64,000 nt of DNA from Flavobacterium daejeonense DSM 17708 (lineage in GTDB: Bacteria > Bacteroidota > Bacteroidia > Flavobacteriales > Flavobacteriaceae). Position 1 is the first letter of the stretch. Each line of letters begins with the position of its first letter. The notes beneath the pieces were generated by a model. It was not told where the DNA came from. It worked only from the letters and a program-made list of their open reading frames with translations, and ran no database searches. This document shows positions 1 to 64,000 of the stretch, in pieces. The stretch is from contig NZ_AUDK01000003.1 of assembly GCF_000425425.1 (NCBI RefSeq), positions 1-64,000 on the forward strand, given 5' to 3'. The translations under genes and the position numbers were made by a program.

Positions 1-151
1 CGTCCCGATAGATTCTGTGTTGATTTCCTAATAAAACTAAATTTTATTTTCATCGGGAAGCCTTTTCTATGTTTAATATTCTTAATTTTGTCGTCTAAGT
101 CGGTCTTAGAGCCAGACTGTATAGCGTGTTTATGCCTTTTGTGCTAGCACG

Positions 152-1168
152 CTATTTTTTTTTTAATTCATACCCCTTGTCATATACTGTTTTGTTTTTA
201 TAAATAACATATATCAGTTCCAATAATTTTCTCTGTACAGACACGCATGCTTTCATTTTAATTCCGTGTTTTGCTACTATTCTTGCGTATTGATCTCGAA
301 AGTTATCATTCCATTTTATCGTGCTAAGTGCCGGTAAATGTAAAGCACTTCTCAAATATCGATTTCCTTTCTTCGATATTTTCGGTTTGCCTTTTACAGA
401 CGTTCCTGACTGTTTTTCAACCACATCCAATCCTGCGTAACTGGTCAATTGTTTTTTACTTCGTATCAGCTCAAATCCGTTAGTTTCACCAATAACAGTT
501 GCCGCTGTCAATATTGAAACACCTGGAATTGTACAAATATTAGTAATATCAATCGTAAGCTCCTTATGTTCTTTTACAATACTTTTAATCTCATTTTTAA
601 TTTCTTTTTCAAGTGTATTCAGAAAATATATTCTTTTTTTCAACCGTTCAATAGTAGAAAAATGAGGTATTGCTTCGGTTTCTTCTGCATGTAATTGGTT
701 TTTTACGATTGTTCTCTCGTCTGTAATTTGACGACGTTCACGTGTAAGTTGCTTTAGTACTCTATGTATATCTTTTGGTTTTTTCCAATTCTCTAATTTT
801 CTTTCCAATCCGAATCTAGCGATTGCCTCTGAACACGTTTTGTCTGTAATTGTTTTGATGTCTAATGTTCTCATATAATTACTGATTTTATTAGGCAACA
901 CAATACTCAAATCCTCTTGTTTTTCATCGAGATAATAGGCAAACTTTTGGTGATAAACACCTGTGGCTTCCATAACATAAAGTACTTTTATTTCTTTGTC
1001 TGTTAGCTTACTTACCCATTCTGAAAGTTTTAAAAATCCATTTTCGGTATTTTTAAAAACATTATAGGCGTATAATTCGATTTTCAGATCCTCATACAGC
1101 CTCCCTAATGTGACCACTAATTCTTTTTGAGCTACATCAATTCCTAATACCTGTTTTAAAAGTTTCAT
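152..1168 (-). CDS. IS110 family transposase
   Basis: The 338-aa protein has the two-part IS110 layout. The N-terminal DEDD RuvC-like domain starts at GIDVAQKEL (about residues 9-17) and includes VMEATGVYH near residue 65. The C-terminal Transposase_20 domain has the PGVSILTAATVIGE and SYAGLDVVEKQSG segments (about residues 213-255), followed by the serine-bearing GNRYLRSALH region. These recombinases insert and excise the element through a circular intermediate, guided by a bridge RNA. Length is typical and the frame is intact, so the element may be active. It starts at the first ATG after the long non-coding left end. A hairpin (121-155) overlaps its stop codon. Confidence 0.95.
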   Translation of the reverse strand: MKLLKQVLGIDVAQKELVVTLGRLYEDLKIELYAYNVFKNTENGFLKLSEWVSKLTDKEIKVLYVMEATGVYHQKFAYYLDEKQEDLSIVLPNKISNYMRTLDIKTITDKTCSEAIARFGLERKLENWKKPKDIHRVLKQLTRERRQITDERTIVKNQLHAEETEAIPHFSTIERLKKRIYFLNTLEKEIKNEIKSIVKEHKELTIDITNICTIPGVSILTAATVIGETNGFELIRSKKQLTSYAGLDVVEKQSGTSVKGKPKISKKGNRYLRSALHLPALSTIKWNDNFRDQYARIVAKHGIKMKACVSVQRKLLELIYVIYKNKTVYDKGYELKKK

Positions 1169-1214
1169 AACTTCTTAATTTTAAATATAATATTATAAAG
1201 TGATGAATCTTCCT

Positions 1215-1376
1215 TCGTCTTTTCTCCTGGTTGGATATTCTGGATAATACGACTTGCGTAGTTCCTTACATTCTGTTCAGACTCTAAAAGATAAAAAGAA
1301 TGAGGCATTATCTATCGGACAATATACTTCTGGAGTTATTTAGCCATCGGTATGCTCTCATCCTTTTCACTTCATT
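1215..1376 (-). ncRNA. Candidate IS110 bridge RNA
   Basis: The region lies in the element's left end, upstream of the transposase, where IS110-group bridge RNAs are encoded. A -7-like TATATTTG (minus strand, 1382-1389) would start transcription near 1376. On the minus strand a stem AAAAGGATGAG / CTCATTCTTTT encloses an internal loop. Its 5' side carries GAGAGCAT (1359-1352), close to left target GAGGCAT. Its 3' side carries CCGATAG (1318-1312), complementary to right target CTATCGG. Downstream, ACAGAAT (1276-1270) equals the donor left end at 12-18, and CAGGAG (1229-1224) is nearly complementary to the donor right end CTCCCG. The exact RNA ends are estimates. Confidence 0.65.
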
Positions 1377-1381
1377 ATATC

Positions 1382-1389
1382 CAAATATA
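1382..1389 (-). promoter_or_regulatory. -7 element (TATATTTG) in the IS110 left end
   Basis: A match to the Bacteroidetes TAnnTTTG consensus lies just upstream of the putative bridge RNA. No good -33 TTTG sits at the usual spacing. Confidence 0.4.
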
Positions 1390-1448
1390 CATCTTCGAGA
1401 TCAAATTATTTTTACAACGCAAACATAGGAGCTATCGGGAGATGCCTC

Positions 1449-1480
1449 AAAAAAGAGATACAGAAATGTGTCTCTTTTTT
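1449..1480. terminator. AAAAAGAGA/TCTCTTTTT hairpin beside the IS element
   Basis: Arms AAAAAAGAGA and TCTCTTTTTT flank a short loop. This is a symmetric A/T-flanked hairpin immediately outside the element end, and could terminate in either direction. Confidence 0.5.
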
Positions 1481-1521
1481 TATATCTAGTCGTAGTGAAA
1501 TTAATAGTTACTAGCAATAAA

Positions 1522-1546
1522 AAAAACCACTCTTTTAAGCGGTTTT
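1522..1546 (-). terminator. Rho-independent terminator after the LysE-family gene
   Basis: On the minus strand AAAACCGCT / AGTGGTTTT form a stem followed by a T-run, 15 bp past the stop codon of the LysE-family gene. Confidence 0.75.
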
Positions 1547-1560
1547 AAATATTCCATATA

Positions 1561-2244
1561 TTATTCATTTTCTATTTTTTGAAAAGCTTTCGTAACCATT
1601 TCCTTTTCTTTTGGAAACCAGCCCTGGGTTATTAAAACCACTCCAAAAACCATTAAAACCACACTGATTCCTTTTTTAATTCTAAGAATATTTCCGGGAG
1701 TCATTTTAGATTGTAATTGTTTGGCTAAAAGAATTTTAACACAATCTACTAATAAATAAGTAATAATTACGGTACTAAAAAAAGTCATCATTCTGGAAGT
1801 TTGCATATCTAATTTTGGCCCTACAGAAATGATTACCGCCAACCAAAATCCTAAAACTCCAATGTTGATAACATTCAAAAAAAGACCTTTTATAAACAAA
1901 CCAAAATAATCTTTTCTGATGATTTCGTTATCAATTTTCTTAGTATTAATCTTCTTTTCTTTGTGTAAACTGATGTAGGAAATAATTCCGTAAGCCAGCA
2001 TTACAATACCTCCAAATATAAAAAGTGCCGGTTTGTCTTTCAAACTTTGAATTAGTCTGAAACTCCCTAAATAGGCAATTGCAATAAAAATAATGTCGCC
2101 TGAAACTACTCCTAAATCAAATGACAAAGCGGCTCTAAATCCCTTTATAATACTGGTTTCAAGCAGAATAAAAAAAACGGGACCAATCATAAAACTCAGG
2201 AAAACTCCCCAAGGAATACCCGATAAAATATCGTTAATCATCAA
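1561..2244 (-). CDS. LysE/RhtB family translocator
   Basis: The 227-aa integral membrane protein has about six hydrophobic segments. The N-terminal PWGVFLSFMIGPVFFILLETS segment matches the LysE family signature, with a Gly/Pro-rich first helix. The family exports amino acids or related small molecules across the inner membrane; the substrate cannot be told here. A charged loop (KEKKINTKKIDNE, about residues 95-107) separates the two halves. It is last in a minus-strand series after rnr and the DUF2807 gene, 36 bp downstream of the latter, and ends at a clear terminator. Two adjacent ATGs are possible starts. Confidence 0.85.
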   Translation of the reverse strand: MMINDILSGIPWGVFLSFMIGPVFFILLETSIIKGFRAALSFDLGVVSGDIIFIAIAYLGSFRLIQSLKDKPALFIFGGIVMLAYGIISYISLHKEKKINTKKIDNEIIRKDYFGLFIKGLFLNVINIGVLGFWLAVIISVGPKLDMQTSRMMTFFSTVIITYLLVDCVKILLAKQLQSKMTPGNILRIKKGISVVLMVFGVVLITQGWFPKEKEMVTKAFQKIENE

Positions 2245-2280
2245 TTTTAGAATTTTTTACCGAATAAAAATACATTTTTT

Positions 2281-2964
2281 TTATTCTTTTTCTTCTATTT
2301 TTCCTCCTAAAATCGTTTGTTGATTAATTTGTTTCGGTTTTCCATAGATAGAAATTGTACCTCCGGCTTTCACTTTTGCATCCACTAAAGTGCTGGCATT
2401 CACCTCAGCATTACCTCCTGCCGAAACAGTTACAGTCGTTTGAGAAGTATGTAAATTTTTAGATTTTAAAACACCTCCGGACATAATCACTACATCCTGA
2501 TTAGCGGCGGCTCCACTTAACTGAATTATTCCTCCTGTAACTGCTTTTACATTTACTTTTTGAGCATCCACTTTCAGATTAATAGTAGCGCCTTCTTTGG
2601 CATTCAAATTAAAAATAGTTTGTTTAAAAACAGCTTCACTACTTACTGAAGAACCTTCGCTGGCCATTACATCATCCACATTTTTATAGTATAATTTTAT
2701 CGAAATAGCATCTCCGGATAATAATTTTGGGAAAGGCATTCTTAATTTTAATTCTCCGTTGTTGTTAACCACTTCAACTTCTTTTTCTCTTTCTCCGTTT
2801 ATAATTACTTTATTTTCATTGGAAGCAATCAATTTTACACTCAATTTATCATATACTTTTACACTACTAAAATCACCTAAAACTTTGGTTACCTGTGCAA
2901 AAGTGGTTTGCGAAATAACGGCAATAACTACTAATAATACATTTTTTAATTTCATATTCATCAT
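2281..2964 (-). CDS. Head GIN domain (DUF2807) protein
   Basis: The 227-aa protein has an N-terminal signal peptide (about 23 residues ending in TTFAQ). The rest is a repetitive beta-strand region rich in V, N, G and S, such as VTVSAGGNAEVNAST near the C-terminus. This is the pattern of the head GIN/DUF2807 family, predicted right-handed beta-helices of Bacteroidetes envelopes with no established function. The start codon lies 2 bp past the rnr stop, so the two are very likely cotranscribed. Two methionines precede MKLK; the exact start is uncertain by three residues. Confidence 0.8.
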   Translation of the reverse strand: MMNMKLKNVLLVVIAVISQTTFAQVTKVLGDFSSVKVYDKLSVKLIASNENKVIINGEREKEVEVVNNNGELKLRMPFPKLLSGDAISIKLYYKNVDDVMASEGSSVSSEAVFKQTIFNLNAKEGATINLKVDAQKVNVKAVTGGIIQLSGAAANQDVVIMSGGVLKSKNLHTSQTTVTVSAGGNAEVNASTLVDAKVKAGGTISIYGKPKQINQQTILGGKIEEKE

Positions 2965-2966
2965 CC

Positions 2967-5159
2967 TTAATTTTCTGTTTCTTCTGATCTTCTTAAATAA
3001 TTAAAATCCAATTGTTTTTTAACCAAATCGGCATTTTTTACCTTAACGTAAATTTCGTCTCCTAATTGTAATAATCTGTTGGAAGTTGCTCCTACCAAGG
3101 CATATTGTTTTTCATCAAAGGTGTAATAATCTTCTTTTATATCTCTGATCCGAACCATTCCTTCGCATTTATTTTCAATAATTTCAACATAAATTCCCCA
3201 TTCGGTAACTCCTGAAATTACACCCAAAAACTCCTGATCCTGATGATCCTGCATGTATTTAACCTGCATATACTTGATAGAATCACGCTCAGCATTTGTC
3301 GCTAAACCTTCCATAGTAGAACAATGCAAACATTTTTCTTCATACAATTCTTCATCTGCCGATTTTCCTCCGTCCAGATAATATTGTAACAAACGATGTA
3401 CCATAACGTCCGGATAACGACGTATAGGCGAGGTAAAATGAGAATAATAATCAAAAGCTAATCCGTAATGACCAATATTATCTGTAGAATATTTAGCCTT
3501 ACTCATACTTCGAATAGCTAAAGTATCAATCAAATTTTGTTCTTTCTTACCGGAAACATCCTCCATCAATTTATTTAATGATTTCGAAATATCACCCGGA
3601 TTTCTAAAATCAATTTTATATCCAAACTTAGCAATCACATTTTGCATCGCAATCAGTTTGTCTTCATTAGGTTCGTCGTGAATTCTATACACAAAAGTTT
3701 TCTTTTGTTTTCCAATAAATTCAGCTACTCTCCTATTAGCCAACAACATAAATTCTTCAATTAAATGATTGGCATCTTTTGATATTTTAAAATAAACACC
3801 TTCTGGTTCGCCGTCTGCATCCAGATTGAATTTTACTTCAACTTTATCAAAAGAAATAGCACCTTCGTTCATTCGTTTTCGGCGTAAAATTTTAGCTAAT
3901 TCATCCAATTTTAGCGTTGCTGAGACAATTTCTGCAGGAACTTGATATTCGCTACCCGTTAATGAAATTTCAGCCGGAATTACATCGTTTTTGGTTTCAA
4001 TGATGTATTGGGCTTCTTCGTAGGCAAATCGTTGATCCGAATAAATTACTGTTCGTCCAAACCATTGATTGATAACCTGACTTTTTTCATTGATTTCAAA
4101 AACTGCCGAAAAGGTATATTTTTCTTCCTGAGGTCTTAAAGAACAAGCAAAATTTGACAAAACTTCAGGTAACATAGGCACTACCCTATCTACCAAATAA
4201 ACCGAAGTTGCTCTTTGATAAGCTTCATCATCCAAAATAGTTCCTTCTTCTAAATAATGCGAAACATCGGCAATATGGATTCCTATTTCGTAGTTTCCAT
4301 TCTCTAATTTTTTAAACGAAAGCGCATCATCAAAATCTTTTGCATCTTTTGGATCAATGGTAAAAGTCAAGGTATCACGCATATCGCGACGTTTGGCAAT
4401 TTCTTCATCACTAATTGAAGTATCAATTTTTTGAGCATAAGTTTCCACTTCAATTGGAAATTCAGCTGGTAAACCATATTCGGCCAAAATGGCGTGAATT
4501 TCAGTATCATGTTCTCCCGGTCTTCCTAAAACTTTGACTACTTTTCCAAAAGGACTATCGGCTCTTTTAGGCCAGTCTTCGATATGAACCAGTACCACAT
4601 CACCATTTTTAGCATCTTCTATTTTATCTTTTGGTATAAAAATATCAGTGTACATTTTTGGATTGGCAGTCGAAACAAAAGCAAAGTTTTTTTGGATATC
4701 AATAACTCCAACAAAATCAGTTTTAGCTCTTTCAATAATTTCAACTACTTCGCCTTCAGGACGTTTTCCTTTCCTTCTGTTATAAATATAAACCTTAACT
4801 CTGTCTTTATCTAAAGCACGATTCAAATTATTCGTTGGAATAAAAATATCTTCTTCAAATTCTTCACAAATAAAATAAGCCGTTTTACGACTGGTCATAT
4901 CTATCGTTCCTTCGTAATAATCCTGACTAATCACTTTGATTAAATATTTTCCGGGTTCGGTTTCAGTGATTTTTTTGGCAGCAGCCAATAACTTTAAATC
5001 TTTTATTATCTGATTTCTGCTTTGGGTATCATCTTTGTCCAAAATAGCGGCTATCTGCTTATAATTAAAAGCTTTATTAGCACTTTTAGACAATATTTTT
5101 ATAATTTTATCAGAGAAATTTTTCTCTTTTTTAGCAGGCTTTCTTAATCTTTTTCCCAT
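2967..5159 (-). CDS. rnr: Ribonuclease R
   Basis: The 730-aa RNase II-family 3'-5' exoribonuclease degrades structured RNA. In order it has an N-terminal winged-helix region (about 15-75), cold-shock/OB domains (about 80-240), and a catalytic RNB domain starting near residue 265. DPKDAKDFDDAL (about 269-280) supplies the metal-binding aspartates. HYGLAFDYYSHFTSPIRRYPD lies in the C-terminal part of RNB, and a C-terminal S1 domain covers about 640-720. Length and order match bacterial RNase R. It is first in the minus-strand series with the DUF2807 and LysE-family genes and diverges from the DUF2007 gene across 119 bp. Confidence 0.97.
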   Translation of the reverse strand: MGKRLRKPAKKEKNFSDKIIKILSKSANKAFNYKQIAAILDKDDTQSRNQIIKDLKLLAAAKKITETEPGKYLIKVISQDYYEGTIDMTSRKTAYFICEEFEEDIFIPTNNLNRALDKDRVKVYIYNRRKGKRPEGEVVEIIERAKTDFVGVIDIQKNFAFVSTANPKMYTDIFIPKDKIEDAKNGDVVLVHIEDWPKRADSPFGKVVKVLGRPGEHDTEIHAILAEYGLPAEFPIEVETYAQKIDTSISDEEIAKRRDMRDTLTFTIDPKDAKDFDDALSFKKLENGNYEIGIHIADVSHYLEEGTILDDEAYQRATSVYLVDRVVPMLPEVLSNFACSLRPQEEKYTFSAVFEINEKSQVINQWFGRTVIYSDQRFAYEEAQYIIETKNDVIPAEISLTGSEYQVPAEIVSATLKLDELAKILRRKRMNEGAISFDKVEVKFNLDADGEPEGVYFKISKDANHLIEEFMLLANRRVAEFIGKQKKTFVYRIHDEPNEDKLIAMQNVIAKFGYKIDFRNPGDISKSLNKLMEDVSGKKEQNLIDTLAIRSMSKAKYSTDNIGHYGLAFDYYSHFTSPIRRYPDVMVHRLLQYYLDGGKSADEELYEEKCLHCSTMEGLATNAERDSIKYMQVKYMQDHQDQEFLGVISGVTEWGIYVEIIENKCEGMVRIRDIKEDYYTFDEKQYALVGATSNRLLQLGDEIYVKVKNADLVKKQLDFNYLRRSEETEN

Positions 5160-5278
5160 ACTTATTTTCTTGAAAGTGGAAAATTACGAAATAGTTAGGC
5201 AGTTCTAAAGAAAAGAAGCAGTTTTAAAATAAATATAACGTATTAACGATCGTTTGCAAGGCTATTAAATCATTCGAT

Positions 5279-5518
5279 ATGGAAACTTTTATTACCATCG
5301 CTACTTTTGACTACATCCATGAAATCGAAATCCTAAAACACCGTTTGGATCAGGAAGGACTACAATACTATTTCGAAAACGAAATCATGTCTTCCATTGC
5401 ACCAATGTATTCCACTGCTTTGGGCGGAATCAAATTGAAAATTCATCCTAACGATTTTGAAACCGTTAAAAGCATTCTTCAGGAATTGAAATACAATAAC
5501 AATCTAAAAATTGTTTAA
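5279..5518 (+). CDS. DUF2007 domain small protein
   Basis: The 79-aa soluble protein contains FDYIHEIEILKHRLDQEG and, later, GIKLKIHPNDFETVKSIL. It resembles the DUF2007 family (putative signal-transducing, PII-like fold), and the whole protein is the domain. No catalytic motif is visible. It is the first plus-strand gene right of rnr and borders the long non-coding tract proposed as oriC. Confidence 0.75.
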   Translation: METFITIATFDYIHEIEILKHRLDQEGLQYYFENEIMSSIAPMYSTALGGIKLKIHPNDFETVKSILQELKYNNNLKIV

Positions 5519-6187
5519 GCTTTCAAAGTTGTCAACACATACTATTATAATAAAAAAGAAATTTTAAAATTTTAAAAAATATTTATTGTTATTATGGTTT
5601 GTTAATAGTTGGAATAATTTTTTTTGAAATTATTTTTAAATGAAGTTTTTCCTTGTTATCAAGAGTTATTAACATAGTTATTTTAGGTTAAATATTTAAT
5701 TTTAAAGTCTTTTTGAAATATAATTAACAACCGTTGATAAACTAAAATCATTTTAAAATGTAAATAAGTTCATTGTTAATAATTGTTGATAACCTCAATT
5801 TCGAATATGAATAACTATTCTAAAAATTCCCGAAACTTTACTTGGAAAATTAAGATCAGTTTTTGATTATAAAATTTTTAATTGCAACCAAAAAAAACTT
5901 CTAATTTTCTTTTCATAGTTATCAACAATTTGTGTTAAATTAAAGTTAACTGAAAATCAATGATTTATAAACTGCTATTAACAATGCAAAATTTTAACAA
6001 ATAAATTATAGGATACAAATTGATTTCCAGCATTTTATCAATTATTAAAAATGTAGATAAACCACTTATTCAATTCATTTTAAGATAATTATACATCAAA
6101 TTAGAAAACAATAGTTTTTCCCTTTTTAAAAAAGAATGAAATACAATTAGTTTTGGTAAATTTGCAGCAAAATTAAATAGATATACA
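5519..6187. other. Candidate chromosomal replication origin (oriC)
   Basis: The 669-bp stretch has no credible ORF, is extremely AT-rich, and holds several DnaA-box-like 9-mers: TTATCAAGA (5656-5664, +), TTATTAACA (5666-5674, +), TTATCAACG (5732-5740, -), TTATTAACA (5774-5782, -), TTATCAACA (5784-5792, -) and TTATCAACA (5919-5927, +). TTATCAACA differs by one base from the classic TTATCCACA box. Genes to the left are all on the minus strand and most to the right are on the plus strand, as expected around an origin. dnaA is not adjacent, which is common in Bacteroidota. The call rests on box clustering and strand switch only. Confidence 0.5.
6157..6164 (+). promoter_or_regulatory. -7 element (TAAATTTG) of rpiB
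   Basis: A TAnnTTTG match ends 23 bp before the rpiB ATG. No clear -33 partner was found. Confidence 0.5.
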
Positions 6188-6619
6188 ATGAAAATTTCAA
6201 TTGGAAACGATCACGCAGGTCCTGAATATAAAAAAGCTATCGTTAAATGGTTAGAAGCTAAAGGGTATGAAGTAACTAATTATGGAACCGATACTGAAGC
6301 ATCTGTAGATTATCCTGATTTTGGTCATCCGGTTGCAACAGATGTTGAAGAAGGGAAAGCCGATTTTGGAATTGTAATTTGCGGAAGCGGAAATGGTATT
6401 GCAATGACTGTTAATAAACATGCCGGAGTAAGAGCTGGTTTATGCTGGACTAAAGAAATTGCTTATTTAACCCGTTTGCATAATGATGCTAATGTAGTGA
6501 GTATTCCGGCTAGATATACTTCAATTCAACAGGCTGTTGAAATTGTGGAAACATTTTTAAATACTGCTTTTGAAGGTGGAAGACACCAAAACAGAGTAAA
6601 TAAAATTGCTTGTCAATAA
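6188..6619 (+). CDS. rpiB: Ribose 5-phosphate isomerase B
   Basis: The 143-aa RpiB/LacA-family enzyme interconverts ribose 5-phosphate and ribulose 5-phosphate in the non-oxidative pentose phosphate pathway. The N-terminal GNDHAG motif (residues 7-12), the catalytic-cysteine motif CGSGNG (around residue 65) and the NDANVVSIPAR segment (around 98-108) are all present, and length is typical. It is preceded by a TAAATTTG element and followed by its own terminator, so it appears monocistronic beside the proposed origin. Confidence 0.95.
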   Translation: MKISIGNDHAGPEYKKAIVKWLEAKGYEVTNYGTDTEASVDYPDFGHPVATDVEEGKADFGIVICGSGNGIAMTVNKHAGVRAGLCWTKEIAYLTRLHNDANVVSIPARYTSIQQAVEIVETFLNTAFEGGRHQNRVNKIACQ

Positions 6620-6660
6620 GTCAAAAAATTTTCGTGGTGCTTCGTACCAATTATATAATA

Positions 6661-6688
6661 AAGCTCGGCATTTCACCGGGCTTTTTTT
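6661..6688 (+). terminator. rpiB terminator
   Basis: AAGCTCGG / CCGGGCTT stem followed by a run of T, 42 bp after the rpiB stop. Confidence 0.8.
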
Positions 6689-6701
6689 GTTTTATATTGA
6701 T

Positions 6702-6765
6702 TAAATTAATGTAAATTCAGTCAATGTATTGACTAAATTAATGTAAATTCAGTCAATGTATTGAC
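6702..6765. repeat. Two tandem 32-bp direct repeats
   Basis: Two exact tandem copies (6702-6733 and 6734-6765), each beginning TAAATTAATGTAAATTCAG and ending TGTATTGAC, lie directly upstream of the ATPase gene. The second copy forms the left half of the palindrome at 6741-6776. Confidence 0.9.
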
Positions 6766-6776
6766 TGAATTTACAT
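6741..6776. promoter_or_regulatory. 36-bp perfect palindrome overlapping the ATPase promoter
   Basis: Arms ATGTAAATTCAGTCAAT (6741-6757) and ATTGACTGAATTTACAT (6760-6776) are exact inverse complements around a 2-nt centre. The right arm contains the TTG used as -33, so a protein bound here would occlude RNA polymerase. An operator, possibly autoregulatory, is the simplest reading. Confidence 0.7.
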
Positions 6777-6791
6777 TTTTTATTATATTTG
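6761..6791 (+). promoter_or_regulatory. Bacteroidetes promoter of the DUF4143 ATPase gene
   Basis: TTG (6761-6763), a 20-bp spacer and TATATTTG (6784-6791). A start near 6798 excludes translation from the TTG codon at 6789 and supports the ATG at 6816. Confidence 0.65.
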
Positions 6792-6815
6792 TATTTAATT
6801 TATCTAAAGTTAAAA

Positions 6816-7958
6816 ATGATGAATTTTATAGAAAGAGGAATAGATAAAGTGTTTTCCAAGAGGGTTTTACCTAATAAAGTATTGATTTTATTAGGTGCAA
6901 GGCGTGTGGGTAAAACTGCTTTTATCAAAAACTACCTGGCTTCAATTCCAAAAGAAGATTATTTGCAATTAAATGGCGAAGATATTCAGGATGCAGCTTT
7001 ACTACAGGAGCGTTCGGTTGTTAACTATAAACGATTATTAGCTAATGTAAAATTGTTAGTGATTGATGAAGCTCAAAATATTCCTGAAATTGGATTGATT
7101 TTGAAATTAATAGTAGATTCTATCGATGACATCAAAATTATTGCTACCGGATCTTCTGTTTTTGATTTATCCAATAAGTTGGGCGAACCCTTAGTCGGCA
7201 GAAAAAACACGATTTATTTATTTCCTTTAGCTCAAATGGAGTTTTCGAAGTATGAAAACTTTAAAGAAACGACTCAAAAACTTGAAGAGCGACTGCTTTT
7301 TGGTTCTTATCCAGAATTAGAACAATATCCGGATTGGGATGATAAAATCAATTATTTAAAAGAGATTGTCAATTCGTATTTATTAAAAGACATTTTGGTT
7401 TATGAAGGCATCAAGCATTCCAATAAAATTTTAGATTTATTAAAATTAATTGCCTTTCAGCTAGGGCAGGAAGTCTCTTTGCAGGAATTAGCCCGACAAT
7501 TGGGTATTTCTAAAAACACGGTCGAAAGTTATTTGGATTTACTGTCTAAAGTTTTTGTTATTTATAAAGTGCCTGGTTTTAGTAGAAATTTACGCAAGGA
7601 AATTACAAAATCGAACCGATGGTATTTTTATGATAATGGTATCCGAAATGTTATTATTGCCAATTTTAGTCGTTTGGATTCTCGAACTGATGTAGGTGCA
7701 TTATGGGAAAATTATCTGGCATCCGAACGAATAAAGTACCAAAATTATACCCAAAAAAGTGTTACCAATTATTTTTGGCGTACCTATGATCAACAGGAAT
7801 TGGATTGGCTGGAAGAAGAAAACAATGTATTAAGAGGATACGAATTCAAATGGAATGAAAGTAGAAAAGTTAAGATTCCTACCGCTTTCGCCAAAGCCTA
7901 TCCGGAAGCTGGTTTTGAAGTGATTAATAAAAGGAATTATTTGGATTTTATTGTTTAA
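6816..7958 (+). CDS. AAA ATPase with DUF4143 domain
   Basis: The 380-aa protein starts at ATG 6816, since a promoter -7 element lies over the longer reading. It has an N-terminal AAA_14 domain with Walker A GARRVGKTA and Walker B LLVIDEAQ (about residue 85). The sensor-like IIATGSS follows, and a C-terminal DUF4143 domain (about 170-370) contains a winged-helix segment and the nuclease-fold-like FRVIN-region residues LDWLEEE and YEFKW. Such ATPases are scattered, horizontally mobile genes of unknown cellular role. Upstream are tandem repeats and a 36-bp palindrome. Its 3' end overlaps the antisense tail of the DUF1294 ORF by 129 bp, as if it had been inserted there. Confidence 0.85.
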   Translation: MMNFIERGIDKVFSKRVLPNKVLILLGARRVGKTAFIKNYLASIPKEDYLQLNGEDIQDAALLQERSVVNYKRLLANVKLLVIDEAQNIPEIGLILKLIVDSIDDIKIIATGSSVFDLSNKLGEPLVGRKNTIYLFPLAQMEFSKYENFKETTQKLEERLLFGSYPELEQYPDWDDKINYLKEIVNSYLLKDILVYEGIKHSNKILDLLKLIAFQLGQEVSLQELARQLGISKNTVESYLDLLSKVFVIYKVPGFSRNLRKEITKSNRWYFYDNGIRNVIIANFSRLDSRTDVGALWENYLASERIKYQNYTQKSVTNYFWRTYDQQELDWLEEENNVLRGYEFKWNESRKVKIPTAFAKAYPEAGFEVINKRNYLDFIV

Positions 7959-8225
7959 AATATCAAAATGATAACCCAGATAAAGGAGAAAAATTTGTAA
8001 AATAACAATACACCAAAACTTCCATAAATAGCTTTTTTTGGCTGTTTTATGTCTAAAAAACAGCATACCAATTCCTGAACCAAGAGTTCCACCAAGGAAA
8101 ACAATTCCTAACAGTGTTCTTTCAGGAATCCGTCTTTTAGCTTTTACAGCCTGCTCTTTATCATAAGCAATTTGGACAAATCCAAAAAGGTTAATAATTA
8201 AAAAATAGTAGAATAATATTGTCAT
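7830..8225 (-). CDS. DUF1294 family membrane protein with extended C-terminus
   Basis: The 131-aa ORF's first 88 or so residues match the DUF1294 pattern: a TM segment at residues 3-20, then YDKEQAVKAKRRIPE, the GGTLGSGIGMLFFRHKT signature, and a second TM ending LLYLGYHF. The last 43 residues (from about FDILNN) are encoded antisense to the end of the ATPase gene and look like read-through sequence rather than family domain. The normal stop was probably lost when the ATPase gene came to lie here. Function of DUF1294 is unknown. It diverges from tex. Confidence 0.7.
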   Translation of the reverse strand: MTILFYYFLIINLFGFVQIAYDKEQAVKAKRRIPERTLLGIVFLGGTLGSGIGMLFFRHKTAKKSYLWKFWCIVILQIFLLYLGYHFDILNNKIQIIPFINHFKTSFRIGFGESGRNLNFSTFIPFEFVSS

Positions 8226-8279
8226 TTGGCTTTAATTAAAGTTCAAAGATATTATTTTAGCTATTCGAAAAAAATTACA

Positions 8280-10403
8280 ATGACCAACATACAATTCATC
8301 GCTAAGTCTGTTCAAACAGCAGCTATAAACATTCAAAATACGGTTCAATTACTGGAAGAAGATTGCACCATTCCGTTTATTTCCCGTTATCGAAAAGACA
8401 AAACCGGAAATCTGGACGAAACGCAAATTGAGCAAATTGCCAAATTAAACAAAGAATACGACACCATCGTAAAACGTAAAGAAGCCATTCTAAAATCAAT
8501 CGAAGAGCAAAAAGCTTTAACACCGGAATTAGAGAAAAAAATCCAACAAAGTTTTGATTTGCAGGAATTAGAAGATTTTTATCTGCCATTTAAGAAGAAG
8601 AAAAAAACAAAGGCTGATGTTGCCCGTGAAAACGGATTAGAACCTTTGGCTAAAATTATCATGGCGCAAAACAATGATGACGTAGAATTTTTAGCTTCAA
8701 AATATTTGAATGAAAATGTTCTAAATGAAGATACTGCATTACAGGGAGCTCGTGATATTATTGCTGAATGGATTAACGAAAACATCTTTGTTCGTAAACA
8801 ATTAAGACGATTGTACCAACGAAAATCAACGATTACAACCAAGGTTGTTAAAAGTAAAAAAGAGGAAGAAGGCGCTCAAAAATTCAGTCAGTATTTTGAT
8901 TGGTCAGAACCCATTTGCAAAGCGCCATCACACCGTTTATTAGCAATGTTGCGTGCCGAAAATGAAGGTTTTATCAAGTTTAAAGTTGAAGCTGATTTAG
9001 ACGAAGTTTATGATATTATTGACGAATTGGTTCTAAAAGGGCAAAATGCAACTACGCCACATGTACAATTGGCGATTGAAGACAGTTACAAGCGCTTGTT
9101 GCAACCTGCGATTTCCAATGAAATATTACAGGAAGCCAAGGCGAAGGCAGATGCCAATTCGATTCAGGTTTTTGCCTCCAATTTAAGTCAGTTGTTGTTG
9201 GCGCCACCTTTGGGAGAAAAACGAATTTTAGCGATAGATCCGGGTTTTAGAAGTGGTTGCAAGGTGGTTTGTTTAGACGAAAAAGGCGATTTATTATACA
9301 ATGAAACCATTTATCCGCATGCACCACAAAATGAAACGGCAATGGCGATGAAAAAAATCCGTTCGATGGTAAATGCTTACAATATTGAAGCGATTTCAAT
9401 AGGAAACGGAACTGCTTCCCGTGAAACCGAATTTTTCATTAAAAAAATAGCATTTGATAAGCCTGTTCAGGTTTTTGTGGTTTCGGAGGCGGGTGCTTCA
9501 GTTTATTCGGTTTCTAAAATTGCCCGTGAGGAGTTTCCAAATTATGATGTAACGGTGCGTGGTTCGGTTTCTATCGGACGTCGTTTGAGTGATCCTTTGG
9601 CCGAATTGGTAAAAATAGATCCAAAAGCCATTGGCGTAGGCCAATACCAGCACGATGTGGATCAAAGCAAACTAAAAGAAGAATTGGATAATACCGTAAT
9701 TCGTTGTGTGAATTCGGTTGGAATAAATATCAATACGGCCAGTAAACATTTGCTGAGTTATGTGAGTGGAATAGGGGAGAAACTGGCCGAAAATATTGTG
9801 CAATACCGCTCAGAAAATGGTGCATTTCAGGATAGAAAACAATTAAAAAAAGTACCTCGTCTGGGTGAAAAAGCCTTTCAGCAAGGTGCCGCTTTTATTC
9901 GCATTAAAGAAGGAAAAAATCCGTTGGACAATTCGGCGGTGCATCCGGAAGCTTATCCCATTGTGGAAAAAATGGCCAAGGATTTGAAGATTTCTGTTCA
10001 TGATTTAATTGCGAATAAAGAAAAAACAGCACTGATAAAAGCCGAGAATTATACCAATGAAACTATTGGAATTTTAGGAATACGAGATATTATCAAAGAA
10101 TTGGAAAAACCGGGATTAGATCCTCGAAAAGCCGCCAAAATCTTTGAATTTGACCCGAATGTAAAAACGATAAAAGACTTGAAAACCGGAATGGTTTTAC
10201 TGGGAATTGTCAACAACATTACCAATTTTGGTTGTTTTGTAGATTTGGGAATTAAAGAAAGCGGACTGGTTCATATTTCCCAACTGAAAGCCGATTTTGT
10301 GAGCGATGTCAATGAAGTAGTCAAACTACACCAGCAGGTTCAGGTAAAAGTTACTGAAGTGGATGAGGACAGAAAACGCATTCAGTTGACGATGATTTTG
10401 TAA
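8280..10403 (+). CDS. tex: Tex family S1 RNA-binding transcription accessory protein
   Basis: The 707-aa protein starts at ATG 8280; an in-frame TTG at 8226 would add an atypical leader. In order it has a Tex N-terminal helical domain, a YqgF/RNase H-like domain with LAIDPGFRSGCK near the middle, helix-hairpin-helix motifs (NINTASKHLLSYVSGIGEKLA, then RLGEKAFQQGAAFIRI), and a C-terminal S1 domain (GMVLLGIVNNITNFGCFVDLG). Full-length Tex proteins run about 700-780 aa. Tex binds nucleic acid and is associated with transcription; its exact role in Bacteroidetes is not defined. It has convergent transcription with the downstream porin gene and shares a bidirectional terminator with it. Confidence 0.95.
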   Translation: MTNIQFIAKSVQTAAINIQNTVQLLEEDCTIPFISRYRKDKTGNLDETQIEQIAKLNKEYDTIVKRKEAILKSIEEQKALTPELEKKIQQSFDLQELEDFYLPFKKKKKTKADVARENGLEPLAKIIMAQNNDDVEFLASKYLNENVLNEDTALQGARDIIAEWINENIFVRKQLRRLYQRKSTITTKVVKSKKEEEGAQKFSQYFDWSEPICKAPSHRLLAMLRAENEGFIKFKVEADLDEVYDIIDELVLKGQNATTPHVQLAIEDSYKRLLQPAISNEILQEAKAKADANSIQVFASNLSQLLLAPPLGEKRILAIDPGFRSGCKVVCLDEKGDLLYNETIYPHAPQNETAMAMKKIRSMVNAYNIEAISIGNGTASRETEFFIKKIAFDKPVQVFVVSEAGASVYSVSKIAREEFPNYDVTVRGSVSIGRRLSDPLAELVKIDPKAIGVGQYQHDVDQSKLKEELDNTVIRCVNSVGININTASKHLLSYVSGIGEKLAENIVQYRSENGAFQDRKQLKKVPRLGEKAFQQGAAFIRIKEGKNPLDNSAVHPEAYPIVEKMAKDLKISVHDLIANKEKTALIKAENYTNETIGILGIRDIIKELEKPGLDPRKAAKIFEFDPNVKTIKDLKTGMVLLGIVNNITNFGCFVDLGIKESGLVHISQLKADFVSDVNEVVKLHQQVQVKVTEVDEDRKRIQLTMIL

Positions 10404-10420
10404 AATCATTAAAAATAAAA

Positions 10421-10460
10421 AAATCCCAAAATCCAATAGTTATATTAGATTTTGGGATTT
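10421..10460. terminator. Bidirectional terminator between tex and the porin-like gene
   Basis: Perfect 13-bp arms AAATCCCAAAATC / GATTTTGGGATTT, with A and T runs outside, sit between convergent genes. Confidence 0.85.
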
Positions 10461-10474
10461 TTTAAATTGAGTTT

Positions 10475-11083
10475 TTATAACTGTATAACACCACCCAGAT
10501 TGAAACTGCTACCACTATTGGTAAATCTTTCAGGAGAAGCATTATTTATATTTGTTAAACCTTCGAAAAATTGTGCGTCAATTAAAATTCCAAATCGTTT
10601 AGTAACTTCAATTTTGTATCCAATTCCAAAAGTAAATCCTAATTGAAATGTTTCTAAAGAATTTTCAGGAAAATTTTCAATTCCACCATTTATATTAATT
10701 CTGGATTTTAATAATACAGCAGGACTCAATCCAAAATTCAAATTCCATTTACGGGTGCTTCCAAAATGCCAGTTAGCATTGATAGGAACACTTAAATAAT
10801 TCAATTTATCTTCATATCTATCACCTTCATAATTGTATATTCCTCCCATCTTATCAAAGATTAGACCTGAACGTAAACTCCATCTATTGTTGAAATAATA
10901 ATCAGCTGTGGCTCCAAATTCAACTCCTGAATTTGATTTGGTTGAATCTTCATCTTCGTTATATTCCGAAAAACTAGATATTCCAAATTTTGGTGTAATT
11001 TCAATTACCCCTTTTTCTTTTATTTGTGCATTAGCTAATCCAAAAAATAGTAGCGTAACTAATGATAATACAATTTTTCTCAT
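10475..11083 (-). CDS. Outer-membrane beta-barrel protein (PorT-like fold)
   Basis: The 202-aa protein has a signal peptide ending GLANAQ (about residue 20). It then has alternating amphipathic beta strands with aromatic girdles (WSLRSGLIFDKMGG, WNLNFGLSPAVLL, FQLGFTFGIGYKIE) and ends in a short strand, GGVIQL. This matches the outer membrane beta-barrel (OMP_b-brl_2) proteins of Bacteroidetes. Ligand or role is not recognisable. It is downstream of tatA on the same strand, but a terminator lies between them, so it is probably transcribed separately. Confidence 0.8.
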   Translation of the reverse strand: MRKIVLSLVTLLFFGLANAQIKEKGVIEITPKFGISSFSEYNEDEDSTKSNSGVEFGATADYYFNNRWSLRSGLIFDKMGGIYNYEGDRYEDKLNYLSVPINANWHFGSTRKWNLNFGLSPAVLLKSRININGGIENFPENSLETFQLGFTFGIGYKIEVTKRFGILIDAQFFEGLTNINNASPERFTNSGSSFNLGGVIQL

Positions 11084-11139
11084 TTTTAAAATTTATAAAT
11101 TTTCGTACAAATATAATGAGTAAAAATTTAAAAATAAAA

Positions 11140-11176
11140 AAACCTGATTCAAATTGTATTAATTTGAATCAGGTTT
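11140..11176 (-). terminator. tatA terminator
   Basis: Perfect 16-bp arms AAACCTGATTCAAATT / AATTTGAATCAGGTTT with flanking A/T runs, 22 bp past the tatA stop on the minus strand. Confidence 0.85.
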
Positions 11177-11197
11177 TTAAATAAAAAATAACATTTT

Positions 11198-11377
11198 TTA
11201 TTTCGTTTCTTCTTCTTCTTTTTTATCAGCCGGTTGTTGATCGTCTTTTGCGGCGTTTTTGAATTCTTTAATTCCACTACCAAGACCTTTCATTAATTCC
11301 GGAATTTTTTTACCTCCAAAAAGTAATAAAACAACTGCTATTATAACAAGGATTTCCGGTAAACCTAATCTTCCCAT
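11198..11377 (-). CDS. tatA: Sec-independent translocase protein TatA
   Basis: This 59-aa gene was read directly from the minus strand (stop TAA at 11200-11198). The protein begins [13 protein letters not shown] and has one TM helix (about residues 7-21). The [20 protein letters not shown] hinge and amphipathic helix are diagnostic of TatA/E, and the tail is acidic and lysine-rich. TatA forms the channel of the twin-arginine pathway for folded proteins at the inner membrane; tatB/tatC are not in this window. The neighbouring M23-like gene is divergent. The length is on the short side but normal for Flavobacteriia. Confidence 0.95.
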
Positions 11378-11588
11378 GATTGTAAAATTTATGCCGAAGC
11401 AAATTTGTAATTAAAACTAGCTACAAAGATATATAGAATATATTAACGGGGATTCATTTTTAGGCAATTATTTAATTTTTATTAAGTTAAAAATTGTCTA
11501 ATTTTTTTAGGGAGTTTATATTGATAAGCAAATGCTGTCAAAGCACAAGGATTGACATTAATTAGTATATTTGTGAAAAAGCAAAAGC

Positions 11589-12089
11589 ATGTCGGAAAAA
11601 AGAATAAAAAGAAAAAAACTGCACAAAAAACTCTTCACCAAAAACCGTTTGGTTATTTTGAATGAGGATACTTTTGAAGAAACTTTTTCTTTAAGATTAA
11701 CTTTGATGAATGTCTTTGTAGTTGCGTCATTAGGGGCAATTTTCCTGATTGCAGTCACTACTTTTATCATTGCTTTTACGCCTTTGCGCGAATTTATTCC
11801 CGGTTATTCTTCTACCCAATTAAAAAAAGATGCCACCGAATTAGCTTTAAAATCCGATTCATTAACCGTTATTTTAAAGAAAAATCAGGCGTATATTTCT
11901 TCGATTCAAAAAGTATTGACGGGAGAATTAGACTATGCTAAATTTAATAAAGATTCTATCTTAGCTGCTCCGACTGATACGGTTCCAAAAAAAGATTTAT
12001 CCGCCTCGGAAGCCGAATTAGAATTAAGAGCCGAAGTGGAAAAAGAAGATAAAAAAGCACAGCAAATTCCTGTAAAAAAGAAGAAATAG
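11589..12089 (+). CDS. Membrane protein resembling the N-terminus of Bacteroidetes M23 peptidases
   Basis: The 166-aa protein has a basic cytoplasmic N-terminus (RIKRKKLHKKLF), then LVILNEDTFEE, a single TM helix (about residues 40-62), and a periplasmic segment opening FTPLREFIPGY. That N-terminal pattern is familiar from Bacteroidetes M23 metallopeptidases, but here the protein ends in an acidic/lysine tail with no LytM domain or zinc ligands. It may be a stand-alone partner for a separately encoded hydrolase. A TATATTTG element lies at 11566-11573, just upstream. It shares direction with the GH3 gene 42 bp downstream. Confidence 0.6.
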   Translation: MSEKRIKRKKLHKKLFTKNRLVILNEDTFEETFSLRLTLMNVFVVASLGAIFLIAVTTFIIAFTPLREFIPGYSSTQLKKDATELALKSDSLTVILKKNQAYISSIQKVLTGELDYAKFNKDSILAAPTDTVPKKDLSASEAELELRAEVEKEDKKAQQIPVKKKK

Positions 12090-12131
12090 TATTTATTCCA
12101 TTTTTCTTCAAATTAAATCAGTAAGTACAAA

Positions 12132-13670
12132 ATGTCAATAAAAGCAATAGCGGCAAAATTATTTGCTCAACATATTCACAAAAAAACGCAGGCTTGGTCG
12201 AAGAATCCAGTTGCAACTCAAAAGGCGGTTTTTGAAAATTTAATACAGGAAGCGCAACAAACACAGTTTGGGAAAGACCATCATTTTGACCAAATAAAAA
12301 CTACTGAAGATTTTACTAAAAAAGTTCCCATTCGTGATTATGAAGATTTAAAACCTTATGTGGAGAAAGTAGTCAAAGGCGAGGAAAATGTGTTGTGGAA
12401 AGGTAAACCACTTTATTTTGCCAAAACATCCGGAACGACTTCGGGAGCAAAATATATTCCGTTGACCAAGGAGTCGATGCCATACCATATCGAAGCGGCA
12501 CGAAATGCCATTTTGAGTTATATTCATGAAACCGGTAAAGCTGATTTTGTGGATGGAAAAATGATTTTTTTGCAGGGAAGTCCCATTTTAGAAGAAAAAT
12601 ACGGAATTAAATTTGGCCGACTTTCGGGAATTGTGGCGCATTTTGTTCCGAAATATTTGCAAAAAAACCGCATGCCTTCCTGGGAAACTAATTGTATGGA
12701 AGATTGGGAAGCTAAGATAGATGCAATTGTGGAGGAAACTTTTACCGAAAATATGACCGTAATTTCAGGAATTCCATCCTGGGTGCAAATGTATTTTGAA
12801 CGTTTGCAACAAAAAGGGAATAAGCCGGTTGGCGAAATCTTTAAGAATTTCAGTTTGTTCCTTTATGGTGGTGTGAATTACGAACCTTATCGTGCGAAGT
12901 TTGAAAATCTGATTGGAAGAAAAGTAGATAGTATTGAATTATTTCCGGCTTCGGAAGGATTTTTTGCTTATCAGTCCCGAAATTTCGGGACTCAAAAAGA
13001 AAAAGGAATGTTGCTGTTGCTAAATTCTGGAATATTCTATGAATTTATAAAATCGGAAGAATTCTTTTCGGATCCCGATGGTTCGGGACCTAAATCGTAT
13101 ACCATTGGAGAGGTGGAATTAGGTGTGAATTATGTGATGATTATTTCTACCAATGCTGGATTGTGGCGTTATAATATTGGCGATACGGTTCAGTTTACTT
13201 CATTAGCACCATATGAAATAATTGTTTCAGGAAGAATCAAACATTATATTTCGGCTTTTGGGGAACATGTGATTGGTAAAGAGGTGGAATGTGCCTTGCA
13301 GGAAGCCATGGAAGGAACTACTATTCGGGTAAATGAGTTTACGGTGGCGCCTCAAATTAATCCGATTGAAGGCTTACCGTATCACGAATGGTTCATTGAA
13401 TTTGATTCCGAAGCTTCGGGAGAGCCGGATAACATGAATGCTTTTGCGGAAGCGATAGACAATGCTATGCGTAAACAAAATATTTACTACGATGATTTGA
13501 TTGAGGGGAACATCTTGCGAAAAGTAGTGATTACCAAAGTGCCTAAAAATGGTTTTCAGGAATACATGAAATCCATTGGAAAACTAGGCGGACAAAATAA
13601 AATACCGAGACTTTCCAATGATCGAAAAATTGCTGATTTTTTAACTGAAAACAACAATGAAAGAAACTAA
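12132..13670 (+). CDS. GH3 auxin-responsive promoter family (adenylate-forming) protein
   Basis: The 512-aa ANL-superfamily enzyme has the phosphate-loop-like FAKTSGTTSGAKYIPLT (about residues 98-113), FLYGGVNYEPY and LFPASEGFFAYQ (about 270-281) of the GH3 fold, and a C-terminal GHVIGKEVECAL region. Plant GH3 enzymes join amino acids to carboxylic acids; bacterial substrates are largely unknown. Two REP-like palindromes lie in frame inside the gene: 12973-12992 encodes SRNFGT and 13073-13088 encodes part of DPDGSGP. Both sit where a loop would tolerate extra residues. The stop overlaps the start of the next gene by 14 bp, implying translational coupling. Confidence 0.9.
   Translation: MSIKAIAAKLFAQHIHKKTQAWSKNPVATQKAVFENLIQEAQQTQFGKDHHFDQIKTTEDFTKKVPIRDYEDLKPYVEKVVKGEENVLWKGKPLYFAKTSGTTSGAKYIPLTKESMPYHIEAARNAILSYIHETGKADFVDGKMIFLQGSPILEEKYGIKFGRLSGIVAHFVPKYLQKNRMPSWETNCMEDWEAKIDAIVEETFTENMTVISGIPSWVQMYFERLQQKGNKPVGEIFKNFSLFLYGGVNYEPYRAKFENLIGRKVDSIELFPASEGFFAYQSRNFGTQKEKGMLLLLNSGIFYEFIKSEEFFSDPDGSGPKSYTIGEVELGVNYVMIISTNAGLWRYNIGDTVQFTSLAPYEIIVSGRIKHYISAFGEHVIGKEVECALQEAMEGTTIRVNEFTVAPQINPIEGLPYHEWFIEFDSEASGEPDNMNAFAEAIDNAMRKQNIYYDDLIEGNILRKVVITKVPKNGFQEYMKSIGKLGGQNKIPRLSNDRKIADFLTENNNERN
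12973..12992. repeat. 20-bp palindrome inside the GH3 gene
   Basis: AGTCCCGAAATTTCGGGACT, perfect, in frame, coding SRNFGT. It is nearly identical to the element at 17626-17641, which codes the same hexapeptide in another gene. Confidence 0.9.
13073..13088. repeat. Second REP-like palindrome inside the GH3 gene
   Basis: TCCCGA (13073-13078) and TCGGGA (13083-13088) around TGGT, in frame, within codons for DPDGSGP. Confidence 0.8.
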
Positions 13671-15336
13671 AAATATATCCAGAACCCGGGCTCAGGAATC
13701 TTCGGCAGCGATTGAAAAAATGTACATTACCATGCGCCATTTGTTCAATAGAGGTTTTTATAAACCGATGGGAGTTTCGGGCGATACTTTGCGGGAAGCT
13801 TTGTTGACTTTGCGCCCCGAAATTTATGGGAATATTGCTGATGAAAAAGTCGAACTCAACGGACTTTTGTATGTTATTGAGCGACTGCCGCTAGGCATAG
13901 AAGAATGTCGTTATATCAATTTAACTTCGGATGAAGGTTATTCTAAATCGCATTTTCAGGTAATCGTTCCTCTAAAAAGGAGACGCAATTGTTATCGAAT
14001 TGATGCCGAACAAATGAATATCGAAATTACCCGTGGACGTTCGGATATTTATGATATTCTGACACATCTGACTTTTATTTTTATCGAATCGCATAAAATA
14101 AAAAACAGAGTTTTAATCGATGATGCCGGCGAAGTGTCACGCGATTGGTTAAAACTGGAAGAAGCGGTTTTAAAAACCGAGGCTTTGACTTTGGTCGAAA
14201 AGGAAATTGCCATTTCACATGCGGCAAATATTTTAGGACGCAGTTTTGAAGATGTATTGGAAATCTATGATGATTTTGGTTCCAAAGAAAATCCGGATCG
14301 TTTTTTATGTATCATTTTTTGGTTAGGAAAATTAGCCATGGAAGAAGTGGTTACTAATAACAAAAGAACGATTACCTTTAGCCCTATTCTCAGAGAACGT
14401 TTAGGACATCATATTCACGGCGAAATCTGGGCAACGTATATCAAGGAGGTTTTAAAAGCCAATAATCTTTTAGAGCGTCCTATTCACATTATTAGTGCCA
14501 ATATGCATTCGGTGATGAATTCTATTTTTGCTAAAAATGCTTTGAAATCGACTTTAAAAGGCAAATCGGATTTTGAAATTTTTGAAGAATTGAGTAAGTC
14601 TAACGCCAATGGAAATCGTACTTTGGTGGAAGAAGTGGCTATGAAACAAGGCATGATTTTTCTGCCTGAAAATTCAGGAGCTAATATTGACGTTCAAATT
14701 TTTGATACGGCCAAAATTGACTGGGCAACTACTTCTTTTCCGAAAGCTAATTTTGGCGAACAAAAACCAGTGCTGATTGTGATGGATTATGCTTTTGGTG
14801 AACAGGCTTATGAAACGGTGGATGAGTTGTTAAAACCCTATAAAAAGAACATTTTTCTTAATGTTCAGTCGGTTTCGATTATGGGAAAAGCAGGAATTCT
14901 CGAAGGCGGAAAAGGTGATATTATGATTCCGAATGCGCATATCAATGAAGGAACGGCGGATAATTATTATTTCGAAAACGAATTAACCGCCGAAATGTTT
15001 ACAGGAAATGGCATTGCCGTTTACGAAGGAGCGATGGTTACCGTTTTGGGAACTTCGTTGCAAAACAGAGATTTACTCAAATTTTTCCACGAGTCAACCT
15101 GGGGTGTTATCGGTCTGGAAATGGAAGGTTCTCATTATCAAAAAGCGATACAATCGGCTTCGAAAATTAGAAAAAGCATTCCAAAGGATGTTAAGGTGCG
15201 TTATGCCTATTACGCTTCGGATAATCCTTTGGAAACTGGAAGTACTCTGGCTTCAGGTGGTTTAGGAACTACCGGAGTAAAACCAACTTATTTGATTACC
15301 ATTAAAATATTAGAACAAATTTTTAATATCAATTAG
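13657..15336 (+). CDS. Conserved flavobacterial protein (tentatively DUF6909), nucleosidase-like C-terminus
   Basis: The 559-aa protein has no signal peptide or TM segment. The N-terminal half (RTRAQESSAAIEKMYITMRH, then RPEIYGN and an RRRNCYRI strand) is recognised only as a family conserved in Flavobacteriia, tentatively DUF6909. The C-terminal part resembles purine-nucleoside phosphorylase / AMP nucleosidase folds: GIAVYEGAMVTVLG, then GLEMEGSHYQKAI (about 488-500, like the family's EME nucleoside-binding motif), then YYASDNP. Enzymatic activity is inference. It overlaps the GH3 stop by 14 bp and precedes the SDR gene by 24 bp, so the three are probably one operon. Confidence 0.65.
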   Translation: MKETKNISRTRAQESSAAIEKMYITMRHLFNRGFYKPMGVSGDTLREALLTLRPEIYGNIADEKVELNGLLYVIERLPLGIEECRYINLTSDEGYSKSHFQVIVPLKRRRNCYRIDAEQMNIEITRGRSDIYDILTHLTFIFIESHKIKNRVLIDDAGEVSRDWLKLEEAVLKTEALTLVEKEIAISHAANILGRSFEDVLEIYDDFGSKENPDRFLCIIFWLGKLAMEEVVTNNKRTITFSPILRERLGHHIHGEIWATYIKEVLKANNLLERPIHIISANMHSVMNSIFAKNALKSTLKGKSDFEIFEELSKSNANGNRTLVEEVAMKQGMIFLPENSGANIDVQIFDTAKIDWATTSFPKANFGEQKPVLIVMDYAFGEQAYETVDELLKPYKKNIFLNVQSVSIMGKAGILEGGKGDIMIPNAHINEGTADNYYFENELTAEMFTGNGIAVYEGAMVTVLGTSLQNRDLLKFFHESTWGVIGLEMEGSHYQKAIQSASKIRKSIPKDVKVRYAYYASDNPLETGSTLASGGLGTTGVKPTYLITIKILEQIFNIN

Positions 15337-15360
15337 AAAATAATTGATGAACATATACTT

Positions 15361-16344
15361 ATGAAAAGAATATTGATTACCGGGGCGGCAGGATTTTTAG
15401 GTTCTCATTTGTGCGATCGTTTTATTAAAGAAGGTTATCATGTTGTTGGGATGGATAATCTCATTACAGGCGATTTAAAAAACATCGAACATTTGTTCAA
15501 ATTGGAAAATTTTGAGTTTTACCACCATGATGTGACCAAATTTGTACATGTACCGGGTGAATTAGATTATATCTTGCATTTTGCTTCGCCGGCAAGCCCG
15601 ATTGATTATTTAAAAATTCCAATTCAAACCTTGAAAGTGGGTTCGTTGGGAACACATAATTTGTTAGGTTTGGCCAGAGTTAAAAAAGCACGAATTTTAA
15701 TTGCATCTACTTCTGAAGTGTATGGAGATCCATTGGTGCATCCGCAAACAGAAGATTATTATGGCAACGTAAATACGATAGGACCAAGAGGAGTTTATGA
15801 TGAAGCCAAACGTTTTCAGGAATCTATTACGATGGCCTATCATACTTTTCATGGCGTAGAAACCCGAATTGTTCGAATTTTTAATACCTATGGACCAAGA
15901 ATGCGTCTGAATGATGGTCGTGTAATTCCGGCTTTTATTGGTCAGGCGATTCGTGGCGAAGATTTGACTATTTTTGGCGATGGAATGCAAACGCGTTCGT
16001 TTTGTTATGTAGACGATCAGGTGGAAGGCATTTTCCGTTTGTTGCATTCGGATTATGTGTATCCTGTGAATATTGGAAATCCGGACGAAATTACCATTAA
16101 AGATTTTGCTGAAGAAATCATTAAATTGACGGAAACCAACCAAAAAGTTGTCTATCATCCACTGCCAATAAATGATCCGTTACAACGTCAGCCAGACATT
16201 TCAAAAGCAAAAGAATTACTGGGTTGGGAACCTAAAGTAGGTCGCGCCGAAGGGATGAAAATTACTTATGAATATTTCAAATCTTTATCTCCCGAAGAAC
16301 TTTCTAAAGAAGAACACAAAGACTTTACAGATTATATAAAATAA
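15361..16344 (+). CDS. UDP-glucuronate decarboxylase-like NAD-dependent SDR
   Basis: The 327-aa extended SDR has the NAD-binding [12 protein letters not shown] at residues 8-19, [12 protein letters not shown], the HFASPASP motif typical of UXS enzymes (about 73-80), catalytic [13 protein letters not shown] and YDEAK (Y about 143, K about 147), and the substrate segment [13 protein letters not shown] converts UDP-glucuronate to UDP-xylose via a 4-keto intermediate for polysaccharide synthesis; related dTDP/UDP-sugar SDRs cannot be excluded. The stop is immediately followed by the ATG of the GT2 gene. Confidence 0.88.
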
Positions 16345-17115
16345 ATGGAAACATCTTTAGTATCTGTAATTATCCCAACATTCAATTCTGAAAAATACAT
16401 TTCAGATACTATTATTTCTGTCCAAAATCAAACATACCAAAACTGGGAAATAATCTTAGTTGACGACGGTTCGATTGATGCAACCCGAACAATTATAATT
16501 ACTTTTTTAACGGATAAAAGAATTCAATTTTATCCGTTAGGAAAGAATTCAGGAACAGGAGTGGCAAGAAATTTTGGAGTTACTAAAGCTGCCGGAAAGT
16601 ACATTGCTTTTTTAGATGCTGATGATTTGTGGAAACCTCAGAAATTGGAAAAGCAGATTGATTTTATGCAAACCCATGATTTGCCTTTTACTTTTTCGTT
16701 TTACGAATGGATGGATGAGAATGGAAAAACGATGGGTAAAAGGATAGAAGCACCCCTTAATTTATTGTATCGACAGTTGTTTTTTTGCAATTATGTAGGT
16801 AATCTGACCGGGATATATGATGTGGATTATTTTGGAAAAATTAGTATTTCTTCTATTCGCAAACGTCAGGATTGGATGCATTGGCTCACTATTTTAAAAA
16901 AGATTAAAACAGCAAAACCCGTTCCCGAAAGTCTGGCGTTTTATCGTATTCATACCCATTCGCTTTCTACTTCAAAAACGGAATTAATTAGATATAATTT
17001 TGCAGTTTACAGACAGTTTCACGGTTTTAATTTTATAGTTTCATGTTTCTGTATGATTGGATTTTTGTTTACCCAATTAGTGATAAAACCTTTTTATAAG
17101 AAGACTATTAAATAA
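16345..17115 (+). CDS. Glycosyltransferase family 2
   Basis: The 256-aa GT-A fold enzyme begins with VSVIIPTFNSEKYI (about residues 6-19), has VDDGS (38-42), and the DxD-type FLDADDLWKP (about 91-100). A hydrophobic C-terminal stretch (FNFIVSCFCMIGFLFTQLVI) suggests membrane attachment. Such enzymes transfer sugars to cell-surface glycans; donor and acceptor are unknown. There is no gap to the preceding SDR gene, and the 3' end overlaps the tail of the convergent CapK-like gene by 8 bp. Together the genes suggest a small cell-surface polysaccharide unit. Confidence 0.9.
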   Translation: METSLVSVIIPTFNSEKYISDTIISVQNQTYQNWEIILVDDGSIDATRTIIITFLTDKRIQFYPLGKNSGTGVARNFGVTKAAGKYIAFLDADDLWKPQKLEKQIDFMQTHDLPFTFSFYEWMDENGKTMGKRIEAPLNLLYRQLFFCNYVGNLTGIYDVDYFGKISISSIRKRQDWMHWLTILKKIKTAKPVPESLAFYRIHTHSLSTSKTELIRYNFAVYRQFHGFNFIVSCFCMIGFLFTQLVIKPFYKKTIK

Positions 17116-18430
17116 ATGATGTAAACTGTTTCAGTTTTCCTCTGGAGGTTCTTTCTAAGCTGTTTTTTCGAATGAAATTAAAATGAAGATGAGGTTCAAG
17201 ATACAAGCTAATAGCATCTTTTATTTTTTGAATTTGTGCCAAATCCAACTCGGCTTCACTTACATATTCAATTTCAAAACTGTCGATTTTAGTTTGTTTG
17301 ATGACAAATTCCTTTACATTTCCGTCGTCTTCAATAATCGATTTGGTTACATAATAAAAGGTTAATCCGGGCGATTTTTTTCCGCTTGGAAGTATCGCAA
17401 CATCATTGGTACGACCAATAAGTTTTTTCAGAATGGGTTTTTCCAAAGTGCTTTTTTCGTCTAAAATGCCAATATCACCAATATCATAGCGAATAAATGG
17501 ATGCGCTTTATTGAATAACGAAGTAATTACAATACGGCCTTCCTGACCATAAGGTAAAACCTGATTGTTCTCGTCCAGAATTTCCACAAACAGGGTTTCA
17601 GAGTTAATAAGCCATTCTCCATCAGTCCCGAAGTTTCGGGATTCAAAAGCAATTAAATCCAGTTCGGATGCTCCGTATTCGTTGATAATTGGGATTCCGA
17701 ATTGTGTTTCTAAAAGGATTTTGTCATCTTTAAAAAGCATTTCGGAAGTTACCATACATACTTTTAGCGTAGGACAAATGTCCTTCAGGATGAGGTTTCG
17801 CTTTTGCAAAAATTTGGCAAACAAAACAATGGAACTGGTGTAACCGTTGAGGTATTCAAAAGGTTTTTTTTGAAATTTCAGCAGCATTTTTTCCAATACA
17901 GCATCCGATAAATCAAAGATAGGAAAGCGGTAACGATGTGCCAGAAAATCTTTGATTCTTTCTTTTTTATAACCAAAAAAATCCAGTGGAATTCCGTAAA
18001 AACGTGCCTGAAGCGAACGATTAAAATCGATTCCAAATTGACCAAAACGGTACATATTAGAAGCCCAGGTTAAGGCATGTGTGTATTTGTCTTTGGCAAA
18101 AATAAAAGGTTCGCCGCTGGAACCTGAGGTTTTATTAATGTAGCAGTTTTTAGTTGAAAAACCTTTAGAAAGTCTGGAATCTAAAGGAATTTGGAGATTG
18201 GTTTTGCTTAAAACGGGTAATTCTTCCCAATTGATATTTTTTTTGGAACCAACTAATTTTTGATAAAAAGGATTGTTTTCTAAGTGGAATTTAACAATGG
18301 TTTGTTTCTGATTTTCAATAAATTGTTTTTTTTCTTCGGCAGAAAAAGCAATTATTTGTTCCAAATCGGATTTGGCTTTCTTGATGGGAAAAGCATTTAG
18401 TTGCAACGAAAGGTCGAAAATAGAAAACAT
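17108..18430 (-). CDS. Phenylacetate-CoA ligase / CapK-like adenylate-forming protein
   Basis: The 440-aa ANL-superfamily protein has the phosphate-binding loop NKTSGSSGEPFIF (about 99-111), INEYGASELDLIAFE (about 250), and an ITSLFNKAHPFIRYDIGD region typical of PaaK/CapK. Members near sugar genes are thought to act in capsule or O-antigen modification rather than phenylacetate catabolism. The hexapeptide SRNFGT (about residues 265-270) is coded by an in-frame palindrome (17626-17641). The gene is convergent with the GT2 gene, overlapping it by 8 bp. Confidence 0.85.
   Translation of the reverse strand: MFSIFDLSLQLNAFPIKKAKSDLEQIIAFSAEEKKQFIENQKQTIVKFHLENNPFYQKLVGSKKNINWEELPVLSKTNLQIPLDSRLSKGFSTKNCYINKTSGSSGEPFIFAKDKYTHALTWASNMYRFGQFGIDFNRSLQARFYGIPLDFFGYKKERIKDFLAHRYRFPIFDLSDAVLEKMLLKFQKKPFEYLNGYTSSIVLFAKFLQKRNLILKDICPTLKVCMVTSEMLFKDDKILLETQFGIPIINEYGASELDLIAFESRNFGTDGEWLINSETLFVEILDENNQVLPYGQEGRIVITSLFNKAHPFIRYDIGDIGILDEKSTLEKPILKKLIGRTNDVAILPSGKKSPGLTFYYVTKSIIEDDGNVKEFVIKQTKIDSFEIEYVSEAELDLAQIQKIKDAISLYLEPHLHFNFIRKNSLERTSRGKLKQFTSFI
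17626..17641. repeat. REP-like palindrome inside the CapK-like gene
   Basis: TCCCGAA-GT-TTCGGGA, in frame, coding SRNFGT on the minus strand as in the GH3 gene. Confidence 0.85.
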
Positions 18431-18581
18431 GAAAGTGGTTATTTCTTCAAAAATACTATTATAACAACAACTAAACGTGGAGAATCAACAACTTTTTACT
18501 AAATAATTATTATTTAAGTGCAAAAGCAATTATTTTTGCAGCACTCTAAAAAATGAGTTTTTGCAACTAAAATTAAAAGAC

Positions 18582-19856
18582 ATGAATATATTACTATTGG
18601 GTTCAGGAGGAAGAGAGCATGCATTCGCATGGAAAATGGTTCAAAGTCCGCTTTGTGACACTCTTTTTATGGCTCCTGGAAATGCCGGAACTGCTAAAAT
18701 TGCAACGAATGTAGCGATTGCCGTAACCGATTTTGAAGCGATTAAAGCTTTGGTTATCAAAGAAAACATCGAAATGGTTGTTGTAGGTCCTGAAGATCCG
18801 TTAGTAAAAGGTATTTATGACTTTTTCTTAAATGATGAAAGTTTGAAAAATGTTCCTGTGATTGGTCCGTCAAAAATAGGAGCTACATTGGAAGGAAGTA
18901 AAGAGTTTGCCAAAGAATTTTTGGTAAAACACAATATCCCAACAGCAGCTTACGATAGTTTTACGGCAGAGACAGTAGAAAAAGGATGCGATTTCTTAGC
19001 AACTTTACAACCTCCTTACGTTTTAAAAGCTGACGGATTAGCAGCCGGAAAAGGAGTGTTGATTATTCAGGATTTAGAAGAAGCTAAAGCTGAATTAAGA
19101 AATATGTTGGTTGGTCAAAAATTTGGTGCTGCGAGTTCAAAAGTGGTTATCGAAGAGTTTTTGGACGGAATTGAATTAAGCTGTTTTGTACTGACTGACG
19201 GAAAAAGCTATAAAATTTTACCAACAGCCAAAGATTACAAACGAATTGGTGAAGGGGATACCGGATTAAATACAGGCGGAATGGGAGCGGTTTCTCCGGT
19301 TCCTTATGTTGATGCGGTATTGATGGAAAAAATTGAAACACGTATTGTAAAACCTACTATTGCAGGTTTGCAAAAAGACGGAATTCCATATAAAGGATTT
19401 GTTTTTATTGGACTAATCAATGTCAAAAATGAGCCATTGGTAATTGAATACAATGTACGTATGGGAGATCCGGAGACTGAGGTTGTTATTCCAAGATTAG
19501 AATCAGATTTAGTGGAATTGTTCCAGGCTGTAGCCAGTGAAAAATTAGACGAATTTGAATTGAAAATAGATCCAAGAAGTGCTACAACAGTAATGATGGT
19601 TTCTGGTGGTTATCCGGAAGATTTTGAAAAAGGAAAAGTAATTTCAGGATTGGATAAAGTTCAAAATTCAATTGTTTTCCACGCCGGAACAAAATTTGAT
19701 AATGGCAATGTGGTAACTAACGGTGGTCGTGTGATGGCGATTACTTCTTATGGCGATTCTTTCCAGGAAGCTTTAGCACAATCGTATAAAAACGTTGTAG
19801 AAATTAGCTGGGAAAATGTTTATTTCAGAAAAGATATTGGTTTCGATTTAGTATAA
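18582..19856 (+). CDS. purD: Phosphoribosylamine-glycine ligase
   Basis: The 424-aa GAR synthetase (second step of de novo purine synthesis) starts at ATG 18582, because MNILLLGSGGREHA is the canonical N-terminus; an in-frame TTG at 18561 adds seven spurious residues. The VVGPEDPLVKGI segment, the ATP-grasp domain with LKADGLAAGKGV, NTGGMGAVSPVPY and the metal-binding EYNVRMGDPETEVV (about 280) are all intact. A TATTTTTG promoter-like element sits at 18531-18538. It is terminated by a GTCCCGAT hairpin and diverges from the CapK-like gene. Confidence 0.97.
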   Translation: MNILLLGSGGREHAFAWKMVQSPLCDTLFMAPGNAGTAKIATNVAIAVTDFEAIKALVIKENIEMVVVGPEDPLVKGIYDFFLNDESLKNVPVIGPSKIGATLEGSKEFAKEFLVKHNIPTAAYDSFTAETVEKGCDFLATLQPPYVLKADGLAAGKGVLIIQDLEEAKAELRNMLVGQKFGAASSKVVIEEFLDGIELSCFVLTDGKSYKILPTAKDYKRIGEGDTGLNTGGMGAVSPVPYVDAVLMEKIETRIVKPTIAGLQKDGIPYKGFVFIGLINVKNEPLVIEYNVRMGDPETEVVIPRLESDLVELFQAVASEKLDEFELKIDPRSATTVMMVSGGYPEDFEKGKVISGLDKVQNSIVFHAGTKFDNGNVVTNGGRVMAITSYGDSFQEALAQSYKNVVEISWENVYFRKDIGFDLV

Positions 19857-19879
19857 TCGAAACCAGTTTGAAACATAAA

Positions 19880-19910
19880 AAAACGTCCCGATGAATTATC
19901 GGGACGTTTT
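19880..19910. terminator. purD / DUF6341 bidirectional terminator
   Basis: Perfect 13-bp arms AAAACGTCCCGAT / ATCGGGACGTTTT followed by a T-run, between convergent genes. Confidence 0.85.
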
Positions 19911-19932
19911 TTTTTATTTGTATTTTCTATTC

Positions 19933-20163
19933 TTATTTCAAGAATGAATGTGCTGTAGTATCTTGATTTTCAGTTCCTGCATCGTCAAAAATACGTAATT
20001 GTTTAATCCAGTAAACAATTGCAGCAGCACAAATAATCATAAAAATCCAGTTAAGTGTGTTAGCACCAAACCAAGTTTTTAATTCTAAAGCGCGTAATCC
20101 ATCTAATGGTTTGAAAAGAAAATCTACAAAAAGAGATTGAATTCCTTCGAAAAATGCTTTCAT
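19933..20163 (-). CDS. DUF6341 small membrane protein
   Basis: The 76-aa protein begins MKAFFEGIQSLFVDFLFKPLD. It has one strong TM helix (about residues 36-53, TLNWIFMIICAAAIVYWI) and a hydrophilic C-terminus. It matches the short DUF6341 family of Flavobacteriia. It lies next to purD, DUF6427 and upp, an order I recall from other flavobacteria. Function unknown. It diverges from the DUF6427 gene across 136 bp. Confidence 0.75.
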   Translation of the reverse strand: MKAFFEGIQSLFVDFLFKPLDGLRALELKTWFGANTLNWIFMIICAAAIVYWIKQLRIFDDAGTENQDTTAHSFLK

Positions 20164-20299
20164 GATATAGAATTTAAAATTTTATTAATGTTATTGGGTA
20201 AATCATAAAAATTATCATGCGAATAATAATTTTGTCTTAACTCGTTTCCTTATTTGAACAAGTAGTATATTTACAGTCACAAAAGTATAAAATATCCTT

Positions 20300-21229
20300 A
20301 TGATTACAAGTGTTTTTAAAAAATCTACACCATTAAATTTTTCTTTAGTAGTATTTTTGATATTGTTTTTTGATTTTATTTATCAAATTCAGGATTTAGC
20401 TTGGTCTCATTCGGTAGTTTTAATTTTTAAAAACATAGGAATTGGCTTGGTAATTTTGTTTTCGGCATTAATAAACAGTTTTATTTCAAGACGTAATGAA
20501 CTCAGTAAAGACAGTGCTTACAGCATTTTGTTTTTTTTAATTTTCCTGCTTTTTTTTCCAGGTCTTTTTCAAAATATCAACTTAGTTCTGGCTAATTTTT
20601 TTATTCTGTTAGCCTTTAGAAGATTGGTTTCTTTGCAATCGCAAAAAGCTTCCAAAGAAAAAATATTTGATGCTTCTTTATGGATTTTTGTGGCTTCGTT
20701 ATTCCATTTTTGGTGCATTTTGTATTTGGTTTTGGTGTTTAGTTCTATTATTTCGCATGTTATTGGCGATTATAGAAACTGGCTTTTGCCTTTCATTGCC
20801 TTTTTTGCTATAGGAATTATTTTTGCCATGTATTCCTTGCTGTTCAATGCTGATGCAATAGATTACATCAGCCGCGGAATAGAAATGAGTTTCAGCATTG
20901 ATTATTTTACTAATAATTATCAAAATGCGGCGCTTTCTATTTATGCAACGATTGCTTTATTTTTTCTTATTTCTATGCTAATGACATTGGCATCCAGACC
21001 ACTGCAATTGCAAGCTTCGTTCAAGAAAATTATTTTTGCTTTTTTAATTGCGATAGTGATTTATGTAATTTCGGCTAACAAAAGCAATGATTTATTAATC
21101 TTTACTATCGCGCCATTGGCTATGATGACTACGGCTCACATCGAAATGCCTCAGTTAAAACTGAATCAGGAATTGGCTTTAGGCATTTTGATTTTGTGCA
21201 GTTTATTTGCTTTTTTCTCCCAATTATAA
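20300..21229 (+). CDS. DUF6427 polytopic membrane protein
   Basis: The 309-aa protein has about eight to nine TM segments spread along its length (e.g. LNFSLVVFLILFFDFIY, then FFLIFLLFFPGLF), with short polar loops. It is assigned to the flavobacterial DUF6427 family from its sequence character and its neighbours (DUF6341, upp, DUF4254). No catalytic motif or transport signature is visible. The stop overlaps the end of the convergent upp gene by 6 bp. Confidence 0.7.
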   Translation: MITSVFKKSTPLNFSLVVFLILFFDFIYQIQDLAWSHSVVLIFKNIGIGLVILFSALINSFISRRNELSKDSAYSILFFLIFLLFFPGLFQNINLVLANFFILLAFRRLVSLQSQKASKEKIFDASLWIFVASLFHFWCILYLVLVFSSIISHVIGDYRNWLLPFIAFFAIGIIFAMYSLLFNADAIDYISRGIEMSFSIDYFTNNYQNAALSIYATIALFFLISMLMTLASRPLQLQASFKKIIFAFLIAIVIYVISANKSNDLLIFTIAPLAMMTTAHIEMPQLKLNQELALGILILCSLFAFFSQL

Positions 21230-21877
21230 TTTGATTCCGTAAGCTAAGTCACCGGCATCACCAATTCCCGGAACAATATAACTGTGTTCGTTGAGTTTTT
21301 CATCTAAAGCAGCAATCCATAAATGGCAATTTTCAGGCAAATGTTTTTGTAAATAGGCGATGCCTTCGGGAGCGGCAATCGTTACGGCAATATGAATGGA
21401 TTTTGGCGTTCCTCGTTCCATCAATCGTTTATAAACAGCTACAATAGATTGTCCGGTAGCCAGCATTGGATCAACCAATAGTAAACATTTATCAGTAATA
21501 TCGGCAATGGCCTGATATTCGACTTTAATTTCAAAATAATCATCGTTATTCGGATGGTATCGGTAGGCCGAAATAAATCCGTTTTCCGCTTTGTCAAAAT
21601 AATTTAAAAAGCCTAAATGCGTAGTTAATCCCGCTCTTAAAATCGAACAAAGGACAATGGAATCAGAAATTTGAGTGGTTTTTTTGATTCCAAGCGGTGT
21701 TTGAATTTTGACATTTTTATATTCTAATTCTTTGCTGAGTTCATAAGCTATGATTTCGCCAATGCGTTCCATATTTCGTCTGAATCGCATGGCATCATTA
21801 TGAATATTCACATCTCTTATTTCTGCTAAAAAATGATTGAGAATACTGTTTTTTTCTGATAAAAAGTGAATTTGCAT
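21224..21877 (-). CDS. upp: Uracil phosphoribosyltransferase
   Basis: The 217-aa pyrimidine-salvage enzyme makes UMP from uracil and PRPP. The PRPP-binding loop is LLVDPMLATGQS (about 133-144), SILRAGL lies near residue 83, and the uracil-site C-terminus GIGDAGDLAYG is near 204-214. Length and motifs are typical. It is convergent with the DUF6427 gene and diverges from the DUF4254 gene. Confidence 0.95.
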   Translation of the reverse strand: MQIHFLSEKNSILNHFLAEIRDVNIHNDAMRFRRNMERIGEIIAYELSKELEYKNVKIQTPLGIKKTTQISDSIVLCSILRAGLTTHLGFLNYFDKAENGFISAYRYHPNNDDYFEIKVEYQAIADITDKCLLLVDPMLATGQSIVAVYKRLMERGTPKSIHIAVTIAAPEGIAYLQKHLPENCHLWIAALDEKLNEHSYIVPGIGDAGDLAYGIKL

Positions 21878-21947
21878 AGCCGGTGAAATTTGATTAGAAA
21901 GACTTAGAGAAAGTTGAAATCTAATTTTTTTATAAATGTATAAAAAG

Positions 21948-21955
21948 TATCTTTG
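21948..21955 (+). promoter_or_regulatory. -7 element (TATCTTTG) of the DUF4254 gene
   Basis: A TAnnTTTG match ends 19 bp before ATG 21975. It lies inside the longer possible ORF, so that extension is rejected. Confidence 0.5.
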
Positions 21956-21974
21956 TCTAAATAAAAAGATAAAG

Positions 21975-22580
21975 ATGTTTTCAAAATTAGCCTATTCCGT
22001 TTTTGAACAAAGTATCAAAGATTATCATCAGTTTGATAATGTTGATCAGCCGATAAACAATCCGTATGCAAAAGATCAGTTTGAACATTTATTATATCTG
22101 AAAAACTGGATTGACACAGTGCAATGGCATTTTGAGGATATTATTCGTGACCCGCAAATTGATCCGGTAGCTGCTTTAACTTTGAAAAGAAGAATTGATG
22201 CTTCTAATCAGGAGCGTACGGATATGGTGGAATATATTGATAGTTATTTTTTGCAAAAATACAGTAAAGTTGTTGTAAAAGAGGATGCTAAAATTAATTC
22301 AGAAAGTCCGGCCTGGGCGTTTGACCGTTTGTCTATTTTGGCATTGAAAATCTATCACATGCAGGAAGAGGCTACTCGTGCCGATGCTTCTCAGGAACAC
22401 AGAGACAAATGTCAGGAGAAATTGAACGTTTTATTAGAACAGAGAACTGATTTATCAACGGCAATTGATGATTTGTTGACGGATATCGAAAACGGAGATA
22501 AATTCATGAAAGTGTACAAACAAATGAAAATGTACAACGACGATGAATTGAATCCTGTTTTGTACCAGGGGAAGAAATAA
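21975..22580 (+). CDS. DUF4254 family protein
   Basis: The 201-aa soluble helical protein starts MFSKLAYSVFEQSIKDYH at ATG 21975, downstream of a promoter-like TATCTTTG. It has a WHFEDIIRDP segment (about 47-56), a LKRRIDASNQERTD segment, and a C-terminal coiled region. It fits the DUF4254 family, usually found beside a GT9 heptosyltransferase-like gene in Bacteroidetes. Here an AlbA-type gene separates the two. Function unknown; a role alongside the glycosyltransferase is inferred from context only. Confidence 0.75.
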   Translation: MFSKLAYSVFEQSIKDYHQFDNVDQPINNPYAKDQFEHLLYLKNWIDTVQWHFEDIIRDPQIDPVAALTLKRRIDASNQERTDMVEYIDSYFLQKYSKVVVKEDAKINSESPAWAFDRLSILALKIYHMQEEATRADASQEHRDKCQEKLNVLLEQRTDLSTAIDDLLTDIENGDKFMKVYKQMKMYNDDELNPVLYQGKK

Positions 22581-22601
22581 TTTTTTAAATTAAACTTTAT
22601 T

Positions 22602-24353
22602 ATGATAACTATTGAAAAGTTAAAAAAACTCAAGGAATCTGAGGATAAAGTGGAATTTAAAAAAGGTGAAGGAGGTAACATATCTTATGATGGTGGAGTT
22701 AAACCAAAACCAAGTGATAGGCGAAGATGTATCTTAGGATATGTTACTGCTTTATGTAATGAAGGTGGAGGTTATTTAGTTATTGGAATGACTGATAATT
22801 TTCCCCATGAAGTTGTAGGTACAAAACAAAATTTAGATTCTATAGGGGAACTAGAATCTAAAATTTATACTGATACTGGAATTAGACCTTTTGTATATGA
22901 GTTATATGAGAGTGATAAAAGGGTTTTAGTAATAGAAGTTCCATCAAGACCTGCAGGAAAGGTTTTTAAATTTGAAGATGTTGCTTTAATGCGTGTTGGA
23001 GAAGAATTAAAACCAATGTCAGACGAATTTTATTTGAAAATAATTAACGAACAAGAACCTGATTTTTCACAACAAATATGTGATAGTTTAACTATTTCAG
23101 ATTTAGACGAAAGAGCGATTGCAATTTTAAAAGACAAATACTCTCTAAAACAAAATAACCCTAACTTTAAGACGCTTTCTAATGAACAGTTGCTTTCTGA
23201 TTTAGATTTATTAAAGAATGGAAAATTAACCAATGCAGCATTAATTCTTCTTGCAAAGAAAGAAGTTTTAAATGAAAAACTTCCTCAAGCTGCTGTTATG
23301 TTGGAATATCGCAATGCTGAAAACCAAATACCCTTCGACAATAGAATACCTTTTTCAGAACCTTTTTTTATATTAATTGATGAACTTTGGAAAACGATTA
23401 ATTTAAGAAATGGGAGCTTTCCTATTCAAGATGGAGCTTATATTTTTAATGTTCCTTATTTTAATGAAGAAGTAATAAGGGAATCTATTAATAATGCTAT
23501 TTCACATAGAGATTATAGGAGAAGTTCTGAAATTGTTATTAAACAGTTTCCTCTAAGATTGGATATCATAAATGCGGGAGGGTTTCCAAGTGGTGTCAAT
23601 TTAGAAAATCTTCTAAAAACCCCAAGTACTCCCAGAAACAGACTTTTAGCTGATGTTTTGCAAAAAACAGGAATAGTAGAACGTTCTGGCCAAGGAGTTG
23701 ATAAGATATTTTATAACACACTTATAGAAGGAAAAGCAGAACCAGATTACTCAAAATCCGATTATTTTCAAGTCAATTTAAAATTATCTGCAGTTATAGA
23801 AGATAGAGCTTTTGCATTATTTATAGTTGCAGTACAAGAAGAATTGCCGGAAACAGAAAAATTATCTGTTTTAGAGGTGCTTACCTTAAGTATGATCAAA
23901 AAAGGCGCAGTAAAAAATGATTTAGATGCTGAAATAGTTTCTAAACTTTTAAAGAAGAAGCTTATTGAGAAAAGAGGAAAAACCAATGCTATTTATTATA
24001 TTCTTTCAAAAGATTACTACGAATTCACAGATGAGAAAGCAAAATATTATAATCTACAAGAATTAGATGAAAGTCAAGTTTTTAATACTGTTTTTAAATT
24101 TTTATTGAAGGAAGGAAAGGCTAAGATGAAAGATTTTGTAGGTCTTTTTGAAGATAAATTATCCCGAAAACAAGTGAGAACGAGAATTGAAAAATTTGTT
24201 ACTAATGAAATAATTGAACAGCAGGGTTCTATTTATAAAATCAATGATGAGTATATAAAAAAAATGGAAGTTTATACTGAAGCAATTTCTAAAACCATTT
24301 CTGATTTGGAAAATAAAAATGAAAAGGCCAAAAAAAGGCCAAAAAAAGGCTAA
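22602..24353 (+). CDS. AlbA_2/Schlafen-type putative DNA-binding, HATPase-containing regulator
   Basis: In order, this 583-aa protein has an AlbA_2 domain (about residues 10-140) with KVEFKKGEGG, ALCNEGGGYLVIGMTD and a VALMRVGEE tail; an ATP-binding RecG-like C-terminal region (HATPase_c_4, about 290-390) with INNAISHRDYRR and GFPSGV; and winged-helix-like repeats to the end. The C-terminus is a lysine-rich tract coded by GGCCAAAAAA repeats. The family is called ATP-binding or helicase-related, often in mobile or defence contexts; activity is unproven. It sits between DUF4254 and GT9 and is visibly more A-rich than they are, suggesting acquisition. Confidence 0.8.
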   Translation: MITIEKLKKLKESEDKVEFKKGEGGNISYDGGVKPKPSDRRRCILGYVTALCNEGGGYLVIGMTDNFPHEVVGTKQNLDSIGELESKIYTDTGIRPFVYELYESDKRVLVIEVPSRPAGKVFKFEDVALMRVGEELKPMSDEFYLKIINEQEPDFSQQICDSLTISDLDERAIAILKDKYSLKQNNPNFKTLSNEQLLSDLDLLKNGKLTNAALILLAKKEVLNEKLPQAAVMLEYRNAENQIPFDNRIPFSEPFFILIDELWKTINLRNGSFPIQDGAYIFNVPYFNEEVIRESINNAISHRDYRRSSEIVIKQFPLRLDIINAGGFPSGVNLENLLKTPSTPRNRLLADVLQKTGIVERSGQGVDKIFYNTLIEGKAEPDYSKSDYFQVNLKLSAVIEDRAFALFIVAVQEELPETEKLSVLEVLTLSMIKKGAVKNDLDAEIVSKLLKKKLIEKRGKTNAIYYILSKDYYEFTDEKAKYYNLQELDESQVFNTVFKFLLKEGKAKMKDFVGLFEDKLSRKQVRTRIEKFVTNEIIEQQGSIYKINDEYIKKMEVYTEAISKTISDLENKNEKAKKRPKKG

Positions 24354-24457
24354 TAATTGTTCAAAACCTAGGGTTTTTGTTAATAACTCCATCGTTAGGG
24401 CTTGATTTTCAATAGATTTATATAAAATGAAAAGGCCAAAAAAGGGCCAAAAAAACA
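24316..24457. repeat. Duplicated GGCC-poly(A) repeat at the 3' end of the AlbA gene
   Basis: AAAATGAAAAGGCCAAAAAA appears at 24316 inside the ORF, and again at 24424 in the spacer, each followed by further GGCC-A(6-7) units. The copies start 108 bp apart. Slippage or duplication here would change the protein's C-terminus. Confidence 0.8.
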
Positions 24458-24506
24458 CCACTTTCTACAACTTTTTGCCACATTTTCAATTATTAATATT
24501 TAAAAT

Positions 24507-25544
24507 TTGACTTCCAAAATACAACATATCGCCGTCATGAGACTCTCCGCAATGGGAGATGTTGCCATGACGGTGCCTGTTTTACGGGCTTTTGTAAAAC
24601 AATATCCTAATATTAAAATAACGGTCATTTCCCGACCATTTTTCAAGCCTTTTTTCGAATCGATACCTAATGTTGTTTTTTTTGCTTTTGATGAAAAAGA
24701 ACGACATAAAGGCTTTCCGGGTTTGATCCGATTGTTTAAGGATTTACGAAAGTTAAAAATTGATGTTTTTGCCGATTTGCATAATGTACTTCGTTCTAAA
24801 GTCGTGAGAACACTTTTTGCCCTGAGCGGAAAAAAAGTTGCTGCTGTTGATAAAGGACGTGAAGGGAAAAAAGCTTTAACAAGATTTGAAAATAAGGTTT
24901 TCAAGCAATTGCCAACCATGTTCGAAAGACAGGTAAAAGTGTTTGAAAAACTTGGTTTTGTTGTTGATTTATCTAATCCAACATTTGCTGAAAAAGCCGT
25001 TTTAAGTGCTGATATTTTGGAAATCATTGGCAAAAATCATCAAAAATTAATAGGAATAGCTCCTTTTGCGCAGTATGAATCGAAAGTCTATCCTTTGGAT
25101 TTAATGCAGGAAGTGATTGCTCAATTGGCTCAAAATCATTCTAATAAAATTCTTCTTTTTGGCGGTGGTAAAAAAGAAATTGAAATTTTAGAATCCCTTG
25201 CAATTCCTTTCCCGAACGTCATTAATATGGCAGGGAAAATCAAATTTCAGCAGGAATTAGAACTCATCAGTAATTTGGATGTGATGCTTTCTATGGATTC
25301 CGGAAATGCACATATTGCAGCTATGCTTGGCGTAAAAGTGGTGACACTCTGGGGTGCGACGCATCCTTTTGCCGGTTTTTCACCGTTTAATCAGCCTTTA
25401 GAAAATGCTTTAGTTTCCGATAGAGAAAAGTATCCGTTATTACCTACTTCTGTTTATGGAAATAAGAAGGTGGAAGGTTATGAAGACGCAATGCGCACGA
25501 TTAGTGTGGATAGCATCTTAAATGTTTTAAATGAATGTAAATAA
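24507..25544 (+). CDS. Glycosyltransferase family 9 (heptosyltransferase-like)
   Basis: The 345-aa GT-B enzyme probably uses a TTG start: the first beta strand IQHIAVMRLSAMGD (residues 5-18) is conserved in GT9 and lies partly upstream of the first ATG (24537). The N-terminal SAMGDVAMTVPVL and C-terminal SMDSGNAHIAAMLGVKVVTLWGATHPF (about 261-287) are the family's donor-binding motifs. It should transfer heptose or another sugar to lipopolysaccharide core in the cytoplasm. It follows an A-rich 153-bp gap after the AlbA-type gene. Confidence 0.9.
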   Translation: MTSKIQHIAVMRLSAMGDVAMTVPVLRAFVKQYPNIKITVISRPFFKPFFESIPNVVFFAFDEKERHKGFPGLIRLFKDLRKLKIDVFADLHNVLRSKVVRTLFALSGKKVAAVDKGREGKKALTRFENKVFKQLPTMFERQVKVFEKLGFVVDLSNPTFAEKAVLSADILEIIGKNHQKLIGIAPFAQYESKVYPLDLMQEVIAQLAQNHSNKILLFGGGKKEIEILESLAIPFPNVINMAGKIKFQQELELISNLDVMLSMDSGNAHIAAMLGVKVVTLWGATHPFAGFSPFNQPLENALVSDREKYPLLPTSVYGNKKVEGYEDAMRTISVDSILNVLNECK

Positions 25545-25727
25545 GTTAATTAAATTACATTTTAGCATACTCTTATATTTCCTCAAGTTTTTAATGAAAG
25601 AATAATTTTATAAATTATTTAACAGACTGCTTTTGACTTATTAGTATTAAAAATACTACTTTGGCTAGTCGGGATTTTGACCTTACGAGTAGGTTTTAAA
25701 TTTTAATACTTTAAAGCATAATTACTT

Positions 25728-28508
25728 ATGAAAAAAACTATAGGATTAGTTACAATTTTCTTCTTATTTTCATTATCGGTTTTTTCTCAAAATACTACTA
25801 TCTCAGGATTTTTAACAGACAGCAAAGATAAAACACCGGTTTATAATTCAGTTGTAGCTTTATTAACTCCTATAGATTCTATTTTATATCAGTTTACCCG
25901 TTCAGACAAACAGGGAAAATTTAGTCTTAAAAATGTAAAAGCAGGCAATTATATAGTAATGACTTCTCATAATCAATTTGCTGATTATGTAGATGCAATT
26001 AGTGTAAACGGAGGAGAAATAAAATTAGGAAATATTGCTTTAAAAAGTAAAATAGAACTTTTAAGAGAAGTGGTTATAAAAACAGGTTCTATACGTATAA
26101 AAGGCGATACCACCAGTTACAGAGCCAGTGATTTTAAAGTAGATGCTAATGCCAATGTTGAAGAGTTACTCAAAAAACTTCCGGGGATACAGGTAGATAA
26201 AAACGGAGCCATAAAAGCTATGGGAGAAACGGTTCAAAAGGTTTTAGTTGATGGAGAAGAATTTTTTGGTGATGATCCTGGTATGGCAGTGAAAAATTTA
26301 AGAGCCGATGCTGTAAAAGAAGTTCAGGTTTTTGATAAGAAAAGTGAACAGGCTGAATTTACAGGAATTGATGATGGCAAAACTCAAAAAACAATCAATT
26401 TAAAACTTAAAGAAGATAAGAAGAAAGGCTATTTTGGAAAAATTGATGGAGCTAATCAACCTTTTACCGATACCGATTCCCGATATAATACGAACTTAAT
26501 GTTTAGTAGTTTTAAAGGAAAAAGAAAACTATCAGCATTTTTATTAAATGGAAATACCGGTCAGGATGGTTTGAATTGGGAAGATAGTGAGAAATTTGGA
26601 GGTCGCGAAAATAATTTTAATATGAATATGGATGATGATGGTAATGTAAGTTATGAATGGGTAGGTGGAAATAATGACGGTGAACCTTATGTAAATACTC
26701 AAAATGGATTTGTCAAAAACACCAATGCCGGACTTCAATACACTAATAAGTGGAATGAAAAGCAAAATTTGAATGTATCACCTAAATTCAATAAGCAAAT
26801 TTATACGAACAATAATAGTAGAATTACACAAACACAGGTAGGTGATACCCAATTAAATGAGAACAGATCTACAGAAACAAATGTTAATAGAAGTAATTTT
26901 AAATTAAACGCAATTTATGATGTGAAATTAGACTCTTTGAATTCTATAAAGTTTTCAGCCAGAACTAATTTTTACGAAACGGAAAGTGATGAATTTACGA
27001 ATGGAGAAACAACTGGAGAAGCGGGAATATTGAAAAATAAACAGCAGAAAACAGTTATCACGAATTCAGATAAAACATCCTTGTCGGCTGGTCTTTTATT
27101 CAAACATAAATTTGCCAAAGCTCGTCGTACCTTTACAATAAATAGTAGTTGGAATCGCTTGAGTACTAATTCGAATAATTTTTTAAAATCTTCTAACGAA
27201 AGTTATGTTGATGGAAATTTCGATTCTAAAGTAGATGTAAATCAGAATAAAATTGGAGACAGATCCAATCAAAATTTGACGCTTGGGTTGAGTTATTCGG
27301 AGCCTATTGCCAAACAATTATCATTACAGTTTGCCTACCAATTAACCTATGATAAAGGAAAAAACAATTATTTTACTTATGATTATTCAGATGTTTCCGG
27401 GAAGTATGATCAATTGGTAAGTTCATTGTCTAATGAATTTGAACAAGACATTATTACGCACAGACCTAATCTTAAATTAAGTTACAATGCCAAAAAAGTC
27501 AATTATAGTATTGGGAGCGGATTTGGTTTTACTACTTTTGATTTGTTAGATAAGACTTTGGACAAAGAGTACAAACGTAGTTATACTAACTTTTTTCCTT
27601 CAGCCAGTTTTTCTTACCGATACAAAAACAATGGTAACCTGCGTATTAATTATCAGGGATCAACCAGACAACCTACACTGGATCAATTACAGCCTTTGAC
27701 AAACAATCAGGACTTTTTTAATCAAACTTTAGGTAATCCGGATTTAAAACAATCTTTTACCAATAGTATTAACATTAATCAGAATAGTTATAATATGCTG
27801 AATGAAAGACAAATTTATCAGGGAATTTCTTTTAGCACGACGACTAATGCTATTATTTACAACAGAGTTATTGATCCGGAAACGGCTAAAACAGTTTCTA
27901 AACCAATTAATAGTAATGGAAATTTTTCAGGGAATTATTATTTTGGATATGGGTTAAAAATTAAGAAATTAGATTTAAATGCTCAATTTAGTCCGTTTTT
28001 GGGCTTTAATAAATCTGCTTTAAGCATTAATGATAAAATAAGTAGTGCTGAGAATCTGAACACAGGATTTTCGGTTTATTTATATAAGTTCAAACAAAAA
28101 CGATACGATATTAATTTAAGTAACCGATTTACCATTAATAGAAGTACAACCACTCAAAATAGCGAAATCAAATCTTTTAATACCAATAGTTTAAATGCAG
28201 AAGTAGGTGTTTATTTTGCAGAAAAATGGAAATTATCTACAGATTATAATTTAAATACCCGACAAAAAACAATCGATTTTCAGGATAATTTGACCAATCA
28301 ATTATGGAATGCAAGATTGCAGCGTACTTTTAAGAAAGATGAGTTCACCGCTTATGTTTTAATTCGTGATATTTTAAATCAAAATATTGGAATAAGTAGA
28401 AATGCATATCAAAATACCATCAGTCAGGAACAAAACGACCGACTTAAAAGATATGTCATGATTGGTTTGACCTGGAATTTTAAAAATGGAGGAGAAACAA
28501 AAAAATAA
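25728..28508 (+). CDS. TonB-dependent-receptor-like outer-membrane beta-barrel protein
   Basis: The 926-aa protein has a signal peptide (MKKTIGLVTIFFLFSLSVFSQ, cleaved about residue 21) and an N-terminal carboxypeptidase-regulatory-like beta-sandwich (about 24-115). A plug-like region with VEELLKKLPGIQVDKNG (about 145-161) and VLVDGEEFFGDDP follows, then a long OMP_b-brl_3 barrel full of N/S/T-rich strands. Such proteins may import peptides or other nutrients; the ligand is unknown. The downstream GLPGLI gene, 10 bp away, is a usual partner. A TTTG ... TACTTTG promoter-like pair occurs around 25632-25658. Confidence 0.88.
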   Translation: MKKTIGLVTIFFLFSLSVFSQNTTISGFLTDSKDKTPVYNSVVALLTPIDSILYQFTRSDKQGKFSLKNVKAGNYIVMTSHNQFADYVDAISVNGGEIKLGNIALKSKIELLREVVIKTGSIRIKGDTTSYRASDFKVDANANVEELLKKLPGIQVDKNGAIKAMGETVQKVLVDGEEFFGDDPGMAVKNLRADAVKEVQVFDKKSEQAEFTGIDDGKTQKTINLKLKEDKKKGYFGKIDGANQPFTDTDSRYNTNLMFSSFKGKRKLSAFLLNGNTGQDGLNWEDSEKFGGRENNFNMNMDDDGNVSYEWVGGNNDGEPYVNTQNGFVKNTNAGLQYTNKWNEKQNLNVSPKFNKQIYTNNNSRITQTQVGDTQLNENRSTETNVNRSNFKLNAIYDVKLDSLNSIKFSARTNFYETESDEFTNGETTGEAGILKNKQQKTVITNSDKTSLSAGLLFKHKFAKARRTFTINSSWNRLSTNSNNFLKSSNESYVDGNFDSKVDVNQNKIGDRSNQNLTLGLSYSEPIAKQLSLQFAYQLTYDKGKNNYFTYDYSDVSGKYDQLVSSLSNEFEQDIITHRPNLKLSYNAKKVNYSIGSGFGFTTFDLLDKTLDKEYKRSYTNFFPSASFSYRYKNNGNLRINYQGSTRQPTLDQLQPLTNNQDFFNQTLGNPDLKQSFTNSININQNSYNMLNERQIYQGISFSTTTNAIIYNRVIDPETAKTVSKPINSNGNFSGNYYFGYGLKIKKLDLNAQFSPFLGFNKSALSINDKISSAENLNTGFSVYLYKFKQKRYDINLSNRFTINRSTTTQNSEIKSFNTNSLNAEVGVYFAEKWKLSTDYNLNTRQKTIDFQDNLTNQLWNARLQRTFKKDEFTAYVLIRDILNQNIGISRNAYQNTISQEQNDRLKRYVMIGLTWNFKNGGETKK

Positions 28509-28518
28509 TTTAAGATAG

Positions 28519-29280
28519 ATGAAGACACTATATTTTATAATTACAACACTATTTTTTTCGGTTACTACTTTTGCTCAGCAATTTGTAGATAAGGCAGTCA
28601 TTGAATTTGAAGTGAGTACTAATTTAAAAAAGACAATGACAAATCATAGTTGGGATGAAATGATGAAGGATAATATTTCTGATCTTAAGGTATCTTATTT
28701 CAATTATACTTTTACTGATAATAAGAGTATTTTCAAATTTGATCGTTGGAGTCCTAAGACAAGAGTGCCTAAATGGGAAAAAGAAGCCGATGAAGAAAAC
28801 AGCTGGTATGTTGATTTCAATACCGGGATAATGAATATGCAAAAACAAATTGTAGGAACCAATTTTGTTATTGCGGATAGTATTCGAAAAATTGAATGGA
28901 GGATTACTAATGAAAACCGGGAAATTGCAGGATATAATTGCCGAAAAGCCGTAGGTAAAATTATGGATGATGTGTATATTTTTGCTTTTTATACTGATGA
29001 TATTACCATTTCGGGAGGGCCTTGTTCCATAAGTGGTTTGCCAGGCATGATTTTAGGTCTCACCATTCCACGCTTATATACTTCTTACATTGCCACCAGA
29101 GTGGATGTGTCTTTTAGCAATGCAGCAGAGGTAAAACCCATCACTGCCAAAAAAACTTATGATTTAAAGGAATTAAAAACCTTAATATCCGAAAGAACGA
29201 AGGATTGGTTTAGTTATGGAGATGATAAAGAAGAAAACGAACGTCAAAAAAATATGTTTATTTGGAATGCGTTTTTGTAA
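28519..29280 (+). CDS. GLPGLI family protein
   Basis: The 253-aa secreted or periplasmic protein has a signal peptide (MKTLYFIITTLFFSVTTFAQ) and the name-giving motif SGLPGMILGL (about residues 172-181). It also has IAGYNCRKAVGK upstream and a WSPKTRVPKWE segment. Function is unknown. The family is repeatedly encoded next to TonB-dependent-receptor-like barrels, as here (10-bp spacing), suggesting a joint function in the envelope. There is no intervening terminator, so the two are likely one operon. Confidence 0.9.
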   Translation: MKTLYFIITTLFFSVTTFAQQFVDKAVIEFEVSTNLKKTMTNHSWDEMMKDNISDLKVSYFNYTFTDNKSIFKFDRWSPKTRVPKWEKEADEENSWYVDFNTGIMNMQKQIVGTNFVIADSIRKIEWRITNENREIAGYNCRKAVGKIMDDVYIFAFYTDDITISGGPCSISGLPGMILGLTIPRLYTSYIATRVDVSFSNAAEVKPITAKKTYDLKELKTLISERTKDWFSYGDDKEENERQKNMFIWNAFL

Positions 29281-29306
29281 TTCTTAAACCATTTAAGATA
29301 AAATAA

Positions 29307-29372
29307 AAAACCATTAAGAAATTAAGTTTTATTAAGGCATAACCTCAATTTTCTTAATCTCTTAATGGTTTT
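29307..29372. repeat. Intergenic palindrome, CCATTAAG family, copy A
   Basis: Arms AAAACCATTAAGAAATTAAG (29307-29326) and CTTAATCTCTTAATGGTTTT (29353-29372), with one mismatch, lie between the GLPGLI and PaaE-like genes and could also act as a bidirectional terminator. The same stem occurs at 50005 and 57444. Confidence 0.85.
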
Positions 29373-29398
29373 AAAAATATTTTTGTGATGGTTTTTAA

Positions 29399-30448
29399 TT
29401 AAACATCATCAAAATCCACATAAATAGTGTCTGATGTTGGGTGCGCCTGACAACTCAAAATTAAACCTTCGGCAATTTCTTTCTCGGTCAGGATGGAGTT
29501 TTTCCTCATTTCGGCGCTTCCTTCGGTTACGCGGCAAAGACAGCTGCTGCAAATTCCGCCCTGACAGGAATAAGGAGCGTCAATTCCCTGTTTTAAAGCC
29601 GCTTCCAGAATCGTTTCTTTTTGCGACATTTCAAAAGAAGTTTCTTCATCATCTACCATCACGGTAATTTTTGAATGGCCGCTTAATTCCTGGATTTCAT
29701 TTTCAAAAGCGGATGCCGTAAACAATTCAAACTTAATAGCCGAATCTTTTACGTTTTTCTCTTTCAAAACATTCGAAACCATGTCAATCATTTGCTCTGG
29801 TCCGCATAAAAAGAATTTTTCAAATTCTATTTCTTTGTGCTTGTTGTTTAATACAAAATTCACCACCGATTTGTCAATACGACCAAACAAAGCATCTTCA
29901 ACTTGTATCTGACTGTAAACATATTGCACCATAAATTGGCTTACATATTGCAAATGCAAATCGTGTAATTCCTGATGAAAAATGGTTTCTTCCGGTGATT
30001 TATTTCCGTAAACCAATACAAAAGAACTTTTTGGCTCACTTTTTAAAACCGATTTAATGATGGACAAAACCGGTGTGATTCCGCTACCGGAAGCAAAAGC
30101 AATATAATTTTTTTGTTTGTGTGCATCCGGTTCAAGCGTAAATTTTCCTTCCGGTTTGCCTACTTCGATAACATCTCCGGCTTTAAGTTGGGTGTTAGCA
30201 AATTGAGAAAACAATCCGTCTTTAACGGCTTTAACGGCAATGCGTAATTCGCCACTTTCCGGTGATGAACAAATAGAATAGGCACGACGAATCTCATTAC
30301 CATTAAGGGTTAATTTAAGATTCACATATTGTCCTGCAATGAATTTATAATTTTCTTTTAATTCTTCAGGTACATTAAAAAGAATAGAAACCGCATTAGC
30401 TGTTTCTCTTTTTACCTCTTTTATAAGGAGTTTCAAAAAATTGGGCAT
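29399..30448 (-). CDS. PaaE-like flavin/2Fe-2S reductase
   Basis: The 349-aa electron-transfer enzyme has an FAD-binding domain with RRAYSICSSP (about 53-62), an NAD(P)-binding domain with ASGSGITPVLS (about 118-128) and FLCGPEQMID, and a C-terminal plant-type ferredoxin domain. The cluster ligands are C-x4-C-x2-C in SCQGGICSSC, plus a last cysteine in ILSCQAHP. It resembles the reductase of the phenylacetyl-CoA epoxidase, but paaABCD genes are absent here, so the partner oxygenase is unknown. It diverges from padR across a palindrome-rich region. Confidence 0.9.
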   Translation of the reverse strand: MPNFLKLLIKEVKRETANAVSILFNVPEELKENYKFIAGQYVNLKLTLNGNEIRRAYSICSSPESGELRIAVKAVKDGLFSQFANTQLKAGDVIEVGKPEGKFTLEPDAHKQKNYIAFASGSGITPVLSIIKSVLKSEPKSSFVLVYGNKSPEETIFHQELHDLHLQYVSQFMVQYVYSQIQVEDALFGRIDKSVVNFVLNNKHKEIEFEKFFLCGPEQMIDMVSNVLKEKNVKDSAIKFELFTASAFENEIQELSGHSKITVMVDDEETSFEMSQKETILEAALKQGIDAPYSCQGGICSSCLCRVTEGSAEMRKNSILTEKEIAEGLILSCQAHPTSDTIYVDFDDV

Positions 30449-30464
30449 GTGTTTTAATTTTTAG

Positions 30465-30472
30465 CAAAGATA
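30465..30472 (-). promoter_or_regulatory. -7 element (TATCTTTG) of the PaaE-like gene
   Basis: A TAnnTTTG match on the minus strand ends 17 bp before the ATG. It shares the intergenic region with the PadR operator. Confidence 0.5.
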
Positions 30473-30513
30473 ACAAACGGAATAAGTTCTAAAAATCAAA
30501 AAGATTGAAATTT

Positions 30514-30553
30514 ACATACATAAATTTGTTATGTATAAGAAACTTATGTATGT
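30514..30553. promoter_or_regulatory. Probable PadR operator
   Basis: Exact inverted arms ACATACATAA (30514-30523) and TTATGTATGT (30544-30553), with a further TTATGTATAA between them. ATGTAT/ATACAT motifs fit PadR sites. They overlap the padR promoter, implying autorepression. Confidence 0.6.
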
Positions 30554-30556
30554 TTG
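30525..30556 (+). promoter_or_regulatory. padR promoter
   Basis: TTTG (30525-30528), a 20-bp spacer and TATGTTTG (30549-30556): a textbook Bacteroidetes promoter just before the ATG codons at 30566 and 30578. Confidence 0.7.
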
Positions 30557-30565
30557 TTTTTCAAA

Positions 30566-30913
30566 ATGAAAGCGATTATGAAAAATTCACAATTATACAA
30601 GGGCAGTTTGAATACGATTATCATGAAATTATTAGAAGAAAATGGTAAGATGTACGGTTATGAAATTACTCAAAAAGTAAAAGCCATTACGCAGGGAGAA
30701 TTGAATATTACCGAAGGAGCGCTGTATCCTGCATTGCATAAACTGGAAGCTGATGGTTTTCTTGATGTAGAAATTGAAAAAGTAGATAATCGTATGCGAA
30801 AGTATTATAAATTAACAGAATCAGGAGAAAAAGAAACCGTAAATCGACTTTCAGAATTAGAAGATTTTATTAGAAACATGCAGAGTTTAGTGAATCCAAA
30901 ATTAGAATTTTAA
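30566..30913 (+). CDS. PadR family transcriptional regulator
   Basis: The protein has 115 aa from ATG 30566 (111 from ATG 30578). The winged-helix N-terminus carries the family pattern QLYKGSLNTIIMKLLEENGKMYGYEI, then ITEGALYPALHKLEADGFL, then RKYYKLTESG. A C-terminal helix forms the dimer. The TTG at 30554 is not used, because it lies within the -7 element. PadR repressors sense ligands and often control a linked membrane protein, here the 223-aa gene 11 bp downstream. The palindromic promoter suggests autoregulation. Confidence 0.93.
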   Translation: MKAIMKNSQLYKGSLNTIIMKLLEENGKMYGYEITQKVKAITQGELNITEGALYPALHKLEADGFLDVEIEKVDNRMRKYYKLTESGEKETVNRLSELEDFIRNMQSLVNPKLEF

Positions 30914-30924
30914 TTTTTCGGGCT

Positions 30925-31596
30925 ATGAAATTAACTAACGAACAAATAGCAATAATTGACCAAACTTTAATGGATAAAGGTGTGGTTTATGAAGAAATTA
31001 AACTGGAATTACTGGATCACATTATAACGGATATTGAATTAGAAAGTGAAGAATCTGATTTTGAAATTGCTTTTTCTAAAGCAATGCTTAAATGGAAAAG
31101 AGAGTTAGAAGAAGTTAATCCTTCGGGAAAATTTGCAGCTCCAAGAATAGTTATGGAAAAATTTTCTTCATTTTTTAAAGGTCAATATAAATTCTTTTTT
31201 CCAGCTGCTGCTATTTTTAGTTTTTTAATAGCAATCATTACAACATTATATCCGGAAGGACTGGTTTATAATACTGTAAAGCTAGTTTTTTATTCGGTAT
31301 ATTTTTTATTGAGTTTAGGCGGAATAATTAGTCTATTTTTTATTTCGAAAACAAAATCAAAAACAATTTCTGGAAAATTGATTCAAAAGAGTCGGTGGTT
31401 ACTTGTTTTACAATTTTTTGTTATTTACATGTATTCAAATAGCTATAGTAGTTTGTATCGCCATTATAATAATGAACCTTTTTTGGGAAAATTTATTGAA
31501 TGGTTAATGCCTTGTTATTTTTTTTTGATAGCTTGTCATTTAATCATGATTGCAGTAGAACATTTTAGAGTAGTCAAAAAATACAAATTGGTTTAA
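30925..31596 (+). CDS. Membrane protein cotranscribed with PadR
   Basis: The 223-aa protein has an N-terminal cytoplasmic helical segment (about residues 1-85, NEQIAIIDQTLMDKGVVYEE and ELLDHIITDIE) like those of PadR-linked DUF1700/DUF1048-type proteins. It has four to five TM helices from residue 90 on. Family assignment is uncertain and no transport or enzyme motif is visible. It starts 11 bp after padR, so the two form an operon probably repressed by PadR. Confidence 0.65.
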   Translation: MKLTNEQIAIIDQTLMDKGVVYEEIKLELLDHIITDIELESEESDFEIAFSKAMLKWKRELEEVNPSGKFAAPRIVMEKFSSFFKGQYKFFFPAAAIFSFLIAIITTLYPEGLVYNTVKLVFYSVYFLLSLGGIISLFFISKTKSKTISGKLIQKSRWLLVLQFFVIYMYSNSYSSLYRHYNNEPFLGKFIEWLMPCYFFLIACHLIMIAVEHFRVVKKYKLV

Positions 31597-31768
31597 TATT
31601 TATACCAATAATATCCAATCAGAAGTTATAATCAGAAAATGATTCAATAGAAAAGTATCTTTCTTTTTGGGAGTTTAAATTTCTATATTTCAAAAAGAAA
31701 CGTATTTTTACCAGTCATTATACTAAAAAATTGTTTTAAAAGTTTAATGATAAAAAAACGGCGAATCA

Positions 31769-34390
31769 TTGAAAACCAACAGATTTAAATATTCATTTCC
31801 CTTAGGATGTTTGTGCATTTTAGTAGCCTGTTCTACTAAAAAGGATACTTTTTTGGCTCGAAACTCCCATGCCTTAAGTACAAAATACAACATTTTATAT
31901 AACGGACAAATTGCACTGGACAAAGGAATCAAAGCCATTGATGCCAGTAATCAGGATAATTTTTGGAAAATTTTGCCTGTCGAAGCCATGAATGTCGATG
32001 AAAATCTGGTAGTTGCCGATACGACTAAGAATGCCGATTTTGCCAAAGCAGAAGAGAAAGCCACAAAAGCCATTCAGAAACATTCGATGAATATTGGCGG
32101 AAGAGAACGTAATACTCAAATTGACGAAGCCTATTTGTTATTAGGAAAATCCCGTTATTATGACAAAAGATTCATTCCGGCATTGGACGCTTTTAACTAC
32201 ATTTTGTATAAATACCCAAACAGCAGCCGAATTGACGAAGCTAAAATTTGGCGCGAAAAAACCAATATGCGTTTAGGTAATGATGCTTTAGTAATTAAAA
32301 ATATTACTAAGATGCTTGAGGAAACCCAGCCTAAAAAACAGGTTTTGGCTGATGCCAATGCATTATTGGCCGCTTCGTTTTTGAACATGGAACAAAAAGA
32401 CAGTGCCATTGTCAAACTGAAAAAAGCCGTAAATTTTAGTACACATAATAATGATAAAGCCCGATACCGTTTTATTTTAGGACAGTTGTATCAGGAAACA
32501 GGCAACAAAGATCAGGCAAGAGCGTATTATGAAGCGGTGGTGCAAATGAACCGAAAAGCCGACAGGAAATACATGATGCATGCTCAGGCAAGATTAGCCG
32601 AACTGTTTGATTATCAAAATGGCGACCGAATGGCTTTTGACGAAAAGTATCATAAATTATTGGAAAACAGAGAGAATCGACCATTTTTGGATATTTTAAA
32701 TTACCAAATGGCGGTTTTTTACGATAAAATCGGAAAAGAAGACAAAGCCGTAAAATACTATAATGCTTCATTGAAAAAAGCCCAATCGGACAATTATTTA
32801 ATGGCTTCTGATTACAGAAATATTGGAAATATTCATTTTAGAAATGCCCGTTATTTAGAAGCTGCCAAATATTACGACAGTACTTTAGTAAAATTAAATC
32901 CAAAAACCAGAGAGTTTATTCATATTGAAAAAGTGCGTAAAAATCTGGATGAAGTTATTTTCTATGAAGCCATTGCCAGCCGCAACGACAGTATTCTAAA
33001 AGTGGTGGCAATGCCGGAAGCCGAAAAGCTGACTTATTTTGATTCCTATATTGAAAAATTGAAAAAATCGGATGAGACTAAAAGAATTCTGGAAGAAAAA
33101 GAAGCCGAAAAACAAAAAAATATTGAAAGAAACAGCAAAGCCGTTACTGCCGATGCTGCGGTAGGAGCTAACGGAAAAGTGCTGCCTAAAGCGCCATTTG
33201 GTCCTCCGTCCATTTCGACTGCCAACGCCGAGAATACATTTTATTTTTATAACCCAACTACAGTATCTTTTGGAAAAGTAGCCTTTAAGAAAAATTGGGG
33301 AAAACGTTCTTTGCAGGGGTATTGGAGAGTTTCTGTTGCTGATGCGCTGGCTGCGAATGAGTCAAAAGATTCCACCGCAGTTGCTCAGCAGGAAGTAGTA
33401 ACCGATTCGGTTGCGAAAGAAAAAGAGCTGAACCCAAAATACGATCCGGCTTTTTATTTGAACCAATTACCAACAGCAACAACAGCTATTGACAGCATTG
33501 CTAAAGAGCGCAATGAGGCGTATTATCAGTTGGGAGTTATTTATAAAGAGAAATTCAAAGAAAATGATTTGGCCGCTAAAAAATTAGAAGATTTATTGCA
33601 AAATAATCCCGAAGAGAAATTAGTGCTGCCAAGTTTGTACAATTTGTATAAAATTTATCAAAATACAAATCCGGATAAAGCAGAAGCGGTTAAAAATAAG
33701 ATTCTGTCTCAGTATCCAAATTCGCGTTATGCCCAAATTTTAAATAATGGAAATGTAATTGTCGAAGAGGGAAGCCCGGATGTGGTGTACAAAAAAATAT
33801 ACCAACAGTATCAAAATGAAGAATTTGATGCCGTTTTGGCTAAAATAGATGGATTAATCAATCAGTTTTCGGGTGAGGAAGTGGTGTCAAAATTAGAACT
33901 TTTAAAAGCCAATACTTTAGGAAAAGTAAACGGACTGGCTGCTTACAAAGCTGCTTTAGAAACGGTTGCCGGTAATTATCCAAATACCGAGGAAGGGAAA
34001 AGTGCACATGAGATTTTAGAAAAACAAATTCCGTTATTGGAAAATAGGAACTTTGATTCGAAAGATTCTAACCATTGGAAAATTTTGTATCCGCTGGCTT
34101 TGAACGCGATTAACGACAAAAAAACTATCGAGGAAAAAATCACCAAGTTTATCAATTCAGAGAATGCTCAAAAATTGAATTTAGTCTTTAATTCCTATGA
34201 CGCGGCTAATGGATTTGTAATTATTCAGGGAATCACTTCCCAGGAATATGCTAATAGTGTAGCCAATGTTTTAAAAGAAAATCCAGCCTACAAAATTCAA
34301 ACAACACCGATTATTATTTCTAACGAAAATTATAAAATAGTTCAAATTAAGAAGAATCTAAATATGTATTTAGAATCGAAAAAACAATAA
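31769..34390 (+). CDS. sprE: SprE/PorW-type T9SS gliding-motility lipoprotein
   Basis: The 873-aa protein uses a TTG start; no in-frame ATG precedes the lipoprotein signal, whose lipobox LVAC (Cys 21) is intact. It has tandem TPR-like helical repeats (residues about 100-370), a charged linker, then a second repeat block and a C-terminal globular segment. It matches SprE of Flavobacterium johnsoniae / PorW of Porphyromonas, which link the type IX secretion translocon to the energy-supplying ring complex at the outer membrane. Bactofilin and ATP synthase genes follow on the same strand, the first 2 bp away. Confidence 0.85.
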   Translation: MKTNRFKYSFPLGCLCILVACSTKKDTFLARNSHALSTKYNILYNGQIALDKGIKAIDASNQDNFWKILPVEAMNVDENLVVADTTKNADFAKAEEKATKAIQKHSMNIGGRERNTQIDEAYLLLGKSRYYDKRFIPALDAFNYILYKYPNSSRIDEAKIWREKTNMRLGNDALVIKNITKMLEETQPKKQVLADANALLAASFLNMEQKDSAIVKLKKAVNFSTHNNDKARYRFILGQLYQETGNKDQARAYYEAVVQMNRKADRKYMMHAQARLAELFDYQNGDRMAFDEKYHKLLENRENRPFLDILNYQMAVFYDKIGKEDKAVKYYNASLKKAQSDNYLMASDYRNIGNIHFRNARYLEAAKYYDSTLVKLNPKTREFIHIEKVRKNLDEVIFYEAIASRNDSILKVVAMPEAEKLTYFDSYIEKLKKSDETKRILEEKEAEKQKNIERNSKAVTADAAVGANGKVLPKAPFGPPSISTANAENTFYFYNPTTVSFGKVAFKKNWGKRSLQGYWRVSVADALAANESKDSTAVAQQEVVTDSVAKEKELNPKYDPAFYLNQLPTATTAIDSIAKERNEAYYQLGVIYKEKFKENDLAAKKLEDLLQNNPEEKLVLPSLYNLYKIYQNTNPDKAEAVKNKILSQYPNSRYAQILNNGNVIVEEGSPDVVYKKIYQQYQNEEFDAVLAKIDGLINQFSGEEVVSKLELLKANTLGKVNGLAAYKAALETVAGNYPNTEEGKSAHEILEKQIPLLENRNFDSKDSNHWKILYPLALNAINDKKTIEEKITKFINSENAQKLNLVFNSYDAANGFVIIQGITSQEYANSVANVLKENPAYKIQTTPIIISNENYKIVQIKKNLNMYLESKKQ

Positions 34391-34392
34391 AA

Positions 34393-34767
34393 ATGTTTAC
34401 TAATAAAAAAGAAAAACCTTATACCGACCTTTTAGGGAAAACCAATAGAATTGTTGAAGGAACCATTATTAAAGGTGATATTATTTCAAAAGCTGATTTC
34501 AGACTGGACGGGGAGTTAATTGGAAATTTTCAATCTGAGGGAAAATTAGTAATTGGCCCTACCGGCAGCGTTACAGGAGATATTAGCTGTAATAATGTCG
34601 ATATAGAAGGTAAGTTTAACGGGAAAATTCAGGTTGCCGAATTACTGAATATCAAATCTAAAGCAAGTATTAAAGGCGAAGTAATCGTAGGGAAATTGTC
34701 AGTAGAACCCGGAGCCGATTTTACGGCAAGTTGTACGATGAAAGAAAATCAAAAACCGGCATCATAA
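34393..34767 (+). CDS. Bactofilin (polymer-forming cytoskeletal protein)
   Basis: The 124-aa protein is a single bactofilin beta-helix. Short repeats alternate hydrophobic residues and glycines (GTIIKGDIISKADFRLDGEL, then GPTGSVTGDISCNNVDIEGK, then SIKGEVIVGKLSVEPGADF), flanked by short disordered tails. Bactofilins self-assemble into filaments at the inner membrane and affect cell shape or wall synthesis. It lies 2 bp after sprE and is immediately followed by the atpZ-like gene, so translation is likely coupled. Confidence 0.92.
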   Translation: MFTNKKEKPYTDLLGKTNRIVEGTIIKGDIISKADFRLDGELIGNFQSEGKLVIGPTGSVTGDISCNNVDIEGKFNGKIQVAELLNIKSKASIKGEVIVGKLSVEPGADFTASCTMKENQKPAS

Positions 34768-34998
34768 ATGGAAAAGAAACCCAATAATAAGAAATCGACG
34801 AAGTGGCTGGCACTGATTAATATTCCTATTCAAATGGGGGTGATTATTTTTTTGTTTTCTTATTTGGGCGACTGGCTTGATGAAAATCATCCGCATCCGA
34901 AATTTTATTATAACAAAGTATTGGTTTTGGTGGGTGTGTTTATTGCTTTGTACAATGTAATCAGGCAGGTAAATGAAATAAACAAAGACAAGGAATAA
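34768..34998 (+). CDS. AtpZ/AtpI family protein
   Basis: The 76-aa protein has two TM helices (about residues 15-35 and 49-66) joined by GDWLDENHPHPKF. It fits AtpZ/AtpI proteins encoded ahead of F0F1 ATP synthase genes, with proposed roles in c-ring assembly or Mg2+/Ca2+ handling. It starts directly after the bactofilin stop and begins the run of ATP synthase genes. Confidence 0.85.
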   Translation: MEKKPNNKKSTKWLALINIPIQMGVIIFLFSYLGDWLDENHPHPKFYYNKVLVLVGVFIALYNVIRQVNEINKDKE

Positions 34999-35018
34999 GT
35001 ACAAAAGCAGGAACAATA

Positions 35019-35411
35019 ATGATTTTTAAAAATTACAAAACCTATCTCTTTTTAGTAATTTCGGTTCTAATCGCTTATGTGTTGCACAAATTAGGATTTT
35101 ATCTGTTTAAAGTAAATCCGGAGCAGTTTTATTACAGTCTGGAAAAACTGTATGCTATCTTTTTCCTGCTTTCCTTTATCATCATTTCAATTGTATTGAA
35201 AATAAGCGAACGCAATTTTGATCAGGTGGGAATGTCATTTTTGTTACTGACCACTTTTAAGATATTTTTTTATTATTTGCTTTTGAAACCTATTTTGAAG
35301 ATTAGGCATTATGACATCACAATGGAGAAAATGAATTTCTTTGGAATGTTTATCCTTTTTCTGATGATTGAAACAATTGTAACTATAAGAATATTAAGCA
35401 AAAAGCCCTAA
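35019..35411 (+). CDS. DUF6168 family membrane protein
   Basis: The 130-aa protein has four TM helices covering most of its length. It occupies the position between atpZ and atpB where many bacteria carry atpI. The flavobacterial family DUF6168 fits its size and site. No functional residue can be named; a role in ATP synthase assembly is inferred from position. A short GC-rich hairpin (AAAGCCC/GGGCTTT, 35402-35423) covers its stop codon. Confidence 0.65.
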   Translation: MIFKNYKTYLFLVISVLIAYVLHKLGFYLFKVNPEQFYYSLEKLYAIFFLLSFIIISIVLKISERNFDQVGMSFLLLTTFKIFFYYLLLKPILKIRHYDITMEKMNFFGMFILFLMIETIVTIRILSKKP

Positions 35412-35458
35412 AAAACGGGCTTTAACAGGGTGTAAAAAAAAATATGTTTTCATATCCT

Positions 35459-35487
35459 TTTGGATATAAATAAAAAATGTACCTTTG
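35459..35487 (+). promoter_or_regulatory. Promoter of the atpB operon
   Basis: TTTG (35459-35462), a 17-bp spacer and TACCTTTG (35480-35487), 41 bp before the atpB ATG. Confidence 0.65.
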
Positions 35488-35528
35488 CGCCAAATTTTAG
35501 AAACGTAAATATAACATATTCTGTAATT

Positions 35529-36689
35529 ATGGTGATTTTAAAGAGACCACTTAGATTGATATTAGTAGCATTTTTAGCGTGTCTTCCATTGGTAAGTTTT
35601 GCAAATCAAGAAGTTGATTCGTTACAAGTACAAGGAGAAGCAGCTCATGAAGCAGTAGCTGAAGGACACCATGAAGGCGCTCATGCTGAACCTACCGATG
35701 TAAAATCTAAAATCAAAGCATTTATTAATCACCACGTTTTAGATTCTCACGATTTCTCCTTAACTCAGGATGATGAAACAGGAGAAAATTGGGGATTTCC
35801 ATTACCGGTTATCTTATGGGATAACGGTTTACACGTTTTTTCTTCGGCTAAATTCCACCACGGAAAAGAAGTAGCGGAATCTAACGGTAACTATTATGTA
35901 ATCAACCACCACGACGGAAAAATTTACAGAACAGATGCTACAGGAACTATTCATGAAAATGAAGAAACCGGACATCCTGAAAATGTACGTCCTATTGATT
36001 TTTCTATCACAAAAACAGTAGTTTCTATTATTGCTGCTTCTATTTTAATGTTTTTCATTTTTACCCGTTTGGCAAAATCTTATGCTAAAAACGGAGGAAT
36101 TGCTTCAGGTGTGGGACGTTTCTTTGAGCCATTAATTGTATATGTTCGTGACGAAATTGCAATTCCTAATATTGGAGAGAAACATTATAAAAGATACATG
36201 AGTTATTTATTAACCATCTTCTTCTTTGTATTGTTCTTAAATATCTTCGGATTAACGCCACTAGGAATTAACGCTACAGGTAACTTTACTGTAACATTCT
36301 CTTTGGCAATCTTAACTTTCCTGATTACAAATTTAACAGCAAATAAAAATTATTGGGGACACATCTTCTGGATGCCGGGAGTGCCAAAACCAATGCGTAT
36401 TATTTTAGCGCCAATTGAATTATTAGGAGTATTCATCAAGCCATTCTCATTAATGATTCGTTTGTACGCGAATATTTTTGCAGGTCACATTGTATTGATG
36501 AGTATTTTAGGGTTGATGTTTATTTTCAAAAGCTGGATTGGGAGCTCGTTGTCATTTGGATTGGCATTTGTACTTTCTATTTTGGAAATCTTAGTAGCCT
36601 TTTTACAAGCCTATATTTTCACAATGTTATCAGCTCTTTATTTTGGTGCGGCTGTTGAAGAACACCACCACGAAGAAGGGCATCACTAA
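35529..36689 (+). CDS. atpB: F0F1 ATP synthase subunit a
   Basis: The 386-aa protein starts at ATG 35529; the longer frame from 35460 would begin inside the promoter. As in Bacteroidetes subunit a, there is a cleavable signal peptide (to about residue 25, LPLVSFANQ). A His-rich periplasmic extension (EAVAEGHHEGAHAE) precedes the TM core. The essential arginine lies in KPFSLMIRLYANIFAGHI, in the fourth core helix. The C-terminus is also His/Glu-rich (EEHHHEEGHH). It conducts protons with the c-ring. Confidence 0.95.
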   Translation: MVILKRPLRLILVAFLACLPLVSFANQEVDSLQVQGEAAHEAVAEGHHEGAHAEPTDVKSKIKAFINHHVLDSHDFSLTQDDETGENWGFPLPVILWDNGLHVFSSAKFHHGKEVAESNGNYYVINHHDGKIYRTDATGTIHENEETGHPENVRPIDFSITKTVVSIIAASILMFFIFTRLAKSYAKNGGIASGVGRFFEPLIVYVRDEIAIPNIGEKHYKRYMSYLLTIFFFVLFLNIFGLTPLGINATGNFTVTFSLAILTFLITNLTANKNYWGHIFWMPGVPKPMRIILAPIELLGVFIKPFSLMIRLYANIFAGHIVLMSILGLMFIFKSWIGSSLSFGLAFVLSILEILVAFLQAYIFTMLSALYFGAAVEEHHHEEGHH

Positions 36690-36784
36690 AATCGTTTAAT
36701 TGTTATTTGTTTAATCGGTTAAACGGAAAAACAAATTAACGATTCAACATCAAATCAGAATGTTTAATTTTTAATATATATATC

Positions 36785-36976
36785 ATGGAAATTCCACAAA
36801 TTATTGGAGCTGGATTAATCGTTATCGGAGCAGGTTTAGGTATTGGTAAAATTGGTAGCTCTGCTATGGATGCTATTGCTCGTCAACCAGAAGCTTCAGG
36901 AAAAATCCAAACAGCTATGCTTATCGCAGCTGCACTTATTGAAGGTATTGGTTTCGCAGCTTTATTCGCAGCTTAA
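36785..36976 (+). CDS. atpE: F0F1 ATP synthase subunit c
   Basis: The 63-aa hairpin of two TM helices has the conserved loop ARQPEA (residues 34-39). The ion-binding glutamate is in ALIEGIGFAA (about residue 54). The residue after Glu is Gly and no Na+-type Gln/Ser ligand set is evident, so proton specificity is likely. Followed by a large hairpin before atpF. Short, as in other Bacteroidetes. Confidence 0.95.
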   Translation: MEIPQIIGAGLIVIGAGLGIGKIGSSAMDAIARQPEASGKIQTAMLIAAALIEGIGFAALFAA

Positions 36977-36987
36977 TTAAAACTAAA

Positions 36988-37028
36988 AAAATCAATAGTT
37001 ACAACGGTTGGTTGTAACTGTTGATTTT
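36988..37028. repeat. Stem-loop between atpE and atpF
   Basis: 18-bp arms AAAATCAATAGTTACAAC / GTTGTAACTGTTGATTTT, with one mismatch and a 5-nt loop, are not followed by a long T-run. It may stabilise or process atpE mRNA, or act as a partial attenuator. Confidence 0.75.
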
Positions 37029-37099
37029 AAAATTAAAACATTACATTGCAGGATTGCAATAAGATTAAATTTAGAATATAAAACTTAGAATTATATATA

Positions 37100-37600
37100 A
37101 TGGAAAAGTTAATTAATCAGTTTGAGTTTGGTTTGTTTTTTTGGCAAGTATTAATATTTGTTGGATTAATATTTTTATTGAAAAAATTCGCTTGGAAACC
37201 TATTCTTGATGCAGTTAATGAGAGAGAAGAAGGAATCAAAAATGCATTAGAATCTGCTGAGAATGCAAGAAAAGAAATGCAGGAACTTCAGGCTGATAAC
37301 CAAAGAATCTTAAATGAAGCGAGAGCGGAGCGTGATGCTATGTTGAAAGAAGCTCGTGAAATGAAAGAGAAAATGGTTGCTGATGCAAAAGGTGAAGCTC
37401 AGGCTCAAGGAGCAAAAATGATCGAGCAGGCTAAAGCTGCTATTGAAAGTGAGAAAAATGCAGCTATGGCTGAATTGAAATCTCAGGTTTCATCTTTATC
37501 ATTGAGTATTGCTGAAAAATTATTGAAAGAAGAATTATCTAATAAAGAATCTCAAACTAAATTAGTTGAGAAAATGTTAGGTGACGTAAAGCTAAACTAA
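37100..37600 (+). CDS. atpF: F0F1 ATP synthase subunit b
   Basis: The 166-aa protein has a single N-terminal TM helix (about residues 8-27, FGLFFWQVLIFVGLIFLLKK). The conserved FAWKPILDAVNEREEGI follows, then a long Glu/Lys/Ala coiled coil forming the peripheral stalk. Typical length. It is 4 bp upstream of atpH. Confidence 0.95.
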   Translation: MEKLINQFEFGLFFWQVLIFVGLIFLLKKFAWKPILDAVNEREEGIKNALESAENARKEMQELQADNQRILNEARAERDAMLKEAREMKEKMVADAKGEAQAQGAKMIEQAKAAIESEKNAAMAELKSQVSSLSLSIAEKLLKEELSNKESQTKLVEKMLGDVKLN

Positions 37601-37604
37601 TATT

Positions 37605-38138
37605 ATGGCAGGTACAAGAGCAGCAATTCGTTATGCAAAAGCAATCCTTAGTATGGCCGACTCAATTGGAGTAGCTAATGAGGTAAATAACGATATGATT
37701 TTAATTGCATCAACAGTTAAAACTAATTCTGAATTAAATACTTTTATTCAGAGTCCAACTGTAAGTGTTGAAGTAAAAGAAAAAGCATTGTTAGAAGTTT
37801 TTGCTTCTGTTAATGGTGTAACAAAAGGTTTTTTTCATTTATTATTTGAAAATAAAAGATTCGAAATCTTAGAAGCTATTGCAGTAACATATTCTGATTT
37901 ATTTGATAGTGCCAACGGAATGGAAGTTGCTAAAGTAACTACTGCAATTCCAATGGATGCAGCTTTAGAAGCTAAAGTATTAGCTAAAATAGCTACTTTA
38001 TCAGATAAAAAAGTAACAATTAAAAATATTGTAGATCCTGCAATCATTGGAGGATTTATTTTAACAATAGGTGATAAGCAATACAATGCTTCAATCGCTA
38101 ACAGATTACAAGTATTAAGAAAAGAATTAAGTAACTAG
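37605..38138 (+). CDS. atpH: F0F1 ATP synthase subunit delta
   Basis: The 177-aa helical protein of the peripheral stalk begins AAIRYAKAILSMAD (about residues 5-18). It has the family C-terminal pattern DPAIIGGFILTIGDKQYNAS (about 145-164) and links F1 alpha subunits to subunit b. It lies 4 bp after atpF and 37 bp before atpA. Confidence 0.95.
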   Translation: MAGTRAAIRYAKAILSMADSIGVANEVNNDMILIASTVKTNSELNTFIQSPTVSVEVKEKALLEVFASVNGVTKGFFHLLFENKRFEILEAIAVTYSDLFDSANGMEVAKVTTAIPMDAALEAKVLAKIATLSDKKVTIKNIVDPAIIGGFILTIGDKQYNASIANRLQVLRKELSN

Positions 38139-38175
38139 TTTTATTGCACATTAAGTGTCTAAATTATAAATTAAG

Positions 38176-39753
38176 ATGGCGGAAATCAAACCTGCTGAAA
38201 TTTCAGCAATATTAAGAAAGCAAGTAGAAGGTTTTGAATCTGGCGCTACGCTGGAGGAAGTAGGAACGGTACTTCAAGTTGGAGATGGTATTGCTCGTAT
38301 TTACGGGCTTTCAAATGTACAATACGGAGAGTTAGTAGAATTTGAAAATGGTCTTGAGGCTATTGTATTGAACTTAGAAGAAGATAACGTAGGGGTGGTA
38401 CTTTTAGGACCATCAACTGGTATCAAAGAAGGTTCTACTGCTAAAAGAACACAACGTATTGCTTCTCTTAAAGTAGGAGAACAAATGGTAGGACGTGTAG
38501 TAAACACTCTTGGTTTTCCAATTGATGGAAAAGGACCAATTGCTGGAGAATTATATGAAATGCCTTTGGAAAGAAAAGCTCCTGGAGTAGTTTTCCGTCA
38601 GCCAGTAACTGAACCATTACAAACTGGAGTTAAAGCTGTTGATGCGATGATCCCGGTTGGACGTGGACAACGGGAGTTGGTTATTGGTGACCGTCAAACA
38701 GGTAAATCAACTGTTTGTATCGATACTATCTTAAATCAAAAAGAATTTTATGATGCTGGTAAACCAGTATTCTGTATCTATGTTGCAATTGGACAAAAAG
38801 CTTCAACTGTAGCTGGAATTGCAAAAATGTTAGAAGAAAAAGGAGCAATGGCTTATACAGTTATCGTTGCTGCTAATGCTTCTGATCCTGCTCCAATGCA
38901 AGTTTATGCTCCTTTCGCAGGTGCTGCAATCGGAGAATATTTCAGAGATTCAGGTCGTCCGGCTTTGATTGTTTATGATGATTTATCTAAACAAGCAGTA
39001 GCTTACCGTGAGGTATCTCTTTTATTAAGAAGACCACCGGGACGTGAGGCTTATCCTGGAGACGTTTTCTACTTACACTCCCGTTTATTAGAGCGTGCTT
39101 GTAAAGTGATCGCTGATGACGGAATTGCTAAAAACATGAACGACTTACCAGAGTCTATCAAAGGAATCGTAAAAGGTGGAGGTTCATTAACTGCTTTACC
39201 AATTATCGAAACTCAGGCTGGTGACGTTTCTGCATATATCCCAACAAACGTAATCTCTATTACTGACGGACAAATTTTCTTGGATGGTGATTTGTTCAAC
39301 TCTGGGGTTCGTCCTGCAATCAACGTAGGTATTTCTGTATCTCGTGTTGGAGGTAATGCTCAAATTAAATCAATGAAAAAAGTATCTGGTACTTTGAAAT
39401 TAGACCAGGCTCAATTCCGTGAGTTAGAAGCTTTCGCGAAATTTGGTTCAGATTTGGATGCTGTTACTTTAAACGTAATTGAAAAAGGAAAAAGAAACGT
39501 TGAAATCTTGAAACAAGGTTTGAACGATCCTTATACTGTTGAAGACCAAGTAGCTATTATCTATGCTGGTTCTAAAAACTTATTGAGAAATGTTCCTGTT
39601 GCTAAAGTAAAAGAATTCGAGAAAGATTTCTTGGAATTCATGAATGCTAAACACAGAGCTACTCTTGATGCTTTGAAAGCCGGAAAATTAACAGACGAAA
39701 TTACAGATGTAATTGAGGTTGTAGCGAAAGAAGTTTCTGCAAAATATAACTAA
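38176..39753 (+). CDS. atpA: F0F1 ATP synthase subunit alpha
   Basis: The 525-aa protein has an N-terminal beta-barrel, the P-loop GDRQTGKST (about 171-179), the RLLERACK segment, and the C-terminal helical bundle. [16 protein letters not shown] (about 385-400) marks the alpha-type nucleotide-binding signature. Codon use is strongly biased, as expected for a highly expressed gene. The catalytic beta subunit (atpD) and epsilon (atpC) are not in the operon, as usual for Bacteroidetes. A long hairpin lies between it and atpG. Confidence 0.97.
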
Positions 39754-39756
39754 TCT

Positions 39757-39803
39757 AGTGAATAGTGAATAGTGAGTAGTAATTAGACTATTCACTATTC
39801 ACT
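39757..39803. repeat. Stem-loop between atpA and atpG
   Basis: Perfect 17-bp arms AGTGAATAGTGAATAGT / ACTATTCACTATTCACT (39757-39773 and 39787-39803), each an internal tandem GTGAATA repeat. It has no T-run; a mobile-palindrome or mRNA-processing origin is possible. Confidence 0.85.
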
Positions 39804-39826
39804 TGTTACTATTTACTTAAAAATAA

Positions 39827-40687
39827 ATGGCAAATTTAAAGGAAATCCGTAATAGAATTACTTCCGTTTCATCTACGATGCAAATCACATCGGCGATGAA
39901 AATGGTTTCTGCAGCTAAGCTTAAAAAAGCTCAGGATGCAATTACAGCCATGCGCCCTTATGCCGAAAAATTAACGGAATTATTACAAAATCTTTCTGCA
40001 ACTCTTGAAGGAGGAGTAGGTGAAGAGTTCACTACACAACGTGAAATTAAAAAAGTTTTATTAGTAGCGATTACTTCAAACAGAGGTTTATGTGGTGCTT
40101 TTAATTCAAATGTAATTAAAGAAGTTAAAAATCGTGCTACATTTTATGCAGGAAAACAAGTTGATGTTTTTGCCATCGGTAAAAAAGGAAATGATGTTTT
40201 AAGCAAAACCAATACAGTAATAGATAATCAAAGTACTGTTTTTGATGATTTGACTTTTGATAATGTAGCTGCTATTGCTGAAACATTAACTCAAAAATTT
40301 GTTGGTGGTGAGTACGACAGAATCGAATTGATTTACAATCAATTTAAAAATGCTGCTACTCAAATCGTTCAAACAGAACAATTTTTACCATTAGCTCCTG
40401 TTAAATCAGATTTAAATGTAGCTGCCGGAGATTATATTTTCGAACCATCAAAAGAAGAAATCGTGTTGACTTTGATTCCTAAATCATTAAAAACACAATT
40501 GTACAAAGGAATTCGTGATTCTTTTGCTTCTGAGCACGGTGCGCGTATGACGGCTATGCACAAAGCAACTGATAATGCAACTGCATTGAGAAATCAATTG
40601 AAATTAACATATAATAAAGCACGTCAGGCTGCTATTACTAACGAAATCTTAGAGATTGTTGGTGGAGCTGAAGCTTTGAATGCATAA
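39827..40687 (+). CDS. atpG: F0F1 ATP synthase subunit gamma
   Basis: The 286-aa central-stalk protein begins NLKEIRNRITSVSSTMQITSAM (residues 3-24). It has ITSNRGLCGAFNSNV (about 83-97) and ends in the conserved helix RQAAITNEILEIVGGAEALNA. It is the last gene of the operon. A second, eroded copy of its last codons lies at 46310-46390, so the 3' end may mark an insertion boundary. Confidence 0.97.
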   Translation: MANLKEIRNRITSVSSTMQITSAMKMVSAAKLKKAQDAITAMRPYAEKLTELLQNLSATLEGGVGEEFTTQREIKKVLLVAITSNRGLCGAFNSNVIKEVKNRATFYAGKQVDVFAIGKKGNDVLSKTNTVIDNQSTVFDDLTFDNVAAIAETLTQKFVGGEYDRIELIYNQFKNAATQIVQTEQFLPLAPVKSDLNVAAGDYIFEPSKEEIVLTLIPKSLKTQLYKGIRDSFASEHGARMTAMHKATDNATALRNQLKLTYNKARQAAITNEILEIVGGAEALNA

Positions 40688-40710
40688 AACTTTTATTCAA
40701 AATCTATTTT

Positions 40711-40733
40711 AAAGTCCCGCATTGCGGGACTTT
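40711..40733 (+). terminator. atpG terminator
   Basis: AAAGTCCCGC / GCGGGACTTT with a 3-nt loop and a T-run, 23 bp after the atpG stop. Confidence 0.9.
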
Positions 40734-40737
40734 TTTG

Positions 40738-41085
40738 TTTTTTAATGGTTTTCAGTGGCTTTTGACAGATTTATTGATACGAACTAAGCGATTTTACTTA
40801 GTGATTTTAGTGAGAAAATTATCTATATTAATTTAACATAAATTTAACTTTTTTTGTAGTTAAAATCCCTTTCCTTTGTTAATATTTACAAAAATAATCT
40901 TACTTAAATTTTCTTTATAATCTCAAGTACACGTGAGGTAATTTTGAAAATCAACGTAAGTTGTTTTGAAAAAAATAGTTTTAATATGTAAAAACTCTAA
41001 AGAAGAAACATCGTAATGCAAATTACTCGTACTATTCATTTATATCGAAATCTCGTTTATTAATTTAATTTTAAAAACCAAAAAA
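40738..41085. other. Non-coding AT-rich gap after atpG
   Basis: No ORF or RNA gene is evident. An ACTAAG...CTTAGT inverted repeat (40787-40802) is the only small structure seen. It is the left part of the presumed insertion, and the lipoprotein promoter probably lies here, though no full TTG/TAnnTTTG pair is clear. Confidence 0.5.
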
Positions 41086-41994
41086 ATGTTATTCAAAAAT
41101 TCTACTCTATTCACTAAATTGCTCAGTATTCAGTTTGTCAAAGTTTCTTTTTTGCTCCTTATCTTATTAACTGCAATCTTTTTTGGATGTAGTCAAAATG
41201 AAGGCATAGAAGATTCTTCTCATTCGGTTATTGATACAAAGTCTTTCGATTATATAGGAATTCAACATAATCAAGAATTGGAATATGTTTATGCAAAATT
41301 AAAAGAAGCTAAAAACACCAACAAAAGTGCTTTGTTACTTTCAAGCAAATCAAATGCAATCGATTTAATTAGTAAAATTGTTACTGATAGAATCAAATCT
41401 CAGGGATTCTCTCAAGAAGAGAAAAATATTGCTCTTTCCGTAATGGACTCTCACTCAAAGGTATTAAAGACTGGAAAAATTTCTTATACATCATCATCCA
41501 AAAATGCTTCTAAAATCTATGACGAATATTCTTCAAGTCTCACTTCGAATCAGAAAGAAGTATTAGATGATCTCCAAAAATTGTTAGGGGATCGTAAAGC
41601 TACCTTAAATCAAACACTGGAAGGTATAATTGAACTCGAAAAATCAGCTTCAAGTAGATTAAGTGAAAAGGAATTATTTGTGATTTATTGCGCAACCTCT
41701 GTTGCAAAAGCTACATCAAAGTATTGGCATACAAATTTTACTAAATGGAAGATGTTAAAGTCAAACAAACTACTGAATACTAATACCTTTAAAACTTCTT
41801 CAGTTGAAGAAGATTTAGCTTATGGCTGGAGAGATGTTCTGGGAGACGACGTAGCAGGAGCTATAGGTGGAGCTGTAGGAGCAGCTGTAGTAAACATAGC
41901 ACCTGGAGCAGGCCAAGTAGCTTATGGATCTGCCATTGTTGCAGGTGCACTTGGGAATTCCGCAACAGGAATTGTAAAATCTATGTTTGCTTAA
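41086..41994 (+). CDS. Lipoprotein with glycine-zipper C-terminus
   Basis: The 302-aa protein has a long hydrophobic signal (about residues 20-35) ending at a lipobox-like FFGC (Cys 35). The middle is helical, Ser/Lys-rich, without recognised domain. The last 60 residues are distinctive: YGWRDVLGDDVAGAIGG, then Gly/Ala-rich hydrophobic turns (GAVGAAVV, then APGAGQVAYGSAIV and AGALGNSATG), a glycine-zipper pattern seen in membrane-inserting peptides and some bacteriocins. Function unknown. It opens the set of four genes between the two atpG ends; the next gene is 187 bp away. Confidence 0.6.
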   Translation: MLFKNSTLFTKLLSIQFVKVSFLLLILLTAIFFGCSQNEGIEDSSHSVIDTKSFDYIGIQHNQELEYVYAKLKEAKNTNKSALLLSSKSNAIDLISKIVTDRIKSQGFSQEEKNIALSVMDSHSKVLKTGKISYTSSSKNASKIYDEYSSSLTSNQKEVLDDLQKLLGDRKATLNQTLEGIIELEKSASSRLSEKELFVIYCATSVAKATSKYWHTNFTKWKMLKSNKLLNTNTFKTSSVEEDLAYGWRDVLGDDVAGAIGGAVGAAVVNIAPGAGQVAYGSAIVAGALGNSATGIVKSMFA

Positions 41995-42181
41995 TTAATT
42001 ATCTTGAGTTGATATAAATCTATCTTAAAAAAATTAAACAGCAAAGTTATATAGTCTTTAGTAATGATGGAACACAGATGTATATCTCATCATTGCTAAA
42101 AACTATTATTAAAATTTTAAAAACAAAAAAGAGGCTGAACTCACTTTTGAAACACCCTCATTATTTTAATTTGTATGTATA

Positions 42182-42361
42182 ATGAAAAAAAATTACTCTT
42201 ATCTCGTATTGTTTTTTAGTATTATGTTCTTGGTAATCTTGTTTTATAATCGTTATAAGGGATACACTTTGTTAGAATCCGTATTTTGGGGCTTTATTAC
42301 AAGCCTTATAACAACTATTGTTGTATACTTTTTCAATCGAAAAAAAGATAATAATGCTTAA
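42182..42361 (+). CDS. Small two-TM membrane protein
   Basis: This 59-aa ORF was read directly. After MKKNYSY it has a TM helix (about residues 8-22), a short NRYKGYT loop, a second TM (about 33-51) and a basic tail (FNRKKDNNA). Its last 8 bases overlap the ATG of the transglutaminase-like gene, so translation is probably coupled, which supports it being real. Unknown family; a holin-like or partner function cannot be judged. Confidence 0.55.
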   Translation: MKKNYSYLVLFFSIMFLVILFYNRYKGYTLLESVFWGFITSLITTIVVYFFNRKKDNNA

Positions 42362-44297
42362 TACCTTTAGGAATATGAAGTCAATTTTATTATTGACGAG
42401 GGTAACTGTAACAATATTATCTTTTCAAAGCATTCCATTTTTAGCTCAAAATACAAAGAGTAATCTTAAGGAAATAAAGTCTGTTTACTTATCTGATTCA
42501 GAGAAATTAAATTCTGTTAATTTTTTATTAAAAGCAATCCCTTACAAATATTCTTTGCAAGGCGATGCCATCGAAAAGTTTGATGCAATATTCCCATTCT
42601 TAGAAGAAAAGCAGAAAAAACGTATGATTTCTAACGATGATGAAGATTTTCAGAAAATGTGGGATGATTTAATTGAAGAAAATGGACAACCAGCAGATGG
42701 CGATTTTTCGGCTCTTTATGATAGTACAGTACTTACGAGCGACTATTTAAAGTCTAATATTGATTTCTGTTACAACCTTAAGCAGGAAAAATCTTGGCTA
42801 AAAATTATATCGAATTCCAATTTCAATCAATATGTTATCCCTTATCGGGTTGGTACTGAGCGATTGGAAACACAATGGCGTCAATCACTTTATAATCATT
42901 ACAATAATATTAAGAAAAGTTCAAAACCTAGACAAGAGGCTTTTGAAAAGACCAAAAATACTGATCTCTTAACTTTTGCAAGCGATTTGCAATACGAAAT
43001 CAGACGGAGAGTAAGCACCAATAGAACAATGTGGGCTTATCCATTTGATATTCCTGTTTCAAAAATGGAACAAGGAAGACAAGGTGCTTGCAAGCATCTG
43101 GTGAATTATACCACAGCCGTTATGCGAGCAAATGGAATACCTTGTACCGCTGATTTTACGTTACTCTGGGCTAATAATCGATCTGGACACAAATGGAACG
43201 TACTCTTTAAAGAAGACGGCTCTTCTTTGCCATTCGATGCAGCTACATTTCCTCTGGGAGTAAATTTTGACGATAGGAAGATAGCTAAAGTTTATAGAGA
43301 ACAATTTTTGCCAAGCGTAGAATTCTCTATTCCTGTTGAAGATGAAGTGCCAAATTATCTTTATGACCCTTGTTGGAAAGATGTAACTAAAGAATATGTA
43401 TCTGTATCTGATATTGTATTAAAAGTACCTAGTGAACTTTCCAAAAAAAAGTATCTTTTAATTGGAACCTTTGATAATCAAGCGTGGCAGCCGCAATTTT
43501 ATGCTATAACTATTAATGGAGAAGTGAAGTTCCGAGAGATAGGCAGAAACAACGTTTACATAGGTATGTATTTGAATGATGGTGAGATCAAAACGTTTGG
43601 CGATCCTTTTTTATTAGATTCTACTGGTAATATAAGGTATCTATCTTCGACATCTTCACTTGAGAGCGTGAAGTTGACACGTAAATATCCCTGCACTAGT
43701 TTTACAAGTGAGTTTATGAAAAACATGGTTGGAGCAACGTTTAGTGCTTCTAATAGTTTAGATTTCAAGGGCGAAAAAACGTTGTACACCGTGGAAAAAA
43801 AACCTGCTTTTTTTGAAACTGCAAAAATAACTCCTGATGTTAAGTATAGATACTACAGCTATACTACAGCTGATAAGAAGAAGAGTTATGTTGCAGAAAT
43901 AGAGTTCTATGATGAAAATGGAGTTAAACAGAATGTTTTACCACTTAAAATCGATTCAAATGTATCCTTAAAGAAAATCTGTGATGGTGATCTAAATACC
44001 TATTACTGGGGCAAAGATAATGAGCGGATTATTTTTGACTTTGGTAAACCTGTACAAATTTCTAATATAAAATATTGCCCTAGAAGCGATTCAAACTTTA
44101 TAGTTGAAAACGATATTTATGAGTTGTGTATATGGAAAAACGGAGTTTGGGAGGCTGTGGGAAAAAAGAAAGCTAACAGTTCAATTGTAGAGTTCGAAAA
44201 TGTCCCCAAAAATTCTCTTATGCTATTGCATAATTTAACGAAGGGACAAGAGGAACGCATATTTACTTATGAAAATGAAAACCAAGTTTGGTATTAA
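42354..44297 (+). CDS. Transglutaminase-like protein with discoidin-like C-terminus
   Basis: The protein has about 647 aa from ATG 42354 (ATG 42375 also possible, opening MKSILLLTRVT). It has a signal peptide ending near FLAQN. The core carries a transglutaminase-like triad: Cys 246 in GRQGACKHLV, His 279 in SGHKWNV and Asp 295 in PFDAATF. The C-terminal 120 residues (KICDGDLNTYYWG, then IIFDFGKPVQISNIKY) look like an F5/8-type discoidin fold. Such proteins in Bacteroidetes act as peptidases or cross-linkers outside the inner membrane; activity is inferred. Its end overlaps the next gene by 29 bp. Confidence 0.75.
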   Translation: MLNTFRNMKSILLLTRVTVTILSFQSIPFLAQNTKSNLKEIKSVYLSDSEKLNSVNFLLKAIPYKYSLQGDAIEKFDAIFPFLEEKQKKRMISNDDEDFQKMWDDLIEENGQPADGDFSALYDSTVLTSDYLKSNIDFCYNLKQEKSWLKIISNSNFNQYVIPYRVGTERLETQWRQSLYNHYNNIKKSSKPRQEAFEKTKNTDLLTFASDLQYEIRRRVSTNRTMWAYPFDIPVSKMEQGRQGACKHLVNYTTAVMRANGIPCTADFTLLWANNRSGHKWNVLFKEDGSSLPFDAATFPLGVNFDDRKIAKVYREQFLPSVEFSIPVEDEVPNYLYDPCWKDVTKEYVSVSDIVLKVPSELSKKKYLLIGTFDNQAWQPQFYAITINGEVKFREIGRNNVYIGMYLNDGEIKTFGDPFLLDSTGNIRYLSSTSSLESVKLTRKYPCTSFTSEFMKNMVGATFSASNSLDFKGEKTLYTVEKKPAFFETAKITPDVKYRYYSYTTADKKKSYVAEIEFYDENGVKQNVLPLKIDSNVSLKKICDGDLNTYYWGKDNERIIFDFGKPVQISNIKYCPRSDSNFIVENDIYELCIWKNGVWEAVGKKKANSSIVEFENVPKNSLMLLHNLTKGQEERIFTYENENQVWY

Positions 44298-46056
44298 CCA
44301 CCTAAACACTTACATTTTATCTGCGCTTTTAATATTATTAGTAGCCTCTCCTGTTTTTCATTTTACTTTTTTCTTTGATGGAATTTTAGTAGGTCAGCAA
44401 TTTATAATTTCGTTTATCTGTATCATCTGTTCCCTTTTTATTTGGTCAACAAATCTCAAAACAGAGATACACTACTCTGTTTTTGATATTTCTATAGGAT
44501 GTTTTTTATTGTATATTGGAATACATTTTTTTTTCTTCCCGAATCCGTATTCTATAACCAGTGATTACCTATATTTTATAAACATTGTTTTTTGTTCTTT
44601 TCTAATCAAGCAATCATTAAAAAATAAGCAAGCTTTAAGCGATTTTTTAAAGTACGGAATTGCGTTGGTTTTTATCAGTCAAGTATCACTTGGGGTTTAT
44701 CAGTTATTAGATTTAAAACTTCAAATTCCAAATATTGATATTAAAGGATCTTTTGATAATTCAGGGATTTATTCTCTGTTTTTAACAATCCATTTACTTA
44801 TTTTACCTATTTTCCTGCGTAGTACAAAAACTATCGTGCGATTAGTAGCATTGGTCTTTGCTCTCTTTGGATTAATACTCATAGTGCTTGTAGGCTCTAG
44901 AACAGCGTGGTTAGCTCTGTTATCCGGAAGCTTCCTTATACTTTTAAATACTTACCGTTACTTTTTGACGAAGGTAATACAGGCAAACTGGAAGTATCCT
45001 GTTGCTTTTTTTACAGGAATTGTATTATGTTTAAAGTATTTATACAGTTTTAAGCAGGATTCAGCGGATGGACGAATGCTTATTTGGAAATCTACATTAC
45101 TATTAATTAGAGACTCTCCGTTATTTGGTAACGGTTTTGGAGCATTTGGCGCTCGATACAACTTCTATCAAGCAACTTATTTTAGCATTAACCGAAACAG
45201 TCAATTCGAAAACCTAGCAGCAAACTCAAAAGTTGCATTTAATGAATTCCTTCAAATCACTGCTGATTTTGGCATTATCGGTTTACTATTATTTTTATTT
45301 GTTATATATCAATTTTTCCGTGGCTGTCTTGGTCTTCCGTATCCATATAAAATATACTCGATTTCTATAGGAATTGTTTTTTTGATAAGTTTTAGTTTCA
45401 GCTATCCATTTCGCTCAGTAAACTTACATGGGTTACTAATAGTTGCTTTGCCTCTTTTAACTTTTTTGTTTCAAAGCAAGAAAATTTCAGTAGGCAAGTA
45501 TCTAAAAATCGGTCTGCTTTTTTGTTTATGTCTCGGGCTAGTATTCAATGGAATGTGGATTTTTAAACAAGTAAAAGCAAGAATAATGTGGAATAATGCT
45601 TTTGAAGCTGTATTAGAAAATGATTATGATAACGCAGTTAGGTTATGTAAAAAAATAGAAAACTTAGAGCATGATCCCAATTTCTTATACTTTTACGGAT
45701 CAGTACTATTAGAAAAACAAGATCCACAGTTAGCTTTAACGGTTTTTAAAAAGGCTGAGTTATTCATGGCTGATAATGATTTATACCTAAATATTGGTGA
45801 TTGCTACGCCTTAATGGGAAATAAGACAATGGCGATTAATTATTACAGATTATCTAATATGGTTGTACCTCATAAACTTCTTCCTAAATTTAAGTTGTTT
45901 GAGCTTTATATAAAATCTGGGGATTTCGTGAACGGCTATGCAATTGCCAAAGAGATTGACACAATGCCTGTTAAAGTAAACTCAGCCGTAGTTGAGTATA
46001 TAAAAGAGAGTATAAATACTTGGCTAAAATCCCATACAAGGAGGTCAATTAAGTGA
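44269..46056 (+). CDS. O-antigen ligase-like (Wzy_C) membrane protein with TPR tail
   Basis: The 595-aa protein has about ten to twelve TM helices in residues 12-430. The Wzy_C/O-antigen ligase pattern includes VGSRTAWLALLSGS (about 206-219), GNGFGAFGARYNFYQ, and NEFLQITADFGIIGLLLFL (about 325-343). The C-terminal soluble part (about 440-590) carries TPR-like repeats. Proteins with this architecture occur in Bacteroidetes beside small secreted peptides, but their substrate is unknown. It overlaps the transglutaminase gene and is the last gene of the presumed insertion. Confidence 0.8.
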   Translation: MKMKTKFGINHLNTYILSALLILLVASPVFHFTFFFDGILVGQQFIISFICIICSLFIWSTNLKTEIHYSVFDISIGCFLLYIGIHFFFFPNPYSITSDYLYFINIVFCSFLIKQSLKNKQALSDFLKYGIALVFISQVSLGVYQLLDLKLQIPNIDIKGSFDNSGIYSLFLTIHLLILPIFLRSTKTIVRLVALVFALFGLILIVLVGSRTAWLALLSGSFLILLNTYRYFLTKVIQANWKYPVAFFTGIVLCLKYLYSFKQDSADGRMLIWKSTLLLIRDSPLFGNGFGAFGARYNFYQATYFSINRNSQFENLAANSKVAFNEFLQITADFGIIGLLLFLFVIYQFFRGCLGLPYPYKIYSISIGIVFLISFSFSYPFRSVNLHGLLIVALPLLTFLFQSKKISVGKYLKIGLLFCLCLGLVFNGMWIFKQVKARIMWNNAFEAVLENDYDNAVRLCKKIENLEHDPNFLYFYGSVLLEKQDPQLALTVFKKAELFMADNDLYLNIGDCYALMGNKTMAINYYRLSNMVVPHKLLPKFKLFELYIKSGDFVNGYAIAKEIDTMPVKVNSAVVEYIKESINTWLKSHTRRSIK

Positions 46057-46309
46057 TTTGTGTTCAAAATATCTTGCAAAATATGAGGGGGCATCAATAT
46101 AACATAATGCTTTTAGTTAATACATATTCATCATAAAATCTTAAAATTGTTATTATTTCTTCGTATGTATTGTAATATGCTCCTCCATTTCAGCAAGAAA
46201 TGTCGGGTAGCGCCAAAATTGTTACCGAAGATTTACGACTTATTGAGCGGTTGTTGTATCAATTTCGGGAAGTTTTCAAGCGATAATTTCTCCATACAAA
46301 CCCAAATAA

Positions 46310-46390
46310 CAATTGAAATTAATTTATCAAGCTGCTATTACTAACGAAATTTTAGAGATTGTTGGTGGAGCTGAAGCTTTGGACGCTTAA
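46310..46390 (+). pseudogene. atpG: Eroded duplicate of the atpG 3' end
   Basis: CAATTGAAATTAA at 46310 aligns with 40595, followed by a 12-bp deletion. Then 46328-46390 aligns with 40625-40687 codon by codon: QAAITNEILEIVGGAEAL then D instead of N, then A and a stop. Only about five bases differ over 63. The upstream part of the gene is missing. A 3'-end duplication flanking 5.6 kb of foreign-looking genes is the usual footprint of integration or gene replacement at a conserved gene end. Confidence 0.85.
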
Positions 46391-46412
46391 GAATACTTAG
46401 TTTATTCTATAG

Positions 46413-46440
46413 AAAAGCGGTTGATTTTTCAACCGCTTTT
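46413..46440 (+). terminator. Terminator after the atpG remnant
   Basis: AAAAGCGGTTGA / TCAACCGCTTTT stem with a T-run. It sits at the same relative distance as the terminator behind intact atpG, consistent with being the original operon terminator. Confidence 0.85.
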
Positions 46441-46591
46441 TTTGTTTAAATACATTTATGGGATACTTTTTAAGCTGTATTTTAGTTATATAATAGAAGT
46501 CAAAAAGAAATAAGAATCATTATAAAAGCAATACGAATTTAACCAAAGATTTAGTTATTTTTGTTTTTGTAAAATTAATAAGTATTACACC

Positions 46592-48055
46592 TTGGGTTTA
46601 TATAAAAATCTTTTTAAACAAACAGCAATTTACGGTCTGGCAACGGTTTTGCCCAGGATGTTTAGTTTTCTGTTAGTACCTCTTTATACCAATTTACTGC
46701 CTAAAGGGGAGTATGGAAAAGTGACTATTATATTCTCATGGATGATATTCTTCAATGTGATTTTAGCTTATGGAATGGAGACGGCTTTCTTTCGTTTTTA
46801 CAATAAGGAAGAAGACAAAAAAATGGTGGTCGAAACTTCTATGGTTTCCATTTTTTGGACTACAATTCTCTTTTTGGTTGCAGCGCTTTTGTTCCGAACT
46901 ACTTTAGCCGATTGGTCGGGAATCGATTCGCAATACATCACCTATTCCATTTGGATTTTAGCTTTGGATGCCTTGGTGATTATTCCTTTTTCCAAATTAA
47001 GAGCCTTGCAAAGACCAATTATGTATGCTATTATCAAGATTGGAAACGTTTTGGTAAACTTACTTTTGAGCGTACTTTTCTTAGTGTATTTGCCTAAATT
47101 ATCAGAACTGAATCCTACCGGAATAGTAAGTTCGTTTTATATCGAAAATTTCCAAATAGGTTATATTTTCCTGGCTAATATTATTGCGAGTTTGTTAACT
47201 TTTGTGGTTTTATCTCCTGATTATGTTTTCTTAAAATGGAAATTTGATTTTCGTTTGTGGAAACAAATGATGGTCTATGGATTGCCTATTTTAGTGGCCG
47301 GAATTGCCTTTGCTATCAACGAACAATTTGATAAAATTCTTTTAGATAAATTATTACCGCACAACATAGCCGCCGATGAAGTGGGGGTTTATTCCGCCTG
47401 TTACAAGTTGGGATTGTTTATGGTTTTGTACCGCACGGCTTATACGCTTGGGATTGAACCTTTCTTTTTTAGTCATGCTAAGAATGAAAATGCGCCGCAA
47501 ACGTACGCCATGGTTACCAAATACTTTGTCATCTTCGGTTCGTTTATCATGTTGAGCGTAATTGTTTTTGCCGATTTGTTTAAATTAATTCTACTGCAGG
47601 ATGAATCCTATTGGGTGGCGATGAAAGTAGTGCCTTTGATTATTTTGGCCAATTTCTGTTTGGGAATTTATACGAATCTTTCCGTTTGGTACAAATTAAT
47701 TGATAAAACCTATGTGGGTGCTTATATTTCCATTGTGGGTGCCATCATTACTTTGGTATTGAATTTTTTACTGATTCCGACTATGAGTTATGTGGGTTCG
47801 GCTATTGCTACTTTAGCGGCTTATGGAAGTATGATGTTGATTTCTTACTATCTTGGAAATAAATTTTATCCAATTCCGTATGATTTTAAAAAAATAGGGG
47901 CTTATTTGGGATTGTCTATTTTATTTTCTGTGGTTTCCTTTTATGGTTTCAGAGAAAATTATTTTGTAGGGATAGCATTGCTGCTTTTGTTTCTATATGT
48001 CATTTACCATTTTGAAAAAGAAACGATATTGGGCTTTGTGAAACGAAAAAAATAA
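46592..48055 (+). CDS. Wzx-like oligosaccharide flippase
   Basis: The 487-aa MATE/MOP-type membrane protein has about 12-14 TM helices. The N-terminal YKNLFKQTAIYGLATVLPRM and LLVPLYTNLLPKGEYG (about residues 4-44) are the polysaccharide-biosynthesis protein pattern. A TTG start is needed, since no in-frame ATG precedes the conserved N-terminus and the TATTTTTG element lies 29 bp upstream. It should flip lipid-linked saccharides across the inner membrane. dut follows 52 bp later. Confidence 0.9.
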   Translation: MGLYKNLFKQTAIYGLATVLPRMFSFLLVPLYTNLLPKGEYGKVTIIFSWMIFFNVILAYGMETAFFRFYNKEEDKKMVVETSMVSIFWTTILFLVAALLFRTTLADWSGIDSQYITYSIWILALDALVIIPFSKLRALQRPIMYAIIKIGNVLVNLLLSVLFLVYLPKLSELNPTGIVSSFYIENFQIGYIFLANIIASLLTFVVLSPDYVFLKWKFDFRLWKQMMVYGLPILVAGIAFAINEQFDKILLDKLLPHNIAADEVGVYSACYKLGLFMVLYRTAYTLGIEPFFFSHAKNENAPQTYAMVTKYFVIFGSFIMLSVIVFADLFKLILLQDESYWVAMKVVPLIILANFCLGIYTNLSVWYKLIDKTYVGAYISIVGAIITLVLNFLLIPTMSYVGSAIATLAAYGSMMLISYYLGNKFYPIPYDFKKIGAYLGLSILFSVVSFYGFRENYFVGIALLLLFLYVIYHFEKETILGFVKRKK

Positions 48056-48107
48056 AATAAGTACGGAGCAGTTTTGCGCTTGTTCCTTCATTTTTTAAAA
48101 TATTACA

Positions 48108-48542
48108 ATGAAAATAAATATTATCAATAAATCGCAGCATGCCTTGCCTAACTACGAAACGCTGGCTTCGGCAGGGATGGATTTGAGAGCTAATTTGACC
48201 GAATCGATAGTGTTGCAGCCTTTAGAAAGAACCATCGTTAAAACGGGTCTTTTTATCGAATTACCGATAGGTTATGAAGCTCAGGTACGTCCCCGAAGCG
48301 GATTGGCTGCTAAAAAAGGAATAACCGTACTGAATTCGCCCGGAACAGTTGATGCCGATTATCGCGGTGAAATTGGGGTAATTTTGGTTAATTTATCCAA
48401 TGAAGCTTTTGTGGTCGAAAATGGCGAACGCATTGCCCAATTAATCATTGCCAAACACGAGCGTGCCGAATGGATTGAAGTAGAAGAATTAACAGAAACT
48501 TCCCGAGGTGCAGGTGGTTTTGGTAGTACCGGAGTAAAATAA
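48108..48542 (+). CDS. dut: dUTP diphosphatase
   Basis: The 144-aa trimeric dUTPase hydrolyses dUTP to dUMP. Five family motifs are present: ASAGMDLRA (motif I), RPRSGLA (II), [11 protein letters not shown] with the catalytic Asp (III), NGERIAQLI (IV) and the Gly-rich C-terminal GAGGFGSTG (V). A GAAA-loop hairpin begins in its stop codon. Confidence 0.97.
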
Positions 48543-48561
48543 TTCCTGCGAAAGCAGGAAT
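48542..48561. repeat. GAAA-tetraloop hairpin after dut
   Basis: ATTCCTGC-GAAA-GCAGGAAT: a perfect 8-bp stem with a GNRA loop. A degenerate half copy (TCGAAAGCAGGAAG) recurs at 48595-48608, before the GIY-YIG gene. Confidence 0.85.
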
Positions 48562-48615
48562 CTTGTGTTCAATATAGGAAGCAAAAAACTTTCTTCGAAA
48601 GCAGGAAGTTTTAAA

Positions 48616-48930
48616 ATGAAATTATGGTTTGTTTATATTATGTCAAATAAACATAAAGGAGTCATTTACATTGGAGTAACAGATAATTTAATAGAACGAG
48701 TTAAAGAACATAAACTAAAAGTTTATTCAAATTCTTTTACGGCAAAATATAATTGTGATAAGTTAATTTATTTTGAAGAATGGGAAAATGGTTTTGATGC
48801 TACAAAAAGAGAAAAACAATTAAAAAAAGGGAAAAGAGATTGGAAAGTAAAATTAATAGAAGATATGAATCCAACGTGGTTGGATATAAGCTTAAATTGG
48901 AATTTCAATTTTAATAAAATAAGAGAATAA
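48616..48930 (+). CDS. GIY-YIG nuclease-domain protein
   Basis: The 104-aa protein starts at ATG 48616; the longer frame reads through the hairpin. It is a single GIY-YIG domain: WFVYIMSN, then VIYIGVTDNLIERVKEHK (Tyr, Tyr, Arg core) and a YFEEWENGFDATKREKQLKKGKRDWK C-terminus with the conserved Glu. It resembles the dispersed multicopy GIY-YIG (UPF0213-type) endonucleases of Bacteroidetes. It lies between hairpins at 48542-48614 and 48949-48962, which suggests a small mobile unit placed between dut and the nucleotidyltransferase gene. Confidence 0.88.
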   Translation: MKLWFVYIMSNKHKGVIYIGVTDNLIERVKEHKLKVYSNSFTAKYNCDKLIYFEEWENGFDATKREKQLKKGKRDWKVKLIEDMNPTWLDISLNWNFNFNKIRE

Positions 48931-48948
48931 AGTTTAATTTAAAAGATA

Positions 48949-48962
48949 CCCGCATTCGCGGG
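48949..48962. repeat. Hairpin between the GIY-YIG and nucleotidyltransferase genes
   Basis: CCCGC-ATTC-GCGGG, just before the nucleotidyltransferase ATG. It is the right-hand hairpin of the GIY-YIG unit. Confidence 0.75.
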
Positions 48963-48970
48963 CATGAAAT

Positions 48971-49981
48971 ATGAAAATAATCGTTCCAATGGCAGGACGT
49001 GGTTCGCGTCTTCGCCCACATACCTTAACCATTCCTAAACCTTTAATTCCGGTTGCCGGAAAACCAATCGTGCACCGATTGGTAGAAGATATTGCCGGAG
49101 TTTTAAATCAGGAAATTGAAGAAGTTGCCTTTATTATCCACGAAAGTTTTGGTGAAAAAGTAGAGCAGGATTTAATTGCTATTGCTGAAAAATTAGGAGC
49201 CAGAGGTACTATTTATTATCAAAATGAAGCTCTTGGAACCGGCCACGCAATTATGTGTGCCAAAGATTCTCTTTCCGGTCCGGCGGTGATTGCTTATGCA
49301 GACACCTTGATTCGTGCCGATTTTGAATTGGATCCAACCGCTGATTCGGTAATTTGGGTAAAACAAATTGAAAATCCGGAAGCTTTTGGAGTAGTTAAAC
49401 TAAACGCCAATAACGAGATTATTGAATTGGTTGAAAAACCACAGGAATTCGTAAGTGATTTGGCCGTTATCGGAATTTATTATTTCAAAGATATTGCGGT
49501 TTTAAAACAGGAATTGCAAAATGTTTTAGACAACAACATTCAAAATGGTGGTGAATACCAAATTAATGATGGAATCAAAAACATGATGGCCAACGGAAAA
49601 ATCTTTAAAACCGGTGAAGTAAGCGCCTGGATGGATTGCGGAAACAAAAATGTAACCGTAGAAACCAATTCCAGAATGTTGGCTTTCCTGGCTGAAGACA
49701 AAGAAAGTTTGGTTTCTCCAAAGGTAAAAATCGAAAATTCTACGATTATCGAACCTTGTTTTATTGGGGACGATGTGGTGTTAATTAACGCTACGGTGGG
49801 GCCAAATGTTTCTTTAGGAAATGGATGTCACGTGATTGACAGCAGCATCAAAAACAGTTTGCTTCAAACACACGTACATATTAAAAATGCCAATCTGGAC
49901 AATGCGATGATAGGAAATCACGCCAGTTTTGATGGTAATTTTACAAGCATAAGCATTGGAGATTATTCGGTTTTAGAATAA
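48971..49981 (+). CDS. Sugar-phosphate nucleotidyltransferase
   Basis: The 336-aa protein has a GT-A nucleotidyltransferase domain with the signature PMAGRGSRLRPHTLTIPKPL (residues 5-24), GTGHAIMCAKD (about 90-100), AYADTLIRADF and VEKPQEFVSD. It is followed by a C-terminal left-handed beta-helix region (hexapeptide repeats, about 250-336). It resembles glucose-1-phosphate thymidylyl/uridylyltransferases with an acyltransferase-like tail; the exact sugar is not certain. It precedes TPR, DUF4292 and EnvC genes. Confidence 0.9.
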   Translation: MKIIVPMAGRGSRLRPHTLTIPKPLIPVAGKPIVHRLVEDIAGVLNQEIEEVAFIIHESFGEKVEQDLIAIAEKLGARGTIYYQNEALGTGHAIMCAKDSLSGPAVIAYADTLIRADFELDPTADSVIWVKQIENPEAFGVVKLNANNEIIELVEKPQEFVSDLAVIGIYYFKDIAVLKQELQNVLDNNIQNGGEYQINDGIKNMMANGKIFKTGEVSAWMDCGNKNVTVETNSRMLAFLAEDKESLVSPKVKIENSTIIEPCFIGDDVVLINATVGPNVSLGNGCHVIDSSIKNSLLQTHVHIKNANLDNAMIGNHASFDGNFTSISIGDYSVLE

Positions 49982-50004
49982 TTTCGGATGCAATAATAAA
50001 ATTG

Positions 50005-50054
50005 CCATTAAGAAATTAAGTTGATTAAGCGTAAGAATCTTAATTTCTTAATGG
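50005..50054. repeat. Intergenic palindrome, CCATTAAG family, copy B
   Basis: Perfect arms CCATTAAGAAATTAAG (50005-50020) and CTTAATTTCTTAATGG (50039-50054) between the nucleotidyltransferase and TPR genes. Confidence 0.9.
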
Positions 50055-50090
50055 TAAATTGTACAGCTTTTTAAAGTTTAATGAACAAAA

Positions 50091-51440
50091 ATGAAAAAGT
50101 TAGTTCCTTTAATGATAATGGTGGTTTTGCAATGCAATCCGGTTTTGTCATGGGGACAAACAGAGCCCGAAACTATTAAATTGCCGGAAAATAAATTTCA
50201 GGATTATTTTTACGAAGCTTTAAAGCAAAAAGCCATTGAAAACTACGACAAGGCAATTGTGGCTTTGGAACGCTGTTTGAAAATAGACAGTAATAATGCC
50301 ACGATTTACCACGAATTAGGCAAAAATTATCTGGCGCAAAAGGATTATAAAAACGCCTACACTTCATTTGAAAAAGCTCATCATTTAGACCCAACCAACA
50401 AATGGTTTTTGGTAGGTATGTATGATGTAGATTATGCTACAAAAAACTATACTGATGCCGTTTTAGTGATTCAAAAACTGATTGCTTTTGACCCAAAATT
50501 CAAAGAAGATTTAACTTCGTTGTATATGAATACCGGCGAATTTGACAAAGCTTTGGCACTTATCAATGAGTTGAACGAAACCGTTGGGAAATCGGACAGA
50601 AGGGAGAGTTATAAAATTCAGATCCTCTCTCAGGGCAAATATCAGGATACGGAAATAACCAATCTGGAGGAGCAAATCCTGAAATATCCTAAGGCAGAGG
50701 AAAATTACATTTCGCTGATTTATTTATATTCCAAAAAAAACAATATCGAAAAAGTTTTAGAAACGGCGAAAAGGCTGGAGGCTGCCATTCCGGATTCCGA
50801 ATGGGCGCAACTAAGTTTGTTTAAAAATTATTTGGTTGCTAATGAAAGCGATAAAGCCATCAAGGCCATGAATATTGTTTTGGGCAGTTCCAAAATTGAC
50901 AGCAAAATAAAACACCGCATTTTCAATGAATTTTTAATTTATGTCAATACACATCCGCAATTCACTTCCGATTTAGATAAAGCAATTGCTTATTTTGCTG
51001 ATGATTCCCAAGTGAATGTTGCCAAAGAAGTAGGGAAATATTATCACAACAAAAAACAATGGGACAAGGCTGAAAAATATTATCAGCTGGGACTTCAAAA
51101 GAATACGACTCCGGATGTAGAATCCGGTTTACTTTTGTTGGATGTTTATACGCAGATGGCTCAATTTGACAAAATGGCCAAAATCGCCGATGATATGGTC
51201 GAATTGTATCCGGCACAGCCTCAGTTTTATTATTATGCCGGATTGGCTTACAATCAGTTGCAACAATTTAAAAAAGCCAAGGAAATGCTCGAAACAGGCA
51301 TGGATTATGTGGTAGAAGATCTAACCTTAGAGATAAATTATAACATTCAGTTGGGAGAAGCGTATAATGGTTTAGGCGATACCAATAAAAAAATATTCTA
51401 CTTTTCTAAAGCAGACGAATTATTAAAAAAACAAAAATAA
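50091..51440 (+). CDS. Secreted tetratricopeptide-repeat protein
   Basis: The 449-aa protein has a signal peptide (MKKLVPLMIMVVLQCNPVLSWGQ). It is composed of TPR units (e.g. KAIVALERCLKIDSNNATIYHELG and WDKAEKYYQLGLQ) through to the C-terminus. TPR proteins are scaffolds; here the operon with DUF4292 (stop to ATG one base) and an EnvC homologue suggests a role in envelope or outer-membrane biogenesis, perhaps LPS or cell-wall related. No enzymatic motif. Confidence 0.85.
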   Translation: MKKLVPLMIMVVLQCNPVLSWGQTEPETIKLPENKFQDYFYEALKQKAIENYDKAIVALERCLKIDSNNATIYHELGKNYLAQKDYKNAYTSFEKAHHLDPTNKWFLVGMYDVDYATKNYTDAVLVIQKLIAFDPKFKEDLTSLYMNTGEFDKALALINELNETVGKSDRRESYKIQILSQGKYQDTEITNLEEQILKYPKAEENYISLIYLYSKKNNIEKVLETAKRLEAAIPDSEWAQLSLFKNYLVANESDKAIKAMNIVLGSSKIDSKIKHRIFNEFLIYVNTHPQFTSDLDKAIAYFADDSQVNVAKEVGKYYHNKKQWDKAEKYYQLGLQKNTTPDVESGLLLLDVYTQMAQFDKMAKIADDMVELYPAQPQFYYYAGLAYNQLQQFKKAKEMLETGMDYVVEDLTLEINYNIQLGEAYNGLGDTNKKIFYFSKADELLKKQK

Positions 51441-51441
51441 A

Positions 51442-52218
51442 ATGAAAAAATACCTAGCCTTTTTGGTTGTCATTCTTTTGGTTTCCTGCAAACCCAAAGC
51501 CATTGTTACTTCGGCAACCATTACAGAACCAGTCGATTATATGAAAGCAACCAAAATAATTGATAGTCATTACAGCAATAAAAACGATTTTTCTACATTA
51601 TATATCAAAGCCAGTGCCCGTTATGCCGACGAGAAACAGGCTCAAAATGTGTCGGCTGAGATTAGAATTAAAAAAGACCAACAAATCTTAGTGAGTTTGC
51701 GTTTTCTGGGAATAACAATGGCCAAAGCTTCTATTACTCCGGCTTCGGTAAGTTATTACGAAAAAATAAAAGGAACTTATTTTGAAGGCGATTTTAGTTC
51801 TTTGAGTCAGTGGCTGGGAACCGATTTAGATTACAGTAAAATTCAAAATATGTTGGTTGGAGAAGCATTAGACGATTTGAACAAGGGAAAATATACTGAG
51901 ACTTTACTCGATAATTTGTACCGTTTGGATGATGCTAAAAGCGGAAATACTCAAAAAAGTTTTTATTTTAATCCGAATAATTTTACGGTAAATAAGCAGG
52001 AAGTTACCCAAACAACTGAAAACAGAACTATCCAAATTGCTTATCCGGAAAGGGTAGCTTACAAGGAAGCCAACCTGCCATCGAATATTGAGATTAAAAC
52101 ACAACAGCCTAAAGGGAAATCGGAAATTAATTTAAATTACAATTCCGTTTCTTTTAATGAAGAACTTTCTTTCCCTTATAGTGTTCCGGATGGTTACAAA
52201 CGAATAATAATTAAGTAA
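51442..52218 (+). CDS. DUF4292 lipoprotein
   Basis: The 258-aa protein has a lipoprotein signal peptide (lipobox LVSC, Cys 16). The body is beta-rich, with YIKASARYADEKQAQNV, then a MAKASITPASVSYYEK region, and ends YSVPDGYKRIII. It resembles the DUF4292 family, a LolB/VioE-like beta-sandwich fold in Bacteroidetes. It is adjacent to envC (25 bp) with a TAAATTTG element over its stop codon that may drive envC separately. Confidence 0.85.
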   Translation: MKKYLAFLVVILLVSCKPKAIVTSATITEPVDYMKATKIIDSHYSNKNDFSTLYIKASARYADEKQAQNVSAEIRIKKDQQILVSLRFLGITMAKASITPASVSYYEKIKGTYFEGDFSSLSQWLGTDLDYSKIQNMLVGEALDDLNKGKYTETLLDNLYRLDDAKSGNTQKSFYFNPNNFTVNKQEVTQTTENRTIQIAYPERVAYKEANLPSNIEIKTQQPKGKSEINLNYNSVSFNEELSFPYSVPDGYKRIIIK

Positions 52219-52223
52219 ATTTG
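52216..52223 (+). promoter_or_regulatory. -7 element (TAAATTTG) upstream of envC
   Basis: A TAnnTTTG match begins in the DUF4292 stop codon, 20 bp before the envC ATG. Confidence 0.4.
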
Positions 52224-52243
52224 CCAAAAATATATTTTTTAAG

Positions 52244-53524
52244 ATGCCAAAATATTTTCTTAGCCTGTTATTTGTATGTCTGACTTCAGTGATGTGGAGT
52301 CAATCGCAACAAGAAAAATTAGAACAACGCAAAGCTCAGATTCAACGAGAGATCAGAGACAATGAAAAGATGCTGAGAAGTGTCAAGTCAAAGGAAAAAT
52401 CGGCTATGAATGTTTTTTTGATTCAAAAAAACAAAATCAAGCTTAAAGAAAATTTGATTAATACTACCGAAAAACAAAAACGACTTTTAGCCGATGATAT
52501 GTATCGCAATCAGCTTAAAATTAATAAGCTGAACAGAGAATTGAAGGTGTTAAAAGAAGATTACGCTAAGAAAATTGTCAATTCATACAAAAGCCGTTCC
52601 GAGCAAAGCCGGGCGATGTTTATTCTTTCTTCGGAGAATTTTTTGCAGGCTTACAAACGCGTGCAATATTTAAAACAATATACCAGTTTCAGGAAATCGC
52701 AGGGAGAGGAAATCAATGCCAAATCGAAGGAGTTGGTTTCATATAATGAGAAATTAAATCTTCAAAAGATAGCCAAACAAAAATTAATTGCCGAAAACGA
52801 AAAGGAAAGACAATCGCTTTTAAAAGAAAAACAGGAGCAGGAGAAATTGGTGAATTCTATTAAAAAAGATAAAAACCGGATTGTTTCTGAAATTCGAAAA
52901 AAACAAAGGGAATCTAAAACCATCGATGCGCAAATTAATCGTTTGATTCGTGAAGCAATTGCAGAAGCTAACAGAAAAGCTGCCTTAGAACGTGCCAGAG
53001 CTGCTGCCGCTTCGGGAGACAAATCTTCTAAAGAGAGTGCCAAAGTAAACATTCCTAAAGCTTCGGTTTCTTCTTCCAGAATTGAATTGACTCCGGAAGA
53101 TAAATTAATAGCTGATAATTTTAGAGCTAACAGAGGAAAATTGCCCTGGCCGGTAGAAAGAGGATTTGTTTCCTTAGGTTACGGCGATCAGCCACATCCG
53201 ATTTACAATACCCTGGTAGTTCATAATAGTGGAGTGGAAATCACGACAACTGAAGGTGCTGGTGCCAGAGCAGTTTTTGGCGGAGAAGTAGCTAGTGTAA
53301 TGGTTTTATCTCCGGTAAATAAAGCCGTTATGATTCAGCACGGGGATTATTTTAGTATTTATCAAAACCTGAGTTCGGTTTCGGTGAGTAAAGGAGATAA
53401 AGTAAGTATTAAACAAAATTTAGGTCGTATTAGAACGAATGGGGATACAGGTAAAACAGTGATTAAGTTTTTAATTCTGCAAAATACAACTTATATGAAC
53501 CCACAGGGCTGGTTAGCCAACTAA
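52244..53524 (+). CDS. envC: Murein hydrolase activator EnvC / M23-family protein
   Basis: The 426-aa protein has a signal peptide (SLLFVCLTSVMWSQ), a long coiled coil (about residues 20-265, Lys/Glu-rich) and a C-terminal LytM (peptidase M23) domain (about 295-420) beginning GKLPWPVERGFVSLGYGDQ. A histidine remains (IQHGDYFSIY), but the zinc-ligand set HxxxD/HxH is incomplete, as in activator-type EnvC. Such proteins activate amidases at the division septum or cell wall. It ends at a strong terminator. Confidence 0.87.
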   Translation: MPKYFLSLLFVCLTSVMWSQSQQEKLEQRKAQIQREIRDNEKMLRSVKSKEKSAMNVFLIQKNKIKLKENLINTTEKQKRLLADDMYRNQLKINKLNRELKVLKEDYAKKIVNSYKSRSEQSRAMFILSSENFLQAYKRVQYLKQYTSFRKSQGEEINAKSKELVSYNEKLNLQKIAKQKLIAENEKERQSLLKEKQEQEKLVNSIKKDKNRIVSEIRKKQRESKTIDAQINRLIREAIAEANRKAALERARAAAASGDKSSKESAKVNIPKASVSSSRIELTPEDKLIADNFRANRGKLPWPVERGFVSLGYGDQPHPIYNTLVVHNSGVEITTTEGAGARAVFGGEVASVMVLSPVNKAVMIQHGDYFSIYQNLSSVSVSKGDKVSIKQNLGRIRTNGDTGKTVIKFLILQNTTYMNPQGWLAN

Positions 53525-53543
53525 GGTGAAATGAAATAAAAAC

Positions 53544-53576
53544 AAAAAGCGAATCGGATTTTCTGATTCGCTTTTT
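53544..53576. terminator. envC / deacetylase terminator
   Basis: AAAAAGCGAATC / GATTCGCTTTTT arms, A and T runs on both sides, between convergent genes. Confidence 0.85.
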
Positions 53577-53636
53577 TTTATGCGGAAGTTTTTTTTGTAA
53601 TTCTATTTCGTTATTTTCTTCAAAATCCGAAACAGT

Positions 53637-54503
53637 TTATTTTTGATTTTTAAAAGTCCCTTCGATGGATTGCATCATGCGTTCCGTCGTCCAGTTACCG
53701 GAAACAATCATCCGTCTTACGGTATATAACGGATCAATCGAATCTCTTTTGGTTGAAAGGATAAAAGCCATGTTATACCCGCTTTTTTTGATTTCAGGAA
53801 TAGCATTTTTATTCCATAAGCCAAAAGGATAGGCAAAATTAGTGATTGGTTTTCCGATGATTTTTTCGAGTTTGGCTTTTGGTTTTACTAATTGGGTGTT
53901 CCAGTCTTCACCCGAATATTTGGTAACCATATGATGATCCCAGGTGTGAGCGGCAATCGCATTTCCGGAATCGGATAGTTTTTTAATCTCAGCAGCGCTT
54001 AAATAATTCGGGCGGTTGATAGAAACCGTCATCACAAAGAAAACGCCTTTGAAGTTGTATTTTTTCATTTCGGCTGCGCCAATGCTGTATTGTTCGCCAC
54101 GGGTATCGTCAAAAGTAATCATCACCGGTTTGTCCGGTAAAGGTTTGTTGTGCAGCAGATAATCATATAATTGATCCGGTAAAATACTGTGGTAACCCGC
54201 ATCGAATAAGGCTTTCATCTGCTGGGCAAAAGCGGCCGGTTTTACGGTATAGGTTTTGGTCATTTCGCCGGCAGAAGCCGAAAAATCTTTGATGTTATGA
54301 TAGCACAAAATGGGCACTTCTTTACGGGCTAAAATAGCAGCCGCATCATTTGTAATTTCTTTTTGGGGTTCTTTCAAAATAGCAACAGTAACCTTTTCCT
54401 CTTCCGGAATTGCTGTTTTCATACTATCAGGAGTTGTTTTCTTTTGTTGGCAGCCAAGCATTAGAAATAAAGCCATAGCTCCGATGAATCCCTGTGTTTT
54501 CAT
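53637..54503 (-). CDS. Polysaccharide deacetylase (NodB-type) lipoprotein
   Basis: The 288-aa protein has a lipobox MLGC (Cys 18). The NodB core carries VPILCYHNIKDF (about residues 70-80), MITFDDTRGEQYSIGA with the metal-site Asp-Asp, AAHTWDHHMV with the second histidine motif, and FAYPFGLWNKNAI. It removes N- or O-acetyl groups from cell-surface polysaccharides. The 342-aa lipoprotein gene ends 17 bp upstream of its start codon, suggesting one operon of envelope proteins. Confidence 0.9.
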   Translation of the reverse strand: MKTQGFIGAMALFLMLGCQQKKTTPDSMKTAIPEEEKVTVAILKEPQKEITNDAAAILARKEVPILCYHNIKDFSASAGEMTKTYTVKPAAFAQQMKALFDAGYHSILPDQLYDYLLHNKPLPDKPVMITFDDTRGEQYSIGAAEMKKYNFKGVFFVMTVSINRPNYLSAAEIKKLSDSGNAIAAHTWDHHMVTKYSGEDWNTQLVKPKAKLEKIIGKPITNFAYPFGLWNKNAIPEIKKSGYNMAFILSTKRDSIDPLYTVRRMIVSGNWTTERMMQSIEGTFKNQK

Positions 54504-54520
54504 TTGAAATTAACTGTAAA

Positions 54521-55549
54521 TTATTGGTATTGAATGTAAATTGGTTTTGGTGAAAACTGTAATAATTGTTCCGGAGTGTATATTTTCCAGTCGTTCCAGT
54601 TGTCGTTTTTGTAAAACAATTTAAATCCGGTAAACTGAACCGGCTCTCTGTAAATGTATCTTAAATAAGTAGAACGTTTTAAAACCTGACTGCCAAAACC
54701 GTCCATGTCCATCACAATTTGGACTTCCGGAACAGTTTTAATGGCTTTGTAATTAGTAACCATTCCTTGTGTAAAGCGGTGTACGACTAAAACTTTTGGG
54801 GCCAGTTTCTTTTCGCGAACAATTTTTGCCAAAATAGCAATCGCATCATTGATATCATCGGCTGACATGGTGCCGATTTTTTTACCCGGAGTATGACCCG
54901 TTTTCATCGAAAATTCAGGGTCAATCCCTAAATGCACATTCGGCAAAGCCAGATAATCTGTCAGTTGGCTTACTTCTTCTTTAACCGTGCTGTGTCCTAT
55001 CTGAACGTCTAAAAATACCAGCGCATTAATTGGTTTTGCCCAATTCAAAAGCGTGTCAATTTGTTTGAACGGCATGCGCATATTGTAACGATTGGCAGCA
55101 CCCGGAGCTCCCTGAGCCGAAACCGCGATGTAGTGAAAAGCAGGAATCGTATTTACGGTAGAATCGGCGGCTTTCCATCGGGCTACTTCGGCTTGTAATT
55201 TTTCAATCATTTCATCTTTTGGATATTCGCCTAAAACGCCCATTCGTTTCGAATATAAATTGCCGTAATAAGCAATGATTCGGTTGTAAGGCAACAATGC
55301 TCCCGGTAATGGATAAGGAGCTTTTACCGGCCATCTTCCGGTGGTGTCTTTGTTAGCCAAGGCCTGCATTCGTTTATTGTAATCTATCGTATCAAGACTT
55401 AAAACTGTTTCTTTCTTAACACTGTCTTTTTTTACAATAATACTGTCCTGAACAATGTCTTCTTTCGTATTGGATTTTTTTTGATTGCAATTGGTAAAAA
55501 GGAAAAACAGGCAAGGGAAAATCAGAATAGCCGGAGTATATTTTTTCAT
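54521..55549 (-). CDS. Lipoprotein, probable TIM-barrel fold, unknown function
   Basis: The 342-aa protein has a lipobox LFTNC (Cys 21) and a Lys/Asp-rich linker. The globular part starts at YNRIIAYYGNLYS (about 89-101) and contains ALVFLDVQIGHS, NVHLGIDPEFSMKTG and HRFTQGMVTNY. Strand-helix alternation and acidic residues after strands suggest a glycosidase-like TIM barrel, but no known family is recognised. It is cotranscribed with the polysaccharide deacetylase, so a role in surface-glycan processing is plausible. Confidence 0.55.
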   Translation of the reverse strand: MKKYTPAILIFPCLFFLFTNCNQKKSNTKEDIVQDSIIVKKDSVKKETVLSLDTIDYNKRMQALANKDTTGRWPVKAPYPLPGALLPYNRIIAYYGNLYSKRMGVLGEYPKDEMIEKLQAEVARWKAADSTVNTIPAFHYIAVSAQGAPGAANRYNMRMPFKQIDTLLNWAKPINALVFLDVQIGHSTVKEEVSQLTDYLALPNVHLGIDPEFSMKTGHTPGKKIGTMSADDINDAIAILAKIVREKKLAPKVLVVHRFTQGMVTNYKAIKTVPEVQIVMDMDGFGSQVLKRSTYLRYIYREPVQFTGFKLFYKNDNWNDWKIYTPEQLLQFSPKPIYIQYQ

Positions 55550-55793
55550 AAAAAAGAAAGTGTTAGTATTTAGGACAAATGTAAGTTTTTAAGTAACGAC
55601 TTCTTCATTTAATTCGTATGCTGTGGGAGAAAAAAATAATATTTTAATAACCCGGATTAATTTTATGAAACAAAAAATACGTTAAGTTTTTTCTTTAAAA
55701 GACTTTATTTTTAGAGTTTTTAAAACGAAATGTGTTAACTAGTTGATTTTTTTCAAAAATAATTGTTTTATCTTTATGTAAAAGGATGAAACT

Positions 55794-57401
55794 ATGAGGA
55801 AAATTACTTTGTTCATTATAATTCTTTTAACTGGTTTTTCATTCCAATCTTTTTCTGTTAATCTGAAAAAGACTAGTAATAATATTGCTGTTAGTGTTGC
55901 TTCATCTCCCCAAAAACAGCAAGAGTCTAATTCGACAGTTGTTATCAATAAACAACTTCTAAAAGGTTTTTTTAAAAAGTATGTCAATTTACAGCCTTAT
56001 CAGTCGAAGGTGACAACTTTGTATGAAAACAGACAATTCCATTCTATTTGGTTTGCTGCTGATTGCCAGTTGGTGCCACTTGCTTTGCAATTGTATGCCA
56101 AAACCAATTTGTTAGCCGAAGAAGCTGTCGTAGACTGTTTCGATTATCAGGATATTATTGATAGAATTTTTGATTCAAATTCCACTTTGCCTTTGCTTTC
56201 TTATAATGAAACTGAAATCATGCTTTCTGTTTTGCATGTGTATTATGTACAAAATGTCTTTGATGATTTTGATAGGATTCAGTTGCAAAAAATGGGATGG
56301 TTTTTACAGGGAAAAGAACTGAATTATAATGAATTTCTGGATGCGTTATTGAAGAATCCCAAGTTGTTGGATTATGCCGAAAAATATCAATTTGCCCAAT
56401 ATTACAAATTGCGTTCGGCCTTAAAAAAATACCGTGAAATAGAAAAAAACGGAGAGTGGAATACGATTGAATACGATTCGACGATACAAAATTACAAACC
56501 CTACGACAGTTGCAAAACGATAAGCCAAATCCGGCATCGGCTGTATATTTTAGGCGATTTGAAAGAAGATTCTAAAAGTGAACTATATGACCACGGTTTA
56601 ATGAATGCGGTTTTGCGTTATAAAAAACGAATGGGTTATTATCCTAATTATTTTATAACTCCTCAGCAAATTAAACAAATGAATTTACCTATTCAGGATT
56701 ATATTCAAAAAATAGCGTTGAACATGGAACGCTGTCGATGGGTTGATCCGGAATTGACCAATAGCCGTGAATATCTGATGGTAAATATTCCTGCTTTTGA
56801 ATTGTATTATATTAAAAATGCTCAGGAAATTTTAAGGTCTAAAGTGGTCGTGGGACAGGATTTGATGCAAACGGTTATTTTCAGTCGTTGTGTCAATGCC
56901 ATCGTGTTTAGTCCGTATTGGTATGTGCCTGAAAGTATTATCGAAAATGAAATTATGGCGGCTATGAAGAAGGATAAAAATTATCTCGAAGCGCATGAAA
57001 TGGAATGGAATAACGGCAATATCCGTCAAAAACCCGGCCCTAAAAACGCGATGGGTTTAGTGAAATTTGTTTTCCCAAATCCGGAAGATATTTATTTGCA
57101 CGATACGCCTTCCAAAGTATTGTTTGGCTTGGAATATCGGGCGTACAGCCACGGATGTATCAATTTAGAGAAATCACGGGAATTAGCGCATCTAATCCTG
57201 AAAGACAATCCCGACTGGCCGGCTGCCTGTGTGGATGAAGCCATGCAGGGTGATACCGAAATATATTATCCCTTAGCCAACGAAATCCCAATCCACATGG
57301 GTTATTTTACAGCCTGGGTAGATGATTATGGCGTGCTTCATTTTTACGATGATGTGTACAGCAAAGATGCTCAATTAAAAGCCTTGTTATTTCAGGAATA
57401 A
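55794..57401 (+). CDS. L,D-transpeptidase (YkuD/YcbB type)
   Basis: The 535-aa protein has a signal peptide (MRKITLFIIILLTGFSFQSFS), an N-terminal helical region, a peptidoglycan-binding-like segment (about 240-300), and a C-terminal YkuD domain. The catalytic motif SHGCINLEKSRELA places Cys at about residue 455 and His at 453. The family cross-links peptidoglycan by 3-3 bridges. It is monocistronic and ends before a palindrome. Confidence 0.92.
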   Translation: MRKITLFIIILLTGFSFQSFSVNLKKTSNNIAVSVASSPQKQQESNSTVVINKQLLKGFFKKYVNLQPYQSKVTTLYENRQFHSIWFAADCQLVPLALQLYAKTNLLAEEAVVDCFDYQDIIDRIFDSNSTLPLLSYNETEIMLSVLHVYYVQNVFDDFDRIQLQKMGWFLQGKELNYNEFLDALLKNPKLLDYAEKYQFAQYYKLRSALKKYREIEKNGEWNTIEYDSTIQNYKPYDSCKTISQIRHRLYILGDLKEDSKSELYDHGLMNAVLRYKKRMGYYPNYFITPQQIKQMNLPIQDYIQKIALNMERCRWVDPELTNSREYLMVNIPAFELYYIKNAQEILRSKVVVGQDLMQTVIFSRCVNAIVFSPYWYVPESIIENEIMAAMKKDKNYLEAHEMEWNNGNIRQKPGPKNAMGLVKFVFPNPEDIYLHDTPSKVLFGLEYRAYSHGCINLEKSRELAHLILKDNPDWPAACVDEAMQGDTEIYYPLANEIPIHMGYFTAWVDDYGVLHFYDDVYSKDAQLKALLFQE

Positions 57402-57443
57402 CTTTTTAATGTAACTATTTGGATGCTGATTCAAAAGAATAAA

Positions 57444-57493
57444 CCATTAAGGGATTTAAGCGCAACACTTAATGAATCTTAATTTCTTAATGG
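57444..57493. repeat. Intergenic palindrome, CCATTAAG family, copy C
   Basis: CCATTAAGGGATTTAAG (57444-57460) and CTTAATTTCTTAATGG (57478-57493): the right arm is identical to copy B, the left arm slightly diverged. It lies between convergent genes. Confidence 0.85.
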
Positions 57494-57525
57494 TTTAAAA
57501 AAGAATGTTTTTTATAATTTATACG

Positions 57526-57990
57526 TTAAGGTTTGATAGCAGCTACTTCCTTAGCCGTAACCATTTTTTTAGTTTTATTACTCCAGGAATTCATTACGTA
57601 ATTCATTACATCGGCAATTTCTTCATTGCTTAAACCCGGTGAAGGCATCATGTTGTTGAATTTTTTTCCATTAACCACAATTTCTCCTTTCTGTCCGTAT
57701 TTAACCGCATGAATACTCTCGGTTCTTTTCTTTTTCAGCCAGTCGGAACCGTCCAAAGGCGGAAAAGTCGTTCCGTTTCCTTTTCCGTTGGCCATGTGGC
57801 ATTGAATGCACAATTCGGTATACAGTTCTTTTCCGTTGGCGATGCTTTTTTGTAAAGGCGTTGGCTGTTGCGGTTCGGTTATAGCAATGTAATTTGTTTT
57901 TGTATTTGAAGTGATAGTTGTTGAGTTTGAAAAGTAGTAACTACTCAAAAGGATTAGGCTTAGACCAATATTTATTTTAGTAAATAGCAT
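57526..57990 (-). CDS. Class I cytochrome c
   Basis: The 154-aa protein has an N-terminal export signal (about residues 1-22), a spacer, then the heme motif ELCIQCHMANGKG (Cys 61, Cys 64, His 65). MMPSPGLSNEEIADVMNYV carries the axial methionine. It should be a periplasmic electron carrier. The PQQ-type sugar dehydrogenase encoded upstream could donate electrons to it; the two are 158 bp apart on the same strand. Confidence 0.9.
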   Translation of the reverse strand: MLFTKINIGLSLILLSSYYFSNSTTITSNTKTNYIAITEPQQPTPLQKSIANGKELYTELCIQCHMANGKGNGTTFPPLDGSDWLKKKRTESIHAVKYGQKGEIVVNGKKFNNMMPSPGLSNEEIADVMNYVMNSWSNKTKKMVTAKEVAAIKP

Positions 57991-58038
57991 TTTAATTTGA
58001 TTAGGTTTAATTTATTGAAGCGCTGTTTTCTTTTTTTA

Positions 58039-58108
58039 CCGCAGATTGCTATGCCTGTTCGCTTACGCTCGAGTCACAGATTTTTTATACTAATCTGCGA
58101 ATCTGCGG
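58039..58108. repeat. CCGCAGAT-stem intergenic repeat
   Basis: Outer stem CCGCAGAT (58039-58046) / ATCTGCGG (58101-58108) with an internal AATCTGCGAATCTGCGG duplication. The type is familiar as a dispersed flavobacterial repeat, but only one copy is in this window. Confidence 0.6.
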
Positions 58109-58148
58109 TTATTTTTTAAATAGCTGGTAAACGCTAAGCTACGGTAAT

Positions 58149-59279
58149 TTAGTTGGGTATAATTTTTAAAATTCCTTTGCCTTCCACACCAATGTAAATA
58201 TAGCCATCAGGCCCCTGAACCACATTGCGCAAACGCCCCATTCCGGAGGCTAATTTTTGTCTTTCAGTGACTTTATTTCCGTCCAGTTTTACCAATTCTA
58301 AATACTGAAATTTGAGTGAACCTACCAATAAATCGCCTTTCCAATCCGGATATTTGTCACTGCTTACAAAAGCCATTCCGCTGGGAGCAATAGAAGGCGC
58401 CCAGTAATAAACCGGTTGTTCCATGCCCGGACGCTGCGTTTCATTGGTAATGATACTGTTGTCATAATTGATGCCGTAAGTGATGATGGGCCAGCCGTAA
58501 TTAGCGCCTTTTTTAATAATGTTAATTTCGTCACCACCCTGAGGCCCGTGTTCGTGTTCCCAAATAGCTCCTGTAAATGGGTTTTTAATCAGTCCCTGCG
58601 GATTGCGGTGTCCGTAGCTGTATACCGCTTCTTTGGCATTAGCCTGACCCACAAACGGATTGTCTTTTGGCACCGTTCCGTCATCATTCAGGCGGTAAAT
58701 CTTACCTCCGTCACGACTAAGATCCTGCGGATTTTCATCTTCAAAACCGCGACTGCCAATAGAGAAAAATAAATAGCCCTCCTTGTCAAAAGTAATTCGG
58801 GAACCAAAATGGATGGATCTTTTCGAGTTAGGTGTCGCTTTGTAAATCTTTTCAATGTGCGTTAAGCTTTCCTTTTCCAGTTTGGCTCTTATAATTTCGG
58901 TGTTGGCACCGCCGGCTTCTCCTTCGCCTTCCAGTGAAGCATAGGAAATATAAATCCAGCCGTTTTTAGCATAATCCGGATGCAGTTGAATATCCATCAA
59001 ACCAGCCTGACCACGGGTATAAACTGCCGGAACATTTTGCACTTCGGTTTTTACACCATTGCTAACATGATATAAAATCCCTGATTTCTCTGTAACCAGC
59101 ATCGAACCATCGGTTAAAAAAGTCATACCCCAGGGATTGTTAATCCCATCGACAACGGTTTCTAAAGTATAGTTTTTGGCATCCTCCTGAAGTGGAATCG
59201 CATCATTAGGTTTCAATTGCGCCTGACAACTCAGGATAATTAAAGAGAATAAGAATAACAAATAGCTTTTCATAATCAA
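58149..59279 (-). CDS. PQQ-dependent sugar dehydrogenase (GSDH-like)
   Basis: The 376-aa protein has a signal peptide with lipobox LSC (Cys 18) and a six-bladed propeller. Characteristic strings are NNPWGMTFLTDGSMLVTEKSG (about 46-66), YSYGHRNPQG, IWEHEHGPQGGDEIN (about 241-255) and a closing GPDGYIYIGVEGKG. It matches soluble glucose/aldose dehydrogenases that oxidise sugars and pass electrons to a cytochrome. It is next to a cytochrome c gene on the same strand. PQQ synthesis genes are not in the window. Confidence 0.9.
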   Translation of the reverse strand: MIMKSYLLFLFSLIILSCQAQLKPNDAIPLQEDAKNYTLETVVDGINNPWGMTFLTDGSMLVTEKSGILYHVSNGVKTEVQNVPAVYTRGQAGLMDIQLHPDYAKNGWIYISYASLEGEGEAGGANTEIIRAKLEKESLTHIEKIYKATPNSKRSIHFGSRITFDKEGYLFFSIGSRGFEDENPQDLSRDGGKIYRLNDDGTVPKDNPFVGQANAKEAVYSYGHRNPQGLIKNPFTGAIWEHEHGPQGGDEINIIKKGANYGWPIITYGINYDNSIITNETQRPGMEQPVYYWAPSIAPSGMAFVSSDKYPDWKGDLLVGSLKFQYLELVKLDGNKVTERQKLASGMGRLRNVVQGPDGYIYIGVEGKGILKIIPN

Positions 59280-59439
59280 ATAATTAAACTTTTTTAAAGG
59301 TAGGGAAAAAGTTTGAGAAGTGTGTCGTTAAGATTATGAAGCCTTTTTATGACGAAAATTAAAAAAGCTTAAAATTTATTTTTAACAAGTAATCGTTTAT
59401 TTTAAAATTAAATTTTAAGTTTATAGAAAAAATGAATTT

Positions 59440-59826
59440 ATGATTAATGTTACTTGTGCTATAATTTTTATAGAAGAAAAAATCCTAGTAACTCAAAGAA
59501 GTGAAGATATGAAATTGCCTTTAAAATGGGAATTTCCAGGAGGAAAAGTTGAGGGAAATGAAAATGAAATAAAATGTATTAAAAGAGAAATAAAAGAAGA
59601 AATAAATATTGAAATTGATGTTTTTAAAAGACTTTCAAATAGTATTTATGACTATGGAACTTTAAAAATAAATTTAATTCCCTTTTTAGCAAATTATATT
59701 TCAGGAGACATAGTTTTATCAGAACACAAAGATTTTAAGTTATTAGATAAATCGGAATTATTGAATTTAGATTGGGCAGAGGCTGATTTACCAATTGTTG
59801 AAGAATTTTTAAAACTTGAATTATGA
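59440..59826 (+). CDS. Nudix hydrolase (8-oxo-dGTP diphosphatase type)
   Basis: The 128-aa MutT-like protein opens VTCAIIFIEEKILVTQR. Its intact Nudix box runs from GGKVEGNENEIKCIKREIKE (about 35-54) into EINIEI, with the REx2EE metal-binding core. It lacks a signal peptide and is AT-rich like the next gene. Its stop overlaps the next gene's start (ATGA), so it is translationally coupled to the helicase. This family is often annotated (deoxy)nucleoside triphosphate pyrophosphohydrolase beside DUF3427 helicases. Confidence 0.92.
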   Translation: MINVTCAIIFIEEKILVTQRSEDMKLPLKWEFPGGKVEGNENEIKCIKREIKEEINIEIDVFKRLSNSIYDYGTLKINLIPFLANYISGDIVLSEHKDFKLLDKSELLNLDWAEADLPIVEEFLKLEL

Positions 59827-62800
59827 ATCAAGGACTGTATGAAGAATTAGTAACTAAGCTAATCAATTATAAAATAAATGAACTTGATAAGGATACATTT
59901 CAAATTAAGAAAACTACAATTGATAAAGCGGAAGCATCTCAATTATTGTCTCAGCATATTGGTAAAGTAATTAAATATGCTTTAGAGAATTTGCCAAAAG
60001 GAAAAGAAATTGATCTTATAGATAATCAAATAAAAGTTTCAAATAAAATTATTCAATTTTTAAAAGATGAACTGAATAATGAAGATTTTGAAGATGATTT
60101 AATTGATTCAGAAGGGAGAATCTTAAAAGCTGTTTTTACAAAAATTGACTCACATTTTAACGATTTAGATTTACACTTAAAAGAGATTACGCCTTATACA
60201 AGATTAATTCATAGTGAACTTTTTACAGGTGGAAACTCAGGTACAACTTTAGAAAGTGAATTACGAAAAGAAATATTGTCATCAGATAAAATTGATTTAT
60301 TGGTTTCTTTCATAAAATGGAAAGGAATTAGAATTCTTGAACGCGAATTGAGAGAATTCACAGAAAGAGGAGGGAAATTAAGAGTAATTACGACTACATA
60401 TATTGGTGCAACAGATTCAAAAGCAGTTGAGTTTTTAGCTTCTTTAAAAAACACCGAAGTAAAAGTTTCGTATAATACTGGTAATGAAAGATTGCATGCA
60501 AAAGCTTATTTATTTCAAAGAAATACTGGTTTTCATACAGGTTATATTGGCTCTTCTAATTTTTCTCGTTCAGCATTAACAGATGGATTAGAGTGGAATT
60601 TAAAAATAACAACTAAAGAAGTTGGACATATTATTGATAAATTCAAGAAAACATTTGAATCGTATTGGCAAAATCCAGAGTTTGAATTATATGATAGAAA
60701 TATTCATTCTGTTAAATTGGTAGATGCCCTTAAACAAGGAAAATTTTCAAAAGAATATATTTTTATAACATCTTATTTTGATATAAAACCTTTTCATTAT
60801 CAAAGTGAAATACTTGAAAAATTAGAAGTTGAAAGATCAGTTCACGATAGATTTAAAAACCTTTTAGTTGCCGCTACAGGAACAGGAAAAACAGTTATTT
60901 CAGCATTTGATTATAAAAACTTTAAGAACAATAATCCATCTTCTAAGTTGCTTTTTGTATCTCATAGAAAAGAAATTTTAGAACAAGCAAGAGCAACTTT
61001 TCGAGGTATTTTAAAAGATAATAACTTTGGGGATTTATGGGTTGATGGTATTGAACCAAATTCTAATGAATATGTTTTTGCTTCGGTTCAAACTTTAAAT
61101 AATAGACTTAAAGGAATTAAACTTTCTTCTGAATATTATGACTTTATTATTATTGATGAAGTGCATCATATTGAAGCTAAAACTTATAGACCAATCATAG
61201 ATTATTTCAATCCTAAAATATTATTAGGATTAACTGCCACGCCAGAAAGAATGGACGGTGCTGATATATTAAAAGATTTTTGTAATCGTATTGCTGCTGA
61301 AATTAGGCTCCCAGAGGCATTAAACAAGAAATTATTAAGTCCTTTTCAGTATTTTGGAATAACAGATAGCATTGATTTAACCAATGTAAAATGGGAGAAA
61401 GGTAAATATGTGGCAAGTGAATTGACAAGTTTGTATACCAAAAATAATATTCGTGTAGGACAAATAATCGACAATCTTAAAAAGTACACAAATGATATAA
61501 ACGATGTTCAAGCTATTGGTTTTTGTGTGACTGTTGAACATGCTGTTTTTATGACTGAAAAATTCAATTTAGCTGGTTTAAAAGCAGAATATTTAACTGC
61601 AAAAAATTCTAGTGAACGAAATAGAATTAGAGAGCAATTCAAGAAAAAATCATTCAATTATTTATTTGTAGTTGATATTTTTAATGAAGGAGTAGATATT
61701 CCAGAAATTGATACAGTTTTGTTTTTGAGACCAACAGAAAGTTTAACAGTTTTTCTTCAACAATTAGGGCGCGGCCTGCGTTTGGCTGAAGGAAAAGATT
61801 GCTTAACAGTTTTGGATTTTGTTGCAAATGCAAGGCCTGAATATGATTTTGAAAATAAGTTTAGAGCTTTAATTGGAAAAACAACTACTTCAGTTCGAAA
61901 AGAAATCGAAGATGATTTTCCTCATTTACCATTAGGCTGTTCTATTGTTTTAGAGAAAAAAGCAAAAGAAACCATACTTGAAAACATCAAAAAAGCTACA
62001 TCGTTAAATGTGAATCAGTTAATTAACAAGATTAGAAATTTTCAACATCAAACTACATTATCATTAAGCTTAGAAAATTTTATGGCGCTAAATCATATTT
62101 CAATTGAAATGATTTATTCAAAAAAAGAAACTTGGTCAAGATTGTGTCAAAAAGCAGGAGTGATAGGAGATTTTGATAATACTAACGAAAAACAAATTTA
62201 CTCTGCAATAAGTAATAAATGGTTATCTACCAATTCTACCAGTTATTTTCAATTCATTTTAAAGATTGCAAAACAAGGTTTCAATATAAGCATTAATGAT
62301 TTTAACGAAAATCAAAAAACTATGTTGCTGATGTTGCATTATGATGTATGGCAAAACGCAGGTGGATTTGAAAATTTAGAAGAAAGTATTAGACAATTAG
62401 GTAAAAACAAAGTTCTTGTTAATGAGATTATTGAGGTTTTGGAAATATTAATTGATAAAATTGACTTCAAAGAAATAGAAATAGAATTGCCATATAATCA
62501 GCCTTTAAAGTTGCATGCTAGATATACAAGAGACCAAATCTTATCAGCTTTTAGATTAAGTACATTTGATAGAAAGTCACCAAGTAGAGAAGGTGTTGCA
62601 GAGAATATAGATTTAAATACAGAATTGCTTTTTATCAATTTGATTAAATCAGAAGAAAATTTTTCTCCAACTACAATGTATGATGATTATGCAATTAGCG
62701 AAACTTTATTCCATTGGCAAAGTCAAAATTCATCAAGACCAAATATTGGCAAAGGATTATCTTATGTTAAACATCAAGAAAATAACAAGAAGATTTTGCT

Positions 62801-62975
62801 TTTTATCAGAGAAAAAGCAAAAGATGAAAATGGAAATACAATGGGTTATGTTTTTATTGGAGAAGGAAATTTTAAAGAAAATGAAGGTGAAAAACCAATG
62901 AACATTAAATGGGAACTAAATGAGCCACTGCCAAATTATCTTTGGAAAGAATCTGCAAAAATGTCAATAGATTAA
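59823..62975 (+). CDS. PLD-nuclease / SF2 helicase / DUF3427 protein
   Basis: The 1050-aa multidomain protein has, in order, a PLD-like nuclease domain (about 130-290) with the HxK motif in ERLHAKAYLFQR (His about 225) and GYIGSSNFS, and a DEAD/DEAH SF2 helicase core with AATGTGKTVIS (about 350-360), IIDEVHHIE (about 443-451) and LTATPER. Motif VI FLQQLGRGLRLAEGK lies at about 645, and a C-terminal DUF3427 region covers about 670-1045. The one-gene nuclease-helicase fusion, coupled to a Nudix gene, resembles known defence or repair modules, but activity is unproven. AT-rich, probably acquired. Confidence 0.9.
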   Translation: MNQGLYEELVTKLINYKINELDKDTFQIKKTTIDKAEASQLLSQHIGKVIKYALENLPKGKEIDLIDNQIKVSNKIIQFLKDELNNEDFEDDLIDSEGRILKAVFTKIDSHFNDLDLHLKEITPYTRLIHSELFTGGNSGTTLESELRKEILSSDKIDLLVSFIKWKGIRILERELREFTERGGKLRVITTTYIGATDSKAVEFLASLKNTEVKVSYNTGNERLHAKAYLFQRNTGFHTGYIGSSNFSRSALTDGLEWNLKITTKEVGHIIDKFKKTFESYWQNPEFELYDRNIHSVKLVDALKQGKFSKEYIFITSYFDIKPFHYQSEILEKLEVERSVHDRFKNLLVAATGTGKTVISAFDYKNFKNNNPSSKLLFVSHRKEILEQARATFRGILKDNNFGDLWVDGIEPNSNEYVFASVQTLNNRLKGIKLSSEYYDFIIIDEVHHIEAKTYRPIIDYFNPKILLGLTATPERMDGADILKDFCNRIAAEIRLPEALNKKLLSPFQYFGITDSIDLTNVKWEKGKYVASELTSLYTKNNIRVGQIIDNLKKYTNDINDVQAIGFCVTVEHAVFMTEKFNLAGLKAEYLTAKNSSERNRIREQFKKKSFNYLFVVDIFNEGVDIPEIDTVLFLRPTESLTVFLQQLGRGLRLAEGKDCLTVLDFVANARPEYDFENKFRALIGKTTTSVRKEIEDDFPHLPLGCSIVLEKKAKETILENIKKATSLNVNQLINKIRNFQHQTTLSLSLENFMALNHISIEMIYSKKETWSRLCQKAGVIGDFDNTNEKQIYSAISNKWLSTNSTSYFQFILKIAKQGFNISINDFNENQKTMLLMLHYDVWQNAGGFENLEESIRQLGKNKVLVNEIIEVLEILIDKIDFKEIEIELPYNQPLKLHARYTRDQILSAFRLSTFDRKSPSREGVAENIDLNTELLFINLIKSEENFSPTTMYDDYAISETLFHWQSQNSSRPNIGKGLSYVKHQENNKKILLFIREKAKDENGNTMGYVFIGEGNFKENEGEKPMNIKWELNEPLPNYLWKESAKMSID

Positions 62976-62998
62976 AGAAAATAAAATTTCATTTTTTA

Positions 62999-63165
62999 GT
63001 TATAGCCCTGACCGCAGTGGAACTCCTGATGCGGCAGGCTTGTCATTTTTTCCTGTGCCAAAAGAGCGACTGCAATAAGCTCCTTTTTGGCGCATTGGAA
63101 AAAAACAAGACTACAAATCAGAGTGTAGCGAAGGATGGGAAGAGCTTCTTATAGAAATAGTTCTC
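62999..63165. other. Flavobacterial intergenic repeat (possibly Flavo-1-like RNA)
   Basis: This GC-richer stretch in an AT-rich gap begins AGCCCTGACCGCAGTGGAAC (63003 on) and has internal GAGCGACTGCAATAAGCTCC. It closes with a GTAGCGAAGG ... AGAGCTTCTTAT segment. The AGCCC...AGTGGAA...GAGC...AGCTCC order recalls a dispersed Bacteroidetes intergenic element; equating it with the Flavo-1 candidate RNA is a guess from memory. It lies between the helicase gene and the convergent GT39 gene. A 70-codon ORF through it is not credible. Confidence 0.4.
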
Positions 63166-63170
63166 GATAC

Positions 63171-63186
63171 TCCCGAAGCTTCGGGA
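63171..63186. repeat. Intergenic TCCCGAAG palindrome
   Basis: TCCCGAAGCTTCGGGA, a perfect 16-bp palindrome of the same TCCCGA/TCGGGA class as those inside the GH3 and CapK-like genes. Confidence 0.85.
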
Positions 63187-63264
63187 TCAGAAAAAGCTAT
63201 TTGCATTTTCTAAAAATTCACTCGAACTGACGTTTTTAAAAATTACAGCAAATGGATTGCAGTT

Positions 63265-64000
63265 TTATTTTCTTTTATACACCTTCGTAACATGATACTC
63301 AAAAGGCGATTTTTTCTGTAAAACCAATTGGAGTGTTGTTACGCTGTCGAGTTCTTTGGGATTTCGGATGTTAGACAGCACATAAGAATCGGGGTGTTTT
63401 TTGAGGTAGGCGTTGAGTTCGGCAAGGTTTTGTACCACCGGGAAAATGCGTTGAAAATTGAAAGGAAAAGCCGAATCCATGCGTTTGTAAACCACGATTT
63501 CGGCCTCTTTTCCAATCTGCTTACTTACCGTATTTACCGGATTAATTTCGTTTAAGGAAGGATAAATTTTGCCAAACAAAACCAAAGCCAGCAATAGAAA
63601 ACTCGCTCCGGTGAAGCGAAACCAATAGACAAATTTTCCTTTGAACAATAAAATTCCGCCAATCAGGCTGCCGATGGTGCTAGGAATCAACCAGAGTCCC
63701 AGCTTGTTTTGAGATGCCAGATTCGGGTCTAAGGGCAATCCGAAATAAGCACCAAAAGGAAGCAAAACAGCCAGAATTACGATGCCAAAAACACTGATTT
63801 TGTTGGCACCTTTGGTCAATGTAAACCAATTGTTTTCGAGATAATGTGCCAGCAAAATAGCCAAAAACGGATAGCAGGGCATGGTGTAATTGGGCAATTT
63901 GGTTGCCGAAAGACTGAAAAACAAAATGAAAACCGCTCCAATTATCAGCGAAAACAGCAATAACGGATTTTCTTTTTGCTTAAAAGCGTTTTTTAGCGCC
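63265..64000 (-). CDS. GT39/ArnT-like membrane glycosyltransferase, C-terminal part
   Basis: The frame is open to the window edge (codons read ALKNAFKQKENPLLLFSLIIG), so the 5' end lies beyond 64000 and the methionine near 63960 is internal. The visible 245 residues carry FFSLSATKLPNYTMPCYPFLAILLAHYLE, close to the ArnT/GT39 pattern, several TM helices, and a C-terminal periplasmic tail ending YHVTKVYKRK. Family members use polyprenyl-phosphate sugars to modify lipid A or proteins. It is convergent with the helicase. Confidence 0.8.
   Translation of the reverse strand, partial: ALKNAFKQKENPLLLFSLIIGAVFILFFSLSATKLPNYTMPCYPFLAILLAHYLENNWFTLTKGANKISVFGIVILAVLLPFGAYFGLPLDPNLASQNKLGLWLIPSTIGSLIGGILLFKGKFVYWFRFTGASFLLLALVLFGKIYPSLNEINPVNTVSKQIGKEAEIVVYKRMDSAFPFNFQRIFPVVQNLAELNAYLKKHPDSYVLSNIRNPKELDSVTTLQLVLQKKSPFEYHVTKVYKRK

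What the first reader, a model, noticed from the sequence alone, without database searches (positions are those of the whole stretch)
1..1460. An IS110 bridge RNA whose guides can be read against the flanks
Seen: the element's left end contains segments matching both target halves and both donor ends in the order and sense known for IS110/IS621 bridge RNAs. On the minus strand the loop 5' side GAGAGCAT resembles left target GAGGCAT (one bulged A). The 3' side CCGATAG pairs with right target CTATCGG. ACAGAAT equals the left donor, and CAGGAG pairs with CTCCCG at 5 of 6 positions. The common CT core fixes the ends at 10-11 and 1440-1441. The inferred target is GAGGCAT-CT-ATCGGGAC. Established: IS110 recombinases use bridge RNAs. 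Inference: this copy is intact and programmed for that site.
Basis: partly seen in the sequence, partly recalled or inferred. Interest (0 to 1): 0.8.

Follow-up and report, generated by a model that had tools for sequence, protein, structure and literature searches.

The report
RNA-guided jumping element targeting palindromes
A bacterial jumping element seems to carry its own guide RNA that steers it into a short mirror-image DNA repeat common in its host; it and its relatives lack a residue thought essential for this enzyme, and one branch carries metal-efflux and other genes, mostly at one site in conjugative DNA.

Summary
The window begins with an intact-looking IS110-type element (minus strand, cores at 10-11 and 1430-1431) with a two-loop bridge RNA at 1378-1197. 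A second identical copy shows that the target is a palindrome, TCCCGATAG-CT-ATCGGGA, whose 14-bp centre occurs 45 times in this genome; six of six copies of a 66%-identical relative sit in it. GAGGCAT is only the outer flank of this copy. Across relatives the ends stay nearly fixed, flanks vary, and both target guides follow the flanks (0 of 100,000 permutations each). Covariation supports the fold.

Two features exceed a routine member. All 32 aligned clade proteins lack the fourth Asp of DEDD (Cys/Ala/Ser), essential in IS621, yet two genomes with no other IS110 recombinase hold identical copies. And a monophyletic branch (12 genomes) has its right end 1.5-9.9 kb away. The ten examined enclose other genes (arsenite and chromate efflux among them), eight beside the same conjugative-element gene, with one exact empty site. 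Nothing was tested at the bench.

The parts
10..1431 (-). IS110-type element with the CT core at each end (1,420 bp counting one core)
   Evidence: identical copy on C27 and partial copy on C2; end motifs kept in relatives with other flanks
1..9 (-). right target half ATCGGGACG (window begins at contig start)
10..11 (-). core CT at the right end of the element
12..18 (-). left donor ACAGAAT (right end of element)
   Evidence: same in relatives whose right end was found
152..1168 (-). recombinase, 338 aa, DEDD_Tnp_IS110 + Transposase_20
833..835 (-). codon of Cys112, aligned with catalytic D105 of IS621
   Evidence: essentiality in IS621 from PMC11208158 (passage)
1197..1378 (-). predicted bridge RNA (structured part)
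1294..1368 (-). target-binding loop
1352..1359 (-).
1342..1350 (-). left target guide CCGATGGCT
1312..1319 (-). right target guide TCCGATAG; the next two bases (1311-1310, AT) sit where the handshake guide lies in IS621
1207..1292 (-). donor-binding loop
1270..1276 (-). left donor guide ACAGAAT
1224..1228 (-). right donor guide AGGAG
1382..1389 (-). TATATTTG, possible Bacteroidota -7 box (TAnnTTTG, recalled); no TTG found 17-24 bp before it
   Evidence: inference
1424..1431 (-). core CT (1431-1430) and right donor CTCCTATG
1432..1440 (-). left target half TCCCGATAG; with 11-1 it restores the palindrome TCCCGATAGCTATCGGGA

Best explanation
This is a bridge-RNA-guided IS110-type element of Flavobacterium that inserts into a REP-like palindrome. 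The recombinase binds the RNA made from the element's 5' non-coding end. One loop holds the two ends of the excised circle (ACAGAAT-CT-CCTATG). The other holds the palindrome TCCCGATAG-CT-ATCGGGA through CCGATGGCT (pairs with the bottom strand, left half) and TCCGATAG (pairs with the top strand, right half). Strand exchange at CT inserts the element and splits the palindrome. Because the target is a palindrome, the two guides are near copies of each other (CCGATGG/CCGATAG). Shown by computation: the ends, the target, guide-flank agreement, RNA covariation, identical copies. Inferred from IS621: expression, RNA binding, circle formation and strand exchange. Also inferred: the clade works with an active site that lacks the fourth Asp.
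For: Identical copies with different flanks outside the palindrome. CCGATAGCTATCGG: 45 places in this genome, reversed control 0; present in 66 of 150 Flavobacterium genomes. Relative G362 (66% identity): six of six copies in TCCCGATA(G/T)-CT-ATCGGG with the same left guide. Donor ends nearly fixed while flanks vary. Own guide versus own flank: LTG mean 5.69 against 3.76 for other flanks (n=21), RTG 5.32 against 3.01 (n=17), 0 of 100,000 permutations each, and again 0 without L001, L042 and L040. RNA fold: 98.4% of cells paired and 21 of 44 pairs with double changes, each reached by 0 of 500 shuffles. Model R1 finds the RNA in 18 of 18 held-out clade loci searched that keep the left end. NCBIfam 'IS110 family RNA-guided transposase' 169.3 bits, cut-off 140. 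All three PF02371 hits in this genome are this element.
Against: Fourth DEDD residue is Cys; in IS621 mutating D105 abolished recombination (PMC11208158, passage). The left guide has G where the target has A (wobble), and the right guide lacks one C of CCC. For three relatives the left guide scored poorly against its own flank in the preset register (L028, L030, L036), and right guides of L039, L027 and L030 ranked their own flank only 5th to 7th of 17. L115 has a poor left match. Folding the single sequence gave only z = -0.89. No site with intact palindrome and no element was found opposite a copy of the window's element: the orthologous site in G005 lacks the palindrome too. L040's palindrome is not abundant in its own genome (0 whole sites). 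The four Rfam matches at E up to 5 were all below gathering score. Donor guides never vary, so they were not tested. No expression data.
Confidence: 0.88

Rival explanations
1. One reading: target GAGGCAT-CT-ATCGGGAC, core at 1440-1441, left guide GAGAGCAT.
For: GAGGCAT does flank the window copy and resembles GAGAGCAT.
Against: Copy C27 has another flank there; GAGAGC is conserved stem, five of six positions paired in 16 of 16 relatives; relatives place the end at CTCCTATG.
Confidence: 0.02
2. TCCCGATAG/CTATCGGGA are the element's own terminal inverted repeats, recognised by protein, as in ordinary transposons.
For: They flank the copies in this genome and in G362.
Against: The nearest relative L039 (87% identity) keeps CTCCTATG and ACAGAAT-CT but has other flanks (TTAGCGA / TTGCGAG), as do other relatives; the palindrome centre occurs 45 times uninterrupted.
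Confidence: 0.03
3. The clade is catalytically dead and was moved in trans by canonical IS110 enzymes that carry D105.
For: G422 also carries IS110 genes with intact TDRKDA; D105 is essential in IS621.
Against: All PF02371 hits in this genome and in G022 belong to the element itself (3 of 3 and 3 of 3), yet each genome has at least two copies identical over the compared stretch. The D105-less clade has 100/100 support and spans Bacteroidota and one Ignavibacteriota MAG. A helper lost since the last move is not excluded.
Confidence: 0.12

Closest known systems
IS621 (IS110 group; PMC11208160, PMC11208158; passages seen)
   Same: RuvC-like plus Tnp domains, bridge RNA in the 5' non-coding end, target and donor loops, CT core, insertion in palindromic repeats (REP)
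   Different: remote in sequence (phmmer E 6e-20); fourth DEDD residue replaced by Cys; other donor ends; target centred on a perfect 18-bp palindrome
ISEc21-type IS110 with seekRNA (PMC11187229; passages seen)
   Same: non-coding RNA upstream of tnp guides target choice; that paper moves engineered cargo
   Different: no natural cargo in the passages seen; relatives of the window element have other genes between their ends
Tn7 at attTn7 (recalled)
   Same: the cargo-bearing branch mostly uses one conserved site beside a conserved gene
   Different: one IS110-type recombinase with a guide RNA; Tn7 proteins were not looked for

Membership tests
IS110 family (IS110 group) | DEDD_Tnp_IS110 and Transposase_20 domains / NCBIfam equivalog | tested here: met
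   Pfam 65.9 and 85.2 bits, cut-offs 29 and 21.3; NF033542 169.3 bits, cut-off 140
IS110 family (IS110 group) | complete DEDD tetrad | tested here: not met
   D11, E67, D109 present, fourth is Cys112; C, A or S in 32 of 32 clade rows, D in 11 of 11 outgroup rows. Hence filed as a variant, not as a plain member
IS110 family (IS110 group) | conserved Ser-Gly in the Tnp domain | tested here: met
   SGTS aligned with the SG of IS621/ISCro4
IS110 family (IS110 group) | structured RNA in a long non-coding end upstream of the gene | tested here: met
   (sequence and covariation; no expression data)
IS110 family (IS110 group) | target guides match both target halves | tested here: met
   permutation test; misses listed in the report
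IS110 family (IS110 group) | donor guides match both donor ends | tested here: inconclusive
   ACAGAAT and AGGAG match, but nearly no variation to test
IS110 family (IS110 group) | circular intermediate and RNA-dependent strand exchange | not testable with these tools
   needs experiment
IS1111 group | RNA downstream of the gene, subterminal inverted repeats of 7-17 bp | tested here: not met
   RNA lies upstream; the inverted flanks belong to the target

The most novel reading that the evidence does not exclude
A Bacteroidota clade of bridge-RNA recombinases recombines with a DED(C/A/S) active site instead of DEDD, and one branch of it is a natural RNA-guided cargo transposon: its guides take it in most cases to one conserved site beside the PRTRC module of conjugative elements, where it delivers variable efflux and transport genes and hitch-hikes between cells.
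Probability: 0.6. Interest if true: 0.85.

Novelty: new variant of a known kind. Interest (0 to 1): 0.68.

Why it matters
Bridge recombinases are being built into genome-writing tools. A clade that seems to move without a residue held essential would change the picture of the active site and is directly testable. The cargo-bearing branch would show that nature already uses bridge RNAs to carry multi-kilobase cargo to a chosen site, with an exact empty site to compare. The clade also offers natural retargeting: a near relative with a different target, and a distant one with the same target and guide.

Tried and rejected
Rfam (window 1-5000, E up to 5) gave four matches, all below gathering score. 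Folding one sequence alone was uninformative; the alignment settled it. An empty site for the window's own element was sought in 60 relatives: of 15 loci compared, 13 hold both flanks of the C2/C27 copy, and the one read at base level (G005) has neither palindrome nor element. A bipartite promoter (TTG, 17-24 bp, TAnnTTTG) was not found in the left end or across the circle junction. L040's palindrome is not a repeat in its own genome. No structure prediction was run, because the tool lists no coordinates among its outputs. The RNA alignment holds 16 of 21 non-redundant left ends: five (L031, L054, L033, L073, L048) were left out only because the script stopped with an error; they then served among the held-out loci. 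Rows dropped before the permutation test: near-copies L045, L047, L075; L052 has no left end. L048 is the only cargo-branch row in that test; its right flank was not yet known, so it counts for the left guide only. L115, L116 and L118 were fetched later and are not in it.

Full report
WHAT IS THERE. The window is contig C3:1-64000 of a 4.24-Mb, 49-contig genome. Its genus is Flavobacterium by inference: the genus-mates G127 and G393 give the same hits as named Flavobacterium records. At its very start lies an IS110-type element on the minus strand: recombinase 152-1168, donor ends CTCCTATG (1431-1424) and ACAGAAT (18-12), cores CT at 1431-1430 and 11-10. The same sequence is at C27:1-1440 and, cut by a contig end, at C2:353717-354128, all 100% identical. 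In 13 of 15 relatives' loci the flanks seen in C2 and C27 are neighbours, so these two contig ends probably meet at one copy. The genome has at least two copies, perhaps three.

CORRECTING THE TARGET. C3 and C27 agree up to 1440 and then differ. Outside the donor ends they share TCCCGATAG on one side and ATCGGGACG on the other; with one core this is TCCCGATAG-CT-ATCGGGACG, which holds a perfect 18-bp palindrome. Its 14-bp centre occurs 45 times in the genome and the reversed control 0 times; 66 of 150 Flavobacterium genomes have it, up to 74 times. In G362, whose recombinase is 66% identical, five copies and a sixth, six of six, sit in the same palindrome, one with T for G next to the core. 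GAGGCAT is therefore only the window copy's outer flank.

GUIDES AGAINST FLANKS. In the D105-less clade the donor ends are nearly constant while flanks vary. I scored the left and right guide of each element against its own flank and against all others, excluding the core. Left guide: 21 elements, own mean 5.69, others 3.76. Right guide: 17 elements, own 5.32, others 3.01. None of 100,000 permutations reached either value, also after removal of the palindrome targeters L001, L042 and L040. Against this: L028, L030 and L036 ranked their own left flank 21st, 17th and 12th of 21 (by eye L028 and L030 fit at another offset); L039, L027 and L030 ranked their own right flank 5th, 6th and 7th of 17. 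Several elements share similar targets, so first rank is not expected of each. L115, met later, matches its right flank but poorly its left one. The donor guides match the donor ends but hardly vary, so they cannot be tested this way.

THE RNA. On 16 relatives the consensus fold has a target loop and a donor loop; 21 of 44 pairs have changes on both sides. Four of five measures were reached in 0 of 500 shuffles and the fifth in 1 of 500; slid structures pair in 49-55% of cells. The structure was derived from this same alignment. A covariance model from these 16 was run over 32 sources. It found the RNA in 18 of 18 held-out clade loci that keep the left end, not in L052, whose left end is lost, and in 4 of 10 outgroup loci. 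In the 64-kb window it matched the element only, on the right strand at 197.5 bits, and weakly antisense at E = 0.048; other weak or antisense matches had E from 0.00027 (L075) to 0.52. L118 was not searched.

RETARGETING. The tree (47 proteins; the program warned of long branches) pairs the window protein with L039 (100/100), which sits in TTAGCGA-CT-TTGCGAG, while L042, with the window's palindrome and the same left guide, sits in another group (100/99). Either the guide arose twice or it was exchanged.

THE MISSING FOURTH ACID. Against IS621 and ISCro4 the protein aligns D11, E67 and D109, but C112 at D105. In 32 of 32 clade rows the residue is C, A or S, in 11 of 11 outgroup rows D; four clade proteins fetched later (L115, L116, L117, L118) also lack it. 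The clade has 100/100 support. In IS621 mutation of D105 abolished recombination (PMC11208158, passage). Yet this genome and G022 each hold at least two copies identical over the compared stretch, and all their hits to the Tnp family are this element (3 of 3 and 3 of 3). In G362 and G422 other IS110 genes exist, canonical in G422, so copies there prove less. Several acids are specific to the clade, among them D/E at 103; whether any takes over is open. I did not see this variant mentioned in the DEDD passages of PMC11187229 and PMC11208160; neither was read in full.

A CARGO-BEARING BRANCH. Twelve relatives (57-59% identity, one match per genome, one clade with 98/93; 11 of the 398 genus genomes, and G742) form a branch of their own. 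I took up to 20 kb downstream of ten, then of the last two. The exact right end AACACAGAATCT followed by TTTCT is there in 12 of 12, 1.5-9.9 kb from the end of the recombinase match. Of the first ten, nine keep the left end beside TTTTGCTT; their guides (TTTTGCTTT; AAGAAAAG) fit the joined target TTTTGCTT-CT-TTTCTTTGG. That 19-mer is intact in 22 of 199 genomes. G060 has the exact empty site of the G213 element: left flank 97% over 1,001 aligned bases, right flank 93% over 1,509, only CT between. Between the ends of the ten lie varying sets of genes. Family searches were made only on ORFs of three of them, L131, L126 and L132: ACR3 arsenite efflux (442.8 bits, cut-off 282.8), chromate efflux (318.4, 171.7), ArsR-type regulator (67.9, 55), NhaA (461.1, 423), DUF6428, DoxX, PAP2, phosphoesterase, methyltransferase; sulfate permease, CDF and thioredoxin-type arsenate reductase models matched below their cut-offs. 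By eye ACR3-like and chromate-type ORFs occur in six of ten each, and two carry only the permease-like ORF. The gene content of the last two was not examined.

ITS SITE. The right flank of L126 holds PRTRC ThiF, B and E, and a tyrosine recombinase. Eight of ten right flanks are homologous over 1.4 kb or more; L130 shares only about 100 bases, and L124 none by BLAST, so these two lie elsewhere or in rearranged DNA. All 20 fetched intact sites share that flank. In this genome's two such regions the site lies between TraN of a conjugative transposon and PRTRC ThiF; TraN was not looked for at the cargo-bearing loci. I read this as a natural bridge-RNA-guided cargo element that lands mostly in conjugative elements. 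Paper searches (listings; passages of PMC11208160, PMC11187229 and PMC7371123) showed only engineered cargo; preprints and most subscription papers are not held.

MECHANISM. Shown is sequence: ends, target, guides, fold, copies. Excision as a circle, RNA binding and strand exchange are inferred from IS621. Insertion into palindromic repeats is itself known for IS110 elements (REP; PMC11208160, passage), so the window element alone would be a new member; the absent acid and the cargo branch make the clade a variant.

Noticed in passing
L123-L132, L185, L186 (12 Flavobacterium genomes): IS110-type elements of the same clade have their right end 1.5-9.9 kb away; the ten examined enclose other genes (arsenite and chromate efflux among them), eight of ten at one site in conjugative-type DNA; exact empty site in L144.
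   Followed up: yes
L049 and L117, upstream of the recombinase: The left end with the target loop of the bridge RNA appears tandemly duplicated.
   Followed up: no
L153:1178-11460 (G000:C6): Two copies of the cargo-branch target site enclose about 10 kb with a beta-galactosidase-like gene and a SusC and SusD-like pair, no IS110 gene inside, between PRTRC ThiF and TraN.
   Followed up: partly
L116, L119-L122 (G422): Five copies of a 58%-identical element share 17 bases of right flank beyond the core, so the target may itself be a dispersed repeat; the left guide matches GGCTGT-CT.
   Followed up: partly
L052/L129 (G179): A cargo-branch element keeps its right end but has no left end or RNA upstream; unrelated sequence lies there.
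   Followed up: partly
L124 (G381) and L130 (G236), right flanks: Two cargo-branch insertions lie outside the usual flank (none and about 100 bases shared), so the site is not strictly fixed.
   Followed up: no
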